NCBI RefSeq assembly: GCF_021401125.1
Contig: NZ_JACBFQ010000001.1
Location: 992,001 to 1,056,000, forward strand
Direction of reading: 5' to 3'
Source of the DNA: Xanthobacter sp. NM-59
GTDB lineage: Bacteria > Pseudomonadota > Alphaproteobacteria > Rhizobiales > Xanthobacteraceae
DNA: 64,000 nt
Positions 1-64,000 of this stretch are shown one piece after another. Within the stretch, counting starts at the first letter, position 1; the number at the start of each line of letters is the position of its first letter. The translations under genes were made by a program, and so were the position numbers. The notes beneath the pieces are model-generated. The model saw nothing but the letters and a program-made list of their open reading frames with translations. It was not told the origin of the DNA and ran no database searches.

Positions 1-953
1 TGGAGGGGCGTGAGGCCCCGGACCTGGAATTGCGCGTGTCGCGCGCGGACGGGCGCGCCCATCTCGACCTGTGCTTTGCGGGCGGCGCCGCGATCGCGGC
101 CGGCTGGCAATCCTCGCCCATGGATGGCGCCGGCGGCGGCTCGCCCCTGAGCGTGCGCGATGTGGCCGAGCGCCATGGCGGAGAGGTGTGGCTGGAACAT
201 GCGCGCACGGGCGGAACGCCACGCGCCGTCTTCCGCTTCCTTCTGCCGCTGGCCTCCGCCGCTGCCGACACCGCGGCGCATGCGGGCGAGAGTCGGCCCG
301 AATTCTACGACTTCGACCTGTTCGCCGCGAGCGAAGGCCACCACGAGCGCGACGACCGCCCGCTGGGGGAGCTGGCCTTCACCGTCTTCGACACCGAGAC
401 CACCGGCCTTGACCCGGCAGGGGGTGACGAGATCATCCAGATCGGCGCCACCCGCATCGTCAATGGCAAGCTGCTCAAGGCGGAATGCTTCGACCAGCTG
501 GTGAATCCCGGCCGCTCCATTCCCGAGGCGGGCATTGCCATCCACGGCATCCGGCCGGCAATGGTGCGCGGCCAGCCCGCCATCGGCGAGGTGCTGCCCG
601 CCTTCCATGCCTTCGTCTCCGACACCGTGCTGGTGGGCCACAACGTGGCATTCGACCTGCGTTTCCTGAAGCTGAAGGAGGCCGCCACCGGCGTCGTCTT
701 CGATCAGCCCGTGCTGGACACGCTGCTGCTCGCCTCCATCGTGCACCCCAATGCGGAGGCCCAGAGCCTGGAGGCCATCGCCGCGCGGCTGGGCATTACC
801 GTATCCGGCCGCCACACCGCGCTGGGGGATGCCCTCGCCTGCGCCGAGGTGTTCATGAAGCTGCTGCCCCTGCTGCAGCAGCAGGGCATCCGCACCCTGG
901 GCGAGGCCCGCGCCGCCTCCGAAGACTCCTATTACGCGCGCCTGCGCTATTGA
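1..953 (+). CDS. DEDDh 3'-5' exonuclease (DnaQ-like), C-terminal part of a larger protein, 5' end outside window
   Basis: The frame is open from base 3, so the gene starts upstream and only its 3' part is here. The last ~200 residues form a DnaQ/epsilon-type exonuclease with all DEDDh residues visible: FDTETTGLDP (Asp, Glu), HNVAFD (Asp) and HTALGDA (His, Asp). The preceding ~80 residues, with VAERHGGEVWLE and then a FRFLLPL strand, resemble the end of a histidine-kinase HATPase domain. This suggests a sensor/ATPase-like module fused to the nuclease, which is inference because the upstream part is missing. It probably trims 3' DNA or RNA ends in repair or turnover. The gene ends in TGA at 953 and is followed by ~480 bp without a clear gene. 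Confidence 0.85.
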   Translation, partial: EGREAPDLELRVSRADGRAHLDLCFAGGAAIAAGWQSSPMDGAGGGSPLSVRDVAERHGGEVWLEHARTGGTPRAVFRFLLPLASAAADTAAHAGESRPEFYDFDLFAASEGHHERDDRPLGELAFTVFDTETTGLDPAGGDEIIQIGATRIVNGKLLKAECFDQLVNPGRSIPEAGIAIHGIRPAMVRGQPAIGEVLPAFHAFVSDTVLVGHNVAFDLRFLKLKEAATGVVFDQPVLDTLLLASIVHPNAEAQSLEAIAARLGITVSGRHTALGDALACAEVFMKLLPLLQQQGIRTLGEARAASEDSYYARLRY

Positions 954-1435
954 GAGCCGACGCGCCCCAGCGGGCGCCGCCCCGGCCCGCCAGGCTGCCA
1001 GTCGCCGGAAGGGATTCGCTGGCGCACCATGCCCGTGCGCGACATCGGCCCCCCTGCCACGTCGTCACCGGCCTCGCGCACGAGCATGAGCGGGACTCGC
1101 CGGCGGCAGGAATTGCCTCGGATCAGGTCAGCGTGCCCGCCTTTTAGCCACCCGGCCGCCGCCGGATGGGGCGCTGCGCCACATGCGCGCCCGTCGCGGG
1201 CTCCGGAATATTACGTATCATCAAGACGTTGCCTCGCCTCGCCCAGACCCCCGCACCGCTGAAATTTTTCTGAAATCCGCCTGAAATTTCAGCTTGAAGC
1301 CGGCGCACATTTAGCTTTGTCTATTACCTAATTCCGGTGGCGATCCTGGCATGGCCAGGGGGCTCCGGTCCTTCACCGCGCGGTGGCTGGCCCGTTGCCA
1401 TCCCTTGCGTTCCTGTCCGTCTCCTGCGGGGTTCC
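954..1435. other. intergenic stretch with transporter promoter
   Basis: I see no convincing gene in this 482-bp stretch. The last ~170 bp before the transporter gene are less GC-rich and contain repeated TGAAATTT-like words (about 1263-1290) and the TTAGCTTTGT element described separately. The promoter of the transporter operon should lie here. Confidence 0.5.
1311..1331 (+). promoter_or_regulatory. candidate operator upstream of the ABC-transporter operon
   Basis: TTAGCTTTGT at 1311-1320 is identical to the left half of the perfect palindrome at 12189-12207 in front of the flavin reductase/monooxygenase operon. Read in the same orientation, both sites fit TAGCTTTGT-N7-CTAAT. The right arm here is degenerate. 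The GntR regulator encoded at 6762-7457 is the obvious candidate ligand; that link is inference. Confidence 0.5.
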
Positions 1436-2308
1436 ATGCTCGCTCAGCAGATCGTCAACGGCCTGATGCTCGGGGCCATCTACATGCTGATGGCGGTGGC
1501 CTTCACCCTTGCCATCGGTGTGTTGAACTTCCTCAATTTCTCTTTGCCCGGCCTGTTCATGCTGGGCGGCATGGTGGCCTACGGCTTCATCAAGCTCGGC
1601 TGGCCCACCGTGTTCGCCTTCTCCGCCGCCTTGGCCGCGGCCGCCCTGGTGTCGCTGCTGGTGGAGCGCTTCGCCTACCGGCCCATGCAGGGGGGCGATC
1701 CGGAAGTGCCGCTGGTCTCCTCCCTCGGCTTCCTGGTGCTGCTGGAAAACCTGATGCTGATCTATTTCGGCTCGGACCAGCAGGCCTTCCCGGCTCTGGT
1801 GCCGGACCTCAACTTCCGCTTCGGTGGACTGGTGATCGGCATCGCGCAGCTCGGCTCGCTGGTGCTCTCCGTGCTGCTGGTGCTGTGGCTGTCCTGGTTC
1901 CTGAACTCCACCGCCACCGGCCGCTGCATCCGCACCGTGGCGGAAAACCGCGACACCGCCGTGCTCATGGGCGTGGATACGGGCCGGCTCGTGCCCATGC
2001 TGTTCATCGCTTCCGCCTTGCTGGCGGCAGTCGCGGGGCTGCTGTTCGCGGTGAACTACCAGCAGGTTTCTCCCTTCATGGGCGAGGGCGTCGGCTTCAA
2101 GGGCGTCGCGGCCATGATCGTGGGCGGCATGGGCTCCATCTGGGGCGCGGTGCTGGGCGGGCTTTTGATCGGCCTCGCGGAGGTGCTCTCCATCAGCTTC
2201 ATCGGCGCCGACGTGGTCAACATCACCGTCTACGGGCTTCTGCTCTTGATCCTCATCGTTCGTCCGCAGGGCCTCATTGGGCGCCCCGCCACCCGGGAGA
2301 AGCTGTGA
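1436..2308 (+). CDS. branched-chain amino acid-type ABC transporter permease (LivH family)
   Basis: An inner-membrane permease of about 290 residues with roughly eight hydrophobic segments and the LivH-type opening MLAQQIVNGLMLGAIYML. The ATG at 1436 is preferred over the longer frame from 1337 because this motif begins the family. It heads a tight operon: the stop overlaps the ATG of the next permease (TGATG). It forms the translocation pore with the LivM-type partner for substrates of the hydrophobic amino acid transporter (HAAT) class, which includes branched-chain amino acids, amides, urea and aromatic acids. The catabolic genes controlled by the same apparent operator suggest the substrate is not simply a branched-chain amino acid. 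Confidence 0.9.
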   Translation: MLAQQIVNGLMLGAIYMLMAVAFTLAIGVLNFLNFSLPGLFMLGGMVAYGFIKLGWPTVFAFSAALAAAALVSLLVERFAYRPMQGGDPEVPLVSSLGFLVLLENLMLIYFGSDQQAFPALVPDLNFRFGGLVIGIAQLGSLVLSVLLVLWLSWFLNSTATGRCIRTVAENRDTAVLMGVDTGRLVPMLFIASALLAAVAGLLFAVNYQQVSPFMGEGVGFKGVAAMIVGGMGSIWGAVLGGLLIGLAEVLSISFIGADVVNITVYGLLLLILIVRPQGLIGRPATREKL

Positions 2309-3159
2309 TGAGCGGTTATCTCACCGGCGTTCTCGTCGTCCTCGCCTTCAATGTCATGGCGGCCTACGCGGTTTACCTGCCGCTCGCCGCCGGGCAGCTC
2401 AATCTCGGCATTGCCGGGTTCATGGCCATCGGCGCCTATGCCTCGGCATTCCTGACCAACGAATATCAGTGGTCCATGTGGGCCGCGATTCCGGTGGGCT
2501 CGGCGCTGGCGGGGCTCACGGGGCTGCTGATCGGCATCCCGGTGCTGCGCACCCACGGCATCTATCTGGCCATGGCCACCTTCGCGCTCGGCCAGGTCAT
2601 CTCCGCCGTGTTCCTGAACCTTGAGGTGGTCGGCGGGGCCGCCGGCTATCCGGTCACCGATTATGTGGGGCCTTATGGGGTGTTCGCGGCCGCCATCGGC
2701 GTCGTGCTGCTGATGCTCTATCTCTCCCGCACCCGCTTCGCGCTCTATCTCACAGCGGTGAAGAGCGATGCCACGGTGGCGGACCTGATGGGCATCTCCG
2801 TGCGCGGCATTCAGGTGGCGGCCTTCGCGCTCGGCGCGGCGGTGGCGGGCTTCGGCGGCGCCTTCTACGCCCACCATTACAATTTCGTGGAAGCCCAGCA
2901 TTTCAACGTGCTGCTCTCGGTCTTTACCGTCCTCTACGTGCTGTTCGGCGGCACCCAGACGGTGTGGGGCCCGCTGGTGGGCGCCGCCTTCTTCACCCTG
3001 GCGCCGGAGCTGCTGCGCGCCTCCGACCAGTGGCGCTATGCCCTGTTCGCCATCTTCATCATCGTCTTCATGGCCATGCGGCCGCAGGGCCTGGTGACCA
3101 CCTCTCTGCTGCGCTTCACCCGCCGCCGCACCGCCACCGAGAGCGAGGAGGCCGCGTGA
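2308..3159 (+). CDS. branched-chain amino acid-type ABC transporter permease (LivM family)
   Basis: A second integral membrane permease of 283 residues, rich in hydrophobic helices, with the LivM-like QLNLGIAGFMAIGAYASA segment near the N terminus and HGIYLAMATFALGQ in the middle. Its ATG overlaps the stop of the upstream permease, and its own stop overlaps the ATG of the ATPase gene (TGATGA), so translational coupling is likely. Its C terminus (FTRRRTATESEEAA) is short and charged. It should pair with the LivH-type subunit. Substrate not determinable from sequence. Confidence 0.9.
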   Translation: MSGYLTGVLVVLAFNVMAAYAVYLPLAAGQLNLGIAGFMAIGAYASAFLTNEYQWSMWAAIPVGSALAGLTGLLIGIPVLRTHGIYLAMATFALGQVISAVFLNLEVVGGAAGYPVTDYVGPYGVFAAAIGVVLLMLYLSRTRFALYLTAVKSDATVADLMGISVRGIQVAAFALGAAVAGFGGAFYAHHYNFVEAQHFNVLLSVFTVLYVLFGGTQTVWGPLVGAAFFTLAPELLRASDQWRYALFAIFIIVFMAMRPQGLVTTSLLRFTRRRTATESEEAA

Positions 3160-3917
3160 TGACCGCCGCACTCTCCCTTAAGGGCATCACCAAGTCCTTC
3201 GCCGGGGTGCACGCCATCCAGAACCTCTCTTTTGAGGTTCCCAAGGGCGTCACCACCGCCCTCATCGGCCCCAACGGGGCGGGCAAGACCACCGTGTTCA
3301 ACCTGGTGAGCGGGGTCTATGGCGTGGATGCTGGCACCGTCACGGTGAATGGCGTGGACGTGACGCACATGCCCTCGCGCAAGCGCATCACCACCGGCAT
3401 CGCCCGCTCGTTCCAGAACATCCGGCTCATGTCCCACCTGACGGTGCTGGAAAACATGCTGGTGGGCCAGCATGTGCGCAATTCCTCCCTCGGCGCGCTG
3501 CTGACCCCCTATCGCCTGTTCCCCAATCACCGCTGGAAGGTGCAGGCCCGAGAGGCCCTGGCCGAAAGCGGCCTGGAGGAGTGGGCGGACGAAACCGTGG
3601 GCGCCCTGCCCTATGGGGTGAGAAAGCGCATCGACCTTGTCCGCGCGACGCTGGCCGGCGCCAGCCTGCTGATGCTGGACGAGCCCGCCGCCGGCCTCAA
3701 CCCGTCCGAGACCAACGCCCTGCGCGACCATCTCAGGACGCTGATGGCCAAGGGCATCACCCTCCTCGTGGTGGAGCACGACATGCACTTCGTGGACAGC
3801 ATCTGCCAGAACGTGGTGGTGCTGAATTTCGGCGAGAAGATCGCCGAGGGCCCGCTCTCCCAGGTGCGCCAGGATCCCAAGGTGCGCGAGGCCTATATCG
3901 GCTCGGAGGAGGCGTGA
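3159..3917 (+). CDS. ABC transporter ATP-binding protein (LivG family)
   Basis: A 252-residue ABC ATPase with Walker A GPNGAGKTT near residue 37, Walker B LLMLDEPAAGLNP, and the switch His in VVEHDM. The ABC signature is unusual: LPYGVRKR replaces the canonical LSGGQ-like segment. LivG-type ATPases often deviate here, but the loss of both Ser and Gln is worth noting. It energises the transporter together with the LivF-type ATPase just downstream. Start codon overlaps the preceding stop. Confidence 0.9.
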   Translation: MTAALSLKGITKSFAGVHAIQNLSFEVPKGVTTALIGPNGAGKTTVFNLVSGVYGVDAGTVTVNGVDVTHMPSRKRITTGIARSFQNIRLMSHLTVLENMLVGQHVRNSSLGALLTPYRLFPNHRWKVQAREALAESGLEEWADETVGALPYGVRKRIDLVRATLAGASLLMLDEPAAGLNPSETNALRDHLRTLMAKGITLLVVEHDMHFVDSICQNVVVLNFGEKIAEGPLSQVRQDPKVREAYIGSEEA

Positions 3918-3918
3918 C

Positions 3919-4647
3919 ATGGCGCTTCTCGACGTTTCCGGCATCTCCGTCTCCTACGGCCGCGTGAACGCCCTGAAGGACGTTTCACTGCAGGTGAAAG
4001 AAGGCGAGATCGTCACCGTGCTGGGCGCCAATGGCGCCGGCAAGAGCACGCTGCTCAAGGCCATCCTGGGCGCTGTTCCGCTGAAGTCCGGCGGCATCAC
4101 CTTCGCCGACCGGGACATGAGCCGCGCCGCGCCTCACAAGCGCATCGGCGAAGGGCTGGTGCTGGTGCCTGAGGGCCGGCGCATCCTCATCTCGCTGACG
4201 GTGGAGGAAAACCTGCTGCTGGGCGCCCATATGCGCCGCGACAGCGCCGCCATCGGCCGCGAGCTGGAAGCCATCTATGCCCGCTTCTCCAATCTGGCGG
4301 CGCGGCGGAACATGCTGGCCTCCTGCCTCTCGGGCGGCGAGCAGCAGATGCTCGCCATCGGCCGCGCCATGATGGCCAAGCCGAGGTTGATGATGCTGGA
4401 CGAGCCCTCCCTCGGCCTGTCTCCCCTGTTCGTGCAGAAGCTGTTCGAGCTGATCCGTGAACTGAACCATGAGGGCCTCGCCGTGCTGCTGGTGGAGCAG
4501 AACACGGGCAAGGCCCTTTCCGTGGCGCACCACGCGACCGTGCTGGAGCTCGGCCGCGTGACCATGGCGGGCGATCCCAAAACGCTCGCGGACGATCCCC
4601 GCCTGCAGGCGGCCTATCTCGGCGCGGGGGAAGACGCCCCCGCCTGA
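3919..4647 (+). CDS. ABC transporter ATP-binding protein (LivF family)
   Basis: A 242-residue ATPase with Walker A GANGAGKST, an intact signature LSGGEQQ, Walker B LMMLDEPSLGLSP and switch His-equivalent region VLLVEQN, where Gln replaces His as is usual in LivF. It begins one base after the LivG-type gene and would form the heterodimeric motor with it. About 100 bp separate it from the binding-protein gene. Confidence 0.9.
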   Translation: MALLDVSGISVSYGRVNALKDVSLQVKEGEIVTVLGANGAGKSTLLKAILGAVPLKSGGITFADRDMSRAAPHKRIGEGLVLVPEGRRILISLTVEENLLLGAHMRRDSAAIGRELEAIYARFSNLAARRNMLASCLSGGEQQMLAIGRAMMAKPRLMMLDEPSLGLSPLFVQKLFELIRELNHEGLAVLLVEQNTGKALSVAHHATVLELGRVTMAGDPKTLADDPRLQAAYLGAGEDAPA

Positions 4648-4743
4648 TTCGCCGGCAGCCTTTGCGCGGCGTGTGCGTGGAATCCATGGGCGCCGGTCGA
4701 TGACCGGAGCCGTTGGCAAAAGAACCTTCAGAGGAGTTGGGAC

Positions 4744-5913
4744 ATGAAGAAGCAGGTCCTGTTGGGCGCCACCATGCTGGCGGCGCTGGTTGCGGGCGGC
4801 GCCGCCCGCGCCGAGGATGATCTGATCCTCGGTTACATGATGGCCAAGAGCGGCCCTTATGTGAGCCTTGCCAACACCAATGAAATCGCCGTCGACATGG
4901 CGGTCGAGGAAATCAACGCCAAGGGCGGCATCAACGGCAAGAAGATCAAGGTGGTGAAGTTCGACACCGCCGGCGATCCCAAGCAGGCCACCACCGCCGT
5001 GCGCTCCTTCGCGCAGGATGCCGGCGCGCTCGCCGTGATCGGCCCGTTCTCCTCCTCCGAGGTGCGCACCACCTTCCCGGTGGGCGAGCGCGAGGGCATC
5101 TCGCAGATGTCCATGGCCTCTTCCGCCCCTGGCCTCACCAAGGGCTTCACCTACGGCTTCCGCAACACCACCGACGAAGGCAAGGTGATCGATTCCGTGC
5201 TCGGCGCGGTGAAGGACAAGAAGCTGCCCATGGCCTCCGGCGCGGCGGCCTATGCCACCGATGACGTGGTGTCCAAGTCCATCGGCACCAAGGTCGTGCC
5301 GGCGGAGTTCGAGAAGTTCTCCATTCCGCTCAAGGGCTCGGTGGACTTCCAGCTGGGCGCCTTCGACCTGTCGCCCCAGGTGGCGCAGCTGAAGCAGATC
5401 AACCCGGACATCGTCGGCCTCGGCTCCCCGCCCGAGGGCGCCATCAACCTCGCCAAGGAGCTGAAGCGCCAGGGCGTTTCCACCCGCATCATCGGCGGCA
5501 CCAACATGGCTGACCCCGAGCTGCCCAAGCGCATGGACGGCGCCGGCGAGACCATGACCATCGGCACCACCTTCTTCGCCGATGCCAACGACAAGACCAA
5601 GGCCTTCACGGAAGAGTTCGCCAAGCGCACCAAGGCCGCCGGCCTGCGCACCGATCCCAACCAGATGGACGCCTCGGTCTATGACATCGTCTACCTCTAC
5701 GCGGAGGCCATGAAGAAGGCCGGCGTCACCGGCGACAAGGCCAAGGTGGCCGCCGAGCGCGCCGCCATCCGCGACCAGATCTCCAAGCTGAAGGACTATC
5801 CCGCGATGGAGGGCTCCATCTCCTTCACCGACGGCGACGCCGTGAAGCCGGTCTATGTGATCGAGGTGAAGGACGGAAAGTGGACGCTTCTGGACACGCG
5901 CCTGCCGAACTGA
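4744..5913 (+). CDS. periplasmic substrate-binding protein of the HAAT/LivK type
   Basis: A 389-residue protein with a cleavable signal peptide (MKKQVLLGATMLAALVAGGAARA, cleavage probably after ARA) followed by a Peripla_BP_6-type solute-binding fold. VEEINAKGGINGKK and the KFDTAGDPKQ segment are typical of LivK-like receptors. A GGAG-type ribosome site precedes the ATG. It delivers ligand to the LivHMGF-type complex encoded immediately upstream. A strong hairpin terminator follows at 5932-5978, so it is the last gene of the transporter transcript. Confidence 0.9.
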   Translation: MKKQVLLGATMLAALVAGGAARAEDDLILGYMMAKSGPYVSLANTNEIAVDMAVEEINAKGGINGKKIKVVKFDTAGDPKQATTAVRSFAQDAGALAVIGPFSSSEVRTTFPVGEREGISQMSMASSAPGLTKGFTYGFRNTTDEGKVIDSVLGAVKDKKLPMASGAAAYATDDVVSKSIGTKVVPAEFEKFSIPLKGSVDFQLGAFDLSPQVAQLKQINPDIVGLGSPPEGAINLAKELKRQGVSTRIIGGTNMADPELPKRMDGAGETMTIGTTFFADANDKTKAFTEEFAKRTKAAGLRTDPNQMDASVYDIVYLYAEAMKKAGVTGDKAKVAAERAAIRDQISKLKDYPAMEGSISFTDGDAVKPVYVIEVKDGKWTLLDTRLPN

Positions 5914-5931
5914 CCTCGGCGAACGCGTAAG

Positions 5932-5978
5932 GCCGGCGCCCCATTTCTGCCCTGACCTGGGGCGCCGGCACCCTTTTT
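5932..5978 (+). terminator. rho-independent terminator after the transporter operon
   Basis: A perfect 12-bp stem (GCCGGCGCCCCA at 5932-5943 with TGGGGCGCCGGC at 5958-5969) is followed by ACCC and a five-T run at 5974-5978. It separates the transporter operon from the DUF2848 gene. Confidence 0.85.
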
Positions 5979-6011
5979 CTTGAAAAACGACTGACTAGTT
6001 CGAGGACCATG

Positions 6012-6698
6012 ATGCCGGGCACCGCCCTCACCTTCACCATCCATGCCGACGGCCGCAGCTATGAAGAAACGCTGCTGATCCGCACCGCGGTCATCGCCGG
6101 CTGGACCGGTCGCGACAAGGTCGCGCTGGAGAAGCACATCGTCGAGCTCGAGGCCCTCGGGGTGCCGCGCCCGGCCTCCACCCCCATCTATTACCGGGTC
6201 GGAGCCTCGCGCCTCACCACGGCCGGCGCCATCGAGTGCGTGGGCGGCGATTCCTCGGGCGAGGTCGAGTTCGTGATCGTGGCGGCGGAGGGGCGCTATT
6301 TCCTCGGCGTCGGCTCCGACCACACGGACCGCAAGGTGGAGACCTACAACATCACGGTTTCCAAGCAGGTGTGCGACAAGCCCGTGGCCGCCGAGCTGTG
6401 GGCCCTGGACGAGGTTGCCGGCCACTGGGATGACCTGATCCTGCGTTCCTACGCCGTCATCGATGGCAAGAAGGAGCTTTATCAGGAGGGCACGGTCGCC
6501 GCGATGCTGCCGCCCGCCGACATTCTCGCCGGCTATGGCGCGCCCTTCGGCAACGGCGCCGTGATGTATTGCGGCACCCTGGCGGCGCATGGCGGCATCC
6601 GCCCGGCGGAGCGGTTCGAGTTCGAGCTGGTGGATCCGGTGCTGGGGCGCACCCTGCGCCACGGCTACGACGTAACCACCCTTCCCATAGCCGGATAA
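6012..6698 (+). CDS. DUF2848 family protein (putative small-molecule hydrolase/isomerase)
   Basis: A soluble protein of about 228 residues recognised as DUF2848 by its overall sequence, including the central GVGSDHTDRKVE segment and the ending LRHGYDVTTLP. The fold is thought to be related to fumarylacetoacetate-hydrolase-like enzymes, and the reaction is unknown. Two tandem ATGs exist at 6009 and 6012; the GAGGA at 6002-6006 is better spaced for 6012. It sits between the transporter operon and the GntR regulator. Members of this family are commonly found next to amidases and transporters, so a step in the same catabolic route is likely (inference). Confidence 0.75.
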   Translation: MPGTALTFTIHADGRSYEETLLIRTAVIAGWTGRDKVALEKHIVELEALGVPRPASTPIYYRVGASRLTTAGAIECVGGDSSGEVEFVIVAAEGRYFLGVGSDHTDRKVETYNITVSKQVCDKPVAAELWALDEVAGHWDDLILRSYAVIDGKKELYQEGTVAAMLPPADILAGYGAPFGNGAVMYCGTLAAHGGIRPAERFEFELVDPVLGRTLRHGYDVTTLPIAG

Positions 6699-6761
6699 GC
6701 AACAGCAACACCCCGCCGGTCGCCACCATGCGGCCGGCGCGCGTTCAGGGACAAGACGAAC

Positions 6762-7457
6762 ATGCGGACGGAAGCGGCAAACACCCTGCTGGACGTTTCG
6801 GCGGAGCCGGTCGAGACGGCAGCCCCCGCCCGTTCGCTGCGCGACGAGGCCTATGAGCTCATCAAGGCGCGCATCATCATGTGCGTGTTCCGCCCGGGGG
6901 AAGTGCTGAGCGAGGCGGCGGTGTCCTCCGCCATCAATATCGGCCGCACCCCCGTGCGCCAGGCGTTCGACCGGCTTATGCGCGACGGCCTGGTGGAGGT
7001 GCTGCCCCGCAAGGGCATCGTGGTGCGCCCCATTTCCCATGACGAAGTGCACGACATGGTGGAAGTGCGCCTGCTGAACGAGTGCTTCTGCGCGCGCCTT
7101 GCCGCCGAGCGCGCGGAGCCCGCGCACCTCTCGGCGCTGGCCATCAACGTGGCCCTGGGCGTGGAGGCCGCCGCCAATCGCGACGTGGCGGAGCTGATGG
7201 CGCTCGACCGGGAATTTCACGCGACTATTTCCGCCGCGGCCGGCAATCCGGTGCTGGCCGAGATTCTGAAGAGCCTGCACGAAAAGGCGCAGCGGGTGTG
7301 GTTCGTCTCTCTGCGCGCGCCGGAGCACCACCAGCGGGTGGTGGAGGAGCACGCGGCCATCGTAGAAGCCCTGCGCTCCCGCGATCCCGATGCCGCCGAG
7401 GCGGCCGTGCGGGCCCACATCCGCTCCTTCGTCGACAACCTCAACCGCCAGCTCTGA
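6762..7457 (+). CDS. GntR family transcriptional regulator, FCD subfamily
   Basis: A 231-residue regulator. The N-terminal winged helix-turn-helix (residues ~25-90) contains RPGEVLSEAAVSSAINIGRT and PVRQAFDRL. The C-terminal all-helical FCD ligand-binding domain includes the metal/ligand-type LDREFHATI segment and a conserved RSRDPDAAEAAVRAHI ending. FCD regulators usually sense the organic acid whose catabolism they control. Context and the palindrome at 12189-12207, repeated as a half site at 1311, point to control of both the transporter and the monooxygenase operon. The direct link needs binding data. Confidence 0.88.
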   Translation: MRTEAANTLLDVSAEPVETAAPARSLRDEAYELIKARIIMCVFRPGEVLSEAAVSSAINIGRTPVRQAFDRLMRDGLVEVLPRKGIVVRPISHDEVHDMVEVRLLNECFCARLAAERAEPAHLSALAINVALGVEAAANRDVAELMALDREFHATISAAAGNPVLAEILKSLHEKAQRVWFVSLRAPEHHQRVVEEHAAIVEALRSRDPDAAEAAVRAHIRSFVDNLNRQL

Positions 7458-7751
7458 GCGCCCCTTCATGCACGGGCGGCACCGCGCCCGACTTGAGCAG
7501 ACATCCAGATGCATCATACCCTGTGGCCAGAGCCGCGCAGCCTCACGCCCAAGGCGGCGCAGCTTCGCGCCCAGGGCGCTCGCGCCGCACCGGTCTGCAG
7601 GCATCGCCGCAGGGCCGCCGCGCGACACACCGCCGCCCGCATCGCATTCGCCCAGCAACATTCGGAAACACTTAAGACTTATTCAGAAACACAGCCTTAG
7701 ACCAGCCCCTGACGGCAGAATAAGAGCCGGGTTTTCATATTGGGGGTGGAC

Positions 7752-8126
7752 ATGGTTTCCGTTTCTTCCGTCTCGACATCTGTCACAACCGCCAGCTCCG
7801 GCAGCGGCTCGTCTGACATCTCCGCGCAGATCACCAAGCTGCGGGCAAGCCAGGTCGCCCTGCAGAAGCAGATCGACGAAGCGAATGCTTCCGAGGACAT
7901 GACCGACGACGAAAAGGCCGAAGCCATCCAGACGGCGCAGAAGAGCCTCAATCAGGTCACGGCCCAGATCGCCGAATTGACCGCGCGGCTCAGCGCCCAA
8001 CAGTCCCAGGAGACGGCCCAGACCACTCAGGCGAGCGCCTCCACGAAGGATGACGAGAACGCGAGCAATCCCTATGCCGTGATCGCCACCACGGACTTCT
8101 CCGTCTTCAACGAGAGCAACAGCTGA
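7752..8126 (+). CDS. FlxA-like small coiled-coil protein
   Basis: A 124-residue protein starting MVSVSSVSTSV at the ATG at 7752, preceded by a GGGGGTGG ribosome site. A low-complexity Ser/Thr-rich N terminus is followed by a predicted coiled coil (SDISAQITKLRASQVALQ and SLNQVTAQIAELTARL), the arrangement seen in the FlxA-like family (Pfam 14282). FlxA of E. coli is a flagellar-regulon protein of unknown function. The C terminus (DFSVFNESNS) is polar. No flagellar gene is nearby, so its role here is unknown. It is a lone gene closed by the 19-bp hairpin at 8147-8187. Confidence 0.7.
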   Translation: MVSVSSVSTSVTTASSGSGSSDISAQITKLRASQVALQKQIDEANASEDMTDDEKAEAIQTAQKSLNQVTAQIAELTARLSAQQSQETAQTTQASASTKDDENASNPYAVIATTDFSVFNESNS

Positions 8127-8146
8127 CACTCCGGCGGCAAGAGATC

Positions 8147-8190
8147 AAGAAAGAGGCCCGTGAGCCAAGCTCACGGGCCTCTTTCTTCTT
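8147..8190. terminator. bidirectional terminator, perfect 19-bp stem
   Basis: AAGAAAGAGGCCCGTGAGC at 8147-8165 pairs perfectly with its reverse complement at 8169-8187 across a 3-nt CAA loop. A-rich and T-rich flanks on both sides make it work in both directions, ending the FlxA-like gene (+) and the amidase operon (-). Confidence 0.92.
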
Positions 8191-8237
8191 CCGGCCAGCG
8201 CAAAGGCCTCCCGGAGATACAGACGGGATGCGCCGCC

Positions 8238-9614
8238 TCACCCCTGCAGCAGGGCTTCCACGCCGGCCGCGATGGAAAGAAGCGCGCCATCCTGCCCACC
8301 GGCCGCGGCCAGCATCAGCCCCACCGGGGCGCCGGCATTCCCCGACAGCGGCAGGGAGATGGCACAGCCATCCATCATGTTGATGAGGGTGGGGTTGCGC
8401 AGCGCCGCGAGGTTCGCCTTGCCATAGGCGGCATCATCGCTGGCCAGGTCCGCGATGCGCGGCGGCAGCATGGGAGCGGTCGGCATCACCAGCGCATCAT
8501 AGGGCGCAAGGCGGGCCGTGGCCTGCTGCACCAGCGCATTGCGGGCCTCGACCAGATCCAGGTAATCCGCCGCGGACTGCTCGGTCCCGCGCCGGATGCG
8601 CACGGACACGCGCGGATCATAAACGTCACCCTTTTCTTCCAGCAGCTTGCGGTGCACCGCATAGCTCTCCGCGGCCGTGAAGCCGCCCTTCGCGTTCATC
8701 GGCGCGATGTCCGCAAATTCGGGGAAAGCCTCCTGGCTCACCACCGCCCCCGCCTGCGAAAGACGCGACAGGGCCGCCTCGAAGACCATAGCCACTTCCG
8801 GCTCGAGCCCGTCGAGGGCCACCGTGGTCGGCACGAGAAGGCGCAGGCCCTTCAGCGGGCGTGCCGCCAGCGCAGCTTCGCCGACGCCCGAGAGGATGGC
8901 ATCGAGCGCCGCGCAGCACGCGACGGAACGCGCCAGCGGGCCCACGCTGTCCAGGGTTCCCGACAGGGGAAAGGCACCCGCGCGCGGCACGCGGCGGGCC
9001 GTGGGCTTGAAGCCGGTGATGCCGCAGAAAGCCGCCGGGATGCGGCAGGAGCCGCCGGTATCGGTGCCCAGCGCGGCATGGGCCATGCCATCGGCCACCG
9101 CCACCGCGCCACCGGAGGAGGAGCCACCGGACACACGGCCCACGGCACGCTCGAACGGCGCGCGCGGATCACCATAATGGGGGTTCATGCCGAGGCCGGA
9201 ATAGGCGAACTCGGTCATGGTGTTCCGGCCGATGATGACGAATCCGGCTTGGCGCAGCCGCGCCACGGCAGGGGCATCACGGGTCGCGGCGGGGGCATCC
9301 GCCAACACGCGCGAGCCGGCGGCGGTCACCTGCCCGGCCACGTCGAACAGGTCCTTCACCGAGATGGGGATGCCCGCGAAGGGCGAGGTCGCCGCGCCCG
9401 CCTGGCGCAGGGCGTCCTGGGCCTCGGCCGCCGCCAGCGCCGCTTCGGCATCAACGGAAACGAAGGCGCGCGCGCCCTCCCCGCCGGGGTCGCGGATCTG
9501 CTCGAGGCAAGCCTCGGTCAGCGCGCGGGATGTGGTGCGGCCCGCGGCGAGATCGGCTGCGAGCTCGGAAAGGGTAGGGTGAGGGGAGGCGATGAGGGGC
9601 AGAGCGGACGACAT
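8238..9614 (-). CDS. amidase (amidase-signature family)
   Basis: A 458-residue amidase-signature enzyme with the catalytic triad visible: Lys in GIPISVKDLFDVAG, cis-Ser in SGGSSSGGA, and nucleophilic Ser in GTDTGGSCRIPA. It hydrolyses an amide or lactam C-N bond and is probably cytoplasmic, as no signal peptide is seen. It is the last gene of the minus-strand operon flavin reductase - monooxygenase - cupin - amidase. A ring-hydroxylated N-heterocycle opening as a lactam, or release of ammonia from an aromatic amide, would make sense there (inference). The substrate cannot be fixed from sequence. Confidence 0.88.
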   Translation of the reverse strand: MSSALPLIASPHPTLSELAADLAAGRTTSRALTEACLEQIRDPGGEGARAFVSVDAEAALAAAEAQDALRQAGAATSPFAGIPISVKDLFDVAGQVTAAGSRVLADAPAATRDAPAVARLRQAGFVIIGRNTMTEFAYSGLGMNPHYGDPRAPFERAVGRVSGGSSSGGAVAVADGMAHAALGTDTGGSCRIPAAFCGITGFKPTARRVPRAGAFPLSGTLDSVGPLARSVACCAALDAILSGVGEAALAARPLKGLRLLVPTTVALDGLEPEVAMVFEAALSRLSQAGAVVSQEAFPEFADIAPMNAKGGFTAAESYAVHRKLLEEKGDVYDPRVSVRIRRGTEQSAADYLDLVEARNALVQQATARLAPYDALVMPTAPMLPPRIADLASDDAAYGKANLAALRNPTLINMMDGCAISLPLSGNAGAPVGLMLAAAGGQDGALLSIAAGVEALLQG

Positions 9615-9710
9615 GGAGCTACCAGAATTGCACGTGCCAGAAATGACGCTGCCAAAAGCAGAAAACCCGCCCCGTCAGGGACACGGGGCGGGCGCATCGG
9701 GCGAAACGGT

Positions 9711-10091
9711 TCAGACCGGATCGTAATAATGGATTTCGAGCAGCATGCAGCCCTTTTCGGACTTGAAGGGCCCGTGGAAGGCTCCCGGAGGCCTCACCGC
9801 ATAGGTGAAGGGCTGGAAGGATTCCCCACCCTCCCCCTTGTCGTCATTGCCCACGGTCAGGTCGCCGGAGAAGAGGAACACCTCTTCCCAATAGTCATGC
9901 ACGAAGGGCTTGGTGGTGAAGATGCCGGGAGAGAAGCGCAGGATGCGCGTGCGCGAGCCCTGCTTGTTCTTCTCGTCCAGCACACCGGAAAGGATCTTCT
10001 GCTGGATACCGGGAGGATAGCCGGGAGGCACCTCCCAGCCGGTGGAAAGATCGACGGTCTTGAACTCGTCGTGGATCTTGTTGATGGCCAT
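9711..10091 (-). CDS. small cupin-domain protein
   Basis: A single-domain cupin of 126 residues. Cupin motif 1 is partly visible as VHDYWEEVFLFSGDLTVG and motif 2 as PPGAFHGPF, giving possible metal ligands His, Glu and His. Small cupins of this kind act as dioxygenases, isomerases or ligand sensors. It lies 36 bp downstream of the HpaB-like gene and 96 bp upstream of the amidase in the same direction, so it is likely an enzyme or accessory factor of the same pathway. Exact role unknown. Confidence 0.8.
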   Translation of the reverse strand: MAINKIHDEFKTVDLSTGWEVPPGYPPGIQQKILSGVLDEKNKQGSRTRILRFSPGIFTTKPFVHDYWEEVFLFSGDLTVGNDDKGEGGESFQPFTYAVRPPGAFHGPFKSEKGCMLLEIHYYDPV

Positions 10092-10127
10092 TCGGGGCAG
10101 TCCTTGATGTGAAATCCTTGGGCGCGC

Positions 10128-11612
10128 TCACTCGGCCGCTTGGGCCGTCGCGGCGGGCACTTCGTCGGCGAGGTCGTAGCTGGAGAGCATGCGGTTCACG
10201 AGATCGCCGGCCTTGTTCCAGTCATATGTGCGGAAGGAGTGGTTCTTCACCACGAAGCTCGCGCCGGCATAGAACATCTCATACTGCGCATGGCGCGAGG
10301 CGAACTCGGAGCCCACCGCGTCCCACGCCAGCTTGAAGAACTTCACGCGCTCGTCGGCGCTGGCGGCGGGCGACTGCTGGGTCTTGCGGATGAGGGCCGC
10401 CAGCTCCGGATTTTCGTAATCGTGCACCGAGGACGGCAGCATGATGAGGCCGCCGCCGGCCAGCTCCCGCAGGGTGGCGATGAGCTTGCCATAAAGCTGC
10501 TGCGCCATGGTCTGCGCGGCATAAAGGGTGTGCCGGTCGGGGATGAAATAGGGGCCATAGGTGGTGCCCTTGGCCTCCATGGCCGCCACGAAGGCGTCCA
10601 CCATGCCCACCTCGGCGGCGAGCTGGCCCAGGGTCTCGCGCACCTGAGGGAAGTTGATGATGCCATTCACCTCGGCGATGCGCCGGGCAAGGCCCGCCAG
10701 GAAGCGCACCTTCACCGAAAGGCGGATCTGCGCCTGGTAGTTCTGGTAGACATGCGCCGGGGTGGCGTGGAACTGCTTGCCCACCATGGCGATGTCATCG
10801 ACGATGAAGATCCGGTCCCACGGCACCTTCACGTCGTCGAAGTACAGCACCGCGTCGTTCTCGTCGAAGCGGCTGGCCAGGGGATTGTCGAAGACCGACG
10901 GCGCGGCCGCCTCATAGGACTTGCGCGAGAGCACCTTCAGGCCCTTCGCATTCATGGGAATGGCGAAGGAGAGGGCATATTTCTCGTCGCCCGGCTGCAG
11001 CGGCTGGATGCAGGTGACGAACACCTCGTTCGCCATAATGCCGCCGGTGGCCAGCATCTTGGCCCCGCGCACGGTAATGCCTTCCGCATCGCGGTCCACG
11101 ATGGCCGCGGACAGGAACGGATCGGCCTGCTCGGCCGCGCCCTTGGAGCGGTCGGCCTGGGGATTGATGATGACGTAGGTGAGGTAGAGGTCGTTGTCGC
11201 GGGCGTAGCGGTAATAGTCCGCCAGCGCATTGGCGCGGGCCTTGTCATAGGCCTCGAACTGGTCGAGCCCCATATACATGCCGGCGATGCAGGAGGCGAC
11301 GTGGTCCGGCGCGCGGCCGAGGAAGCCGCCATGCAGCTCGGTCCAGGCTTCCAGGCCCTTGCGGCGGGTCACCAGGTCCTCATAGCTGTGGGGCAGCTGC
11401 CAGATGCGGTTGGCGCGGGTGCCGGTCTCGGTGGCGAAGGTCATCAGCTCCGCGTTTTCCGGGGCGCTGTGAAAGTCGAACATCTTGGCGACCGAGGCCA
11501 CCGCCCGCTCATAGCCGGGGTGGGTGGTCACGTCCTTCACCAGCTTGCCGTCGAGGAAGACCTCGCGGCCGTCCTGAAGGCTGGCGGTGTGCTGGGCTCC
11601 GTTCTTGATCAT
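10128..11612 (-). CDS. HpaB-like FADH2-dependent monooxygenase, oxygenase component
   Basis: A 494-residue member of the 4-hydroxyphenylacetate 3-monooxygenase (HpaB)/pyrrole-2-carboxylate monooxygenase family. Typical stretches are THPGYERAVASVAKMFD near the N terminus, ITVRGAKMLATGG in the middle and FDDVKVPWDRIF. It uses FADH2 supplied by the flavin reductase encoded immediately upstream (33-bp gap) to hydroxylate an aromatic or heteroaromatic substrate with O2. Co-transcription with an amidase and control linked to an ABC importer argue for a nitrogen-containing aromatic rather than 4-hydroxyphenylacetate itself; no ring-cleavage (hpa) genes are present. That substrate idea is inference. 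Confidence 0.87.
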   Translation of the reverse strand: MIKNGAQHTASLQDGREVFLDGKLVKDVTTHPGYERAVASVAKMFDFHSAPENAELMTFATETGTRANRIWQLPHSYEDLVTRRKGLEAWTELHGGFLGRAPDHVASCIAGMYMGLDQFEAYDKARANALADYYRYARDNDLYLTYVIINPQADRSKGAAEQADPFLSAAIVDRDAEGITVRGAKMLATGGIMANEVFVTCIQPLQPGDEKYALSFAIPMNAKGLKVLSRKSYEAAAPSVFDNPLASRFDENDAVLYFDDVKVPWDRIFIVDDIAMVGKQFHATPAHVYQNYQAQIRLSVKVRFLAGLARRIAEVNGIINFPQVRETLGQLAAEVGMVDAFVAAMEAKGTTYGPYFIPDRHTLYAAQTMAQQLYGKLIATLRELAGGGLIMLPSSVHDYENPELAALIRKTQQSPAASADERVKFFKLAWDAVGSEFASRHAQYEMFYAGASFVVKNHSFRTYDWNKAGDLVNRMLSSYDLADEVPAATAQAAE

Positions 11613-11645
11613 CTGGAAGGTCCTTCGATGTTGGCCGCGGTCGCT

Positions 11646-12161
11646 TCAGCGCTGCGGCATGTCGGTGGACGCAAGCGCATGATAGCGCCCGCGAAAGAAG
11701 ATGAGAGGGGCCTCGGTGCTGGGGGCTGACACGCGCAGCACGCGGGCAATGAAAATCTCGTGGTCGCCACCCTCATGGACGGCGTAGGGCGCGCATTCCA
11801 GGTGTGCGAGCGCACCCTTCAGCAGGGGCACGTCATGGGCGCCGAGATGGTGGTCCACCGCGCTCCACTTGTCCTCCAGGGCACGGGCGAAGCGGTCGGA
11901 CAGCTCGCGCTGGTCCGCGCCCAGGATGTTGATGCCGAACCCGCGCGCCTCGCGCATGGCCGGCAGCGACAAGGCGCGCCGGTCCACGGAAAACAGGACA
12001 AGGGGTGGATCGAGGGAGACCGAGTTGAACGAACTCATGGTCATGCCGATGCGCGTGCCGTCGGCGGCGCTGGCGGTCACCACCGCGACACCGGTGGCGA
12101 ACTGGCCCAGCACCTGGCGAAAGGTGCGCGAATCCAGAGGAGGAAAGTCGGTTTGCGACAT
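11646..12161 (-). CDS. flavin reductase (HpaC-like), reductase component of the monooxygenase
   Basis: A 171-residue flavin-reductase-like FMN-binding-split protein: FRQVLGQFATGVAVVTA, GMTMSSFNSVSLDPPLVLFS and GINILGADQRELSDRFA are the family hallmarks. It reduces FAD or FMN with NAD(P)H for the HpaB-like oxygenase. It is the promoter-proximal gene of the minus-strand catabolic operon; the perfect palindrome at 12189-12207 lies 28 bp upstream of its start, a position suited to an operator. Confidence 0.88.
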   Translation of the reverse strand: MSQTDFPPLDSRTFRQVLGQFATGVAVVTASAADGTRIGMTMSSFNSVSLDPPLVLFSVDRRALSLPAMREARGFGINILGADQRELSDRFARALEDKWSAVDHHLGAHDVPLLKGALAHLECAPYAVHEGGDHEIFIARVLRVSAPSTEAPLIFFRGRYHALASTDMPQR

Positions 12162-12188
12162 CTCAGGCTCGCTGGAAGGATTGGTTAT

Positions 12189-12207
12189 TAGCTTTGTAAC
12201 AAAGCTA
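12189..12207. promoter_or_regulatory. perfect palindromic operator in front of the monooxygenase operon
   Basis: TAGCTTTGTAACAAAGCTA is an inverted repeat of two 9-bp arms around one base. It lies between the divergent flavin reductase (-) and methanofuran-type kinase (+) genes, close to the former. The arm recurs at 1311-1320 upstream of the transporter operon. Size and symmetry suit a dimeric GntR/FCD repressor. Confidence 0.75.
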
Positions 12208-12379
12208 TCTCCGCAATGCTGATGACGTCAAGTGCATTCATGCCGATCCAGCCTTGCGGCTGGCGTGGAGCCGGCGCGCGAGCCGCTTCGTGCCGCAGTG
12301 CCCTCACCCGCATGCGGTCATGTTACATTCGTCCGCGACGGGCGCGAGGCCCCACCATTACCGGCGAACGGGTGCGCTC

Positions 12380-13024
12380 TTGAATCCTCCAGCCCTTCCC
12401 CCCGGTCCCCTCGTGGTCAAACTGGGCGGCAGCCTCATGCGGGGCGCGCCTCCCCGCGCGCTGCTGGCCCGCCTCGCGCCCCTGCCCGGCGTGGTGCTTG
12501 TGCCGGGAGGCGGCGTGTTCGCCGATGCGGTGCGCGAGGCCCAGGCGCTTCTCGGCTTCAGCGAAAGCGCGGCCCATCGCATGGCCATCCTCGCCATGGA
12601 GCAGACGGCCTGCCTGCTCCAGGATCTGGCCCCCACCTTGCGCCCGGCCCGCACCCTCGCCGGACTCGCCGCTGCCGGCACGGGCGCGGCCCTGTGGTTT
12701 CCGGCGGCGCTGCTGATCGGCCAGGCTGAGATTCCCGAGAGCTGGGACGTGACATCCGACAGCCTTGCCTTGTGGCTGGCGCGCCAGCTTCAGGCCCCGC
12801 GCCTGCTGCTCATAAAAGCCGAGGGCGCCGCCGTTCCGCCACCCTCGGGCACGCGCGCGGAGGATGTTTCCACCTGGAGCCGGCTTGGTCTGGTGGATCA
12901 GGCGCTTGAAGGCATGGCGCTCGGCTACGAAGGCGATATTGTGCTTGCCGCCGCGGACGATGCGTCCACCCTAGACACCGTCCTTGCCCCATTCGAAGCG
13001 GCGGGCAGGACCCACGAACCTTGA
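12380..13024 (+). CDS. amino acid kinase family protein, MfnE-like
   Basis: A small amino-acid-kinase-fold protein (214 residues from TTG at 12380; a longer version from ATG 12320 is possible). The N-terminal LVVKLGGSL and VVLVPGGGVFAD are the phosphate-binding loops of the fold. In methanogens the MfnE kinase phosphorylates 5-(aminomethyl)-3-furanmethanol phosphate during methanofuran synthesis, and the presence of MfnB four genes downstream supports that role here. It is first in a tightly packed operon, 15 bp before the flavoprotein gene. The short-start choice rests on family length and is uncertain. Confidence 0.7.
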   Translation: MNPPALPPGPLVVKLGGSLMRGAPPRALLARLAPLPGVVLVPGGGVFADAVREAQALLGFSESAAHRMAILAMEQTACLLQDLAPTLRPARTLAGLAAAGTGAALWFPAALLIGQAEIPESWDVTSDSLALWLARQLQAPRLLLIKAEGAAVPPPSGTRAEDVSTWSRLGLVDQALEGMALGYEGDIVLAAADDASTLDTVLAPFEAAGRTHEP

Positions 13025-13039
13025 AGGGCGAAGGCCCCG

Positions 13040-13612
13040 ATGAAAAAAGTGACCAATCCCCGCTGGGCGTGGGCCCTGACGGGCTCCGGCCATTTCTTCA
13101 CGGAGAGCATGGAGATCATCCGCGAATTGGGAGATGTGGATCTCTTCATTTCCGCGGCCGCCGCCGAGGTCCTGCGCATGTACCGGCAGGACAAGGAGCC
13201 GCTGCCGGACACCGTGCACATCTATCGCGACGACAGCGCCTCTTCCGCCTCGGTGGGCCGCTTCTATCATGGGGAATACCACACGCTGGTGGTCTCCCCC
13301 GCCACCTCCAACACGGTCGCGAAGGCGGTCTGCGGCATCTCTGATTCCCTGGTCACTAACTGCTTCGCCCAGGCCGGCAAGTGCCGGGTCCACTGCATCG
13401 TGTTCGCCTGCGACAGCGCGCCGGAGCTCATCACCATGGCGCCGGAAGGCCCGGTGCCGGTCTATCCGCGCCGCATCGACCTTGAGAACACGCAGAAGCT
13501 CAAGGAATTCGACGCCACCGACGTGGCCGAGAGCCTGTCCGAGCTGAGGGTGGCCATCGCCCGCCGCCGGTCGGAGCTCGCCGCCGCGGGCCTCATTTCC
13601 CCGGCGAGCTGA
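13040..13612 (+). CDS. afpA: AfpA/DmrB-like flavoprotein (dihydromethanopterin-reductase type)
   Basis: A 190-residue flavoprotein of the HFCD/Rossmann type beginning MKKVTNPRWAWALTGSGHFF. The conserved SPATSNTVAKAVCGISDSL segment is a flavin-binding loop, and several Cys (CFAQAGKCRVHC) follow. The related archaeal-type DmrB reduces dihydromethanopterin; bacterial homologues are called afpA in methylotroph methanopterin gene islands. It lies between the kinase and dihydropteroate-synthase-like genes, so a reductive step in tetrahydromethanopterin synthesis is the likely job. Confidence 0.8.
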   Translation: MKKVTNPRWAWALTGSGHFFTESMEIIRELGDVDLFISAAAAEVLRMYRQDKEPLPDTVHIYRDDSASSASVGRFYHGEYHTLVVSPATSNTVAKAVCGISDSLVTNCFAQAGKCRVHCIVFACDSAPELITMAPEGPVPVYPRRIDLENTQKLKEFDATDVAESLSELRVAIARRRSELAAAGLISPAS

Positions 13613-13615
13613 CCC

Positions 13616-15046
13616 ATGGCGGAGCGGGTCGCGCTCATCACCGGATCCCTGGCGGAACCGCGCATTGCTCGCATCGCGGAGGCGATTGCGGACGAGGCTT
13701 TGCACCCGGTGGTCATCAATATCGGCGTGAAGGTGGCGGCGCTGATGACCGCCGAAATCGTGGAACGCCGCCTGAAGCTGCCCGATGGCATCGACCGGGT
13801 GGTGATGCCCGGCCGCTTCCGGGGCGATCTCGACCGGCTGGCCGCCCATTTCGGCATCCCCTTCGCGCGCGGGCCGGAAGAGGCGGCGGACATTCCTGAT
13901 TATTTCGGCAAAGGCGGCGGCACCGCCGATCTCTCCCGGCAGGAGGTGATGCTGTTCGCGGAGATCGTGGACGCCACCCGCCTCTCGGTGGACGGCCTTT
14001 TGGAGCGCGCCCGGCGCCTGAAGGCCGACGGCGCCGACGTGATCGACCTCGGCGCCTTGCCCGACGAGCCCTTCCCCCATCTGGAAGAGAGCATCGGCGC
14101 GCTGAAGGCTGAGGGCTTCCGGGTGAGCGTCGATTCGTTCGACCTCTCCGAGCTGGCGCGGGCGACGCGGGCGGGGGCCGACTTCCTGTTGAGCCTCAAC
14201 GAGACCAATCTCGACATCGCCAAGGAAGGCCCCGCCGTGCCGGTTCTGGTGCCGGCCAAGCAGGGCGACCTTTCCTCCCTCATCCGGGCGGTGGAGGCGT
14301 GCGAGGCCATGGGCCAGCCGTTCCTGGCCGACCCTATTCTCGACCCCATCCATTTCGGCTTCACCGGCTCCATCCTGCGCTATGCGGAGCTGCGTCGGCT
14401 GAAGCCGGAAATCCCCATCCTCATGGGCATCGGCAACGTCACTGAGCTGACGGATGCCGACACCACCGGCATCAACGCCATCCTCATGGGGGTGATCTCG
14501 GAACTGCATCTCAATGCGGTGCTGGCGGTGCAGGTGAGCCCCCATTGCCGCACCGCTGTGCGCGAGTTCGACCGGGCGCGGCGGGAATTCTTCGCCGCGC
14601 GCGAGGCCCGCTCTCTGCCCCAGGGCTTCGGCGGCGGACTGATGGCGCTGCGCGATCGCAAGCCCCTCACCACCACCGCGCGGGAGGTGGAGCAGCTTGC
14701 CGCGGAAGTGACCGACCGCGCTTTTCGCATCGAGGTGAGCGAAAAGGGCATTCACGCTTATAATCGCGAGGGCCACCACGTGGCCGCCGAGCCGTTTGCC
14801 CTGTTCCCCCATCTGAAGGTGGAACATGACGGCGCCCACGCCTTTTATCTGGGCGTGGAGACCGCGCGGGCCGAGATCGCCTTCCAGCTGGGCAAGCGCT
14901 ACGCCCAGGATGAGCCCCTGCGCTGGGGCGTGGCGGGCGAGACCGGAGGCCAGGTGGACGAGGCCCACAAATTGACGTTCAAGGAAGCGGGTTCAACCCT
15001 CTCCGCCAAAAAGAATGCCGATCAGAAAGGCGAAAAAAGTGATTAG
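13616..15046 (+). CDS. dihydropteroate synthase-like protein of the methanopterin cluster (DUF6513-type N terminus)
   Basis: A 476-residue two-part protein. Residues ~1-150 form an N-terminal domain (MAERVALITGSLAEPR) and the rest a TIM-barrel resembling dihydropteroate synthase (GADVIDLGALPDEPFP, VSVDSFDLSELARA, PILMGIGNVTEL). Such proteins occur in methanopterin gene islands of methylotrophs and are needed for tetrahydromethanopterin formation; the exact reaction has not been settled to my knowledge. It begins 3 bp after the flavoprotein stop and overlaps the next gene by a few bases. Confidence 0.82.
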   Translation: MAERVALITGSLAEPRIARIAEAIADEALHPVVINIGVKVAALMTAEIVERRLKLPDGIDRVVMPGRFRGDLDRLAAHFGIPFARGPEEAADIPDYFGKGGGTADLSRQEVMLFAEIVDATRLSVDGLLERARRLKADGADVIDLGALPDEPFPHLEESIGALKAEGFRVSVDSFDLSELARATRAGADFLLSLNETNLDIAKEGPAVPVLVPAKQGDLSSLIRAVEACEAMGQPFLADPILDPIHFGFTGSILRYAELRRLKPEIPILMGIGNVTELTDADTTGINAILMGVISELHLNAVLAVQVSPHCRTAVREFDRARREFFAAREARSLPQGFGGGLMALRDRKPLTTTAREVEQLAAEVTDRAFRIEVSEKGIHAYNREGHHVAAEPFALFPHLKVEHDGAHAFYLGVETARAEIAFQLGKRYAQDEPLRWGVAGETGGQVDEAHKLTFKEAGSTLSAKKNADQKGEKSD

Positions 15047-15599
15047 GGAGACCATCGTCACCACGGCTTCGCCCACCGGCGAGCCGCATGTGGCGCCCAT
15101 GGGGGCGAGCGTGGTGGAAGGCGGCTATCTGCTGATGCCGTTCCGCCCCTCGCGCACCCTCGACAATCTCATGGCCACCCGCGCCGGCGTGCTCAATTTC
15201 ACCGACGACGCGCGCATCTTCGCCGGCTGCGTCACCGGCCGCCGCCGCGATTGGCCCACCGTGCCCGCCGGCGCCGGCGTGCGCCTTGCCGAAACGCTGG
15301 CCCACGCTGAATTCGCGGTGGAGCGGGTGGAGGACGATGCCCAGCGCCCGCGCTTCTTCTGCCGCGTGGTGCGACAGGAGAGCCACGGCCTCTTCCAGGG
15401 GCTCAACCGCGCTGTGGCGGCGTGCGTGGAGGGGGCGGTGCTGGTCTCGCGCCTCCACATGCTGCCGCTGGATCAGGTAGAGCGCGAGATGGCGCACCTC
15501 GCCATCGCCATCGAGAAGACCGCCGGCCCGGCCGAGCGCGAGGCCTGGGGCTGGCTGATGGAGGCGCTCGCCGCCCACCGCGCCAAGGAGGCCTCATGA
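15039..15599 (+). CDS. DUF447 family flavin-binding-like protein
   Basis: A protein of about 186 residues whose N terminus VIRETIVTTASPTGEPHVAPMG is the classic DUF447 opening, which favours the GTG at 15039 over the ATG at 15015. The N-terminal part resembles the split-barrel FMN-binding fold. DUF447 proteins are found in archaea and in bacteria with methanopterin-linked C1 metabolism. The gene overlaps its neighbours on both sides, indicating one translationally coupled operon. Function in cofactor synthesis is inferred from context only. Confidence 0.8.
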   Translation: MIRETIVTTASPTGEPHVAPMGASVVEGGYLLMPFRPSRTLDNLMATRAGVLNFTDDARIFAGCVTGRRRDWPTVPAGAGVRLAETLAHAEFAVERVEDDAQRPRFFCRVVRQESHGLFQGLNRAVAACVEGAVLVSRLHMLPLDQVEREMAHLAIAIEKTAGPAEREAWGWLMEALAAHRAKEAS

Positions 15600-16315
15600 G
15601 CACCCCCGGCTTCCTCGCCTCCGTGGCCAATCTCGACGAGATGGAAACGGTCCTCGCCTGCGGCGTGGACATCGTCGATCTCAAGAACCCGTCCGAAGGG
15701 GCGCTCGGCGCCTGGCCGGAGGATCGGCTGAAAGAGGCGGTTACGCGCTGGCGCGCTCATCTGCCGGGCCCGAACCTGAGCGCCACCGTGGGCGATCACC
15801 CGCTCGATGCGGCCCGCCTCGCGGCCGCCGCCGCGCGCACCGCCGCCACCGGCGTGCCCCTGGTGAAAATCGGCTTCGCCCTGCCCCGGCATGGCGCGGA
15901 AGCGGCCCTGGCGCCGTGCCTTTCCGCGCTCGCGCCCATTGCGCGGGACACGCGGCTCATCGCCGTGCTGTTCGCCGATCAGGCGCCGGATATCGAGCTC
16001 GTGCCGGCTTTCGCGGCGGCGGGGTTTGCCGGAATCATGCTCGATACGGCGGATAAAGCGGCCGGCAGCCTGCGCGCACACCTGGCTGAGGCCACCCTGG
16101 CCCGCTTCGTGGAGCTGGCCCGGCGGCACAAGCTGATGACGGGCCTCGCCGGCTCCCTGAAGCTCCCGGATGTGGCCCCTCTGGCCGCGCTCCATCCCGA
16201 TTATCTCGGCTTCCGGGGCGCCCTATGCGCCGAAGGCCGCACCGGCGCCCTCGATCCCGACCGCCTCGCTGCCGTGGCCCGGGCCCTCAGCGCCTCATGC
16301 GGGATCGCGGCATAG
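15596..16315 (+). CDS. mfnB: (5-formylfuran-3-yl)methyl phosphate synthase, MfnB
   Basis: A 239-residue TIM-barrel enzyme. The N-terminal DIVDLKNPSEGALGAW carries the catalytic Lys region of the MfnB family, and VPLVKIGFAL and the GLAGSLKLPD ending match too. MfnB condenses two glyceraldehyde-3-phosphate molecules to the furan precursor of methanofuran. The ATG overlaps the stop of the DUF447 gene (ATGA). It is the last gene of the methanopterin/methanofuran set, pointing to formaldehyde or formate metabolism through methanopterin-linked C1 carriers. Confidence 0.88.
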   Translation: MSTPGFLASVANLDEMETVLACGVDIVDLKNPSEGALGAWPEDRLKEAVTRWRAHLPGPNLSATVGDHPLDAARLAAAAARTAATGVPLVKIGFALPRHGAEAALAPCLSALAPIARDTRLIAVLFADQAPDIELVPAFAAAGFAGIMLDTADKAAGSLRAHLAEATLARFVELARRHKLMTGLAGSLKLPDVAPLAALHPDYLGFRGALCAEGRTGALDPDRLAAVARALSASCGIAA

Positions 16316-17160
16316 ACCGAGCGCCTTTTGGACACAGGGGGCGGGCGGCGCCCCCTTCTCCGGCTTGCAAGTGGCGGCCCGGGCGCGTTCCATCCTTGTC
16401 AAAAGACAAGCTGTGAAGGCGCGATGGCCCGTTAGGGCCTCGCCTCTCCGCGTGGCACAGTTTCCCTTGCCCCTGGTTGGCTTGCCCCCGGTTCCCTTGG
16501 CGCAGGTTCCCTTGGCGCAGGCACTTCCTGCCCGCGCTCCTGACCTGCCGCCACGGTCCCCGTGGGGGAGCTGCAGCGTGCGAAGCATCCCGGTGGCGGA
16601 TCGCCCTTTCGCTGGAGGCTCGTCGCCCCAGGGCTGCCGCGAAGACCAAGATCACCAGGCCAGCCATCCCCTTTCACCGCGCGAGACATGGCGACATGAG
16701 CTGGAGCGCCCCTCGGCCGCATCTTGCGCCGCAGATGAAACGCACGTAGCGGCGGCGACAGGCTAAGCCGCCGCTGTCCTCCTTCCCCTTCCGCCGGGGT
16801 CCGCAGGCTCCGCACGATGGAGGGGACGCCACAAGACCAAGTCGCGGGCGGGGCCTGCTCCCGTCGCGGAATCACGCTGAACCCAAGGAACGCGCCAAAC
16901 GGACAGAGAAGCGGGACGCGCCACTCCCTCTGGCCAGGCGACCACCTTCCCGCCTCTTCCCCAGGCGGGCGCGGGCGTACTTGCTGCCTCGGTGGCGCGC
17001 CATCAGATGGAGGGAAAAGACCGCCCGGCTGCCTGACGCGCCAATGCCGTGGGTGCCGGAGCCGCGTCTGCGACGAGCATTCTTGCCGAAGGCAGACACA
17101 ACCATGGGAACGCCAGCCCGTATATGGAAAGGAGGCCGGTTCGAAAAGTGCGATACGGCC
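16316..17160. other. 845-bp gene-free stretch
   Basis: No frame here looks coding. It holds a small hairpin (CTTGTC-AAAA-GACAAG at 16395-16410), a two-copy 15-bp tandem repeat at 16490-16519, and a GC-rich hairpin (AGCGGCGG at 16748-16755 with CCGCCGCT at 16768-16775). It separates the methanofuran gene from a convergent minus-strand operon. Confidence 0.5.
16490..16519. repeat. 15-bp direct tandem repeat, two copies
   Basis: GGTTCCCTTGGCGCA occurs twice head to tail, with degenerate related words just upstream. It is in a non-coding stretch and has no evident function. Confidence 0.7.
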
Positions 17161-18234
17161 TCAGCGCACGGCCAGCGCGGCGCGAACCGAGGCGTATTCG
17201 CGCATCAGCAGGTCACACAATTCCGCCGCCGGAAGAGCGCGGGCGAGCGGTGCGCCCTGCCCTGCCCACTGGGCGCCGAAGCTGGAATCACCGGCCGCCT
17301 TGGCCGCCGCATTCAGCGCCTTGCCCGCGTCATAGGCCACCGGATAGGCGGCGCGGGGCGCATCAAGATCAGCGGCGAATGCGGTGAAGCCGTTGGCGAG
17401 GCAGCGTGCCGGGCGACCGGAAATGGCGTCGGTCATCACCGTGTGAAGGGCAGCCTCGCTGGACAAGGCGGCCCGGTGGCCGGCATCGGCCGCGCTCTCC
17501 GGGCAGCCGATGAAGGCGGTGCCGAGCTGGGCGGCCAGGGCACCGGATGCCAGGGCCGCCGCAATGCCCCCACCATTCATGATGCCGCCCGCCGCGATCA
17601 CGGGAATGGACAGCTCCCGCGCCAGCAGCTGCACCAGCGCCAGGGTGGAGAGGCGGTCGTCGGCCGCCTCGGGGTCGAACATGCCGCGATGGCCGCCGGC
17701 CTCGTAGCCCTGCGCCACCACCGCATCAATGCCCGCCGCTTCCACGAGCCGCCCCTCGGCCAGACTGGTGGCGGTGGCGAACAGCACCGCGCCCGCCGCC
17801 TTCAGCCGTCCGATAACGTCATCCGAGGGCAAGCCGAAATGGAAGCTGACCACCGCCGGCCGCTCCGCCACCAGCATCTCGACCATGTCCGGATCCGCGC
17901 GGAAGCTGCGATAGATCTCGTGAATCACCGTGGGCGGCGCCGCCCCGAAGCGAGCGAAGGCGGGTGCCAGGGCCAAAAGCCAATCGGCCTCGCGCACCGC
18001 GTCACGCTGTGCGGGCTCGTGGCAGAACACATTGACGTTGAAGGGCTTGTCCGTCAGCGCGCGGGTGGAGGCGATCAGCTGCCGCCCCGCCTCCGCATTG
18101 CCCGCGCCGAGGGCGATGGAGCCCAGCCCCCCGGCGGAGGCCACCGCCGCCGCCAGATTCGGCGTGGACGTGCCGGCCATGGGCGCCTGGATGAGGGGGA
18201 TGGACATGCCGAGGCGGTGGAGAAGCGAGGTCAT
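17161..18234 (-). CDS. nitronate monooxygenase (2-nitropropane dioxygenase family)
   Basis: A 357-residue FMN-dependent TIM-barrel protein. The opening IPLIQAPMAGTSTP, central GYEAGGHRG, and IPVIAAGGIMNGGGIAAAL with GTAFIGCPES are the family motifs. Nitronate monooxygenases oxidise alkyl nitronates such as propionate-3-nitronate, a toxic plant or fungal metabolite, but many family members have other roles. It is 131 bp downstream of the pterin dehydratase gene on the same strand and may share its transcript. Confidence 0.85.
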   Translation of the reverse strand: MTSLLHRLGMSIPLIQAPMAGTSTPNLAAAVASAGGLGSIALGAGNAEAGRQLIASTRALTDKPFNVNVFCHEPAQRDAVREADWLLALAPAFARFGAAPPTVIHEIYRSFRADPDMVEMLVAERPAVVSFHFGLPSDDVIGRLKAAGAVLFATATSLAEGRLVEAAGIDAVVAQGYEAGGHRGMFDPEAADDRLSTLALVQLLARELSIPVIAAGGIMNGGGIAAALASGALAAQLGTAFIGCPESAADAGHRAALSSEAALHTVMTDAISGRPARCLANGFTAFAADLDAPRAAYPVAYDAGKALNAAAKAAGDSSFGAQWAGQGAPLARALPAAELCDLLMREYASVRAALAVR

Positions 18235-18365
18235 GGCGGAGCTCCCAAACGCTTTTCCGCCTTCTTACGGCCGCGCGCCCGGTCCGGTCCAGCCAACTCT
18301 AAACGCGCGAAGCGGCGGCCAGGGTGGACCGCCGCTTCGTTCAGGCGTTCTCGAGCGAAAACGCG

Positions 18366-18746
18366 TCAATCATACTTCACGTAGGCGAAGCGCAGATCGT
18401 GGGCGGGCGTGCCTTCCAGCGGCGTGTCCTCGCCCAAGCCGGGCTGCCACTGGACCACCTCTTCGATCTTCTGCGCCAGGGCGAAGTCGCGCACCGTGAT
18501 GCCCTTGGCGTCGTGGGACATCAGGCGCACCTCGACCCACGCGTAAGAGGCGGTGAGGTCCGGGTGGTGCCACGCCGCTTCCGCAAGGTGACCCACCGCG
18601 TTGATCACCATCAAGGTGCCCTTCCAGCTGTTGGTGCGGTAGGTGCGGCGGATCCAGCCGTCCTCATAGCGCCAGTGGGGAAGGTCCCCCCTCAGCCGCT
18701 CCTCGATCTCGAGCGGCGTGAAGGTCTTCTTGCGATCGATGCTCAT
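18366..18746 (-). CDS. pterin-4a-carbinolamine dehydratase-like protein
   Basis: A 126-residue protein with the PCD/DCoH active-site segment AAWHHPDL (His-His-Pro) followed by YAWVEVRLMSHDAKGIT. It is slightly longer than classical PCD, with an extra C-terminal tail of ~25 residues. PCD enzymes dehydrate 4a-hydroxytetrahydropterins. Since neither an aromatic amino acid hydroxylase nor its cofactor genes are nearby and folD and the methanopterin genes are, a role in pterin or C1-carrier metabolism is plausible (inference). Confidence 0.85.
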   Translation of the reverse strand: MSIDRKKTFTPLEIEERLRGDLPHWRYEDGWIRRTYRTNSWKGTLMVINAVGHLAEAAWHHPDLTASYAWVEVRLMSHDAKGITVRDFALAQKIEEVVQWQPGLGEDTPLEGTPAHDLRFAYVKYD

Positions 18747-18776
18747 GACCCGGCTCCCTTCAACGGCCCGAGCGGC

Positions 18777-19667
18777 TCACAGGCCGTTCTGGCGGCGGGT
18801 GGCGGTGAGCGTGTTCTGGAGCAGGCAGGCGATGGTCATAGGGCCCACACCGCCCGGCACCGGGGTGATGAGGCCGGCAATGCCCTGGGCTTCCGCATAG
18901 GCCACGTCACCCACCAGCTTCGTCTTGCCGTCTTCCTTCGGAATGCGGTTGATGCCCACGTCGATCACCGTGGCGCCGGGCTTGATCCAGTCGCCGCGGA
19001 TCATTTCGGGGCGGCCCACCGCCGCCACCAGAATGTCCGCCTGCCGGCACTCGCCCGGCAAGTCACGGGTGCGCGAATGGGCAATGGTGACGGTGCAGTC
19101 TTCCTTCAGCAGCAGCTGGGCAGCCGGCTTGCCGACGATGTTGGAGCGCCCCACCACCACCGCCTTCATGCCCGAGAGGTTGCCCAGATGATGCTTCAGC
19201 AGCATCACGCAGCCGAGCGGCGTGCACGGCACCAGCGCGTCGAGGCCCACCGCCAGGCGGCCCGCATTCACCACATGGAAGCCGTCCACGTCCTTGGCCG
19301 GATCGATGGCCGCCAGCACCTTGGTGGAATCGATATGGCCCGGCAAAGGCAGCTGAACCAGGATGCCGTTGACCGCCGGATCGGCGTTCAGCTTGGCCAC
19401 CAGGGCCAAAAGATCGGCCTCGGCGGTCTCGGCCGGCAGCTTATGCTCGAAGGAGGTCATGCCGACTTCAAGGGTCTGCGCGGCCTTGTTGCGCACATAG
19501 ACCTGGCTCGCCGGGTCCTCGCCCACCAGCACAACCGCGAGGCCGGGCTTGATGCCGCGCGCGCGGCCGAGCTCCGCCACCTCTTCGGCGATGCGGGTGC
19601 GCAGGTTGGCGGCGAAGGCTTTTCCATCAATGGGCTTGGTTTCGATCACGGAAGAAGATCCCGTCAT
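18777..19667 (-). CDS. folD: bifunctional methylene-THF dehydrogenase/cyclohydrolase FolD
   Basis: A 296-residue FolD with the conserved Tyr/Lys segment [16 protein letters not shown], the Gln-Leu-Pro-Leu-Pro loop ([11 protein letters not shown]) and the Rossmann motif [17 protein letters not shown]; it ends near [20 protein letters not shown]. It interconverts methylene-, methenyl- and formyl-tetrahydrofolate. The start is the ATG at 19667 ([15 protein letters not shown]); an in-frame N-terminal extension to 19853 is low-complexity and spurious. Confidence 0.95.
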
Positions 19668-19698
19668 TTGGCGCCGGCAAGGGCGGATGCAAGGCTGC

Positions 19699-19724
19699 GG
19701 ACAGAAGCTATGGACAGAAGCTAC
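19699..19724. repeat. 13-bp tandem repeat, two copies
   Basis: GGACAGAAGCTAT and GGACAGAAGCTAC lie head to tail upstream of folD, differing at the last base. Confidence 0.75.
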
Positions 19725-19840
19725 GGACTTGGGCTGCGAACACAGGCCGCTGCACAGTCCACCGCGCCGCTCCGGCTCGCCGGCAGGGCACGCGATTGCC
19801 CGCCTGAAGCCCTCGCGGCGCGCCGAACCTGCGTGCGGCT

Positions 19841-19885
19841 CACCCGCGTTCACGTCACCCGCGTTCGCGTCGCCCGCGTTCTTGG
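19841..19885. repeat. 15-bp degenerate tandem repeat, three copies
   Basis: CACCCGCGTTCACGT, CACCCGCGTTCGCGT and CGCCCGCGTTCTTGG follow each other without gaps in the folD upstream region. Confidence 0.7.
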
Positions 19886-20011
19886 CCGGCCGCCGGACAC
19901 ATGCAAGACAAAACCGCCGGCAGCCGCCGCGAAAGCGAGACAGCCGACCTTATACAGAAAATATTTTTCTTTAAAAGAAATTCGTGCGCCTGCGAGGGCA
20001 ATCCCGATCGC

Positions 20012-22180
20012 TCAATCCACGGCGTTGAGCGGGGGCGGCACCTGCTGCGGAAAATCCCCCAGCTCGGCAACGTCATCGTCGGCGGCGGCAACGGCGCCGG
20101 TGCGCTGGCGTTCCACCATTTTCACCGCCGCCTCGAGCGATAGCGGGGGACCGAACAGATAGCCCTGCGCATGGTGCGCCCCGAACGCCCGCAGGAAGCG
20201 CAGCTGCTCGCGCGTCTCCACCCCTTCCGCGGTCACCGTCACGCCCAGCGAGCGGCCGAGCCGCACCACATATTCCACGATGGAGGCCGCATCCCGCTGC
20301 TGGCCCAGATTCATGATGAAGGAGCGATCCACCTTGATCTTGGTGATGGGATAGCGCCGCACATGGACCAGGGAGGCGTGGCCGGTGCCGAAATCATCGA
20401 GCGCCAGGCGGATGCCCCGCTCCCGCAGCCGCGTCAGCGCCAGGGCCGCGCCGGCGCCGGGGTCGATGATCGCGCTCTCGGTGATCTCCAGCTCCAGGCG
20501 GTTCGGATCAAAGCCCGTCTCCCGCAGAGTCGCCTGGATGTCGTCGGCGATGCCGGCAGTGCGCAGGTTGAGGGGGGAGAGATTGACCGAAAGCGTCACC
20601 CCCGGCAGTCGCCGCGCATCGGTGCAGGCGCGCCGGAGCACGAAGGCATCGATGCGGGTGATGAGTCGCGACCGTTCCGCAATCGGCACGAAGGCCCCGG
20701 GCAGCAGGCGGCCGCGCGTGGGATGGTCCCACCGCACCAGCGCCTCGAAGCCCACCACCCGCTCGGTCTCCACATCCACCTGCGGCTGATAGAGCACGGT
20801 GAGCTCGCCATGCTCCAGCGCCCGCACCACCTCCTGCTCGGTCCGGCGCAGGCGAATCTGCTCCTGCTCGAAGGCCACCTCGAAGTCGCGGAAGATGCCG
20901 CCCCCGTCAGCCTTGGCGCGATAAAGGGCGATGTCGGCCAGGCGCATCAGCTCCGCCGAGTCGTTCGCATCCTTCGGCGCCCGGGCCGCGCCCATGGACG
21001 TCGCGATCCGCAGGTCGAGCGAATCCAGCAGCACGGGAATGCTCAGCAGGCCGTAAAGGCTGGCCACCAGGCTTCCGAACTCCGCCTCGGTCTCGTAATG
21101 CGCGAACAGCACGAACTCATCGCCGCCGACACGCGCCACCGCGCCCCGCTCGCCGAGCCCTCCGCGCAGGCGCCGGGCCACCACCTGCAGCAGCTGATCA
21201 CCCACCGCGTGGCCGTGGCTGTCGTTGATGGCCTTGAAGTCATCAAGGTCCACGAACACCACCGCCAGCTGGTCCGTGCGCCTGGGCGGCTTCAGGGCGG
21301 CATCAAGCAGGGTCACGAAGTGGCCCCGGCTGCACAGGCCGGTGAGCTGGTCCTGATTGATGATCTCCCGGGCCCGCGCCTCGCTCTCGCCCAGGGCCGC
21401 CGCCAGCCGCCGGGCCCGCAGCATGAGCACGAAGAAGACGACGCAAAGGGCCACCGCCACCACCAGCAGCAGCGGCACGGCGGCCAGCAGCAGGAAGGCC
21501 GCCGGCTGATCGCTGCGCCAAGTCAGGCGCACCGATGAGCTGTCGAGCAGATTCGGTTCCACAAGCTCGCTCTTGCCGAGATTTGCCGGCCTGTCGGAAA
21601 GAGTGAGCGCGCCGCCTTCAAGCGCGGCGGAGCGGGCCAGCGAGGAGAGCAGCTCGGAATCGAGCACATCGGCGCCGACGATCGCCAATGGCTGTGGGCT
21701 GGCAACAGCCTCGCTCTGCAGCCGGAACACGGTGGCGGTGAGAACCACCGCCTCGCCGTCCCCGACCGAGAGCCCGGCGGGATCCTCGCCCTTCGGGGCC
21801 TCGTGCAGCTCGGTCAGCAGGCGCGTGATGGCGGGCTCAAGGGCGTGGTGGGCCGCGCCCACACCCTGGCGCCCATTTTCCGAGGCGTAGATGGTCTTGC
21901 CGTGCGCGTCCACGATGTAGACGTATTCAAGACCCGCCGCCTCCTGCAGATGCCGGCCGAATTTCTGGTGGAGATCATCAAGGTCCCCACGCGCGATATG
22001 GGCGAGCAGATCCCGCTCCGTCATGACTCCGGAAAGGGCATCACGGATCCGGATCTCGCGCTCACGCAGGGAAGTCTTCACAGCCTCGATCTCGCGCGTG
22101 GCGACGACGCGGTCATGGCGCGAGATCGCGTAGCCGAGCGCCATCGCCGACGCCAGGAACAGCAGGAAGAGCGTCACCAC
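20012..22180 (-). CDS. membrane-anchored GGDEF-EAL cyclic-di-GMP enzyme with periplasmic sensor domain
   Basis: A protein of at least 722 residues. An N-terminal transmembrane segment, a ~180-residue periplasmic sensor resembling CHASE4 (ERDLLAHIARGDLDDLHQKF, YVYIVDAHGKTIYAS), and a second transmembrane segment (~residues 228-253) precede a GGDEF domain (RVGGDEF at ~351) and an EAL domain (GFEALVRW at ~478, DDFGTGHASL, KVDRSF). Both catalytic signatures are intact, so it could make and degrade c-di-GMP. The canonical start is GTG at 22180, but the frame continues upstream as IPSRKGAVAHRFLAFG to an ATT at 22228 that has a well-spaced GGGAG; the true start may be there. It probably sets motile/sessile behaviour. 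Confidence 0.88.
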   Translation of the reverse strand: MVTLFLLFLASAMALGYAISRHDRVVATREIEAVKTSLREREIRIRDALSGVMTERDLLAHIARGDLDDLHQKFGRHLQEAAGLEYVYIVDAHGKTIYASENGRQGVGAAHHALEPAITRLLTELHEAPKGEDPAGLSVGDGEAVVLTATVFRLQSEAVASPQPLAIVGADVLDSELLSSLARSAALEGGALTLSDRPANLGKSELVEPNLLDSSSVRLTWRSDQPAAFLLLAAVPLLLVVAVALCVVFFVLMLRARRLAAALGESEARAREIINQDQLTGLCSRGHFVTLLDAALKPPRRTDQLAVVFVDLDDFKAINDSHGHAVGDQLLQVVARRLRGGLGERGAVARVGGDEFVLFAHYETEAEFGSLVASLYGLLSIPVLLDSLDLRIATSMGAARAPKDANDSAELMRLADIALYRAKADGGGIFRDFEVAFEQEQIRLRRTEQEVVRALEHGELTVLYQPQVDVETERVVGFEALVRWDHPTRGRLLPGAFVPIAERSRLITRIDAFVLRRACTDARRLPGVTLSVNLSPLNLRTAGIADDIQATLRETGFDPNRLELEITESAIIDPGAGAALALTRLRERGIRLALDDFGTGHASLVHVRRYPITKIKVDRSFIMNLGQQRDAASIVEYVVRLGRSLGVTVTAEGVETREQLRFLRAFGAHHAQGYLFGPPLSLEAAVKMVERQRTGAVAAADDDVAELGDFPQQVPPPLNAVD

Positions 22181-22354
22181 CCCAAAAGCTAGGAATCTGT
22201 GCGCAACGGCGCCCTTGCGCGATGGAATGATAAGTCTCCCTCAACCAATCCCTGACGCCATCCGTTCTGCACCGCGGATGGCGCCCCCCCCGGATGCATG
22301 TTCGACACTTCTACCCGCCGCGCAAGCGCTGTTGAGGTATCCGGGGAGAAATTC

Positions 22355-23770
22355 CTAAGCCCCCGAGAACCACCAGGTGGCCAGGCCGAGAAAGGCCAGG
22401 AACCCCACGCAATCGGTCACCATCGTCACAAAGACGCCGGAGGCTACCGCCGGATCCAGCCGCAGCCGCGAGATGGCAAGCGGAATGAGGATGCCAAACA
22501 GCCCGGCCGCCGCCATGTTCAACACCAGCGCGGCCGAGATGACGAAGCCCAGATGCACGTTGGCGAACCAGAGCGCGGCGATGCCGCCCAGCAGGCAGGC
22601 GAGCGTTGCGCCATTGAACAGGCCCACCAGCAGCTCGCGTGACACGATTCGCCGGGCATTGTGGGTGGACAGGTCCTTGGTGGCCAGCGCGCGAACGGCC
22701 ACCGTCATGGTCTGGGTGCCGGCATTGCCGCCCATGGAAGCGACGATGGGCATCAGCACCGCCAGCGCCACCATCTTCTCGATGGTGCCCTCGAACATGG
22801 AGATGATGGAGGCGGAGACGAAGGCCGTGCCCAGGTTCACCACCAGCCACGGCAGGCGGCTGCGCGCCGTGTAGACCACCGTGTCGGACAACTCCTCATC
22901 GGAACCCACGCCGGCCAGGGCGCGCAGATCCTCGTCCGCCTCTTCCTGGATCACGTCCACCACATCGTCGATGGTCATCACGCCCACGAGCCGGCCCGCA
23001 TCGTCCACCACCGGGGCGGAAACGAGGTTGTAATGCTCGAACTTGCGGGCGACCTCCTCCTGGTCCTCGCTGGCGGTGACGACCTGGGCGTGCTCGCTCT
23101 TCAGCGCCGTGAGCAGCACCTGGCGGCGGCTGCGCAACAGCCTGTCGAGCCGCACCGCCCCCACCAGCCGATAGGCCGGATCCACTACGAACACCTCATA
23201 GAAGGTGTCCGGCAGGTTGGCGGTCTCGCGCATGTAGTCGATGGTTCGTCCCACCGTCCAGAACGGGGGGACGGCGATGAACTCGGTCTGCATGCGCCGG
23301 CCGGCGCTTTCCTCGGGATAGTCCAGGGAGCGCAGCAGCGCGACGCGCTCGGGCGCCGGCATCAGCTCCAGGATCGCCGCCACATCCTCCTCGGAAAGGT
23401 CTTCCAGGATGTAGACGGCATCGTCCGAATCGAGCCCGCGCATGCCGCGCGCCACGGTCTTGGGCGAGAGGCCGTGCAGGATCTGCACACGCATCGTCTC
23501 GTCCAGCTCGGTGAGGGCCGTGAAGTCGAAATCGTCGCCCAGAAGCTCGATGAGCCGGCGCCGGTCCTCGCCGTCGAGGGCCTCCAGCAGGTCGCCCATA
23601 TCGGCTTCGTGGACGCTGCGGGTGAGCGCATGGAGCCGGTCCACGTCCCGCTCGCCGATGGAGGCGATGACCGAGTCGCGGAACGCCTCCGCGATATTGC
23701 CGGCCTCGTCGCGCACGGGCGGGAGGTGATCGCCGCGCTCGGCGTCGGCAGGATTGAGATCCTCGCGCAT
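22355..23770 (-). CDS. mgtE: magnesium transporter MgtE
   Basis: A 471-residue MgtE. The N-terminal helical domain (LRSLDYPEESAGRRMQ), two CBS domains (~residues 130-260, with DDAGRLVGVMTIDDVVDV), and five hydrophobic helices in the last ~180 residues with GGNAGTQTMTV fit the family. It is a Mg2+-gated channel in the inner membrane. The start is the ATG at 23770 (MREDLNPADAERGD); the long upstream frame is non-coding. I saw no Mg2+ riboswitch upstream. Confidence 0.95.
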   Translation of the reverse strand: MREDLNPADAERGDHLPPVRDEAGNIAEAFRDSVIASIGERDVDRLHALTRSVHEADMGDLLEALDGEDRRRLIELLGDDFDFTALTELDETMRVQILHGLSPKTVARGMRGLDSDDAVYILEDLSEEDVAAILELMPAPERVALLRSLDYPEESAGRRMQTEFIAVPPFWTVGRTIDYMRETANLPDTFYEVFVVDPAYRLVGAVRLDRLLRSRRQVLLTALKSEHAQVVTASEDQEEVARKFEHYNLVSAPVVDDAGRLVGVMTIDDVVDVIQEEADEDLRALAGVGSDEELSDTVVYTARSRLPWLVVNLGTAFVSASIISMFEGTIEKMVALAVLMPIVASMGGNAGTQTMTVAVRALATKDLSTHNARRIVSRELLVGLFNGATLACLLGGIAALWFANVHLGFVISAALVLNMAAAGLFGILIPLAISRLRLDPAVASGVFVTMVTDCVGFLAFLGLATWWFSGA

Positions 23771-24026
23771 GGCTGCTCCCGATATCAACGAATTGGGGAT
23801 TGGGCTTGCCCCGACGATCGGACCGGTCGTGCCGGATGCGTCGTCGGTGCGGAGCGCTGATCTGCCTCTAGTGCGCCTCCCGCTTTTAGGGAAGCGGCAA
23901 ACGGTGCGCCAATGCGACGGTTCTGCAACAATTGTGGACCGAGACGCGTTTGCAACACCTTCATTTCGCCGCGAGCCGCGCCTAAAGCGCCTCCCGATCC
24001 TGTGAACGCAAGGGGGAACGGGCGTC

Positions 24027-24830
24027 ATGGCACATGGGCACCGGTGGATGACGGGCACGCGCGACATTGCCTTCGCGCTCGCTCTGGGCCTTCCCCTCGC
24101 CGCGCAGTCGGCGGCTGCCGCTGAAAGCTGCGGGCCCGATGCGCTGGGCACAGCGCGGGTGCTGGAGGTCAACCCCAAGGGCGTGCAGGTGGGCACCAAG
24201 TCGTTCCCCGGCACCCTGCCCCTCGCCCCGCGCGAGGTGGTTCTGACCTTCGACGACGGCCCGTGGCCCAAGACCACCGAGGCCATTCTCGACGCATTGA
24301 AGGCGGAATGCGCGCGCGCCACCTTCTTCATCATCGGCGACAATGCGAAGGCCCGTCCCGCGTTGGTGCGGCGGGAGCTGGCGGAGGGCCACACCGTGGC
24401 CCACCATTCCATGACCCACCCGGCCGCGACCCTGGCGAAGCTGCCGTTCGACGCCGCGGTCGCCGACATCCGCAAGGGCATCGCCGCCGACGAAGCGGCC
24501 GCCTACGGCGCCAGCGGCGCGGTGCCCCGCGTGCCCTTCTTCCGCTTTCCCGGCTTTGCCTCCACGCCGGAGCTTCTCGCCTATCTCGACCGCTCGGGAA
24601 TCGCGGTCTTCGGCGCCGATTTCTGGGCCAGCGACTGGAACAAGATGACCCCCGAGCAGGAGCTGGACCTGGTTCTGAAGCGTCTCGACGCCGCCGGCGG
24701 CGGCATCGTGCTGTTCCACGACACCAAGGCGCAGACGGCGGCGATGATTCCCGCTTTCCTGCGCGCCCTGAAGGAGAAGGGCTACAAGGTGGTGCACATC
24801 GTGCCCGCCCAGCAGCACGCCGCGCGCTGA
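24027..24830 (+). CDS. exported polysaccharide deacetylase (CE4/NodB homology)
   Basis: A 267-residue protein with a signal peptide (hydrophobic stretch ending QSAAAAESC) and a NodB domain: LTFDDGPWP (catalytic base and metal Asp), HHSMTHP (metal His pair), FFRFPGF, and VLFHDTKAQT. CE4 enzymes remove N-acetyl groups from peptidoglycan or other glycans in the periplasm. It is a single gene preceded by AGGGGGAACGGG. The target glycan is unknown. Confidence 0.88.
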   Translation: MAHGHRWMTGTRDIAFALALGLPLAAQSAAAAESCGPDALGTARVLEVNPKGVQVGTKSFPGTLPLAPREVVLTFDDGPWPKTTEAILDALKAECARATFFIIGDNAKARPALVRRELAEGHTVAHHSMTHPAATLAKLPFDAAVADIRKGIAADEAAAYGASGAVPRVPFFRFPGFASTPELLAYLDRSGIAVFGADFWASDWNKMTPEQELDLVLKRLDAAGGGIVLFHDTKAQTAAMIPAFLRALKEKGYKVVHIVPAQQHAAR

Positions 24831-24892
24831 GGCGCGCGGGCCGGCGCGCCCCAGGGCCGGGCGCGCGTTTTGCGAAATGGGATGCTGAAATG

Positions 24893-24914
24893 AAAAAAGG
24901 CGGCCAAGGCCGCC
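24893..24914 (-). terminator. terminator downstream of tRNA-Leu
   Basis: GGCGGCC and GGCCGCC (24899-24905 and 24908-24914) form a 7-bp GC stem with a 2-nt loop. On the minus strand it is followed by a six-T run, so it ends the tRNA transcript. Confidence 0.8.
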
Positions 24915-24951
24915 CTTATTTCACACACCGGAGCACCGGGCGTTCCATTCC

Positions 24952-25036
24952 TGGTGCGGACGAGAGGACTCGAACCTCCACGGGTCTCCCCACTAGCACC
25001 TCAAGCTAGCGCGTCTACCAATTCCGCCACGACCGC
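24952..25036 (-). tRNA. tRNA-Leu (anticodon GAG)
   Basis: An 85-nt class II tRNA on the minus strand with encoded CCA. The anticodon stem-loop CTAGC-TTGAGGT-GCTAG gives GAG, which reads CUC/CUU leucine codons. The variable arm and GGTTCGAGTCC T-loop are present. The acceptor stem has one T-T mismatch at pair 5-68. Confidence 0.95.
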
Positions 25037-25356
25037 AGTCAGGATGGCACCACCGGGGTTCTCGAAGAGGACCGTGTCCGGCGGGGAGCCATCGTCTAAC
25101 AGATCACCCAGAGCGCCACAAGAACTTCCTTCCGCGCGCACCGCCCGCCGCCGCGGCCTGTGGATGACATTTTGACAAATCCTTTTCCGATGCCGCTTTG
25201 CCGGGAAAGCACCCGCAGGGTGTCGGCGCGGAGAGGCGCCCCATGGCCCGGCGCGCGCGCCGGCCGGCATCGAGATTCGTCAGAGAATCTCCGACACGTC
25301 CGCCTTGTTTGAAATCGCTCTGGACGCAGGCCACCGATGGTTTATGCCGTTGCCCC

Positions 25357-26109
25357 ATGTCCGCATCCATGTCCGCATCCCGATCAGCCCCCACATCGAC
25401 GCACGCCCCGGTGCCTCGAGAAACCCTGGACGCCACCTTCCGGCCGCAGGACCCCGCGAGCCCACCTGTCCAATGGATGATCAGCGACGGTCTCGTGCCC
25501 TATGATGTGGCCCTGGCCACCATGGAAGCGCGCGTGGCCGCCATTGCCGACGGCACGGCGCGCGAGGCGGTGTGGCTGCTGGAGCATCCCCCGCTCTACA
25601 CGGCCGGAACCAGCGCCCGGCAGGAAGATCTGGTGGAGGCCCGCTTTCCCGTGTTCGATGCCGGGCGCGGCGGGCAGTTCACTTATCACGGCCCTGGCCA
25701 GCGGGTGGCCTATGTGATGCTGGACCTGCATCGGCGGGCCCCGGATGTGCGGCGCTATGTGAGCGCGCTCGAAGCGTGGCTGATCGGCACGCTCTCCGCC
25801 TTCAACGTCACCGGCGAGCGGCGCGAGGACCGGGTGGGCGTGTGGGTGCGCCGCCATGGGGACGAGGACAAGATCGCCGCCATCGGCATCCGCGTGCGCC
25901 GCTGGGTGACCTTCCACGGCATTTCGCTGAACGTGGAGCCGGACCTGTCGCACTTTGGCGGCATCGTGCCCTGTGGCGTGCGTGAGCACGGCGTGACGAG
26001 CCTTGCCGACCTCGGCATTCTGGTCAGCATGCCGGAAGTGGATTCCGTGCTGCGCGTGGCGTTCGGGGAGGTGTTCGGCCCGACCGAGCTGGCCGAAGCG
26101 CCACTGTGA
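25357..26109 (+). CDS. lipB: octanoyl-(acyl-carrier-protein):protein octanoyltransferase LipB
   Basis: LipB of about 250 residues. [20 protein letters not shown], the Lys in [14 protein letters not shown], and the catalytic Cys in [13 protein letters not shown] are all present. It transfers octanoate from ACP to lipoyl-domain lysines. The start is taken at ATG 25357 ([10 protein letters not shown]); ATG 25369 is an alternative, and the frame upstream is not LipB-like. It converges on gatB across a short hairpin. Confidence 0.93.
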
Positions 26110-26133
26110 GCACCCCGCCGGGTGGACGTGAGG

Positions 26134-26157
26134 GGGCGCCGCCTGGAAGCGGCGCCC
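26134..26157. terminator. hairpin between convergent lipB and gatB
   Basis: GGGCGCCGC and GCGGCGCCC form a perfect 9-bp stem around CTGGAA. There is no strong T-run, so it is a weak or bidirectional terminator. Confidence 0.5.
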
Positions 26158-26166
26158 GAACGAGCC

Positions 26167-27645
26167 TCAGATGCCCAGCTTGGCCTTCAGGATCTCGTTG
26201 AGAGCCTGCGGGTTGGCCTTGCCGCCGGACGCCTTCATGGCCTGGCCGACGAACCAGCCGAGCATGGTGGGCTTGGCCTGGACCTGGGCCACCTTGTCTG
26301 GGTTCTTGGCGATGATCTCGTCGACCACCTTCTCGATGGCGCCGGTGTCGGTCACCTGCTTCATGCCGCGCTCTTCGACCACCACCTTGGGGTCGCCGCC
26401 CTCGGTGTAGATGATCTCGAACAGGTCCTTGGCGATCTTGGAGGAGATGGTCTTCTCCGAGATCAGGTCCAGGATGGCGCCGAGCTGCTCGGGCGAGACC
26501 GGGGACGTGGTGACGTCCTTGCCATCCTTGTTCAAGCGGCCAAACAGCTCGTTGATGATGAAGTTGGCGGCGGCCTTGCCGTCACGCCCCTTTGCCACCT
26601 TCTCGAAGAAGTCGGCGGTGTCGCGCTCGGCCACCAGCACGCCCGCATCATAGGGCGAGAGGCCGTATTCGGAGATGAAGCGGGCCTTCTTCTCGTCCGG
26701 CAGCTCGGGCAGATGCTCCTTCAGGCCCTCGACGAAATCGGCCTTGATGTCGAGCGGCAGCAGGTCCGGATCGGGGAAGTAGCGATAATCGTGCGCCTCT
26801 TCCTTGGACCGCATGGAGCGCGTCTCGCCCTTATTGGGGTCGAACAGGCGCGTTTCCTGGTCGATGGAGCCGCCATCCTCCAGGATCTCGATCTGCCGGC
26901 GGGCCTCCACCTCAATGGCCTGGCCGATGAAGCGGATGGAGTTGACGTTCTTGATCTCGCAGCGCGTGCCCAGCCCCTCGCCGGGCCGGCGCACGGAAAC
27001 GTTCACGTCGGCGCGCAGGTTGCCCTTCTCCATGTCGCCGTCGCAGGTGCCGAGATAGCGCAGGATGGTGCGCAGCTTGGTCACATAGGCTTTCGCCTCC
27101 TCCGAGCAGCGCAGGTCCGGACGCGAGACGATCTCCATCAGCGCCACGCCGGACCGGTTGAGGTCCACGAAGCTCTGGGTGGGGGACAGGTCATGGATGG
27201 ACTTGCCGGCGTCCTGCTCCAGGTGCAGCCGCTCGATGCCCACGGTGATGCTCTCGCCGTCGGGCAGGTCCACGATCACCGCGCCCTCACCCACGATGGG
27301 GTATTTGAACTGGCTGATCTGGTAGCCCTGCGGCAGGTCCGGATAAAAATAGTTCTTCCGGTCGAACACGGAGTGCAGGTTGATCTGCGCCTTCAGGCCA
27401 AGGCCGGTGCGCACCGCCTGCGCCACGCATTCCTTGTTGATGACCGGCAGCATGCCGGGCATGGCCGCGTCCACCAGCGAGACGTGGTCGTTGGGCTCGC
27501 CGCCAAAAGCGGTGGCGGCGCCGGAGAAAAGCTTGGCGTTGGAGGCGACCTGAGCATGAACCTCCATGCCGATCACCACCTCCCAGTCGCCGGTGGCGCC
27601 GTGGATGAGTTTCTTGGCGTCGGCGGGGCGCGTGTGAACCGTCAT
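26167..27645 (-). CDS. gatB: Asp-tRNA(Asn)/Glu-tRNA(Gln) amidotransferase subunit B
   Basis: A 492-residue GatB with the N-terminal GMEVHAQV, the Mg2+/amidotransfer core ([50 protein letters not shown]) and the C-terminal YqeY-like tail ([15 protein letters not shown]). It transamidates mis-acylated Glu-tRNA(Gln) and/or Asp-tRNA(Asn), an essential step in most alphaproteobacteria. gatA and gatC are not in the window. Confidence 0.96.
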
Positions 27646-27927
27646 CGTCGTCCTAGTCCATATCGCGGCGGTGCCGCATTCGTCTTGTGTTCACCTACTC
27701 CGCGAGAGCGCGTCGTGGCAACCATCGCGACGCCGCGGCGCACGGGCGGGCCTCACGAAAAGATGGGGGACAAGGGCGCGTTTCGCGAGCCATGGCCTGC
27801 CTTATTTTCTCTGTATCAGGGCCTTGCGCGGGCGCCCGGGCCACGCGGAACGACACGGCCCTGACGCGCGCGGCAGCCATTCAAAATGAGGAAACGGCCA
27901 TCACATGACGAGGGCGGAGGCGGCGAA

Positions 27928-29583
27928 ATGAATGTCCAGCCCGGCGGCGCGATCAGCGCGGGTGGCCGCGCGGCTGCTGTCTCCACATTTTCCAAGCGCA
28001 CGCGCCACGTCCAGATGAACGCCCATTTCACGCCAGGCGAGACGCTAGTGCTGACCTTCGCGCCGCGCGCGACCTTGCCCGGGGCGATCTGGGGCCTGGC
28101 CCCCATCCGCAGGCTAGGCCACTCCATCGTCTGTTTCGTCGACCTGGCCGACGCATGGTATCCCCAAACCGACATCCTGGAGTTGAAGGCGGCCATTGCG
28201 GACCGGCTTCGCAACTTTCGGCGCATCATCACCTATGGGCACAGCATGGGCGGGTATGCGGCGCTGAAGCACGGCGCGCTGTTCTCGGCCAAGCGCTCCG
28301 TGGCTCTGGGGCCCGCCTGGTCGGTCGCGCCGCAGGATGTGCAGGCCTTCGACGAGCGCCGGCCACGCCTTTATTACCGTCCCGATCTGCATGACGGCAT
28401 GGCGATCCAGGCCGGAGACGCCCCGCCTGATGCCATCGTCGTCTTCGATCCCAGCCACCGGGAAGACCGGCTGCACTTCCAGGCGATTGCCGCCGCCGTT
28501 CCGCAGGTGAGAGCGGTCCCCAACCGGTTTGTCGACCACAGCCTTCTGTCGCCCTGCATCGATTGTGGCGCCGGCACCGCCTTCGCACGGGAAGTGATCG
28601 AGGGCACCGGGCCGAGCGGCCTGCGCAACCTCATCCGGCAGTCGCGCGGCGCCTCGCCCCATTATGTGGCGCGTGCCCTCGCCCAGCTCGACCGCGCCGG
28701 GCGACAAAAGGCCGTCGGCATGATGGCGCGGACCTATGGGATGCCCCTCGCGGGCTTCGCGCCCGTCCAATCCGAATTGCGACGCCTCGGCTATGGCATT
28801 CCGGACCTGCCGGAGCGGCCCTGGCTCCAGGTATTTCGCAACGGAACCATGCAGGAGGCCCGCGCTGCGGCGAGGGGCCAGCCTCTGGATGCTTTCCGCA
28901 AGCCCGCCGATATCCGCCGCTGGCTCGCGATCCACGCAGCGGTGCATGATTATGTCCGCATCGGCGCGTTTGTGGACCATGTCCTGGCCAGGGGAGAGAG
29001 CACGGACCGCGAGTATTTTCGCTATGCGTCCATCATCATGTCCGGACCGGCCACTGGTGATCGGCACCAATGTCGCGCGGCCAGGCGGCTGCTGGCCAGG
29101 ATCCGCAACAAAAGATCCTATGCCTATGTCGCTTTGAAGATAAAAATCGACATCGCCATCCACAAACAGACGACCATTCCAGCGGAACTCTTTGTTTCGC
29201 GATACTCGAGGTCCGGCCGCCGGCTCACCTTGCCCGCGTTCAAGGGCGAGTTCATTCGCGGCATGGCGCTCGGGCTACCCCCCGGCACCTATGGCCTGAG
29301 CTACGACCTCGCCGCGGATGCGGACGTCGCGATCCATCTGGAAGGCGATGTCCTCGACAAAGGCGGCCACTCCCTCCGCAGCTCCCTCATCGGCAGGCTC
29401 ATGGCCTTCGCCCGCGCCCCGAAGCGGGTGCGCCGGCTGACCTCGGGGCAGCGCCCGCTGGTGATGCGGGTGCCAAAGAACGCGAAGAATATGGAAACCT
29501 TCATCAACATAATCATGAAGAGCGATGGACAGGCGGCAGGCCACACCATCCTGTTTCGCGAGGTGCACCTAGTGCGCCTGTAG
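27928..29583 (+). CDS. large alpha/beta-hydrolase-like protein of unknown function
   Basis: A 551-residue protein from ATG 27928, which has a GGAGGCGG ribosome site. Residues ~10-220 look like an alpha/beta hydrolase: YGHSMGGYAALKHGA carries the nucleophile elbow Ser, with FDPSHREDRLHF and FVDHSLLSP as possible Asp and His regions. The remainder (helical middle, then a beta-rich C-terminal part) has no family I recognise. No signal peptide is seen. It precedes a KpsS-like capsule gene by 314 bp in the same direction, so a role in surface glycan production is possible but unproven. Confidence 0.7.
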   Translation: MNVQPGGAISAGGRAAAVSTFSKRTRHVQMNAHFTPGETLVLTFAPRATLPGAIWGLAPIRRLGHSIVCFVDLADAWYPQTDILELKAAIADRLRNFRRIITYGHSMGGYAALKHGALFSAKRSVALGPAWSVAPQDVQAFDERRPRLYYRPDLHDGMAIQAGDAPPDAIVVFDPSHREDRLHFQAIAAAVPQVRAVPNRFVDHSLLSPCIDCGAGTAFAREVIEGTGPSGLRNLIRQSRGASPHYVARALAQLDRAGRQKAVGMMARTYGMPLAGFAPVQSELRRLGYGIPDLPERPWLQVFRNGTMQEARAAARGQPLDAFRKPADIRRWLAIHAAVHDYVRIGAFVDHVLARGESTDREYFRYASIIMSGPATGDRHQCRAARRLLARIRNKRSYAYVALKIKIDIAIHKQTTIPAELFVSRYSRSGRRLTLPAFKGEFIRGMALGLPPGTYGLSYDLAADADVAIHLEGDVLDKGGHSLRSSLIGRLMAFARAPKRVRRLTSGQRPLVMRVPKNAKNMETFINIIMKSDGQAAGHTILFREVHLVRL

Positions 29584-29897
29584 CGGACGGCTCCAAACAC
29601 CTTGGCTCTCGGCGACGAACACGACGATGCGACCACCCAATCCGCACGCCCAGCTCCTGATGCCCCGCCTCTCGCGGTACCGCATGGCGGCGGCATTTGT
29701 GGCAGCGGACGCGATCTCTTTGGGCAGACCTTGACGTTGCGCAACTGCAAAACAGGTTTAAGAGAAGGCGGCCGCGACCCGCGCGAGGGCGTTTTCGTGC
29801 GTGCGGGACTGACGGTGCCGGGAAACGAAAGTGCGCTGCGCGAGGCGCTGCGGCCCGGGGCCGGAGGGGGCGCCATGAGGGAGGATGGAGAGATCGC
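29584..29897. other. 314-bp intergenic region
   Basis: I see no gene or clear terminator between the hydrolase-like gene and the capsule-type gene. A TTGACG word near 29731 could be a -35 element, but no good -10 element follows. Confidence 0.35.
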
Positions 29898-31193
29898 ATG
29901 CGGGGTCTAGAGCCGGCGTCTCAGCCGGTGACGTCGGACGACCGCCTCGCGCCCGGTCAGGATGCGCACGGCCGTGTGGTCCTGATGCTTCAGGGGGCCG
30001 CCTCGCAATTCCATTGGGGCCTTGCCTGCGCGCTGGAAAGCCGTGGCGCGCGCATCCTCAAGGTGCATCTTTGCGCTGCGGAGTGGGTGTTCTGGCCCGG
30101 CAAGGCTGTGTCTTATCGCGGGCGCCCGCGGAATTGGCGCCAGTTCGTCTCCCGCCTGATGCGCGAAAACGGTGTCACGGACCTGGTGCTGTTCGGCGAT
30201 TGCCGCTTCTACCACGCCGAGGCGATTGTCGTGGCGCGCGCCCTTGGGATTCGCCGGCACCTGTTCGAGGATGGGTATCTGCGCCCCCACTGGATTACGC
30301 TTGAGCACGAGGGGGTGAACGCATTCTCTGATTTCCCCCGTGACCCGCAGGTGCTGCTGGCCGAAGCCGCGCTGCTCGGCCCGGCTCCGAAGGCGCGCAT
30401 CTTCCATGACCGATTCGCGCTGCGGGCGGTCTGGGACGTGGCCTGGAATTCAAACCTGCTGCTGGGTGCCCTCGCCTATCCCCACTACCGTCGGCACACC
30501 ATGCCCCATCCGGTGCTGGAATATGCCGGCTGGCTGCGCCAATTCGCGCGCGAGCGCGCCATCACCAAGCGCGACAGCGCCACGCGCAAGGCGCTGAAGG
30601 ACTCGCACGCACCGTACTACATCCTGCCCCTCCAGCTGGATGGCGACTTCCAGATTCGCGTCCATTCCGACTTCCGCGACATGACGGAAGCCACGGAACT
30701 CGTCTTCGCCTCGTTCGCGCGGGCGGCGCCGGCCCATGCGCGCCTGCTGGTGAAGCGCCATCCCTTCGACGTGCCCTTGCGCGACCGGGGCCGCCAGATC
30801 GAGAAGCTCGCGGCGCGCCACGGCTTCGCCGACCGCCTCGTCTTCGTGGAGAGCGGGGATATCGTGCCCCTGATCGCGACCTCCTCCGGCACGCTGGTGA
30901 TCAACTCCACCTCGGCCACCTTCGCGTTGAACCAGGGGGTGCCGCTGAAGGTGCTGGGCCGCGCGACCTACGACATTCCCGGCCTCGCCTTCCAGGGCTC
31001 CCTGGACGATTTCTGGACCAAGGCGGAACCGCCGGACCCGGAGCTGTGGGCGGCGTACAAGCGCGTGCTGCTGGAGCGCACCCAGATCAACGGCCGCTTC
31101 TTCTGCGACGACGGCATCGCCGCCGCCATCGCCGGCGCGACGCGGCGCATCCTCTCCACACCCGCCCCGGCACCGGCCGACAGCCCCCGATGA
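29898..31193 (+). CDS. capsule polysaccharide biosynthesis/export protein, KpsS/WcbO-like
   Basis: A 431-residue protein of the capsule-synthesis (KpsS/LipB-type) family: VLMLQGAASQFHWGLACAL at the N terminus, FGDCRFYHAEAIVVARALG and FEDGYLRPHWITLE follow, then YYILPLQLDGDFQIRVHSDF, LLVKRHPFD and the nucleotide-sugar-type ending VINSTSATFALNQGVPLKVLG. KpsS-type proteins are beta-Kdo transferases that build the lipid linker of group 2 capsules. Its stop overlaps the ATG of an SDR gene, the same pairing as wcbO-wcbP in Burkholderia capsule loci. No other capsule export genes are in the window. Confidence 0.8.
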   Translation: MRGLEPASQPVTSDDRLAPGQDAHGRVVLMLQGAASQFHWGLACALESRGARILKVHLCAAEWVFWPGKAVSYRGRPRNWRQFVSRLMRENGVTDLVLFGDCRFYHAEAIVVARALGIRRHLFEDGYLRPHWITLEHEGVNAFSDFPRDPQVLLAEAALLGPAPKARIFHDRFALRAVWDVAWNSNLLLGALAYPHYRRHTMPHPVLEYAGWLRQFARERAITKRDSATRKALKDSHAPYYILPLQLDGDFQIRVHSDFRDMTEATELVFASFARAAPAHARLLVKRHPFDVPLRDRGRQIEKLAARHGFADRLVFVESGDIVPLIATSSGTLVINSTSATFALNQGVPLKVLGRATYDIPGLAFQGSLDDFWTKAEPPDPELWAAYKRVLLERTQINGRFFCDDGIAAAIAGATRRILSTPAPAPADSPR

Positions 31194-31972
31194 GTGCCCC
31201 CCCGGCCCCCCGTCATATCGTCATCACTGGCGCCTCAGGCGGGCTGGGTGCGGCCTTCGCCCGGCATTATGCGGCCCCCGGCGTGCACCTGCTGCTGATC
31301 GCCCGCGGCGCCGAGCGGCTGGAGCCGACCACCGCCGCCTGCATCGCCGCCGGGGCCCAGGTCACGGCACTCGCATGCGACGTGCGCGACGGTGAGCGCC
31401 TCGCGGCCGCGCTGGCCGTGCACGATGCCGCCCACCCCGTGGACCTGGTGGTGGCCAATGCGGGCGTGGAAGCCAGCGTCGGCCCCGATGGCGCGCCCGA
31501 ACCCCTCGACGCGGTCCTGGCCCAGATCGAAACTAATCTCTCCGGGGCACTCGCCACCGTCGTGCCCCTGCTGCCGGCCATGCAGGCCCGGCGGCGCGGC
31601 GGCATCATCCTGGTGTCCTCCCTGGCCGCCTTGGAACCCTTGGCCGACCAGCCCGCTTATTGCGCCAGCAAGGCCGGACTTCTCGCCTGGGGTGAGGCGG
31701 CGCGGCCGTGGCTGCGGCGCTTCGGCATCTGCGTCACGGTGGCCTGCCCCGGCTTCCTCACCACCGGCATGAGCGACCACTATGAAGGCTGGCGCCCGCT
31801 GGAATGGAGCGCCGACAAGGCCGCCCGCCACATCGCCCGAGCCGCCGCCCGCGGACGCGGACGGGTGGACTTCCCATGGCCACTGGTAGCCCTGATCGGC
31901 CTCGGCAAGCTGGCCCCACGGCCCTTGCGCGAAGCCGTGCGCGACCTGCTGTTCCGGCTGAGCGTGCATTAG
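31190..31972 (+). CDS. short-chain dehydrogenase/reductase coupled to the KpsS-like gene
   Basis: A 260-residue classical SDR with cofactor motif TGASGGLGAAFA, NAG in VVANAGVE, catalytic Ser in ILVSSLAAL and the YCASK active site. Its ATG overlaps the upstream stop (ATGA), so it is translated together with the KpsS-like protein. It resembles WcbP-type SDRs of capsule loci and probably reduces or oxidises a glycan or lipid-linker intermediate (inference from coupling). Confidence 0.85.
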   Translation: MSAPPAPRHIVITGASGGLGAAFARHYAAPGVHLLLIARGAERLEPTTAACIAAGAQVTALACDVRDGERLAAALAVHDAAHPVDLVVANAGVEASVGPDGAPEPLDAVLAQIETNLSGALATVVPLLPAMQARRRGGIILVSSLAALEPLADQPAYCASKAGLLAWGEAARPWLRRFGICVTVACPGFLTTGMSDHYEGWRPLEWSADKAARHIARAAARGRGRVDFPWPLVALIGLGKLAPRPLREAVRDLLFRLSVH

Positions 31973-32347
31973 GGCGTTTCCACGCGACGGGGGCACCGGC
32001 GCGCGTGAAGGAAACGCCCGGAAACACGCGAATAGCTGGCTTCTGCATTTCCATGAAAAACTGAAGCAGCCTCGTGCCCCTGCGCGCGAAGGCGAATCGA
32101 GCTTTGCGTGAAGGGGGCGCGTCGACGGGCTCAGCCATGGCCCTGCCTGTGAAGCCTTTGAGCGGTCATCCGGGGCCGGGAGCTTGCGCACGCCCTGGCA
32201 GGCCATCCGCCCCCGCACCGAGAGAATCAGCCGCCCGCCATGAAGGGAGCGGTGAAGGGGGCTGTGCGTAGCGGAAGCCGGGCGCGCCCACGCCCTATGG
32301 AAATGCCGCCAATTACGCTACCTCTGGGGCGGCTGGGGGGAGAGCTC
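31973..32347. other. 375-bp intergenic region
   Basis: No gene is supported. Frames running into the next gene from 32240 or 32297 are possible N-terminal extensions, but the strong GGGGGGAGAGCTC ribosome site favours the start at 32348. Confidence 0.4.
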
Positions 32348-33346
32348 ATGGTGTCGGACCGGGACGTGGCGCGGATGGCCGCCATCGCCGTGCTTGTGGT
32401 GGCGGGCTTCTACTTTGCATGGCAGCTCGCCAGCGTGTTTCTCACCGTTTTCGCGGCGCTGCTGGTGGCCCTGGCGCTGCACACCCTCGCGGTGCCCTTC
32501 GCCCGGCTGACTCGCATTCGCGAGCAATATGCCGTCTTTCCCGTGGCGCTGCTCGTTTTGGGGGCCCTGGGGCTGGTGGGCTACCAGTTCGGCTCCACCA
32601 TCCAGACCCAGGTGAGCGCCCTGATCGAGGACCTGCCGACGGCCTGGGCGGTGTTCGAGGCGCGCTTCCACCTCAGCCAGATGATGCCCGAGCTGCTGCA
32701 GCGGGCGGAGGCGGCGGCGCCGTCCAGCTCGGTCATCCTCACCGCCGTGCAGAACTTCACCAGCAATCTGGCACAGGTGCTGGTGGGCCTGTTCCTGGTC
32801 GTGGTCGGCGGGCTCTATTTCGCGGTGGAACCAAAGCTTTACCGCAAGCTGTTCCTGGCCTTCTGGCGAGAGGCGGAACGCCCGCGCGTGCTGCAGCGCC
32901 TGACGCTGATCACCGATGATCTGCGTAGCTTCCTGAAGGCGCAGGTCATCGCCATGCTGGTGGTGGGCGTGCTCACCTTCATCGGGCTGACGGTGCTGGG
33001 CATTCCCTCCGCTCTGGCCCTCGCCCTGTTCGCCTCCCTGGCCGAATTCGTGCCCATGGTGGGACCCGTGGTGTCGGCCATCCCGGCCCTGCTCATCGCG
33101 CTGACGCTCGGCCTGGATTCGGCCCTGTGGACGCTCGCCATGTTCGTCGCGGTTCAGCAGACCGAGAGCAACATCATCACGCCGCTGCTCCAGCAGCGCA
33201 TGGTGTCGCTGCCGCCGGCGGTGACATTGTTCGCGGTGGTGGTGTTCGGCAGTCTGTTCGGCGCTCTCGGGGTACTGTTGGCGACCCCGCTCACCGTGCT
33301 GGTGTTCGCCGCCTTCCGCGAGCCGGGCGCGCAGCGCGCCGAATGA
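32348..33346 (+). CDS. AI-2E family transporter (PerM/YdiK type)
   Basis: A 332-residue membrane protein of the AI-2E transporter family: two N-terminal helices, a soluble central segment (IEDLPTAWAVFEARFHLSQ), then LFASLAEFVPMVGPVVSAIP and QQTESNIITPLLQQRMVSLPP, the family signature. The family contains exporters of unknown or diverse cargo, and the name does not prove autoinducer transport. A strong ribosome site fixes the start. Confidence 0.88.
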   Translation: MVSDRDVARMAAIAVLVVAGFYFAWQLASVFLTVFAALLVALALHTLAVPFARLTRIREQYAVFPVALLVLGALGLVGYQFGSTIQTQVSALIEDLPTAWAVFEARFHLSQMMPELLQRAEAAAPSSSVILTAVQNFTSNLAQVLVGLFLVVVGGLYFAVEPKLYRKLFLAFWREAERPRVLQRLTLITDDLRSFLKAQVIAMLVVGVLTFIGLTVLGIPSALALALFASLAEFVPMVGPVVSAIPALLIALTLGLDSALWTLAMFVAVQQTESNIITPLLQQRMVSLPPAVTLFAVVVFGSLFGALGVLLATPLTVLVFAAFREPGAQRAE

Positions 33347-33526
33347 GGCGCGGCGCACGCCCACGGGCCTTGCGCACGCCGGCGGAACAAGCGCGAGCGT
33401 GAGCGGCGGGGGCCTGCGGCGCCGCGCCCGGCATCGCCCCCGTTTGCCTCCACGAGACAGCCGTGTATGGTCGCGCGCCCCAAAGCGCGCCCAGGGCGCG
33501 CCCCGACGTGCTGAAGAGATGCCCAT

Positions 33527-34897
33527 ATGGCCCGCGATACGCTCGACGCGACTCCCATAACCTCCCGCGACGAACTGATCGCCTGGATGGAACAGGGCAA
33601 CAAACCGGAAAGCGCTTTCCGCATCGGCACCGAGCACGAGAAGATCCCCTTCACCCTCGCCCGCCACGAGCCGGTGCCCTATGAGGGGCCCAAGGGCATC
33701 CGCAAGCTCCTTGAGGGCATGCGCCTCCTGCTCGGCTGGGAGCCGATCATGGAGGGCGAGCACATCATCGGCCTCGCGGACGTGACCGGCGGCGGCGCCA
33801 TCTCGCTGGAGCCGGGCGGGCAGTTCGAGCTCTCCGGCGCGCCGCTCACCACCATTCACGAGACCTGCGCCGAGCTGAACGCCCACCTGGCCCAGGTGCG
33901 GGAAGTGGCGCAGCCCCTCGGCATCGGCTTCCTCGGCATCGGCATGAGCCCCAAATGGACCCGCGCGGAGACGCCGGTCATGCCCAAGGGCCGCTACAAG
34001 ATCATGGCCAATTACATGCCCAAGGTGGGCACGCTCGGCCTCGACATGATGTTCCGCACCTGCACCGTGCAGGTGAATCTCGACTTCTCCAGCGAAGCCG
34101 ACATGGTGAAGAAGATGCGCGTGGGCCTGGCCTTGCAGCCGGTGGCCACCGCCTTGTTCGCCAACTCCCCCTTCACCGAGGGCAAGCCCAACGGCCTGTT
34201 GTCCTTCCGCTCGGAGATCTGGCGCGACACGGACAATGCCCGCTCGGGCATGCTGCCCTTCGCCTTCGAGGACGGGTTCGGCTTCGAGCGCTATGTGGAC
34301 TATGCCCTCGACGTGCCCATGTATTTCGTAAAGCGCGGCGACAGCTATATCGACGTGGCCGGCAGCTCCTTCCGCGATCTCCTGGCCGGCCGGCACCCTG
34401 CTTTGCCGGGCCAGACCGCGACCCTTTCGGATTGGGTGAATCACCTCTCCACCATCTTCCCCGAGGTGCGGCTGAAGCGCTTCCTGGAGATGCGTGGCGC
34501 CGATGCGGGCCCCTGGGCCACCTTGTGCGCGCTGCCCGCCTTGTGGGCCGGCCTGCTCTACGATCACAAGAGCCTCGACGCCGCCTGGGAGCTGGTGAAG
34601 GACTGGACCGCCGAGGAACGCCAGCAGTTGCGGGATGACGTGCCCCGTCTCGCGCTCCATGCGGAAATCCGCGGGCGCAAGCTGCGGGAAGTGGCTCGCG
34701 AGGTCCTGGCCCTCTCCAGCGCCGGCCTCGCGCGGCGCAGGCACCTGGACCGCCAGGGCCGGGATGAAACCCGCTTCCTGGCCCCCCTCGAGGAAGCCGC
34801 TTTCTCCGGCCGCTCACCGGCAGAGGCGCTGCTGGATCACTTCCATGGCGACTGGGCCGGCTCGGTGGAGCCCGCATTCTCAGCCCTCGCCTACTGA
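33527..34897 (+). CDS. gshA: glutamate-cysteine ligase (alphaproteobacterial/plant-type)
   Basis: A 456-residue GshA of the plant/alphaproteobacterial class: FRIGTEHEKIPF near residue 33, LEPGGQFELSGAPL, FLGIGMSPKW, MPKGRYKIM and the dense SFRSEIWRDTDNARSGMLPFAFEDGFG block. It makes gamma-glutamylcysteine, the first and rate-limiting step of glutathione synthesis. It stands alone on the plus strand. Confidence 0.95.
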   Translation: MARDTLDATPITSRDELIAWMEQGNKPESAFRIGTEHEKIPFTLARHEPVPYEGPKGIRKLLEGMRLLLGWEPIMEGEHIIGLADVTGGGAISLEPGGQFELSGAPLTTIHETCAELNAHLAQVREVAQPLGIGFLGIGMSPKWTRAETPVMPKGRYKIMANYMPKVGTLGLDMMFRTCTVQVNLDFSSEADMVKKMRVGLALQPVATALFANSPFTEGKPNGLLSFRSEIWRDTDNARSGMLPFAFEDGFGFERYVDYALDVPMYFVKRGDSYIDVAGSSFRDLLAGRHPALPGQTATLSDWVNHLSTIFPEVRLKRFLEMRGADAGPWATLCALPALWAGLLYDHKSLDAAWELVKDWTAEERQQLRDDVPRLALHAEIRGRKLREVAREVLALSSAGLARRRHLDRQGRDETRFLAPLEEAAFSGRSPAEALLDHFHGDWAGSVEPAFSALAY

Positions 34898-35086
34898 CCC
34901 CGTCCCTTACGCTGAACAGCCATGCACTCATCGCATGGCGAAGACGGCAGACGGCGCGAGCTTCGCCTTTAGGATAGGGATGACTCGCGTCGGCGGTGCG
35001 CGCCCTCTCAATGGGCAGGGCCGGACGAGGCCCCTCCCACCAAACGCCGAAGCCTCCCAGCTCCGGAAGGCTTCCTGGAGCAGCCC

Positions 35087-36016
35087 ATGCCGTCGGCCCG
35101 CGCGCACCAGCCCACCGCCTTCGGGCCCGTGGACCTGGTGCTTTATGCGATTACCGTGCTCATTTTCGGCAGTGGCTGGCTGCCTTTGCGCATGCAGCTC
35201 GGCGTGGTGGCGCCGGAAGTCTCCCTGGTCTGGCGCTTCCTCATCGCCACGGTGGTGATGTTCGTCCTGCTCGCCGTGCGGCGGGAGCGGGTGCTGTTCC
35301 ATTGGCGCGATCACCTGGTGTTCGCGCTGTTGGGCGCAAGCCTCTTCTCCTTTAATTTCATCACCTTCTATTATGCCGGCTACCATCTGCCCTCGGGTCT
35401 GCTGTCGGTGGTGTTCGCGCTGGCGGCGGTGATGATTCCCCTCATCGGCGCCGCCGTCCTGCGCCAGCCGCTGCACCCGAAAGTGATTGCCGGCGCCGTG
35501 GTCGGGGTCGTGGGGCTGGCGCTGGTGTTCGGCCCATCCCTGGCCTCGGGCGAAGGGATTCACGGGGCGGGCGAAGGCCTGGCCCTCTCATTGGCCGGCA
35601 CCTTCTGCTTTTCCGTCGGCAGCCTGGTTTCCGGCGTTGCCGGGCGGCGCGGCTATCCGCTGGTATCCATGACCGCCTGGGGCTTCTTCTATGGCCTCGT
35701 CATCATGGTGCTGATGGCATTGGCTCGCGGCGCGCCCTTCATGGTGGAGTGGACCACGCGCTATGTGGGCGCCCTGCTCTATCTGGTGGCAGCGCAGACC
35801 CTGTCGGGCTTCGCGGTCTATTTCCTCCTTATCCGCCGCATCGGCGCGAGCCGCGCGGGCTATGCCACCGTGCTCTTCCCGCTGGTGGCGCTGGCCCTGT
35901 CCACCTGGTTCGAGGCCTTCCACTGGACCCTGGCGGCCGCCATCGGCATCGCGCTGATCCTCACCGGCGCGCTGCTCGTGCTTTTGCCCCATCGCCGTCC
36001 GCCCCAGGAAAGCTGA
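35087..36016 (+). CDS. EamA/DMT-family permease
   Basis: A 309-residue protein with about ten hydrophobic segments arranged as two EamA repeats, the second beginning near LALSLAGTFCFSVGSLVSG. GSGWLPLRMQLGVVAPEVSLVWRF is a typical DMT opening. A GGAG six bases before the ATG fixes the start. It is likely a metabolite exporter; substrate unknown. Confidence 0.88.
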   Translation: MPSARAHQPTAFGPVDLVLYAITVLIFGSGWLPLRMQLGVVAPEVSLVWRFLIATVVMFVLLAVRRERVLFHWRDHLVFALLGASLFSFNFITFYYAGYHLPSGLLSVVFALAAVMIPLIGAAVLRQPLHPKVIAGAVVGVVGLALVFGPSLASGEGIHGAGEGLALSLAGTFCFSVGSLVSGVAGRRGYPLVSMTAWGFFYGLVIMVLMALARGAPFMVEWTTRYVGALLYLVAAQTLSGFAVYFLLIRRIGASRAGYATVLFPLVALALSTWFEAFHWTLAAAIGIALILTGALLVLLPHRRPPQES

Positions 36017-36186
36017 GAGGCGAACGTGGTCGCCGGCGCTCGGGCTGAGCCCGCCACGGGGCCACAGCCGCAGCAACGGAGGCTGCGCCGTTCTGCCGCA
36101 CCGCGCAACGGCCGGCGCGGCGGTCCCCTGCGCCCCTGCGACACCTCGTCAAAAGCCTTTGCCACGAGCCATTTAGGCGATAATTG

Positions 36187-36223
36187 ATAGGCTGCGTCTA
36201 TCAAAAATGACGAATTTATCTAT
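36187..36223 (+). promoter_or_regulatory. OxyR operator upstream of ahpC
   Basis: ATAG (36187-36190), CTAT (36198-36201) and CTAT (36220-36223) are in exact register with the OxyR pattern of four tetranucleotides separated by 7 bp; only the third element (GACG) is degenerate. It lies 84 bp upstream of the ahpC ATG. Confidence 0.75.
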
Positions 36224-36306
36224 TTTCCTTATCCGGACCATCCCCATATGTTGCGTCGCGAAGGCTTTCGGCCCTTCTGCATCGCAACCTGACCCAAGGA
36301 AATGTC

Positions 36307-36870
36307 ATGTCTCTCGTGAATACCAAGATCAAGCCCTTCAAGGCCCAGGCTTTCAAGGATGGCAAGTTCATCGAGGTGAGCGACGCTGACCTGGCCGGCA
36401 AGTGGTCCGTGTTCTTCTTCTATCCGGCCGATTTCACCTTCGTGTGCCCGACCGAGCTCGGCGACGTGGCCGATCACTATGCTGAGTTCCAGAAGCTCGG
36501 CGTGGAGATCTACTCGGTGTCCACCGACACGCACTTCACCCACAAGGCGTGGCACGACACCTCCGACACCATCGCCAAGATCAAGTACACCATGCTCGGC
36601 GACCCCACCCACGAGCTGTCCACCGCCTTCGAAGTGCTCCGTCCCGGCCAGGGCCTGGCCGACCGCGGCACCTTCATCGTGGACCCGAACGGCGTGATCC
36701 AGGCCATGGAAGTCACCGCCGAGGGCATCGGCCGTGACGCCGCCGACCTGCTGCGCAAGGTGAAGGCCGCCCAGTACGTCGCCTCCCATCCCGGCGAGGT
36801 GTGCCCGGCCAAGTGGCAGGAAGGCGAGAAGACCCTCGCTCCGTCCCTCGACCTCGTCGGCAAGATCTGA
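36307..36870 (+). CDS. ahpC: alkyl hydroperoxide reductase subunit C (peroxiredoxin)
   Basis: A 187-residue typical 2-Cys peroxiredoxin. The peroxidatic Cys47 is in [10 protein letters not shown] and the resolving Cys166 in [10 protein letters not shown]. It reduces H2O2, organic peroxides and peroxynitrite and is recycled by AhpF, encoded 119 bp downstream. AAGGAAATGTC precedes the ATG. Expression is probably OxyR-dependent through the site at 36187-36223. Confidence 0.97.
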
Positions 36871-36912
36871 TCACGCCGACATCCGGTCGCGCCGCGATTT
36901 GATCGCGCGCAA

Positions 36913-36944
36913 GGCAGCCCTCCCCTCCCATGGGGAAGGCTGCC
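36913..36944 (+). promoter_or_regulatory. hairpin between ahpC and ahpF
   Basis: GGCAGCC (36913-36919) pairs with GGCTGCC (36938-36944), with an inner CCCC/GGGG pairing. There is no T-run, so it is more likely an mRNA-processing or attenuation element that lowers ahpF relative to ahpC than a full terminator. Confidence 0.5.
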
Positions 36945-36989
36945 GCCACCGGCCGGAATTTTCTCCCTGATGTTCATCGGAGGATTGCC

Positions 36990-38573
36990 ATGCTCGACGA
37001 CACGATGAAGGCTCAACTCAAGACCTATCTGGAGCGGGTGGTCCGTCCTATCGAGATCACCGCTTTCGTGGACGACGGCGCCAAGTCCAAGGAAACCCTG
37101 GACCTGCTGAACGACATCGTCCCGCTCTCCGACAAGATCACCCTCACCGAGAGCCGTGGCGCCGAGGGCGCGCGCGTCCCCTCCTTCGCGCTCAACAGCC
37201 CGGGTGAGAATATCCATCTCGTCTTCGCCGGCCTGCCCATGGGCCACGAATTCACGTCCCTGATCCTGGCGCTGCTCCAGACCGGCGGCTATCCGCCCAA
37301 GGTGGAGCAGGTGGTCATCGACCAGATCAAGGGCCTCGACGGCGACTTCAAGTTCGAGACCTATTTCTCCCAGTCCTGCCAGAACTGCCCGGACGTGGTG
37401 CAGGCCCTGAACCTCATGGCCGTGCTGAATCCGAAGATCCAGCACGCGGCCATCGACGGCGCCCTCTTCCAGAAGGAAGTGGAAGAGCGCCAGGTGATGT
37501 CGGTGCCCACCATCTATCTGAATGGCGAAGTGTTCGGCCAGGGCCGCATGGGCGTCGAGGAGATCGTCGCCAAGCTCGACACCGGCGCGGTGGAGCGCGA
37601 GGCCAAGCGCCTGGCAGCTCTCGACCCGTTCGAGGTGCTGGTGGTGGGCGGCGGCCCGGCCGGTGCCGCGGCGGCCATCTATGCGGCGCGCAAGGGCATC
37701 CGCACCGGCGTCGCGGCCGAGCGCTTCGGCGGGCAGGTGCTGGACACCATGGCCATCGAGAACTTCATCTCCGTGCCCTACACGGAGGGCCCCAAGCTCG
37801 CCACCGCGCTGGAACAGCATGTGCGCGAGTATGACGTGGACATCATGAACCTCCAGAAGGCCGAGAAGCTCGTGCCCGGTGATGATGGCATCACCATCGA
37901 GCTGGCCAATGGCGCGGCGCTGAAGTCCAAGACCGTCATCCTCGCCACCGGCGCCCGCTGGCGGCAGATGGGCGTGCCGGGCGAGGACAAGTATCGCTCC
38001 AAGGGCGTGGCCTATTGCCCCCATTGCGACGGCCCCCTGTTCAAGGGCAAGCGCGTGGCGGTGATCGGCGGCGGCAATTCGGGCGTCGAGGCGGCCATCG
38101 ACCTCGCCGGCGTGGTCGCCCATGTGACCCTGTTCGAGTTCGACTCGAAGCTGCGTGCCGACGAGGTTCTCCAGCGCAAGCTGCACAGCCTGCCCAATGT
38201 GGATGTGAAGCTTTCCGCCCGCACCACCGAGGTGCTCGGCGATGGCCAGAAGGTGACCGGCCTCACCTATGAGAACCGCGTTTCCGGTCAGATCCAGACG
38301 CTGGAGCTGGAGGGCATCTTCGTCCAGATCGGCCTTTTGCCGAACACCGAATGGCTGAAGGGCACGCTGGAGCTCAGCCCGCGCGGCGAGATCGTGGTGG
38401 ACGAGCGCGGCCAGACCTCGGTTCCCGGCGTGTTCGCGGCGGGCGATTGCACCACCGTGCCCTACAAGCAGATCATCATCGCCATGGGCGAGGGTGCGAA
38501 GGCTTCGCTCGGCGCGTTTGACTACCTGATCCGCACCTCCGCTCCCGGCGAGCCGGAGAGCAAGGCCGCCTGA
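36990..38573 (+). CDS. ahpF: alkyl hydroperoxide reductase subunit F
   Basis: A 527-residue flavoprotein. The N-terminal double-thioredoxin-like domain carries the redox pair Cys130/Cys133 (SQSCQNCPD). The C-terminal thioredoxin-reductase-like part has the FAD loop [12 protein letters not shown] (~218) and the pair Cys343/Cys346 (YCPHCDG). It passes electrons from NADH to AhpC. The ATG at 36990 follows CGGAGG; the frame upstream from 36930 is an artefact. Confidence 0.97.
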
Positions 38574-38603
38574 TCGCACTTGCGATCAGCCTCACCCAAC
38601 CCC

Positions 38604-38637
38604 GCCACCCGCCGGCCTCTCCGGCGGGTGGCTTTTT
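38604..38637 (+). terminator. rho-independent terminator after ahpF
   Basis: GCCACCCGCCGG (38604-38615) and its complement (38621-38632) form a 12-bp stem followed by five T. A second small hairpin (CTGATCGCA/TGCGATCAG, 38573-38591 region) sits just upstream. oxyR starts 11 bp later. Confidence 0.9.
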
Positions 38638-38647
38638 CAGATGCGAG

Positions 38648-39556
38648 ATGACCCTTCGCGAGCTGCAATATCTCGTCGCCCTGGCCGATCACCGCAACTT
38701 CCGCCGCGCCGCGGAAGCCTGCCTGGTGAGCCAGCCGACATTGTCCATGCAGATTCGCAAGCTGGAGGAAGAGCTGGGCGTGCCCCTGGTGGAGCGCGCG
38801 CCCCGCAAGGTGATGCTCACCGCCGCCGGCCGCGATGCCGTCGAACGGGCGCGCCGCATTCTCAATGAAGTGGAGCAGATGAAGGAGGCGGCCCGCCGCA
38901 GCCAGGCGGCCGAAGGCGGCACCCTGCGGCTGGGCGTGTTCCCCACGCTGGGCCCCTACCTGCTGCCCCATGTGGTTCCCATGATCCGCGCGCGCTTCCC
39001 CCAGCTGGAACTGCTGCTGTTCGAGGAGAAGAGCGCCGACCTTATTGCGCGGCTGAATGCCGGCACCCTGGACGCCGCCTTCCTGGCCCTCCCCGTCCAC
39101 GACCACCACCTGCACAGCGAATTCCTGTTCGAGGAACCCTTCCTGCTGGCGGTTCCCGGCGACCACCCCCTGGCCAAACGGCAGAGCCTCCATCTGGAGG
39201 AGCTGGGCCAGCACAATCTGATGCTGCTGGAGGACGGCCATTGCCTGCGCGACCAGGCGCTTGAAGTGTGCCAGCTTTCCGGCGCGCGGGAGACCAGTGA
39301 GTTCCGCGCCACCAGCCTGGAAACCCTGCGCCAGATGGTGGTGGCCGGCGCGGGAATCACGCTGCTGCCCATGCTCGCCATCAAGGGCCAGCCGCAGCAG
39401 GGGGAGAGCATCCACCTGCTGGACTTCGTCGATTCCCACCCCAGCCGCCGCATCGGCCTGCTGTGGCGTAAGACATCGGCCATGGCGCCGCTGCTGACGC
39501 AGATCGCCGAGGTGTGCCGCAAGCTGCCCGCCGACCTGCTGCGCCGCACCCATTAA
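38648..39556 (+). CDS. oxyR: hydrogen-peroxide-sensing LysR regulator OxyR
   Basis: A 302-residue LysR-type regulator. The N-terminal helix-turn-helix is FRRAAEACLVSQPTLSMQIRKLE, and the regulatory domain has the two redox Cys at exactly the E. coli positions, Cys199 and Cys208, in EDGHCLRDQALEVC. Disulfide formation by H2O2 switches it on. Here it lies in the same direction downstream of ahpCF rather than divergently. Since the ahpF terminator ends 11 bp before its ATG, its own promoter must lie within or before that hairpin, or it is fed by read-through. Confidence 0.95.
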   Translation: MTLRELQYLVALADHRNFRRAAEACLVSQPTLSMQIRKLEEELGVPLVERAPRKVMLTAAGRDAVERARRILNEVEQMKEAARRSQAAEGGTLRLGVFPTLGPYLLPHVVPMIRARFPQLELLLFEEKSADLIARLNAGTLDAAFLALPVHDHHLHSEFLFEEPFLLAVPGDHPLAKRQSLHLEELGQHNLMLLEDGHCLRDQALEVCQLSGARETSEFRATSLETLRQMVVAGAGITLLPMLAIKGQPQQGESIHLLDFVDSHPSRRIGLLWRKTSAMAPLLTQIAEVCRKLPADLLRRTH

Positions 39557-39918
39557 GGGAAACGTCGTGCCCCACGCGGCGCGAAAGCGCGGTGTGCCGT
39601 GCAGGCCCGCCTGCAATCCAGGGCGGCAGCGGCGCCCAGCTGGAACGCGTTAAATCATTGGCGCGGCAAAACACTTTCCACAACCTGTGGCCTTCGAATT
39701 TTTCTAACTCGTCACAGACTGTGAAATATTTTACGGTTGCGACACGTCAATGCGGCGCAAAATTCCCTCGCTAGTTTTTCGGCATAGGTACGCCACGGCA
39801 GGATTGATCGGAACATAGAGAGGCGCGCGGGACCGGCACCTTGGGGGGGCCGGAACCATTTCCCCAGGCGCCAGCCTCTTCCGGCCCATCGCTGCCGTTC
39901 GCACCCGGAGGCGATGTC
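39557..39918. other. 362-bp promoter region of the pentaheme cytochrome gene
   Basis: No gene is seen. The central 39650-39780 portion is AT-rich for this genome and carries the two palindromes listed separately. The ribosome site CGGAGG lies just before the ATG at 39919. Confidence 0.5.
39678..39724. promoter_or_regulatory. two related palindromes upstream of the pentaheme cytochrome gene
   Basis: CCACAACCTGTGG (39678-39690) and TCACAGACTGTGA (39712-39724) share a C-A-C-A...T-G-T-G layout, and their centres are 34 bp apart, about three helical turns. They could be a pair of operators. The regulator is unknown. Confidence 0.45.
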
Positions 39919-42009
39919 ATGGATAACGACGTATCAGGAAAACGCAGATCGAAATGGAGGATCGCGGGCGCGGTGGTGGCTGCGGCAGCGGTGGTTGGGG
40001 CCGGCGTCTTCTGGTGGATCGTCACTCCCCCGCCTGTCGAGAACACGGGCCGCACGCTGCCCAAGACCGCTGATGCGGACCTGATCGCACGTGGCAAGTA
40101 TGTCGCCGAAATGGGCGATTGCGTGGCCTGCCACACCGCCCCGGGCGGGCACCCCATGGCCGGCGGCCTGCCGCTGGAAACGCCCTTCGGCGTCCTCTAT
40201 TCCACGAACATCACGCCGGATCCGAAAAACGGCATCGGCAAGTACACGTTCGGCGAATTCGACCGCGTGATGCGCAAGGGCGTGACGGCGGACGGGGTGC
40301 ACCTGTACCCGGCCATGCCATATCCGTCCTACGCGAAGGTTTCGCCCGACGACATGTACGCCCTTTACGCGTACCTGATGCAGGGCGTTCAGCCCGTTTC
40401 CGAGCCCAACAAGGCGATCGGCATCGGCTTCCCCTTCAACCAGCGCTGGGGCCTCGCCTTCTGGAACTTCGCCTTCCTGAACAGCAAGCCCTTCGAGCCG
40501 GATCCGAGCAAGGACGCGGTGTGGAATCGTGGCGCCTATCTGGTCGAGAGCCTCGGCCACTGCGGCGCCTGCCACACGCCGCGCGGCATCGGCTTCCAGG
40601 AAGTGGCGATGTCCAACCGCGGCGCGAACGGCGACAAGTTCGTCTCCGGCGCCAAGGTCGAGGAATGGAACGCCATCAACCTTCGTGACCTGTGGACCGT
40701 GCCCGACACGGTGGAGCTGCTGAAGACCGGCCAGAACCGCTTCGCGACCGTCTCCGGCTCCATGACGGAGGTCATCCACAACTCCACCCAGCACTTCACC
40801 GACGATGACCTCGTGGCCATCGCCACCTATCTGAAGTCGCTGCCGACCCCCAATCCCCATGAAGTCACTCCGCTGCCGAAGAACGACACGGTGCCGGAAG
40901 CGATGTTCACCACCCGGGGCGGGCTTGCCTACGCGCAGTTCTGCACGGACTGCCACCGCCTGAACGGCGCGGGCGTGCCCAAGGTGTTCCCGCCGCTCGC
41001 GGGCAACCCCACCGTCAATTCCGATGACCCGGCGACGCTGATCCACATCACCCTTACCGGGTGGAAGACGGCGGAGACCAACGCCTATCCCCGTGTCTTC
41101 ACCATGCCGGGCTTTGCCCGCCTGGATGACCAGGAAGTGGCCGAGATCCTCACCTTCATCCGCAGCAACTGGGGCAACAAGGCCTCTGCGGTGAGCGCGG
41201 ATCAGGTGAAGAAGGCGCGCGCCCTGCTCGACCCCAAGGTCGACATGTCCAAGTTCGAGACGCCGCGCCTCGCCAACATGCTGAATGAGTCCAATGCAAA
41301 GCAGCTCGTGTGGGGCATGCGCCTCAACACCGAGACCCACACCCTGCTGCCGAACAATGTGGGCGACGTGCTGAACTGCACCAGCTGCCACCTGAATGCC
41401 GGCACGGTGGCGGATGGCTCGCCTTATGTGGGCGTGTCGGCCTTCTTCCCGAGCTATCAGCCTCGGGCGGGCCGCGTCATCACCCTGGAGGACCGCATCA
41501 ACGGCTGCTTCCAGCGCTCCATGAACGGCAAGCCGCTCGCCAATGACGGCGACGACATGAAGGCCATGGTCGCCTACTTCAACTGGATGAAGGGCGCCAC
41601 GAAGCCTGAGGACAAGGTTGAAGGTCGCGGCGTCGGCAAGATCGACCGCAACATCAAGCCCAATGTGGAGAACGGCAAGCAGGTCTACACGACCCAGTGC
41701 GCCGTGTGCCATGGCGCCGACGGCGAAGGCCTGCAGGATGCCAACGGCAACTTCATCTACCCGCCGCTGTGGGGCGACAAGTCCTTCAACATCGGCGCCG
41801 GCATGGCCCGCACCTACACCGCTGCCGCGTTCGTGAAGCGCAACATGCCCATCGGCTTCCACGAGAAGTTCCCGCTGGGACAGGGCGGCCTCTCGGACCA
41901 GGATGCGGTGGACGTGGCCGAATACTTCAGCCACATGCCGCGCCCCGACTTCCCCGGCAAGGTGAAGGACTGGCCGAACGGCAAGAGGCCTCCGGACGCC
42001 CGTTACTGA
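39919..42009 (+). CDS. membrane-anchored pentaheme c-type cytochrome: triheme AdhB-like module fused to TsdA-like diheme module
   Basis: A 696-residue protein with an N-terminal hydrophobic anchor (residues ~14-35) and five CxxCH haem sites: C68-H72, C215-H219, C342-H346, C487-H491 and C594-H598. Residues ~50-440 follow the triheme cytochrome subunit of membrane alcohol/aldehyde/gluconate dehydrogenases (AdhB type; GGLPLETPFGVLYSTNITPD, FPPLAGNPTVNSDDP). Residues ~450-690 look like the diheme thiosulfate dehydrogenase TsdA (NCTSCHLNAGT, GRVITLEDRINGCFQRSMNG, QCAVCHGADGEG). It sits in the periplasm and could oxidise thiosulfate or another donor and pass electrons through its own haem chain. 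Enzymatic activity is inference. A strong terminator follows. Start chosen at ATG 39919 with CGGAGG. Confidence 0.85.
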   Translation: MDNDVSGKRRSKWRIAGAVVAAAAVVGAGVFWWIVTPPPVENTGRTLPKTADADLIARGKYVAEMGDCVACHTAPGGHPMAGGLPLETPFGVLYSTNITPDPKNGIGKYTFGEFDRVMRKGVTADGVHLYPAMPYPSYAKVSPDDMYALYAYLMQGVQPVSEPNKAIGIGFPFNQRWGLAFWNFAFLNSKPFEPDPSKDAVWNRGAYLVESLGHCGACHTPRGIGFQEVAMSNRGANGDKFVSGAKVEEWNAINLRDLWTVPDTVELLKTGQNRFATVSGSMTEVIHNSTQHFTDDDLVAIATYLKSLPTPNPHEVTPLPKNDTVPEAMFTTRGGLAYAQFCTDCHRLNGAGVPKVFPPLAGNPTVNSDDPATLIHITLTGWKTAETNAYPRVFTMPGFARLDDQEVAEILTFIRSNWGNKASAVSADQVKKARALLDPKVDMSKFETPRLANMLNESNAKQLVWGMRLNTETHTLLPNNVGDVLNCTSCHLNAGTVADGSPYVGVSAFFPSYQPRAGRVITLEDRINGCFQRSMNGKPLANDGDDMKAMVAYFNWMKGATKPEDKVEGRGVGKIDRNIKPNVENGKQVYTTQCAVCHGADGEGLQDANGNFIYPPLWGDKSFNIGAGMARTYTAAAFVKRNMPIGFHEKFPLGQGGLSDQDAVDVAEYFSHMPRPDFPGKVKDWPNGKRPPDARY

Positions 42010-42512
42010 TCCGGCTTCCCCGCGCTCCACAGGGGCGCGGGGCAGGCACCGTCACTGCGCTGAAACCGCCCGGGCCCCTCGGCCCGGGCGGTTTCATTTT
42101 TCGCGCCGGATCATGGGCCGCAACCGGCCCCCTTTGAGCGTGCTTCTGGGGCGCGTTGCGAGGGCGTCTTCATGAGCGTCCGCCTGGGGCATTTTCGAGC
42201 GAAGGGGATCGCCGATCGCGTGCAGGAAACGCGCCACGCCTCGCCCTGAAGGCTGCGGACAGGGGAGCAGGCCTCAGCCCCGGAGCGTGCGACAGAGAAC
42301 CGGCAGCAGGGCGCAAGGCCCTCGCGAAATCAACCGCATGAACCTGCGCCGCCGCGATCGTTCCAGCAGACCGGAAGGCCGGACGAAACCGCTCCGCTGC
42401 GCCAATGGAAGAGGCTGGCCCCTGAACAGGCCTGAGCCGCGCGCCAAGGCTACGAGGAGCGAGCGGGGACACAAATCCGCCTCCGCTCGCCCCTCCCCGT
42501 CCGCAGCCGGCT
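42010..42512. other. 503-bp intergenic region with terminator
   Basis: Apart from the terminator at 42062-42100, nothing is recognisable. Short frames here have no family resemblance. Confidence 0.4.
42062..42100 (+). terminator. terminator after the pentaheme cytochrome gene
   Basis: GAAACCGCCCGGGCC (42062-42076) and its exact complement (42081-42095) form a 15-bp stem with a CCTC loop, followed by ATTTTT. Confidence 0.92.
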
Positions 42513-43688
42513 TCAGCGCCGCAGAAGCTGCACGCGCACCTGCAGCGCTGTGGCGAACGCCCCAAAGGCGACGCCCAGCAGACACACCAGGCCCCATCCG
42601 CCCTGGTGCCAGGCCAGAAGGGAGAGGGCCGAACCCAGCGCCCCACCCATGAACATGGTGCCCATGAAGACGGTGTTGATGCGCGCCCTCGCCTGCGGGC
42701 GCAGGGCATAGACAATGTGCTGGTGGGACACCAGCGCGCTCTGGATTCCGAAATCCAGCAGGATGCAGCCCACCACTAAGCCCGCTATGGCCCCCCAGGC
42801 ACCAAACAGAACCCAGGACGCCAGCGTGACGGTGACCCCCACCATGACCGCCAGCGCCGGCCCGCGCCGATCCGCTAAATGCCCCGTGAGCGGCGCGGCG
42901 AAAATGCCCACCGCCCCCACGAGGCCGAACAGGCCCGCCACATCCGCACCAAGATCGAACCGCGGCGAGGCAAGGCGGAACGGCAGGATGGTCCAGAAGA
43001 TGGTGAAGGCTCCGAACAGCGCCGCCTGCGTGAGCGCCGCGACGCGCAGAGCAGGGAACTCCTTCCAAAGATCGAAGATGGAACGCAGCAGCCGTCCATA
43101 ACCCAGGTCCGAATCCGGCCGGCTGTGGGGTAGCACCGCCGCCATGAGACCGGCGGCGCCGAGCGACAGCGGCACGGCCAGCCAGAACATCTCCCGCCAC
43201 CCGCCATGGGTGGCGACGAAGCCGGCCAGGGTGCGGCTGAAGAGGATGCCGCTCAGCAGCCCCGACATCACCATGCCCACCGTCGCCCCGCGCCGCTCCG
43301 GCGGTGCCAGCTCAGCGGCCAGGGGCACGATCTGCTGGGCCACTGTGGAGGCGAGGCCCACCGCGAATGAGGCGACGGCCAGCGCCAGCGCGCTCGGCGC
43401 CAGGGCCGCCAGCACCAGCGCCATGGCGAGCACCAAGAACTGCGTGACGATGAGCCGACGCCGCTCCACGAGATCACCCAGAGGCACCAGCAGGAACAGG
43501 CCCACGGCGTAGCCGAGCTGGGTCGCCGTCGGAATGCTGCCGATGAGAGGCCCCGGCATATCGCGCCCGATCACCTCCAGCATCGGCTGGTTGTAATAGA
43601 TATTGCCCGCCGCGATGCCGCAGGCGGCCGCCATTGCCAATGTCGCTCCAGCACCCGCAACGGGGGTCTTGGCCTCATGCGGTGTCAT
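42513..43688 (-). CDS. MFS transporter
   Basis: A 391-residue major facilitator with twelve apparent hydrophobic segments. GYAVGLFLLVPLGDLVERRRLI is the MFS loop 2-3 motif and APLTGHLADRRGPALAV its repeat in the second half. The GNIYYNQPMLEVIGRD segment is typical of a drug/metabolite efflux subgroup. It starts at ATG 43688 with an AAGGAG site; the frame extends upstream without coding character. Substrate unknown. Confidence 0.9.
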   Translation of the reverse strand: MTPHEAKTPVAGAGATLAMAAACGIAAGNIYYNQPMLEVIGRDMPGPLIGSIPTATQLGYAVGLFLLVPLGDLVERRRLIVTQFLVLAMALVLAALAPSALALAVASFAVGLASTVAQQIVPLAAELAPPERRGATVGMVMSGLLSGILFSRTLAGFVATHGGWREMFWLAVPLSLGAAGLMAAVLPHSRPDSDLGYGRLLRSIFDLWKEFPALRVAALTQAALFGAFTIFWTILPFRLASPRFDLGADVAGLFGLVGAVGIFAAPLTGHLADRRGPALAVMVGVTVTLASWVLFGAWGAIAGLVVGCILLDFGIQSALVSHQHIVYALRPQARARINTVFMGTMFMGGALGSALSLLAWHQGGWGLVCLLGVAFGAFATALQVRVQLLRR

Positions 43689-44188
43689 CTCGCCCGTCTC
43701 CTTGCGGCAGCCGGCCCCGGGGGAGCTCAGCGCCAAAGTGCCCTCGCCTCGACCATGCCACGGCAAAGAGGAGGCGGGCAGCGCGCCACCTCTTACCTCC
43801 ACCAACGCGCGACCGCACCCCGAAAGCGACAGGACGGCGGGCGGCGGCACCAGATCCCCCAAGGGCACTCCCAGCCCTGCGGCAGGCTGCCCGCTGACGC
43901 GCGAGGAGGAGAGATGGAGGCGGGAGGGGCCGGCGCGCACCGTTCCCCCAAGGTATCGTTCCACCCGCGATCGATAATGCCCCACCAAGGTACCTACATA
44001 TAAACAGCGAGATACAGCAACGCATTAGCCTTCCGTCTACATAGACTGAACAGTTTTGTAGCAGAATTGGCTGAAATCGCACATTCACTTGCAAACTGGA
44101 GCGAGTTTTCATTTTTCGGCTATACATCGCCGTTCATCACGCCACTAATTGCAGTGACCTCGCGTATCGCAATAAGGGGTAATCTACG
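43689..44188. other. 500-bp intergenic region between divergent genes
   Basis: This holds the divergent promoters of the MFS gene (-) and the chemoreceptor gene (+). The right ~200 bp are clearly richer in A+T than the surroundings. No gene or clear motif was identified. Confidence 0.4.
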
Positions 44189-45871
44189 ATGCGCTCGATT
44201 TCGCTGAAAGCTCGCCTCATCATTCTGATTGCAACTTTTATGATAGGGCTTGTCGGTATCACCACTGTATTTCTGGTGGACTTGTACAAAAGCATGATGA
44301 ATGAGCGCAAAGCTGCGATTCACAACATCGTGGAGATGGCTGTGACGCAGCTCAAGGGGCTCGATCAGGCGGTCCGCGACGGCAAGATCAGCCTGGATGT
44401 GGCGCACCAGCGGGCGGCGGACATGATCCACTCGACCCGCTTCGACGGTACCAACTATCTGTTCGTGCTGAATCAAGAGGGCGTGACGGTGCTGCACGGC
44501 GCGCGCCCGGAGCGCGAAGGCGTGAATGCGATGAATGAGAAGGATGCCTTCGGCAACCTCTTCGTTCAGAATCAGCTTGCGAACGGAAGAGGTAATGGCG
44601 GTTATACCACCTATTACTTCCCGAAGCCGGGTGCAGACCCCACTCCGCGGCAGAAGATCTCCTTCGAACTGGGGTTCGCCCCGTGGGAATGGGTGGTGTC
44701 CGGCGGTGTCTACGTGGACGACATCGACGCGGCCTTCTATTCGCAGATGCGGGTGCTGATCGGCATTATCGTCGTTGTCATGGCTGTCCTCAGCGTGGCG
44801 TCCTATTTCTTCGCCCGGTCCATTCTTCGCCCGCTCGACCGCCTCTCCACCGAGCTGCGCGCCATCGGCGACGGCAATCTGGACGTGGAGATTCAGACCG
44901 CGGAACGCAGCGACGAAATCGGTGTCATCGGCACCAGCGTGGTCTACATGCGCGACCGTATGGTGGAAGGCGAGCGGCTGAAGGAGCAGCAGGCCGCGCG
45001 CGACAATGCGGAACGTGACATCCTGGCCCGTCGCGAGCGTTTGGCGAAGGACTTCGTCGACCACATGCAGCGCCTGGCGACGGGCTTTGCCGGCTCCTCC
45101 CGCGAGGTGGCGGACGCAGCCAAGAACCTCTCGGCTACGGCCGAGGAAACCTCGCGCCAGGCACAGGCGGTGTCCGGCGCGGCGGAGGAGGCCTCTTCCA
45201 ATGTGCAGACGGTCGCCGCCTCCTCCGAGGAGATGGCCGCCTCCATCCGCGAGATCAACGGGCAGGTGGCGACCTCCGTTCAGATCGCCGACACCGCTTT
45301 CACCGAAGCGGAAACCTCCAATGCCCGGATCTCCGATCTCGCATCGGCGGCATCCGACATCGGGGACGTCATCAACCTCATCAAGACCATCGCCGACCAG
45401 ACCAATCTTCTCGCCCTCAACGCCACCATTGAGGCGGCGCGGGCGGGCGAGGCTGGCAAGGGCTTTGCCGTGGTGGCCGAGGAGGTCAAGCAGCTGGCGC
45501 TGCAGACCGCCAAGGCGACGGAAGACATCCGCAGCAAGGTCGGCGAGATCCAGCAGGCCACCAACACCTCGGTGCAGTCCATGACCGGAATCGCCCGCGT
45601 CATCGGCACCGTCAAGGATATCGCGGAGGCGATTTCGGGCGCCATGGAGCAGCAGAGCGCCGCAACCTCCGAGATCGCGCACAACTGCCAGCAGGCGGCC
45701 AGCGGCACCCATCAGGTGATGCAGAACATTTCCGGCGTCGGTCAGGCGGCGGGCATGACGGGCGCGGCTTCGACCCAGCTGATGACGCTCTCGAGCGGGC
45801 TCTCCGAGCAGGCCCACGAGCTGCGCAAGGCAGTGGACGACTTCGTGACGAACTTCGCGGCGGCCGCCTGA
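44189..45871 (+). CDS. methyl-accepting chemotaxis protein with single Cache sensor
   Basis: A 560-residue chemoreceptor. The first transmembrane helix is at residues ~9-30, a periplasmic sCache_2-type domain follows ([18 protein letters not shown]-like region, [18 protein letters not shown]), the second helix is at ~190-212, then a HAMP domain ([22 protein letters not shown]) and a signalling domain with the hairpin tip [20 protein letters not shown]. It senses a small ligand, for which sCache domains often bind organic acids, and controls CheA. No che genes are adjacent. Confidence 0.92.
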
Positions 45872-45893
45872 GGGCACCGCCCGACCTGACATG

Positions 45894-45930
45894 CCGATCG
45901 GAGCCCCCCTGACACGGGGGCCCCGATCGG
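45894..45930. terminator. hairpin between convergent chemoreceptor and HAD genes
   Basis: CCGATCGG-AG-CCCCC and GGGGG-CC-CCGATCGG form a long stem with one mismatch. No T-run is present. Its placement between convergent genes suggests bidirectional termination. Confidence 0.55.
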
Positions 45931-45964
45931 CGCACAGATGATGGGGCTGCCGGCCCCTCTCGCC

Positions 45965-46963
45965 TCAGGGCGCAGGAAACACCGTCTTCCAGTCCTTCGC
46001 CATGTCCACCACGGTCCAGCCGTTGGTGGCCGCGGCGTCGAGGCCCTTGTCGAGCCGGCCGACCTTGGAGTCCCGGTCATAGGCCCATTCGCGCTTCGCA
46101 TCCGTGTGGTGCACATAGCCGCAGAACTTCGGGCCCGACTTCAGACAGGTATATTGCAGCATCTGAAGGTCACCATCGGAATTGCCGAAGGCGAAGATCG
46201 GCTGGCGGCCGATATTCATCTGGATGCCCACCGGCTTGCCGGGACCATCATCGATAAAATCGATATCGGCCAGCTTCAGCACGTCGGGATGCCCATCCTT
46301 CAGCTCGAACTTCAGCTTGCCGGTGCTGCCCACGACCTTTTCCGGAGGAATGCCATACAGGGACTGGCTGAAGACCCGCATGAAATCGACACCGCCGCCG
46401 GAGACGATGAAGGTTTCGAAGCCGTTGTCGCGCAGATAGGATAGAAGCTCCAGCATGGGCTGGTAGTCCATGCGCGAGAAGAGCCGGTCCTTCTCCGGAT
46501 TCTTGGCTGCAGCGATCCACTGCTGCACGATTTCGGCGAACTCGTCCGTGGTCATTCCAGCGTGGGTGGCGGCGACGACTTCGGCGATGGCGTGGTCGCC
46601 TCCGCTCAAGGCCTTCTCCATGTCCCCTTTCAGGATCGAGGCGAACGGCTCCTTCGTCTGCCATTCGGGGTGCTGGGGCGCCAGCGCCTTCACGCGGTCA
46701 AAGGCGAAGAAGAGTTGCACATAGACCGGCTTTTCGGCCCACAGCGTTCCGTCATTGTCGAAGACGGCAAGACGCTTTTCGACCGGCACGAAGTCCGGAC
46801 CGCCCTCTTTCGTGACACGGTTCACGAAGTCGACGATGGCCGTCTTGCTGCCGCCATCGTTCCAGGAGGGCAGCGGGTCTTCGGCGGCCATGGCGGGCAA
46901 GCCGACAAGGGCCACCGTCGCGGCCGCAGCAAGGCACCGCAGGGTCAGGCGCATGATGTTCAT
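45965..46963 (-). CDS. periplasmic HAD-superfamily hydrolase
   Basis: A 332-residue protein with a signal peptide (TLRCLAAAATVALVGLPAMA) and HAD motifs: LAVFDNDGTLW (motif I, nucleophile Asp; the usual DxDGT reads DNDGT), FIVSGGGVDF (motif II Ser), and a C-terminal AFGNSDGDLQML (motif IV). It is probably an exported phosphatase or phosphotransferase. It lies 108 bp downstream of the arylsulfatase gene, with a terminator between them, so the two may be co-regulated by read-through. Confidence 0.83.
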   Translation of the reverse strand: MNIMRLTLRCLAAAATVALVGLPAMAAEDPLPSWNDGGSKTAIVDFVNRVTKEGGPDFVPVEKRLAVFDNDGTLWAEKPVYVQLFFAFDRVKALAPQHPEWQTKEPFASILKGDMEKALSGGDHAIAEVVAATHAGMTTDEFAEIVQQWIAAAKNPEKDRLFSRMDYQPMLELLSYLRDNGFETFIVSGGGVDFMRVFSQSLYGIPPEKVVGSTGKLKFELKDGHPDVLKLADIDFIDDGPGKPVGIQMNIGRQPIFAFGNSDGDLQMLQYTCLKSGPKFCGYVHHTDAKREWAYDRDSKVGRLDKGLDAAATNGWTVVDMAKDWKTVFPAP

Positions 46964-46985
46964 CGCAAGCGGTCTCCGATAAGGC

Positions 46986-47021
46986 AAAACCCCGCCGGTG
47001 CCGTCAGGCACCGGCGGGGTT
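46986..47021 (-). terminator. terminator between arylsulfatase and HAD genes
   Basis: AACCCCGCCGGTGCC and its exact complement form a 15-bp stem with a 4-nt loop (46988-47021). On the minus strand it ends in TTTT (AAAA at 46986-46989). Confidence 0.85.
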
Positions 47022-47071
47022 GATGTCGTGGAAAGCCCGACCCCAAGTGGGAGCCGGCCTACGCGGGGGCC

Positions 47072-48703
47072 TCAGTTGCCGGTGGGCAGGCCGATGGAGA
47101 AGCCCTGTTCCTTGAGCTGACCGCGCACGTTCTCGAACATCTGGTAACGCGAGATCGTGATGGGGCCGGTATAAACCTCGCTCTGCAGCTTGCGGGGCGG
47201 ATACTGGATATAGGTCTTCATCAGATCGGCGACCGCCTTGTTGATGCTGACCAGAGCCCAGGTACGCTCCGTATAGTTGTTCATGAAGAGATCGTAGCGC
47301 TCCTGCGGGTCCTGACGCAAATCGAAGACCTGCGGCACGGTGGCCACATACTTCTCCGGCCCCTTCCAGCCCAGATTGCTGTCCACCGCCAAGCCGCCGG
47401 TGGGCTGGCCGTCGTCACCGCGCAGGTTGAACACGGCCTTCAGGTGGCCCAGACGGGCCGCACCGGGGGTCAGCTCGTTCTCGGTGAAGTAGAACCAAGC
47501 CTTGCGGGTGGGTTCACCCTTGCCGGTCCACACGGGCATCATGTCATAGCTGTCGAACATGATCGGCTTGCCGTCACGATCCTCCTTGGGCAGCTCCTTG
47601 ATGCCGGCGGCGGAGGCGAAGGTCTTCATGAGATCGAGGCCGCCGACGATGGCCGCGCTCTTGCTGTAGGGCTTCACATGGCCGGGCCAGCGCACGATGG
47701 CCGGCACGCGGCTGCCACCCTCGCGGTCGGTGCCCTTGGTGCCGCGAAACGGCGTGTAGCCGGCGTCGGGATAGACATCCTGCCAAGCGCCGTTATCCAC
47801 CGTATAGAAGACGATGGTGTTGTCCCGCAGGCCCAGCTCATCCAGCTTCTTCAAGAGGTTGCCGATGCGCGTGTCGAGCTCGACCACGGAGTCGGCATAC
47901 TTGCTCTTCGACGGAGACTTGTGGATGAACTCGGGTGCCGGCAGGTTCGGCTGGTGGTTCTTCATGAAGTTGACGTTGATGAAGAACGGCTTCTTCGACT
48001 TGGCGGCATCATCAAGGAAGCCGAGGGCGGCCTTCTCCACATATTCGTCGAGGAAGGGAATGCCCACCACGCCCTTCTCAGGCGTGTTCACATATTCGCC
48101 GTTGACCTGGAAATCCTGCTTCGGCGCCTCGCCGGCCTTGCCCGACAGCGCGCCCTTGGTGACGCGCTGGAACATGGCCCGGTCCTCGGGGCTCATGTCG
48201 GGGAACCAATTGGGGTCGCCATAGGTGTAGGCGTTGAGATGGTACAGGAAGGCGTACTTCATCTCGTCATAGCCCTGGGCGTTCGGCAGCGCATAATCCG
48301 CCTCGCCCAGATGCCACTTGCCGGTGAAATAGGTGCTGTAGCCCGCCTGCTTGAGCACGGAGGCCAGCGTCCATTCCGCGTGCGGCAGGCCGCCGCCCTG
48401 GCCCTGGAAGGCCACGGTTGTCATGCCGGAGCGGTTCGGGATGCGCCCGGTCTGCATGGCGGCGCGGCCGGGCGTGCAGCTCGGCTGGCCGTAGAAGGAG
48501 GTGAACAGCATGCCGTCATCGGCGAGCTGGTCAAGGTTCGGCGTGGGCATGCCGCGCTCTTCGCCGCCCAGATAGGCGCCGAGATCGCCGTAGCCCGTAT
48601 CATCGGAGACGATGAACAGGATGTTCGGCTTGGCCGCCTCCTGCGCGAAGGCCGGCGTCCCCATGGCCACCGCGACCGCGGTTGCAAGAAATAGTTGTTT
48701 CAT
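47072..48703 (-). CDS. exported arylsulfatase
   Basis: A 543-residue sulfatase with a signal peptide cleaved near AFAQ. Metal-binding Asp in FIVSDDTGYGD (~32-40), the formylglycine motif C76-T-P-G-R, and the KPFFINVNFMKNHQP and GTKGTDREGGSRVPAIVRWPG blocks are all present. The Cys is matured to formylglycine by an FGE enzyme not encoded nearby. It hydrolyses sulfate esters in the periplasm. The divergent AraC regulator starts 286 bp away. Confidence 0.92.
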   Translation of the reverse strand: MKQLFLATAVAVAMGTPAFAQEAAKPNILFIVSDDTGYGDLGAYLGGEERGMPTPNLDQLADDGMLFTSFYGQPSCTPGRAAMQTGRIPNRSGMTTVAFQGQGGGLPHAEWTLASVLKQAGYSTYFTGKWHLGEADYALPNAQGYDEMKYAFLYHLNAYTYGDPNWFPDMSPEDRAMFQRVTKGALSGKAGEAPKQDFQVNGEYVNTPEKGVVGIPFLDEYVEKAALGFLDDAAKSKKPFFINVNFMKNHQPNLPAPEFIHKSPSKSKYADSVVELDTRIGNLLKKLDELGLRDNTIVFYTVDNGAWQDVYPDAGYTPFRGTKGTDREGGSRVPAIVRWPGHVKPYSKSAAIVGGLDLMKTFASAAGIKELPKEDRDGKPIMFDSYDMMPVWTGKGEPTRKAWFYFTENELTPGAARLGHLKAVFNLRGDDGQPTGGLAVDSNLGWKGPEKYVATVPQVFDLRQDPQERYDLFMNNYTERTWALVSINKAVADLMKTYIQYPPRKLQSEVYTGPITISRYQMFENVRGQLKEQGFSIGLPTGN

Positions 48704-48989
48704 CGCATCGCCTTACTTGTTCCGCCAGCCTTGTGCCCCGCATCGAGCATGCGGGCGCAGGCGGACATCAGGATGGATAGCAGCCCCCGCGAGTTGCAAT
48801 CCGCCCTTCTGCCCGCCCCACTGACCCGGCCCTGACCGGACGAACTGACCGCTCTCAACGATCCACATCAAGCGCCTGTTCCCGTGCCCCCGCAGGAGGA
48901 ACAGCCACGCTTTCGGTTGCTCGCGGGGCAGACAATGGGCAATGTTCGCCTTGGGCGCTTGTCATTTCGCGTCAGCAGCGAGGACAGAT

Positions 48990-50045
48990 ATGCCCTCATC
49001 CAGAACAATCGCCCTTGTGCGGGCACGCGGCTTCGGATCCCTGCCGGACATGCTCGAGGCGCAGGCCGGCGAAATGGCCGTGCTGCGCACCTTCGAGAGC
49101 GAGAGCGTGCCGCTGCTCGTGCGCAGCCAGCCTGACACGCCCATTCCTCTCGCCGCGATGATGGGCCTGTTCTCGCGCGCGGCGCACCTGCTGGCTGATC
49201 GCCTGTTCGGCCTCGAGGTGGGCGTGCAGATGAGCTATCGCGCCTATGGGCTTTGGGCGGAATATGGCGCACAGGGGGAGACCCTCGCGGATGGCGTTCG
49301 CCGCATCATTCTCACCAGCGCCGCCCACCTCACGGGCGCACGCCTGGAACTGGCTCCCGATCGCGGGCGCCGCATCTGGCGCTTCGTCATTCCGCGCTAT
49401 GATGTCAGCGGCGTGCAGCATGCCGACCACCTACTTCCACCAATGCTCAGCTTCGCGAGGCAATATCTCGGGCCAAAGTGGCAGCCGGAACGCATCGAGG
49501 TGAGCTATGCGCGCGATGCCGATGCCCGCCTTCTCGAAGACAGGCTGCAGGCGCCCATCCGCTATGGATGCCCTGGCACCGGCATCGTTCTGCGGCCGGA
49601 CGAACTTGCGCACCGGCGCGCGGCCCCCGCGCGGCCGCCCGGCAGAATGCTCAGCCTGCGTGATGTCGACGCCGACATTGCACTGCGGGACGCCCCGGAA
49701 CCCGCCCGCGCCCTGTCCGCCATCGTCGCACTGCGCCTGCTGGAGGGATCCTCCGACATTGAAGGCGCCGCGCGCCTTGCGGGCATAAGTGTGCAAAGCC
49801 TGCAACGCCGCCTGCGGCAGAAGGGCTACACCTATCGGGAGGTCGTCGACGCGGCGCGGCGCGCGCGCGCCATTGGCCTCTTGATGGAAAGCCGGCGGCC
49901 ATTGGTGGAGATTGCGCTGGCGCTGGGCTACGAGGACCAGGCCAATTTCACCCGCGCCTTCATCCGCTGGTTCGGCCAGCCGCCCTCTGCCTTCCGTCGC
50001 GCCCAATATCCGCTCGCGGAGCAGCTCGAGGGCACCGACATATAG
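48990..50045 (+). CDS. AraC-family regulator with N-terminal ligand-binding domain
   Basis: A 351-residue regulator. The first ~200 residues form an arabinose-binding-domain-like AraC_N region (LFGLEVGVQMSYRAYGLWAEYG) and the last ~85 the AraC helix-turn-helix pair (GAARLAGISVQSLQRRLRQKG, IALALGYEDQANFTRAFIRWFGQPPSAFR). The start is ATG 48990, preceded by GAGGAC. It is divergent from the arylsulfatase gene and may control it (inference from layout). Confidence 0.88.
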   Translation: MPSSRTIALVRARGFGSLPDMLEAQAGEMAVLRTFESESVPLLVRSQPDTPIPLAAMMGLFSRAAHLLADRLFGLEVGVQMSYRAYGLWAEYGAQGETLADGVRRIILTSAAHLTGARLELAPDRGRRIWRFVIPRYDVSGVQHADHLLPPMLSFARQYLGPKWQPERIEVSYARDADARLLEDRLQAPIRYGCPGTGIVLRPDELAHRRAAPARPPGRMLSLRDVDADIALRDAPEPARALSAIVALRLLEGSSDIEGAARLAGISVQSLQRRLRQKGYTYREVVDAARRARAIGLLMESRRPLVEIALALGYEDQANFTRAFIRWFGQPPSAFRRAQYPLAEQLEGTDI

Positions 50046-50127
50046 CGCGCTTTCGCGCGGATCGGTGAAGCGCCGCGAGATTCGCAGCCGCCTTCTTCCC
50101 TAAGTCCTGAGGCAAGGAGGCCCCCGG

Positions 50128-50352
50128 TGGCAAAGCGAACGCACCAAAGACTTCACGCGCGCCACGGCCCTTCAGCTCACCGAGCAGCCGGTCGCGGAGG
50201 CGGCTGCGCGGCTGCGGCAAGGAGCAGGCTCGCTCAACGAGTGAAGGAAGCCGCACGCGAAGCTTGCCGCCGCAGCCCGCGATGATGAAGAGGCCGCACA
50301 TGTCCGCCGTCTGGCGAGGCAAGCCAAAGGGTCGCGGCCGGCGCATTCGGAC
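50128..50352 (+). pseudogene. IS3-family transposase orfA remnant
   Basis: The frame reads SERTKDFTRATALQLTEQ-PVAEAAARL, resembling the start of IS3 OrfA helix-turn-helix proteins, and SLNE at 50230-50241. The next codon is TGA at 50242 where OrfA has the conserved Trp; the frame then continues RKPHAKLAAAARDDEEAAHV-RRLARQ, as in the OrfA charged C-terminal part, to a stop at 50353. A single TGG-to-TGA change would explain the break. Confidence 0.55.
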
Positions 50353-50400
50353 TAGGCGAGCCAGGTCGCGGGCAGGGAGTGAGCTTCACTCCCGAAATGC

Positions 50401-50590
50401 CTTGCTCTGCAGCCCTCGATGAGCCATCGCGGCAACGGTCACGACAACGCCGTGGCCGAGAGCGTCTTCGCCCTGCTCAAGCGCGAACGCATCCGCCGCA
50501 AGCATACGCGGCGGGATGCTGCCGCCCGTCACGTTCGAACGGCAGAACAAGGCGAAGGCCGAGGGCGTCTCGAAAAATCGGGGCGGTTCA
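50401..50590 (+). pseudogene. IS3-family transposase orfB, 3' remnant with internal deletion
   Basis: LQPSMSHRGNGHDNAVAES and LLKRERIRRK match the end of the IS3 OrfB integrase core, including the catalytic Glu region. The frame then jumps by one to GGMLPPVTFERQNKAKAEGV, the OrfB C terminus. About 30 residues between (the usual YIE-FYNP-RRH stretch) are missing. The rest of OrfB upstream is also absent. Confidence 0.75.
50572..50590 (+). repeat. IS3-type right terminal inverted repeat
   Basis: On the minus strand TGAACCGCCCCGATTTTTC starts exactly at 50590. TGAACCGCCCC is the usual outer sequence of IS3-family ends. Confidence 0.65.
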
Positions 50591-51005
50591 CCTCGCCGTA
50601 CCGCATCTGAACATCTACGCTCCGATCCTGACGACCGTTCATCCGCCCCTGCGGTCCTACCGACAGTCCATGGCCGCGAGCACATTCACACGACGGTGAC
50701 GGAAGCCCACGCCCTGTTGGAACCGCGAGCCGGCCGGGAGTAGCGCAGCCATTAGGTCATTTTCGCCAATGATCCCGATCGAATTCGGCACCGGCGATAT
50801 GCGGCGGCGGCGAATGTGGGGTGCGCGCAGGTCGGGCCTGTTCCTGCAACGTCCCGCCCCTGCCCTCGCCCTTCGACCGTGGCGCAAGGCGGTGAACAGG
50901 CCAGCGAAGCTGTGCAGGAGCGGCCCTGCCAGGAAAACCACGCCGAGGTTAGCCGAGGGCCGGGAGCTATGAGCCCCAGCGTTCTGCTGTGATTTCAAAG
51001 TGAAG

Positions 51006-51081
51006 TGGTGCCGCGGAAGGGATTCGAACCCCCGACCCACGCATTACGAATGCGTTGCTCTACCAGCTGAGCTACCGCGGC
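51006..51081 (-). tRNA. tRNA-Thr (anticodon CGT)
   Basis: A 76-nt tRNA on the minus strand with CCA encoded. The 7-bp acceptor stem GCCGCGG/CCGCGGC, D-arm GCTCAGCTGGTAGAGC, anticodon loop TTCGTAA (CGT) and T-arm GGGGGTTCGAATCCC are all intact. It reads ACG threonine codons. Confidence 0.96.
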
Positions 51082-51228
51082 ACGCCCTCCTCATACGAAC
51101 TGCGCGGGGCCTTTTCAAGGGTGGTGGAGGCGAAATGGATCCTGCGGACCGCCCGTCCACATCCTGCTGCCCCTTTTCCGCGACTGCGGGAGGCCACGTG
51201 TCTCGACTTCATCCCGCGTTTTGTGCCT

Positions 51229-51609
51229 TCAAACCACCTGGCGCAGCCCTGGAATGGCGCGCACAAGGTGGTTGATCGCGTCATCCCCCACCGTCTCACG
51301 GGCATAGGCGACGGTTTCGCGAACGGCCGTCTGCACCTGCGGCATGGTCAGGCCGAGCGCCATCATGCGATCGGCCACTTGCATCAGCCGCGCCATGCCG
51401 CCGAAATGACGCTCGCAGGCCGGTGGCGCAGGCTCATCGGGAATCTCTTCCAGCAGCGCCGGAATCCATGGATGGGCTGCCAGAAGGGGGGCCATGTCCT
51501 CCCGCGGAGCCTCGCGATCGAGGAATTTCAGCACTAGGCCCACGACCCCGCGTGCGGTTGCCGGGTCCAGATCCAGCCGCTGCGACAGCCGGGTGATGAG
51601 TTCATCCAT
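51229..51609 (-). CDS. small conserved protein of unknown function
   Basis: A 126-residue soluble protein beginning MDELITRLSQRLDLDPATAR at ATG 51609, preceded by AGGAGCG. The N-terminal helices (GVVGLVLKFLDREAP) and the C-terminal VRETVAYARETVGDDAINHL with an IPGL ending resemble a small helical protein widespread in Hyphomicrobiales. In many relatives as I recall them the middle is Gly-rich; here it has PACERHFGGMARLMQ. Function unknown. The long frame upstream of the ATG is not coding. Confidence 0.7.
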   Translation of the reverse strand: MDELITRLSQRLDLDPATARGVVGLVLKFLDREAPREDMAPLLAAHPWIPALLEEIPDEPAPPACERHFGGMARLMQVADRMMALGLTMPQVQTAVRETVAYARETVGDDAINHLVRAIPGLRQVV

Positions 51610-51730
51610 GTGCGCTCCTGGAACCGGGTTGGGGACCTCAGCCCGCCTGATGGCGCGCGCAGCTTGCCCACCCCGGCGGGCGGGCGCAAGACGCGGCGCG
51701 TCACGAGCGCCGGGGTGGGCCGGCCGCCGG

Positions 51731-51785
51731 CTTGCCGCCAGGGGTGAACCTGCCGCCACGGGTGAACTTGCCCCCACAGGTGAAA
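51731..51785. repeat. 18-bp imperfect tandem repeat, three copies
   Basis: Three units like TTGCCGCCAGGGGTGAAC follow one another (51731-51749, 51750-51767, 51768-51785) in the divergent promoter region between the small protein (-) and the HerA-like gene (+). Confidence 0.65.
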
Positions 51786-51872
51786 CCGCGCGACAACATC
51801 CCATCCGACTCGCCCTCCGGGCCTCCCGCCAGCGGGAGTTTCCGGAAGGAATGGTTCCAAGAGGACAGCTCC

Positions 51873-53576
51873 ATGACGCCGCAAGCCCCCTCATCGAGCC
51901 CTGACGTGGACGGCAAGATCTTCCTCGGTAAGGTGCTCGGCCCGGAACCGGCCACGGCTGCCAAGGCGCGTAAAAGCGCGGCGCCAACCGTCATGGATGC
52001 GGACGAATACCTCACCTTGCGGCTCGCCAACCGTCATGGGCTGGTCACCGGAGCCACCGGCACGGGCAAGACGGTGACTTTGCAGGTGTTGGCGGAAGGC
52101 TTCTCGCGGGCCGGCGTGCCGGTGTTCGCGGCCGATATCAAAGGCGACCTCTCGGGCATCGCCATGCCGGGCGAGTCCAAGGATTTCCTGCTCTCCCGCG
52201 CCACCGAGGTGGGCATCACCTACACGCCCGACAGCTTCCCGGTGATCTTCTGGGACCTGTTCGGCGAGCAGGGCCATCCGGTGCGCGCCACCGTCTCGGA
52301 AATGGGGCCGCTGCTGCTGGCGCGCCTCATGAACCTCAACGACACGCAGGAAGGTGTGCTCAACATCGTCTTCCGCATCGCCGACGAGCAGGGCCTGCTA
52401 CTGCTGGACCTGAAGGACCTGCGGGCGATGCTGGCCTATGTGTCCGAGAACGCCTCCCAGATCAGTGCCCAATACGGCAATGTGAGCCCGCAGAGCGTGG
52501 GCGCCATCCAGCGGCAGTTGCTGATGCTGGAGAACCAGGGCGCCGACAAGTTCTTCGGCGAGCCGGCCCTGGAGATCCGTGACATCATGCGGGTGGACCG
52601 TTCGGGCTACGGCACCATTTCGGTGCTGGCGGCGGACAAGCTGATGGGCGCGCCGCGCCTTTATGCATGCTTCCTCCTGTGGTTGCTCGCCGAACTCTTC
52701 GAGCAGCTGCCCGAAGTGGGGGATCCGGACAAGCCCAAGCTTGTCTTCTTCTTCGATGAAGCCCATCTGCTGTTCGACGAGGCGCCGAAAATCCTGCTGG
52801 AAAAGGTGGAACAAGTGGTCCGCCTCATCCGCTCCAAGGGGGTTGGCGTCTATTTCGTCACCCAGAACCCGCTGGATGTGCCCGACAGCGTGCTGGCTCA
52901 GCTGGGCAACCGGGTGCAGCACGCTTTGCGCGCCTTCACCCCGCGCGACCAGAAGGCCGTAAAGGCTGCGGCGGAGACCTTCCGCCCCAACCCGGCCCTG
53001 AACACGGCGCAGGTCATCATGGAGCTGGGCAAGGGCGAGGCCCTCATCTCCACCTTGGAGGGCAACGGAATTCCCTCCATCGTCGAGCGCACCTTGATCC
53101 GCCCGCCGTCCGCCCGCGTGGGGCCGCTCAGCGCGCCGGAACGGGCTGCCATCATGGCGAAAAGCCCGGTCGGCCACACTTATGATACCGCCATCGACCG
53201 TGAATCCGCCTTCGAGCGCCTACAGCAGCGGGCCGAGCAGCAGACAGCGGACCATGCGCGCGAAAGCTCGGCCCCGGCGAGCCCTCCCGCCTCGTCCAGC
53301 GGCGGTGGTGGGATTCTGGATTCGGTGCTGGGCACCGTGCTCGGCCTGCCCGAGGTGAAGGCCGAGCGTACCGGCCAGACCAAGCCCTCCTCGCAGAAGA
53401 CGACCGGCGGCACCAAGGGCCGCACCGGCACCAGTGTGCCGAAGAGCGGAACGTCGAGCCGCATGTCTACAACCGAGCTGGTTGTACGGCAGGTTGCGCG
53501 ATCGGTCGCAACCCAGGTTGGAACACAGCTTGGCCGTGCGATCCTGAGGGGTATTCTGGGAAGTATCAGCCGTTGA
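51873..53576 (+). CDS. HerA-like/DUF853 ATPase
   Basis: A 567-residue P-loop ATPase. Walker A is [12 protein letters not shown] (~residue 62), Walker [14 protein letters not shown], and [16 protein letters not shown] and [16 protein letters not shown] are the DUF853/HerA-like landmarks. The last ~110 residues are a low-complexity Ser/Thr/Gly linker and a short conserved tail. Relatives are FtsK/HerA-type DNA pumps, but the role of the DUF853 branch is unknown. Start at ATG 51873 with AGAGGA; the frame before it runs through the tandem repeat and is not coding. Confidence 0.88.
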
Positions 53577-53788
53577 TTTTCCTGATATTCCGCACCGAAT
53601 AGAGCAAAAGTTCCATTAGGGCCAAAAACTAACACCTGACCCTGGTAAGGGAGCCTGTTGCCTGATGCACGCATAACAGGTATCTTCTGTTGTGACAGCG
53701 AGATTGCGGGGTCTCGCATGTCCCTTTTCTGAATGGTGCGTCTCATCCTGGTTCAGCCGGATGGGCGCCACAGCAGATGGAGCGCCTC

Positions 53789-54245
53789 ATGAAGGTGTTA
53801 CCGACAGCCCGCATTCTCATCGTTGACTCGCAGGTGGAGCGTCGCGAGGCGCTTCGCAATTCTCTCATCGCCTTCGGCGTTGGTGGCGTTCAGGAAGCCG
53901 GCAGCCTTGAAGCGGCGGCCGGCAGCATGGCCACCGGGCAGCCGGATGTGCTGATCGTGCACGCGGACAATCCGGATCAGATTCCGGAGAACCCCTATCG
54001 CGATGGCAATGGCGCCCCCGCGGTCCTGGTCGCCGAAGCCCCCACCCAGGCGCTGATGCGCGCGGCTGCCCGTGGCGGCTATGATGCCGCGGTCGGCGCG
54101 CCTGCCGCGCCTCCTCTATCGTCGCATCGGCTCTGTCATGCAGCGTGCCCGTCGGGTGGTGCGTGGCGGCGCGGTGTCCGCTCCGGCTTCCGCCGATCAG
54201 ATTTCAGGCGATGCCGGCCATGTGGCTGCGGCGCCCTTGAGCTGA
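53789..54245 (+). pseudogene. frameshifted receiver-like gene lacking the phosphoacceptor Asp
   Basis: ATG 53789 (GGAG six bases before) begins MKVLPTARILIVDSQVERRE, a CheY-like receiver opening. Beta-3 reads PDVLIVHADNP, with His where the phosphoacceptor Asp belongs. After GYDAAVG the frame breaks at 54092-54105: the next frame continues as RLPRLLYRRIGSVMQRARR and ends at 54245, which looks like the natural C terminus. A 2-bp loss in a GCGCGC run would explain it. The unshifted frame ends at 54250 with a Cys/Arg-rich tail. Either a pseudogene, a sequencing error, or a real truncated protein. Confidence 0.6.
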
Positions 54246-54667
54246 CATGAAGCACGGCGCCAATGCGGCGCCGTGCCTGCGCGTTGCCGGGCGTTACTGC
54301 CCCCGCCCTACGACGGCTCCGACCTTTGCGCTGGCCCGCTCCCGCTGGATGCGTCGTGCCGCGCAAGGCGCGGGCGCGAGCCCTCCAGGCGCCCCCCCTT
54401 TCGATATGATGGCGTCGTGCGTCACGATCGTGTCGTGGGTCCCTGGGGGAAAACGCAAAGCGTCCGCCCTTTACCGTCGCGCGCCCCTGGCGCATCCTTC
54501 CACCGGCATGCAACCATCCCTCGCGAACGGCCGCTGGTGACGGCGGCGCCCTGGCCCGGATGGCACAATTCTGCCGAAAGGCCGGGGCCTTATGGCCGCC
54601 GGCAGGCGAGCACGCGACTCGTCGGCGGAACCGGGGCTGGCCCAGGCCCTGCGGAATGGAGGACATG

Positions 54668-56047
54668 ATGACGGCGGTGGATCAGGCATTGGAGAAGGTC
54701 GATACGGGACTCGACGCGTCCCTGGCGCGGCTGTTCGAATTCCTGAAAATCCCGTCCATCTCCACCGATCCCGCCCACAAGTCCGCCTGCGTTGCGGCGG
54801 CCGAATGGGCGGCGGCCCAGCTCGCCGATCTCGGCCTTGCGGCACAGGTGCACCAGACGGCGGGCCATCCGGTGGTGCTGGCCCGCACCGACACGGGCGC
54901 GGCGCGCCGGGTGCTGTTTTACGGCCACTACGACGTGCAGCCCGTGGACCCCCTGAACCTGTGGCAGACCCCGCCGTTCGAGCCCCGCCTGGGTGAGACG
55001 CCGGATGGGCGGCGCACCATCGTGGCGCGGGGCGCGGCCGACGATAAAGGCCAGGTGCTCACTTTCCTCGGCGCCCTGCGCGCCATCAGGGACACATCCG
55101 GCCGCCTGCCGGTGGACGTGACCGTGATGCTGGAAGGCGAGGAGGAGTGCGGCTCTCCCAGCCTGCCCGCCTTCCTGGCGGCCCACGCGGACGACCTGAA
55201 GGCGGACATCGCTTTGGTCTGCGACACCGGCATGTGGGATGCGAAGACACCCTCCATCACCACGTCCCTGCGCGGCATCCTGCACACCGAGCTCACTATT
55301 ACCGGCGCCAATCGCGACCTGCATTCGGGCCTGTTCGGGGGGGCGGCGGCCAACCCCATCCACATTCTCTCCAAGATCATCGCCGACGTGCACGACGCGA
55401 ACGGCCGCGTCACCATTCCCGGCTTCTATGACGATGTGCGCGAGCCGCCGGCGGAGGTGCGCGCGCGCTGGGAAAAGCTCGGCCTTACCGCCGAAGGCTT
55501 CCTGGGGCCGGTGGGGCTGTCCCGCGCGGTGGGCGAGCACGACCGCATGCTGATCGAGCAGATCCAGTCGCGCCCGACCTTCGAAATCAATGGCATCTAT
55601 GGCGGCTATACGGGGGAAGGCTCGAAGACCATCATCCCGTCCAAGGCCACGGCCAAGATCTCGTTCCGCCTGGTGGCGGACCAGGACCCGGCGAAGATCC
55701 GCGACGCCTTCGCGGCCTTCGTGGCGGCGCGCGTGCCGGCGGACTGCAAGGCGGAGCTGGCCAAGGCCGAGGGCTCGCGCGCTTTCATGGTGCCGCCCGA
55801 GAGCGCGGACCTCATCAAGGCGTCTGCCGCGCTGGAGGCCGAATGGGGCGTGAAACCGGTGACCATCGGCACGGGCGGGTCCATTCCCATCGTCGGCCAG
55901 TTCAAGGCCCTGCTGGGGGTGGATACCCTGCTGATCGGCTTCGGCCTCGACGACGACCGTGTGCACTCGCCGAACGAGAAGTATGATCTCACCTCGTTCC
56001 ACAAGGGCACGCGCAGCTGGGTGCGAATCCTTGAGGCCATCGCCTGA
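54668..56047 (+). CDS. M20-family dipeptidase/carboxypeptidase
   Basis: A 459-residue M20 metallopeptidase. The metal-binding LFYGHYDVQPVDPLNLW (His, Asp), ARGAADDKGQV (bridging Asp), MLEGEEECGS (catalytic and metal Glu) and CDTGMW segments match the PepV/CNDP-like branch, and a dimerisation insert follows. It cleaves dipeptides or related amides in the cytoplasm. GGAGG at 54658-54662 favours ATG 54668 over 54656 and 54665. Confidence 0.9.
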   Translation: MTAVDQALEKVDTGLDASLARLFEFLKIPSISTDPAHKSACVAAAEWAAAQLADLGLAAQVHQTAGHPVVLARTDTGAARRVLFYGHYDVQPVDPLNLWQTPPFEPRLGETPDGRRTIVARGAADDKGQVLTFLGALRAIRDTSGRLPVDVTVMLEGEEECGSPSLPAFLAAHADDLKADIALVCDTGMWDAKTPSITTSLRGILHTELTITGANRDLHSGLFGGAAANPIHILSKIIADVHDANGRVTIPGFYDDVREPPAEVRARWEKLGLTAEGFLGPVGLSRAVGEHDRMLIEQIQSRPTFEINGIYGGYTGEGSKTIIPSKATAKISFRLVADQDPAKIRDAFAAFVAARVPADCKAELAKAEGSRAFMVPPESADLIKASAALEAEWGVKPVTIGTGGSIPIVGQFKALLGVDTLLIGFGLDDDRVHSPNEKYDLTSFHKGTRSWVRILEAIA

Positions 56048-56188
56048 AAGGTCCAGGGAGAGCGATGTCGCCGCTATCCCCGAAGTTCACCCCTGTGGAA
56101 GATTTCCCTTGCCGCGGAGTCATCGTGGCAAGGGACTCGTAAGGGCTAACCCTGTTAAACGAGATCCCCAAGCCGTGGACTCGTGACC

Positions 56189-57670
56189 ATGCTCGATCTT
56201 CCGAACAAGGGGGAAATCGTCCCCACCTACCGCCAGGCGCCCCACAATCTGGAGGCGGAGCAGGCGCTGCTCGGCGCCATTCTGGTGAACAACGAGGCGT
56301 TCTACCGCGTCTCCGACTTCCTGGAGCCGCGCCACTTCTACGAACCGCTGCACGGCAAGCTGTACGAGGTGGTGAGCGCGCTCATCCGCGCCGGCAAGAT
56401 CGCGACGCCCGTCACGCTCAAGACCTTCCTGCCCGCCGAGCTGGACGTGGCCGGGCTCACCGGCCCGCAATATCTGGCGCGGCTGGCGGCCGAAGCCACC
56501 ACCATCATCAATTCCGAGGATTACGGCCGCGCCATCTATGACCTCGCGGTGCGCCGCGATCTCATCCAGATCGGCGAGGAAATCGTCAACGACGCCTTCG
56601 ACGCGGCCGTGGACGCCTCGCCTCAGGAGCAGATCGAGCAGGCGGAAAAGCGTCTCTACGAAATTGCCGAGAGCGGGCGCTATGACGGCGGCTTCCTGAA
56701 GTTCGGCGATGCCCTGCGCGAATCGGTGGACATGGCCTCCAAGGCCTTCCAGCGCGACGGGCACCTTTCCGGCATCGCCACCGCGCTCGACGACCTCGAC
56801 CAGCAGATGGGCGGGCTCCAGCCATCGGATCTCATCATCCTGGCCGGGCGACCGGCCATGGGCAAAACCTCGCTCGCCACCAACATCGCCTTCAATATCG
56901 CCGCCGCCTATCGCGGCGAGCAGAAGGCCGATGGCTCCATCGAGGCGGTGTCGGGCGGCGTGGTGGGCTTCTTCTCCCTGGAAATGTCGTCCGAGCAGCT
57001 TGCCACCCGTATTCTCGCGGAGCAGGCGGAAATCGCCTCCTACAAGATCCGGCGCGGCGACATCTCGGAATCCGAATTCTCCAAGCTCGCGGCCGCCGCC
57101 CAGACCATGCAGGCGATCCCGCTCTATATCGACGACACCGGCGGCATCTCCATCGCCCAGCTGGTGGCGCGCGCCCGGCGGCTGAAGCGCCAGCGCGGGC
57201 TCGATTTTATGGTTGTGGATTACCTGCAGCTCCTGTCCGGCTCTTCCAAGTCCTCGTCCCAGGGGCGCGTGCAGGAGATCACCGAGATCACCACCGGCCT
57301 GAAGGCCTTGGCGAAGGAACTGCAAGTGCCCATTATGGCGCTGTCGCAGCTTTCGCGTCAGGTGGAAGCGCGAGACGACAAGAGGCCCCAGCTTTCGGAC
57401 CTTCGCGAATCCGGCTCCATCGAGCAGGACGCCGACGTGGTCATGTTCGTGTTTCGTGAGGAGTATTACCTCAAGAGCAAGGAACCCAAGCCGGGCACAG
57501 AGGAGTGGTTCAAGTGGGAGATCGAGATGAAGGCGGCCGAGAACACGGCCGAAATCATCATCGGCAAGCAGCGTCACGGCCCGACGGGGACGGTGAAGGT
57601 GCATTTCGAGCCCCAATTCACCCGCTTCTCCAACCTGGCGCGGGAGGACCACCTGCCGCCCCGGAGTTGA
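56189..57670 (+). CDS. dnaB: replicative DNA helicase DnaB
   Basis: About 493 residues. The N-terminal domain (APHNLEAEQALLGAIL) and RecA-like C-terminal domain (GRPAMGKTSLATNIA Walker A, DFMVVDYLQLLSG Walker B, ALSQLSRQVEARDDKRP) are complete. It unwinds the fork ahead of DNA polymerase III. Starts at ATG 56189 or GTG 56183. Its last codons overlap the start of alr. Confidence 0.96.
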   Translation: MLDLPNKGEIVPTYRQAPHNLEAEQALLGAILVNNEAFYRVSDFLEPRHFYEPLHGKLYEVVSALIRAGKIATPVTLKTFLPAELDVAGLTGPQYLARLAAEATTIINSEDYGRAIYDLAVRRDLIQIGEEIVNDAFDAAVDASPQEQIEQAEKRLYEIAESGRYDGGFLKFGDALRESVDMASKAFQRDGHLSGIATALDDLDQQMGGLQPSDLIILAGRPAMGKTSLATNIAFNIAAAYRGEQKADGSIEAVSGGVVGFFSLEMSSEQLATRILAEQAEIASYKIRRGDISESEFSKLAAAAQTMQAIPLYIDDTGGISIAQLVARARRLKRQRGLDFMVVDYLQLLSGSSKSSSQGRVQEITEITTGLKALAKELQVPIMALSQLSRQVEARDDKRPQLSDLRESGSIEQDADVVMFVFREEYYLKSKEPKPGTEEWFKWEIEMKAAENTAEIIIGKQRHGPTGTVKVHFEPQFTRFSNLAREDHLPPRS

Positions 57671-58839
57671 CGGACGGGCAAGCCACAGGCGCCCCCGACG
57701 CCGCCGCCGACGCCGCCGCCGAGGCGTTCGCGGCCGCCGAGCCGGATGCGGGGGCGATTCTCACGGTGGACCTGTCCGCCATCGCCGACAATTGGCGTAC
57801 CCTTTCCGCCCTCGCCGCCCCCGCCGAATGCGCGGCGGTGGTGAAGGCCAATGCCTATGGCCTCGGCATCGACCGCGTCGCCCCGGCCCTCTGGCGGGCG
57901 GGCGCGCGCACCTTTTTCGTGGCGCACCTGAAGGAGGCGCAGCATCTGCGCACCCTGCTGCCCGAGGCCACCATCTATGCGCTGAACGGCCTTCTGCCCG
58001 GCACCGCTCCGGCCTTCGCCGCGGCGAATCTCCGCCCCGTCCTCGGCTCGGCACCGGAAATCGGCGAGTGGAGCGACTATTGCCGTGACCAGGGGGTGAA
58101 CCTGCCGGCGGCCATCCATGTGGATACGGGCATGCACCGGCTCGGAATTTCGCTGGAAGAGGCGGTGCGGCTGTCCGAGAGCTATCGGATGCTGGGTTTC
58201 ACGCCCAGCCTCATCATGAGCCATCTCGCCTGCGCCGACACGCCCGGCCATGTGCTCACCGCGCGCCAGCATTTGGTGTTCGCGGACGTGGCGCGACGCT
58301 TTCCACAGGTGAAAGCCTCCCTCGCCAATTCAGCCGGCACGCTGATGGGGCGGGAATTCCGCTTTGATCTCGTTCGGCCGGGCATCTTCCTCTATGGGGG
58401 CGTCGCCATTTCTGGTGTGCCGCCGCTGCGCCCCGTGGTGCGGCTCGAAGCGCGGGTGATCCAGGTGGGCACCGCCCCTGCCGGCGAAACGGTGGGCTAT
58501 GGCGCCACCCAGCGCCTCACCCGCGACAGCCGCCTGGCCACCGTGCATGTCGGTTACGCTGACGGCTTCTTCCGCGCCGCCGGCTCCACCGATGCCCGGC
58601 GCGGAGCCGAAGCCGTGCTGGCGGGCCAGCGCTGCCCGCTGGTCGGCCGCATCTCCATGGACCTCGCCACCCTCGACATCACCGACCTGCCGCCGGACAC
58701 CGTGGCGCGCGGCGACAAGGCGGTGTTCCTGGGCGAGGGTATCAGCGTGGACGAGCTGGCCGAAAAGGCGGGCACCATCGGCTATGAGGTGCTCACCGCC
58801 TTGGGCGGGCGCTATCTGCGCCACTATATCGGCGGATGA
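57667..58839 (+). CDS. alr: alanine racemase
   Basis: A 390-residue PLP-dependent racemase. The Lys-bearing AAVVKANAYGLG (~residue 60), the substrate loop HVDTGMHRLGI, the catalytic-Tyr region VHVGYADGFFR and GRISMDLATLDIT are all present. It makes D-alanine for peptidoglycan. The likely start is TTG at 57667, overlapping the dnaB stop (TTGA), so it is translationally coupled. The first ~35 residues are an Ala-rich leader that the catalytic core does not need. Confidence 0.93.
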   Translation: MTDGQATGAPDAAADAAAEAFAAAEPDAGAILTVDLSAIADNWRTLSALAAPAECAAVVKANAYGLGIDRVAPALWRAGARTFFVAHLKEAQHLRTLLPEATIYALNGLLPGTAPAFAAANLRPVLGSAPEIGEWSDYCRDQGVNLPAAIHVDTGMHRLGISLEEAVRLSESYRMLGFTPSLIMSHLACADTPGHVLTARQHLVFADVARRFPQVKASLANSAGTLMGREFRFDLVRPGIFLYGGVAISGVPPLRPVVRLEARVIQVGTAPAGETVGYGATQRLTRDSRLATVHVGYADGFFRAAGSTDARRGAEAVLAGQRCPLVGRISMDLATLDITDLPPDTVARGDKAVFLGEGISVDELAEKAGTIGYEVLTALGGRYLRHYIGG

Positions 58840-58919
58840 AAGCGGCGCCCACCGCCCCGAATGCGGTGGGCATGCTCCGGCTCATCGCGTTGATGCGCAT
58901 TGCTCAAGGGCACCGGTAT

Positions 58920-58948
58920 CCACTTCGGTCGAAAAACGCCCGAAGTGG
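58920..58948. terminator. hairpin after alr
   Basis: CCACTTCGG (58920-58928) and CCGAAGTGG (58940-58948) form a 9-bp stem with an A-rich loop. GGTATC flanks it on both sides. A second stem GCCCACCGC/GCGGTGGGC lies at 58847-58871. Neither has a T-run. Confidence 0.45.
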
Positions 58949-58958
58949 TATCCTGAAG

Positions 58959-58975
58959 CGTCACTCGCGTGTCAC
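58959..58975 (+). promoter_or_regulatory. possible Pho box upstream of the phosphate transporter
   Basis: CGTCAC (58959-58964) and TGTCAC (58970-58975) are spaced 11 bp start to start, as PhoB half-sites are. The AT-rich parts of the consensus are missing, so this is weak. Confidence 0.35.
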
Positions 58976-59042
58976 GCCCTCCTGTCAACCAACGGGCGGC
59001 CGTCCAGCAGGACGGATCTCCGATGGTTGAATGGAGACGTTC

Positions 59043-60671
59043 ATGTCGCAAGCCGCGACGCCGCATCACGCCCCAGCGGCAGGCCACCACGCCTCTGCCA
59101 GGCGCGCGTCCATGGATCGAGACCATGGGCTCCTGGAAATCTTCCTGTTCTTCGCCCTGCTGATCGGGGGCCTTGGTTTTACCGGCTTCTCCATCTGGAG
59201 GGATGTGGTGGACTCGGGCACCAGCACGCTGGCCATCCTGCCCTTCCTCCTCCTGGTGGTGGCGCTGCTCATCGCACTCGGCTTCGAGTTCGTGAATGGC
59301 TTCCACGACACCGCCAATGCGGTGGCGACGGTGATCTACACCAATTCGCTGCCGGCCCATTTCGCGGTCATCTGGTCTGGCGCCTGGAACTTCCTGGGCG
59401 TTCTGGTTTCCTCCGGCGCGGTGGCGTTCGGCATCGTGTCGCTGCTGCCGGTGGAGCTGATCCTCAATGTGGGGTCCGGCGCCGGCATGGCCATGGTGTT
59501 CGCGCTGCTCATCGCCGCCATCCTGTGGAATCTCGGCACCTGGTCGCTCGGCCTGCCGGCTTCCTCCTCCCACACCCTCATCGGCTCCATCATCGGCGTC
59601 GGCGTCGCCAACCAGCTGGTGCAGGGGCGCGATGGCACCTCGGGCGTGGACTGGGGGCAGGCCGCCAATGTGGGCTACTCACTGCTGTTCTCGCCCATCA
59701 TCGGCTTCATCGCCGCCGGCCTGCTGCTGCTGACGCTGAAGGTGACCGTGCGCAACCCCTCACTCTATCGCGCGCCGGACGGCCACAAGCCGCCGCCGTG
59801 GTGGATTCGCGGCCTGCTCGTGCTTACCTGCACCGGCGTTTCCTTCGCCCACGGTTCCAATGACGGGCAGAAGGGCATGGGCCTCATCATGCTGATCCTC
59901 ATCGGCATCGTGCCCACGGCCTACGCCCTCAACCGCGCGGTGAACGTGGAGGAAGTGGCGCAGTTCCGTGCCATCGCCCAGGCCACGGAAGCCTCGCTCC
60001 AGCAGGCCGCCGGAAATGCTCCCGCGCCGGCGAATCCGCGCGCGGTGCTCACCGCCTATGTGCGCGACCACGAGGTCGGCGCGGACGTGCTGCCGGCGCT
60101 CGCCCAGGTGACCCGCGAGATCTCGGACATGGTGGGCACCCATGAGACGCTGGCGCAGGTGCCGGCGGCCTCGGTCTCCAACATGCGCAACGACATGTAC
60201 CTCGCCTCGGAGACCATCCGGGTGATGGGCAAGACCGGGGCGCCGAAGCTGGATGCCACCGCGCGCGACAATCTCGGCGCGTTCAAGAAGCAGCTCGACC
60301 AAGCCACCAAGTTCATCCCGCTTTGGGTGAAGGTGGCGGTGGCCATCGCGCTGGGCCTGGGCACCATGGTGGGCTGGAAGCGCATCGTGGTCACGGTGGG
60401 CGAGAAGATCGGCAAGACCCACCTGACCTACGCCCAGGGCGGCGCGGCCGAGCTGGTGGCCATGGCGACCATCGGCGCGGCCGACATGTATGGCCTGCCG
60501 GTGTCCACCACCCACGTGCTGTCCTCGGGCGTGGCCGGCACCATGGCGGCCAATCACTCGGGGCTGCAGATGTCCACGGTGCGCAATCTGCTGATGGCGT
60601 GGGTGCTCACCCTGCCGGCCGCCATCGTGCTGTCGGGCGGCCTCTATCTGGTCCTGCGCCAAGTCATGTGA
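59043..60671 (+). CDS. inorganic phosphate transporter, PiT family
   Basis: A 542-residue membrane permease. EFVNGFHDTANAVATVIYT near residue 85 and SFAHGSNDGQKGMGLI in the second half are the duplicated PiT signatures. About ten to twelve membrane helices surround a central hydrophilic region of ~150 residues (EVAQFRAIAQATEASLQQAA onward), longer than in E. coli PitA. It co-transports phosphate or metal-phosphate with protons. ATG 59043 follows GGAG. Confidence 0.93.
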   Translation: MSQAATPHHAPAAGHHASARRASMDRDHGLLEIFLFFALLIGGLGFTGFSIWRDVVDSGTSTLAILPFLLLVVALLIALGFEFVNGFHDTANAVATVIYTNSLPAHFAVIWSGAWNFLGVLVSSGAVAFGIVSLLPVELILNVGSGAGMAMVFALLIAAILWNLGTWSLGLPASSSHTLIGSIIGVGVANQLVQGRDGTSGVDWGQAANVGYSLLFSPIIGFIAAGLLLLTLKVTVRNPSLYRAPDGHKPPPWWIRGLLVLTCTGVSFAHGSNDGQKGMGLIMLILIGIVPTAYALNRAVNVEEVAQFRAIAQATEASLQQAAGNAPAPANPRAVLTAYVRDHEVGADVLPALAQVTREISDMVGTHETLAQVPAASVSNMRNDMYLASETIRVMGKTGAPKLDATARDNLGAFKKQLDQATKFIPLWVKVAVAIALGLGTMVGWKRIVVTVGEKIGKTHLTYAQGGAAELVAMATIGAADMYGLPVSTTHVLSSGVAGTMAANHSGLQMSTVRNLLMAWVLTLPAAIVLSGGLYLVLRQVM

Positions 60672-60980
60672 ACAGCAAGACCACTCACGCGCCACGGCCG
60701 GGACGGACCTTCCGCCCCGGCCGTTCTGCATCCTGCAGGCGACGGAGAGCCTCCACAAGCGAGGTCGCCGCGCGACCTCAGCCGCCCCCACCCGGCAGCG
60801 ATCCGAAACCGGCGCCGGTGGTATTAATCTGATGTTAACCATGTTTGGCAAAGCTGGGCACGTGCCTGAAGCGGCCAGGGACATGGGCTTGGAGCATCGC
60901 GGAGCACACCGCGCCTCAAACCTCCCCACAGCGTTTCCGGCAGCCAGATCTCGCGCCTGCGCACCCGTTGGGAGGCCCTC
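60672..60980. other. 309-bp intergenic region with hairpin and CtrA box
   Basis: ACGGCCGGG (60694-60702) and CCCGGCCGT (60716-60724) form a stem after the phosphate transporter. The CtrA-type site is at 60824-60839. No gene is seen. Confidence 0.5.
60824..60839 (+). promoter_or_regulatory. CtrA-type box TTAA-N7-TTAAC
   Basis: TTAATCTGATGTTAAC fits the CtrA consensus exactly and is rare in this GC-rich background. It lies 142 bp upstream of the ParD-like gene. Confidence 0.6.
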
Positions 60981-61244
60981 ATGTCTGAACACCTCGATCT
61001 TTCAGCGGAACATTCCGGTCTCATCGACCGTTTCGTGGCCTCGGGCCGGTTCGAGGGCCCCCAGGCCGTTATCGGCGCCGCGCTGGCGCTCCTGGAGGGC
61101 CGCGAGCGCGAGCGCGCCGAGAAGCTCAGCGTGCTGCACGACGCCATCTCCGGTGAGATGGAGGCCACCTTCCGCGAGATCGAGCAGCTCATTTCTTCGG
61201 GCCTTGCCACCTTCCAGGCCCCGCTTCTGCGCGAGGCCTGCTGA
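60981..61244 (+). CDS. ParD-like antitoxin without a toxin partner
   Basis: An 87-residue protein with a ribbon-helix-helix-like N terminus (SEHLDLSAEHSGLIDRFVA-SGRFEGPQAVIGAALALLE), matching ParD/CC2985-family antitoxins, followed by a helical tail. A perfect GGGAGG site precedes the ATG. The 93 bp between it and radA, and the upstream region, have no room for a ParE toxin. It may be a solitary antitoxin or a repurposed DNA-binding protein under CtrA control (inference). Confidence 0.7.
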   Translation: MSEHLDLSAEHSGLIDRFVASGRFEGPQAVIGAALALLEGRERERAEKLSVLHDAISGEMEATFREIEQLISSGLATFQAPLLREAC

Positions 61245-61337
61245 AAGGCGGGCATCCCCGCCAGCGCCGCCGGCCAATGATATAAGCTCCCCCGGAGGAC
61301 ATGGCGGATTCGGCCGGCATGTCCGATCGGGATGCTC

Positions 61338-62801
61338 ATGGCCAAACGCGACCACACATTCGTCTGCCAGTCCTGCGGCACCGTCTATTCGCGCTGGCAG
61401 GGCAAGTGCGATGCCTGCGGCGCCTGGAACACCATTTCCGAAGAAGTCGCCGTCGCCGCATCGGTGCCCGCCGCCCAGCGGGCCAGCCGCAAGGGCCGGG
61501 CCTTCGCCCTGGAGAGCCTGGAGGGCGCGGGCAACCCGACGCCCCGCCTCGTCTGCGGCATTGGCGAACTGGACCGGGTGGCCGGTGGCGGCTTCGTGCC
61601 CGGCTCCATCCTCCTCATCGGCGGCGACCCGGGCATCGGCAAATCCACCCTCCTGGTCCAGGCCTCGGCGGCGCTCGCCGCGCGCGGGCTCAACGTGGTC
61701 TATGTCTCCGGCGAAGAGGCGGTGGACCAGGTGCGCATGCGCGCCCAGCGCCTCGGCCTCGCCGGCGCCAAGGTGGGCCTTGCGGCCGAAACCAACGCGG
61801 AAAACATTCTCGCCACCCTCGCGGGCGGGCCGCCCGTGCATGTGGTGGTCATCGATTCCATCCAGACCATGTGGTCCGACAGCGTCGAATCGGCGCCCGG
61901 CACGGTGACCCAGGTGCGCACCTCCGCCCAGCTCCTGGTGCGCTATGCCAAGCAGACCGGGGCCTGCGTGATCCTCGTCGGCCATGTGACCAAGGATGGG
62001 CAGATCGCCGGTCCGCGGGTGGTGGAACACATGGTGGACGCGGTGTTCTCGTTCGAAGGCGATGGTGGCCATCAGTTCCGCGTGCTGCGCGCGCAGAAGA
62101 ACCGCTTCGGCCCCACCGACGAAATCGGCGTGTTCGAGATGACCGGCGGCGGGCTGAAGGAGGTGGCCAACCCCTCCGAGCTGTTCCTGTCCAACCGCGA
62201 TCTGGGCGCGCCCGGCACCGCCGTGTTCGCCGGCATGGAAGGCACCCGGCCGGTGCTGGTGGAAATCCAGGCGCTGGTCGCCCCCTCCTCCCTGGGCACG
62301 CCGCGCCGAGCCGTGGTGGGCTGGGACCCCAATCGCCTGTCCATGGTGCTGGCGGTGCTGGACGCGCGCTGCGGCGTGCGGCTCGGCGGACATGACGTTT
62401 ATTTGAACGTGGCCGGCGGCTTCCGCATCAACGAGCCGGCGGCGGACCTGGCGGTGGCTGCGGCCCTGGTTTCCTCCCTCACGGGGGCCCCGCTGCCGGC
62501 GGATGCTGTGTATTTCGGGGAAGCCAGCCTCACCGGCGCCGTGCGGCAGGTGTCGCAGGCTCCGGCCCGCCTCAAGGAGGCCGCCAAGCTCGGCTTTGCC
62601 CGCGCCATCATTCCGGCCGGCGGCCTTGATGGCACAACGCCTCCGGTGGAGGTGGACGCCATCTCCTCCCTGGCCCAGCTGGTGGCCTCCATCGCCTCCC
62701 GCGCGCCCCGAAAGGCAGCCATGCGCCCCGCTCAAGGCACGGCGGGCGCCCGTTCCCGCGCGGCGGTAGCCGCCGCCGGCGACCCTGAGGACGAAGACTG
62801 A
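61338..62801 (+). CDS. radA: DNA repair protein RadA
   Basis: A 487-residue RadA/Sms. The N-terminal C4 zinc finger (CQSCGTVYSRWQGKCDACG), Walker A GGDPGIGKSTL, the RadA-specific KNRFGPTDEIGVF motif and the C-terminal Lon-like domain (GGFRINEPAADLAVAAALVSS) are present. It is a DnaB-like helicase that processes recombination intermediates. ATG 61338 gives the usual MAKRDHTFVCQSCG start; ATG 61332 is an alternative. Confidence 0.96.
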   Translation: MAKRDHTFVCQSCGTVYSRWQGKCDACGAWNTISEEVAVAASVPAAQRASRKGRAFALESLEGAGNPTPRLVCGIGELDRVAGGGFVPGSILLIGGDPGIGKSTLLVQASAALAARGLNVVYVSGEEAVDQVRMRAQRLGLAGAKVGLAAETNAENILATLAGGPPVHVVVIDSIQTMWSDSVESAPGTVTQVRTSAQLLVRYAKQTGACVILVGHVTKDGQIAGPRVVEHMVDAVFSFEGDGGHQFRVLRAQKNRFGPTDEIGVFEMTGGGLKEVANPSELFLSNRDLGAPGTAVFAGMEGTRPVLVEIQALVAPSSLGTPRRAVVGWDPNRLSMVLAVLDARCGVRLGGHDVYLNVAGGFRINEPAADLAVAAALVSSLTGAPLPADAVYFGEASLTGAVRQVSQAPARLKEAAKLGFARAIIPAGGLDGTTPPVEVDAISSLAQLVASIASRAPRKAAMRPAQGTAGARSRAAVAAAGDPEDED

Positions 62802-62924
62802 CCCAACAGGGAGGATGACGAGCCGGGAAGCGCGGGCTATATGACCCGCGCGGCGCGCTCCGCATGGCGTGGAGCGGCAGGGTGCGCTTGTCCCGCGCGC
62901 CACCGACCACGGACCGATGCACCA

Positions 62925-63641
62925 ATGCCTGTCACCCTACTGGACATCATTGTCATTTCCGTGATGCTGATTTCGGGCATCCTCGCCATGGTGCGAGGGC
63001 TGTTGCGGGAAGTCTTCAGCATCCTGTCGTGGGCTGTCGCCGCGGGCGTCACCCTCTTTTTCTACAAGCCTGCATTGCCTTATGTGAAGCAGTACATCTC
63101 CCAGGATACGGCGGCCACGGCCGCCACGGTGGGAATACTGTTCCTGGGCACGCTGCTCATCGCTTCCATCCTCACCGCGCGCATCTCCGACGTGGTGCTC
63201 GACAGCCGAATCGGCGCGCTCGACCGCAGCCTGGGCTTCCTGTTCGGCCTGGCGCGCGGCCTACTCGTGATGGTCGTTGCCTTCCTTTTCTTCAACTGGC
63301 TGGTTCCGACGAAGAGCCAGCCGCCGTGGGTCGTGGACGCAAAATCGCGTCCCGCCTTGCAAAGTGCGGGCGATTGGCTGATGGCCCAGTTGCCGGATGA
63401 CCCTGAAAACACCATCTTGAACAAATTAAAGAAGCAGCCCGCCCCGGAAGAGGGTGATAATCCCGCAGCCCCGGCGGGGGGCCAGCGTTCCGACAACACG
63501 GGTCTCGGGGCTCAAGGCAGGGTGGCGTTCGCCGCCCAGGGAACCCAAGGAAGCCAACGGTCCCTTTCGGGCAATAACCCGCAGGTGGATCAGCAGGGTT
63601 TCAACCAGTTGCTGGAGAGCACGCGCGGTACCGGCCACTAG
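62925..63641 (+). CDS. cvpA: colicin V production family protein CvpA
   Basis: A 238-residue inner-membrane protein with four hydrophobic segments. LLDIIVISVMLISGILAMVRG and LREVFSILSWAVAAG are the family start. The C-terminal ~80 residues are a Gln/Gly/Ser-rich tail. It sits 22 bp upstream of purF, the order seen in E. coli and many proteobacteria. Its role is envelope homeostasis and is poorly defined. Confidence 0.92.
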   Translation: MPVTLLDIIVISVMLISGILAMVRGLLREVFSILSWAVAAGVTLFFYKPALPYVKQYISQDTAATAATVGILFLGTLLIASILTARISDVVLDSRIGALDRSLGFLFGLARGLLVMVVAFLFFNWLVPTKSQPPWVVDAKSRPALQSAGDWLMAQLPDDPENTILNKLKKQPAPEEGDNPAAPAGGQRSDNTGLGAQGRVAFAAQGTQGSQRSLSGNNPQVDQQGFNQLLESTRGTGH

Positions 63642-63663
63642 GGCCGCCGAGCGGAGGTGCAAA

Positions 63664-64000
63664 ATGGACAAGATGGACGCGGGCGGCATGAACGGCGCGG
63701 GCGACGGCACCCATTATTCCTCCGGGATCGATCTCGATCTCGACGGTGACAGCCTGCGCGAGGAATGCGGCGTGTTCGGGATCTACAACCATCCCCACGC
63801 CGGAGCGGTGACGGCCATCGGCCTGCACGCCTTGCAGCACCGCGGACAGGAAGCCGCCGGCATCGTCTCCTTCGATGGCCGGCGCTTTCATTCGGAGCGG
63901 CGGCTCGGCCTCGTGGGCGACGCCTTCTCCGACGCCGCCGTCATCGATCGCCTGCCGGGCGATTCCGCAGTGGGGCATGTGCGCTATTCCACCACCGGCG
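63664..64000 (+). CDS. purF: amidophosphoribosyltransferase PurF, N-terminal part (cut by window end)
   Basis: The first 112 codons of PurF. After a ~34-residue acidic leader typical of alphaproteobacterial forms comes EECGVFGIYNHPHAG, where the Cys is the N-terminal nucleophile of the glutaminase domain after propeptide removal, then HALQHRGQEAAGIV and GHVRYSTTG. It catalyses the first committed step of purine synthesis. GGAGG six bases before the ATG supports the start. The gene runs past the window. Confidence 0.95.
   Translation, partial: MDKMDAGGMNGAGDGTHYSSGIDLDLDGDSLREECGVFGIYNHPHAGAVTAIGLHALQHRGQEAAGIVSFDGRRFHSERRLGLVGDAFSDAAVIDRLPGDSAVGHVRYSTTG

Follow-up and report, generated by a model that had tools for sequence, protein, structure and literature searches.

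The fusion gene and its surroundings

The window is a stretch of 64,000 nucleotides from Xanthobacter sp. NM-59. It contains a single gene in which an AdhB-type cytochrome module with three haem motifs is followed by a TsdA-type module with two. The gene and its associated features are as follows:

39737-39750, plus strand: FixK/FNR-type box TTGC-N6-TCAA, a pattern match 182 bp before the ATG
39919-42009, plus strand: AdhB-TsdA fusion gene, 696 amino acids, ATG start and TGA stop, defined by its open reading frame and by homologous full-length fusions
39958-40026, plus strand: predicted N-terminal membrane anchor, residues 14-36, from hydropathy and inspection, with no obvious cleavage site
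40060-41226, plus strand: AdhB-type triheme module, residues 48-436, haem motifs starting at 40120, 40561 and 40942, putative Met ligands M133, M282 and M396
41248-41955, plus strand: TsdA-type diheme catalytic module, residues 444-679, haem motifs starting at 41377 and 41698, from Pfam, sequence and fold
41464-41520, plus strand: active-site segment with R516, R526, putative haem-1 ligand C530 and S534, conserved in 55/55 fusions
41836-41847, plus strand: haem-2 environment K640-R641-N642-M643, counterpart of K252-x-N254-M255 in Campylobacter jejuni TsdA

The frame runs from the ATG at 39919 to the stop codon at 42007-42009 without an internal stop, and a GGAGG sequence lies at 39907-39911, 5′ of the ATG. 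The CxxCH DNA pattern has five matches in the window, all within this frame. This number is at chance level (mean of 3.78; at least five in 35 of 100 shuffles), and a chance cluster is ruled out by domain homology and conservation rather than by the motif count. All five motifs are invariant in the 55 aligned fusions. Pfam detects Cytochrom_C in four stretches of the protein and SoxA-TsdA_cyt-c (PF21342) at 49.5 bits (cut-off 27); no NCBIfam profile reached its own cut-off. The sequence-only reading of one frame with five CxxCH motifs in two modules is thus borne out by the open frame, homology and conservation.

The genes upstream encode GCS2, EamA, AhpC, an AhpF-like reductase and a LysR/OxyR-like regulator, and those downstream encode MFS, MCP, HAD and sulfatase proteins. 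None of the sulfur genes sought is among these nine scanned neighbours. The same nine include no dehydrogenase catalytic subunit like those found with AdhB, as had been noted from the sequence.

The triheme module and the membrane

Residues 48-434 match the triheme subunits AdhB, GdhII and FdhII (phmmer, 8gy2_B, E 6.3e-103), which upholds the earlier view that the first three haem motifs are AdhB-like; the N-terminal half is this module and not TsdB. Two structure models, obtained without haems, reached pLDDT values of 75.1 and 66.1, a middling confidence. Comparison with 8gy2_B gave a Z-score of 23.1. M133, M282 and M396 are each present in 55/55 aligned fusions, and this conservation suggests that they are the haem ligands.

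The C-terminal tail of AdhB-type subunits anchors them in the membrane, as the title of PDB entry 9jqa also hints. The alignment stops at residue 436 of 478 in 8gy2_B, and this tail is absent from the fusion. The window protein instead has the predicted N-terminal anchor, which appears in the structure model as a helix at residues 9-35. The copies from Zoogloea and Pseudomonas look secreted on inspection. The idea of a built-in wire to the membrane consequently holds in part: the predicted anchor speaks for it in the window protein, while the missing AdhB tail and the secreted-like copies speak against it.

The TsdA-type module and its active site

Residues 461-682 match TsdA (4wqc, E 2.5e-52), and the structure model resembles 4v2k with a Z-score of 17.2 over 222 residues. 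Sequence, family (PF21342) and fold agree that the C-terminal half is of the TsdA type, as first supposed. The axial cysteine on which TsdA chemistry depends is also in place: C530 aligns with Cys96 of Allochromatium vinosum TsdA, is found in 55/55 fusions and probably ligates haem 1. CccC, a relative of TsdA, is reported to have Met where TsdA has Cys (PMC5146829), so C530 sets the fusion, together with TsdA, apart from CccC. R516 and R526, at -14 and -4 from C530, are likewise present in 55/55 fusions. In the mapping made here they are equated with Arg109 and Arg119 of A. vinosum TsdA, described as important for thiosulfate turnover (PMC6879331). In the haem-2 segment, K is found in 53/55 fusions, and N and M (M643) in 55/55.

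The placement of the triheme module relative to this unit was assessed against TsdBA of Marichromatium purpuratum (5lo9). Residues 201-696 of the model align with a Z-score of 18.9 and an rmsd of 6.9 over 383 residues. AdhB haems II and III would occupy the place of TsdB, which is only suggestive, as the alignments have rmsd values of 6.5-6.9 and scores little above those for TsdA alone. The sequence match to 5lo9 (5e-34) is also weaker than that to TsdA alone.

Distribution and origin of the fusion

Of the 80 best loci in a prokaryote genome scan, 78 carry the five-haem fusion; they span alpha-, beta- and gammaproteobacteria. Among 11 plasmid records covering at least 80% of the query, nine align in one piece, and the five of these that were checked each carry five CxxCH motifs in one frame. 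The remaining two, both Paracoccus, align in two pieces. The two modules are separate genes overlapping at ATGA in Paracoccus versutus, and two overlapping frames in P. aminovorans. Given this spread, the description of the enzyme as unusual does not stand. Moreover, a cytochrome relay fused to TsdA is already known from TsdB-TsdA (5lo9), and the AdhB-type triheme fusion is a variant of it.

The trees do not reject a single origin for either half of the fusion (p-AU 0.192 for C halves and 0.59 for N halves); they are compatible with such an origin and stop short of showing it. The Paracoccus C half forms a long branch among the fusions and its N half groups with free AdhB. As the halves place differently, the Paracoccus arrangement could reflect fission, replacement or an ancestor with two genes. 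No published description of an AdhB-TsdA fusion was found in a literature search that reached few subscription papers. Annotated plasmid records of Ideonella, Rhizobium, Thioclava and Cupriavidus call the gene no more than “c-type cytochrome” or “cytochrome C”, so a role in thiosulfate/tetrathionate chemistry has probably been overlooked in these and the other genera that bear the fusion.

Gene neighbourhoods and the sensor kinase

Neighbours were counted by seed searches and a gene picker based on G+C by codon position; in locus L086 the picker detected no genes. In an earlier neighbour clustering, many frames were taken for antisense and seven of ten representatives had no Pfam match. Neighbours that point to thiosulfate or tetrathionate are present in 36 of the 78 genome loci. 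The other 42, some of them cut by contig ends, show none of the sulfur-related neighbours that were searched for. This latter group fits a protein that has lost TsdA catalysis and merely carries electrons through its five haems for an alcohol, aldehyde or sugar dehydrogenase whose gene lies elsewhere. Such a role would suit an N-terminal half closest to dehydrogenase cytochrome subunits, and it has a precedent in CccC, which is reported to donate electrons to an oxidase (PMC5146829). A pure carrier is nevertheless disfavoured, and considered very unlikely, because the invariant residues include C530, which CccC lacks, and both substrate arginines; no such dehydrogenase subunit lies beside the window copy either.

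A TtrS-like kinase gene lies within 10 kb of the fusion at 22 of the 78 genome loci and at three of five plasmid loci. The genes tsdB and tsdA lie directly downstream in ten of the 78, all ten being among these 22. For a 5 Mb genome, the rough chance that such a kinase falls within a given 20 kb is below 1% per locus, and the 22 loci are not 22 independent events because the 78 loci are related. TtrS (NF040750) is the best family for the fusion-adjacent kinase (E 6e-97, 325 of 750 bits) and the best model for each of four kinases scanned, at 308 to 334 bits; as these scores fall below the 750-bit cut-off, the kinase is termed TtrS-like only. In three of the scanned kinases, all from plasmid loci, Phosphonate-bd, HisKA and HATPase_c follow in the order reported for TtrS (PMC5408782). 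The regulators paired with the kinases score best with FixJ and second with TtrR.

A search of the window organism's own genome with the Rhizobium kinase gave 34 matches, all of which begin at residue 259 of 589 or later, so this genome would lack the PhnD-type sensor half. The V. parahaemolyticus ttrR box, GTGG-N4-CCAC, was absent from the 580 bases upstream in all 26 loci with a kinase or regulator, and in the 78 others; these 104 upstreams include the window and some species twice. Across whole loci, some matches to this pattern fall at the fusion gene's first haem motif.

In X. autotrophicus AM5, yeeE lies 150 bp from the fusion and is followed by arsR, a gene presumed to be soxV-like, soxA, soxY, soxB and soxC. 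The window organism itself has soxB, soxY and soxA on a contig other than that of the fusion. With a Sox system already available, the fusion enzyme may be redundant for thiosulfate use.

Certain neighbourhoods suggest another sulfur substrate, namely a thiol, polysulfide, sulfite or organic thiosulfonate, handled on the same His/Cys haem. In six of eight Pseudomonas loci the fusion lies about 200 bp behind an ArsR-rhodanese regulator, and three Delftia copies adjoin a TauE/SafE exporter. The chance of this is judged slim, given that the fusion keeps the two arginines that matter for thiosulfate turnover in TsdA and that the kinase and tsdBA neighbours indicate thiosulfate/tetrathionate.

The upstream box and the direction of electron flow

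The box before the fusion gene follows the FixK/FNR-type consensus reported in PMC9104804. An 18-bp block that includes it recurs exactly in X. agilis and X. autotrophicus AM3. All ten upstreams of the window and Xanthobacter group, which are mutually related, contain the box, as do 11 of 76 outside that group. The pattern occurs seven times in the window against 2.9 expected, and a single match alone is not above chance. These observations hint at low-oxygen control of the Xanthobacter copies by a FixK/FNR-type regulator.

This box bears on a molybdenum-free quinol:tetrathionate oxidoreductase, in which the AdhB module would oxidise ubiquinol, its role reversed, and the TsdA module would reduce tetrathionate at low oxygen. 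Its occurrence in 10/10 loci of the group is consistent with such an enzyme, as is a same-type box before ccoN in the same genome, although this single match also arises in 38 of 200 shuffles of the locus. The TtrS-like sensor in 22/78 loci and the haem-2 K-x-N-M shared with tetrathionate-reducing C. jejuni TsdA agree with it. Ubiquinone has a potential of about +100 mV. The tetrathionate/thiosulfate couple is given as +198 mV (PMC6879331), so that flow from quinol to tetrathionate would be energetically downhill. Quinol-driven reduction is nonetheless regarded as doubtful. The AdhB tail is missing, some copies are secreted-like, oxidative systems (sox, tsdBA) are among the neighbours, and outside the Xanthobacter group the box is present in just the 11 upstreams. 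TsdBA of M. purpuratum also has Asn-Met, yet is reported to favour oxidation (PMC5146829), and FixK-type regulation equally fits oxidation at low oxygen.

A still broader proposal is that these proteins form a one-chain, five-haem, molybdenum-free respiratory family linking the quinone pool directly to tetrathionate through a reversed AdhB module. Low oxygen would induce the enzyme in Xanthobacter, and a TtrS-like sensor of tetrathionate/thiosulfate would do so in Ideonella, Rhizobium, Thioclava and Zoogloea. This proposal is considered less likely again.

Proposed function

The fusion is probably a thiosulfate/tetrathionate oxidoreductase of one chain and five haems, in which an enzyme of the TsdA type carries its own triheme relay. 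The C-terminal TsdA module would carry out the chemistry, with the Cys ligand of haem 1 forming a thiosulfonate with thiosulfate or attacking tetrathionate. The two electrons would travel via the second haem of this module. The AdhB-type triheme module would stand in for a separate TsdB as a covalent relay joining haem 2 of TsdA to the respiratory chain, where the acceptor may be cytochrome c or quinone. In Xanthobacter the N-terminal helix is predicted to hold the protein in the cytoplasmic membrane with all haems periplasmic, and the gene is probably expressed at low oxygen.

For the reaction in vivo, oxidation of thiosulfate to tetrathionate, with electrons passing to a c-type cytochrome or oxidase, is given an even chance. 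Reduction of tetrathionate with electrons from the chain is a more tentative prospect, and there is a small likelihood that neither takes place. Should TsdA be connected to quinone through the triheme module, tetrathionate respiration would gain a route in addition to those by the Ttr molybdoenzyme and by TsdA acting alone in the periplasm. The factors that determine the direction of TsdA enzymes are described as unclear at the molecular level (PMC6879331), and the fused relay could serve as a test system for them.

Comparison with known systems

The fusion shares three haem motifs, putative Met ligands and fold (residues 51-447) with the AdhB, GdhII and FdhII subunits of alcohol, glucose and fructose dehydrogenases (8gy2, 8hdd, 7w2j). 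Unlike these, it has a TsdA module in place of the C-terminal tail and no adjoining dehydrogenase gene. SoxA has the SoxA/TsdA Pfam domain in common with the fusion; a SoxA identity was rejected, as the SoxA model TIGR04484 scores 43.9 bits against a cut-off of 110.

A sensor pair of the TtrS type beside a TsdA-type enzyme, as in the 22 fusion loci, is known from Vibrio parahaemolyticus, where TtrRS is reported to activate tsdBA directly and tsdBA to oxidise thiosulfate (PMC11293645). That organism has separate TsdB and TsdA, whereas the fusion is one chain, and the window organism, by the Rhizobium-kinase search, differs in having no TtrS-like kinase.

With TsdA of A. vinosum (4wq7, 4v2k) and C. 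jejuni, the fusion shares the diheme fold, the putative His/Cys haem 1, two substrate arginines and the haem-2 Met, but its diheme unit sits behind a triheme relay. Its haem-2 segment, K-x-N-M, is of the C. jejuni type, whereas A. vinosum has Lys208-Met209. The C-terminal tail ends in DARY and is shared mainly with a free TsdA-like protein of Cupriavidus metallidurans CH34. TsdBA of M. purpuratum likewise places a cytochrome relay before TsdA in one chain; its relay is the diheme TsdB, giving four haems, whereas that of the fusion is the AdhB-type triheme module, giving five.

Domain architecture and predicted fold

Five haem-binding motifs lie in one open frame of the window:

39919-42009, + strand: AdhB-TsdA fusion gene, 696 residues, five CxxCH

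The sequence-only reading had proposed a triheme AdhB-like module joined to a TsdA-like module, and separate searches of the two parts bore out both. For residues 1-437 the match is to triheme cytochrome subunits from membrane dehydrogenases that act on alcohol, glucose, fructose or aldehyde (8gy2_B, E 6.3e-103). For the last 247 residues it is to TsdA, the thiosulfate dehydrogenase from Allochromatium vinosum (4wqc, E 2.5e-52, residues 461-682), and, more weakly, to the fused TsdBA from Marichromatium purpuratum (5lo9, E 5.2e-34). Pfam places Cytochrom_C stretches and a SoxA-TsdA domain on the protein above cut-off; no NCBIfam model reached its cut-off. A structural model agrees with both assignments. 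In an AlphaFold2 model built from an alignment of 55 fusions (pLDDT 75.1, pTM 0.69), residues 51-498 superpose on AdhB (8gy2_B; Z 23.1, rmsd 4.1, 391 residues aligned) and residues 444-679 on TsdA (4v2k; Z 17.2, rmsd 3.7, 222 residues aligned). The third AdhB haem domain (window 40915-41232, residues 333-438) also closely resembles the cytochrome domain found in haem-copper nitrite reductases of the three-domain type (approximately E 4e-16, Z 7.7).

Distribution and the split form

The genome holds one fusion copy. Its other match (39% over residues 7-436) is the AdhB-like part of a 1209-aa frame (C11:481325-485605), taken for a putative molybdenum-hydroxylase-type fusion. Within the family, 21 of 198 genomes, this one included, match the C half at E 8e-131 or better within frames of 693-880 aa, and longer stretches from the other 20 contain five CxxCH in one frame in every case. 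In an even draw from the class, this genome was the only one of 385 to match at 1e-150 or better, a threshold that would miss weaker members; the distribution is thus patchy.

When 84,980 species genomes were scanned with the C half, 465 relatives came up and the top 80 were retained. Of these 80, 78 have the complete fusion, all five CxxCH lying in a single frame; L074 and L098 are incomplete, the latter being cut by a contig end. The genera among the best 80 of 465 include Xanthobacter, Rhodopseudomonas, Rhizobium, Azospira, Zoogloea, Ideonella, Rhodoferax, Massilia, Ralstonia, Cupriavidus, Delftia, Comamonas, Pseudomonas and Methylobacter. Plasmid-borne fusions occur in Ideonella dechloratans, Rhizobium, Thioclava and Cupriavidus metallidurans (pMOL30), where the records label them “c-type cytochrome” or “cytochrome C”. 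At two loci an open frame, of 1143 and 1197 codons respectively, extends well 5′ of the likely fusion start (L087 226-3654; L113 7178-10768), probably through chance in G+C-rich DNA.

Paracoccus versutus has one gene for the triheme module (446 aa, stop 11261-11263) and another for the TsdA module (299 aa, start 11260), the two sharing an ATGA overlap, and P. aminovorans has the same pair in overlapping frames. At the gene level, this split form provides independent evidence for the two modules functioning together. The free TsdA closest to the fusion in the tree (support 97/89) is one from C. metallidurans CH34, located behind a TauE/SafE gene. At this locus (L151 3864-5726) the free TsdA-like gene has a C-terminal tail nearly as in the fusion, and the frames 5′ of it resemble, by eye, a putative sulfide:quinone reductase and a putative metallo-beta-lactamase-fold persulfide dioxygenase.

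Predicted catalytic and haem-ligand residues

Residues were aligned across 55 fusions: the window copy and 54 loci, the 78 fused genome loci being thinned at 90% identity and the truncated L069 left out. C530, which aligns with the haem-1 cysteine of TsdA, is identical in 55/55; the predicted axial ligand for TsdA chemistry, on which the sequence-only reading had made its fusion-enzyme proposal depend, is thus present. The haem-2 methionine M643 is equally invariant, as are M133, M282 and M396, which probably ligate the three AdhB haems. R516 and R526, identical in 55/55, lie at -14 and -4 from C530, the positions taken in A. vinosum TsdA by Arg109 and Arg119, which have been described as important for activity (PMC6879331). 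CccC, a TsdA relative with Met in place of the cysteine, is reported as an electron donor to an oxidase (PMC5146829); the fusion, which keeps the cysteine, is of a different kind.

The haem-2 segment reads K640-R641-N642-M643, with K in 53/55. It is like that of Campylobacter jejuni TsdA (K252, N254, M255), whose physiological role is given as tetrathionate reduction (PMC5146829), and unlike Lys208-Met209 of A. vinosum. However, Asn-Met also stands here in M. purpuratum TsdBA, an enzyme described as biased toward oxidation (PMC5146829), so the K-x-N-M segment leaves the reaction direction unfixed.

Gene neighbourhoods

Neighbourhoods of the 78 loci mostly covered 8-10 kb per side, some stopping short at the end of a contig. 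The sensor half of a PhnD-type kinase lies near the fusion in 22 of them, excluding L140, a short contig with a regulator and no kinase, and in 3/5 fused plasmid loci. Ten of the 22 (Zoogloea, Azospira and relatives) have tsdB and tsdA after the fusion; the order in Zoogloea L093 is kinase, regulator, fusion, TsdB-like, TsdA. The three kinases scanned for domains have the order Phosphonate-bd, HisKA, HATPase_c, which has been used for finding thiosulfate and tetrathionate sensors (PMC5408782). TtrS was the best NCBIfam model for the four kinases scanned, far under its cut-off (308-334 of 750 bits), and for the three regulators scanned the top model was FixJ, followed by TtrR; the kinases are therefore called only “TtrS-like”. 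In Vibrio parahaemolyticus, TtrRS directly activates tsdBA, and TsdBA oxidizes thiosulfate (PMC11293645). With the Rhizobium kinase as query, the Xanthobacter sp. NM-59 genome gave 34 matches, all confined to the kinase half and starting at residue 259 or later.

Five fusion loci (L070, L073, L077, L079, L081) have YeeE and/or Sox genes nearby, and three Delftia loci have TauE/SafE. In X. autotrophicus AM5 (L070), yeeE is 150 bp from the fusion, followed by arsR, a gene we take to be soxV-like, soxA, soxY, soxB and soxC. DSM 432 (L073, L152) has the same cluster after the fusion, with an L,D-transpeptidase, DsbD and a two-component pair in between. In both Paracoccus records, too, DsbD and the two-component pair stand beside the split genes; that Xanthobacter (L073 12417-16328) and Paracoccus (L038 12233-16156) have these neighbours in common suggests an old periplasmic thiol/sulfur gene neighbourhood. 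An ArsR-rhodanese regulator lies about 200 bp upstream in 6/8 Pseudomonas loci; this count leaves out a 50% match that lies 7.3 kb from L071. At least one of the sought neighbours (PhnD-type kinase, ArsR-rhodanese regulator, YeeE/Sox or TauE/SafE) occurs in 36/78 loci, and none in 42/78 within the stretches covered.

The fusion's neighbours in the window are ahpC, ahpF-like and oxyR-like genes, MFS and MCP, with ahpC in the same place in X. agilis (L067). A HAD-family hydrolase and a sulfatase-family enzyme adjoin at 45965-48703 (-). The genome's soxB (845 bits, cut-off 550) lies with soxY and soxA on a different contig from the fusion.

A FixK/FNR-type box upstream

An 18-bp block that precedes the fusion gene both in the window and in X. 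agilis includes TTGC-N6-TCAA, which fits the FixK2 box TTG(A/C)-N6-(T/G)CAA (PMC9104804). The box occurs 119-182 bp before the start in 10/10 Xanthobacter-group loci (window, L067, L068, L070-L073, L076, L077, L081; L072 is a Rhizobiales MAG) despite differing neighbours, these loci being related and hence not independent. The distances are approximate, since start codons were picked by script. Elsewhere it occurs in 11/76 upstreams, L069 being excluded for its single upstream base; the background is 1.6% of shuffled upstreams and 0.023 per 300 bases across whole loci. The window contains 7 boxes against 2.9 expected, so the evidence is conservation rather than a single match. A box of this type about 340 bp before the genome's own ccoN match is as expected of a low-oxygen regulon, but 38/200 shuffles of that locus hold one too. 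Two more in the window lie at 18601-18614 (TTGATCACCATCAA) and at 36899-36912, within the 59 bp separating ahpC from the ahpF-like gene.

Proposed mechanism and direction

The most likely mechanism is that thiosulfate and tetrathionate are interconverted at the His/Cys haem of the TsdA module and that the triheme module relays electrons to or from the respiratory chain. The built-in wire to the membrane previously proposed stands in part. The triheme relay module is there, and Xanthobacter copies have a predicted N-terminal hydrophobic helix, as do those of Rhizobium, Ideonella and most Rhodopseudomonas, whereas Zoogloea and Pseudomonas copies have a signal-peptide-like start (hydropathy and inspection). 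The AdhB tail helps to keep that subunit on the membrane; the AdhB match ends at residue 436 of 478, so this tail is absent from the fusion. Given this and the differing N-termini, the candidate relay partners are quinone, a soluble cytochrome or an oxidase.

Ubiquinone lies near +100 mV. As the thiosulfate/tetrathionate couple is placed at +198 mV (PMC6879331), tetrathionate reduction would be favoured with quinone as the partner, and thiosulfate oxidation with a cytochrome of high potential. Oxidation is favoured by the neighbouring sox and tsdBA genes; reduction is consistent with the FixK-type box, with the TtrS-like sensor and with the K-x-N-M segment.

Relation to known systems

TsdA, AdhB and a TsdB-TsdA fusion are already known. 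Within the limits of the library searched, no description was found of the five-haem AdhB-TsdA fusion, its breadth or its TtrS-like/sox link. The known fusion, M. purpuratum TsdBA, pairs TsdB with TsdA, whereas the fusion here pairs an AdhB-type module with TsdA.
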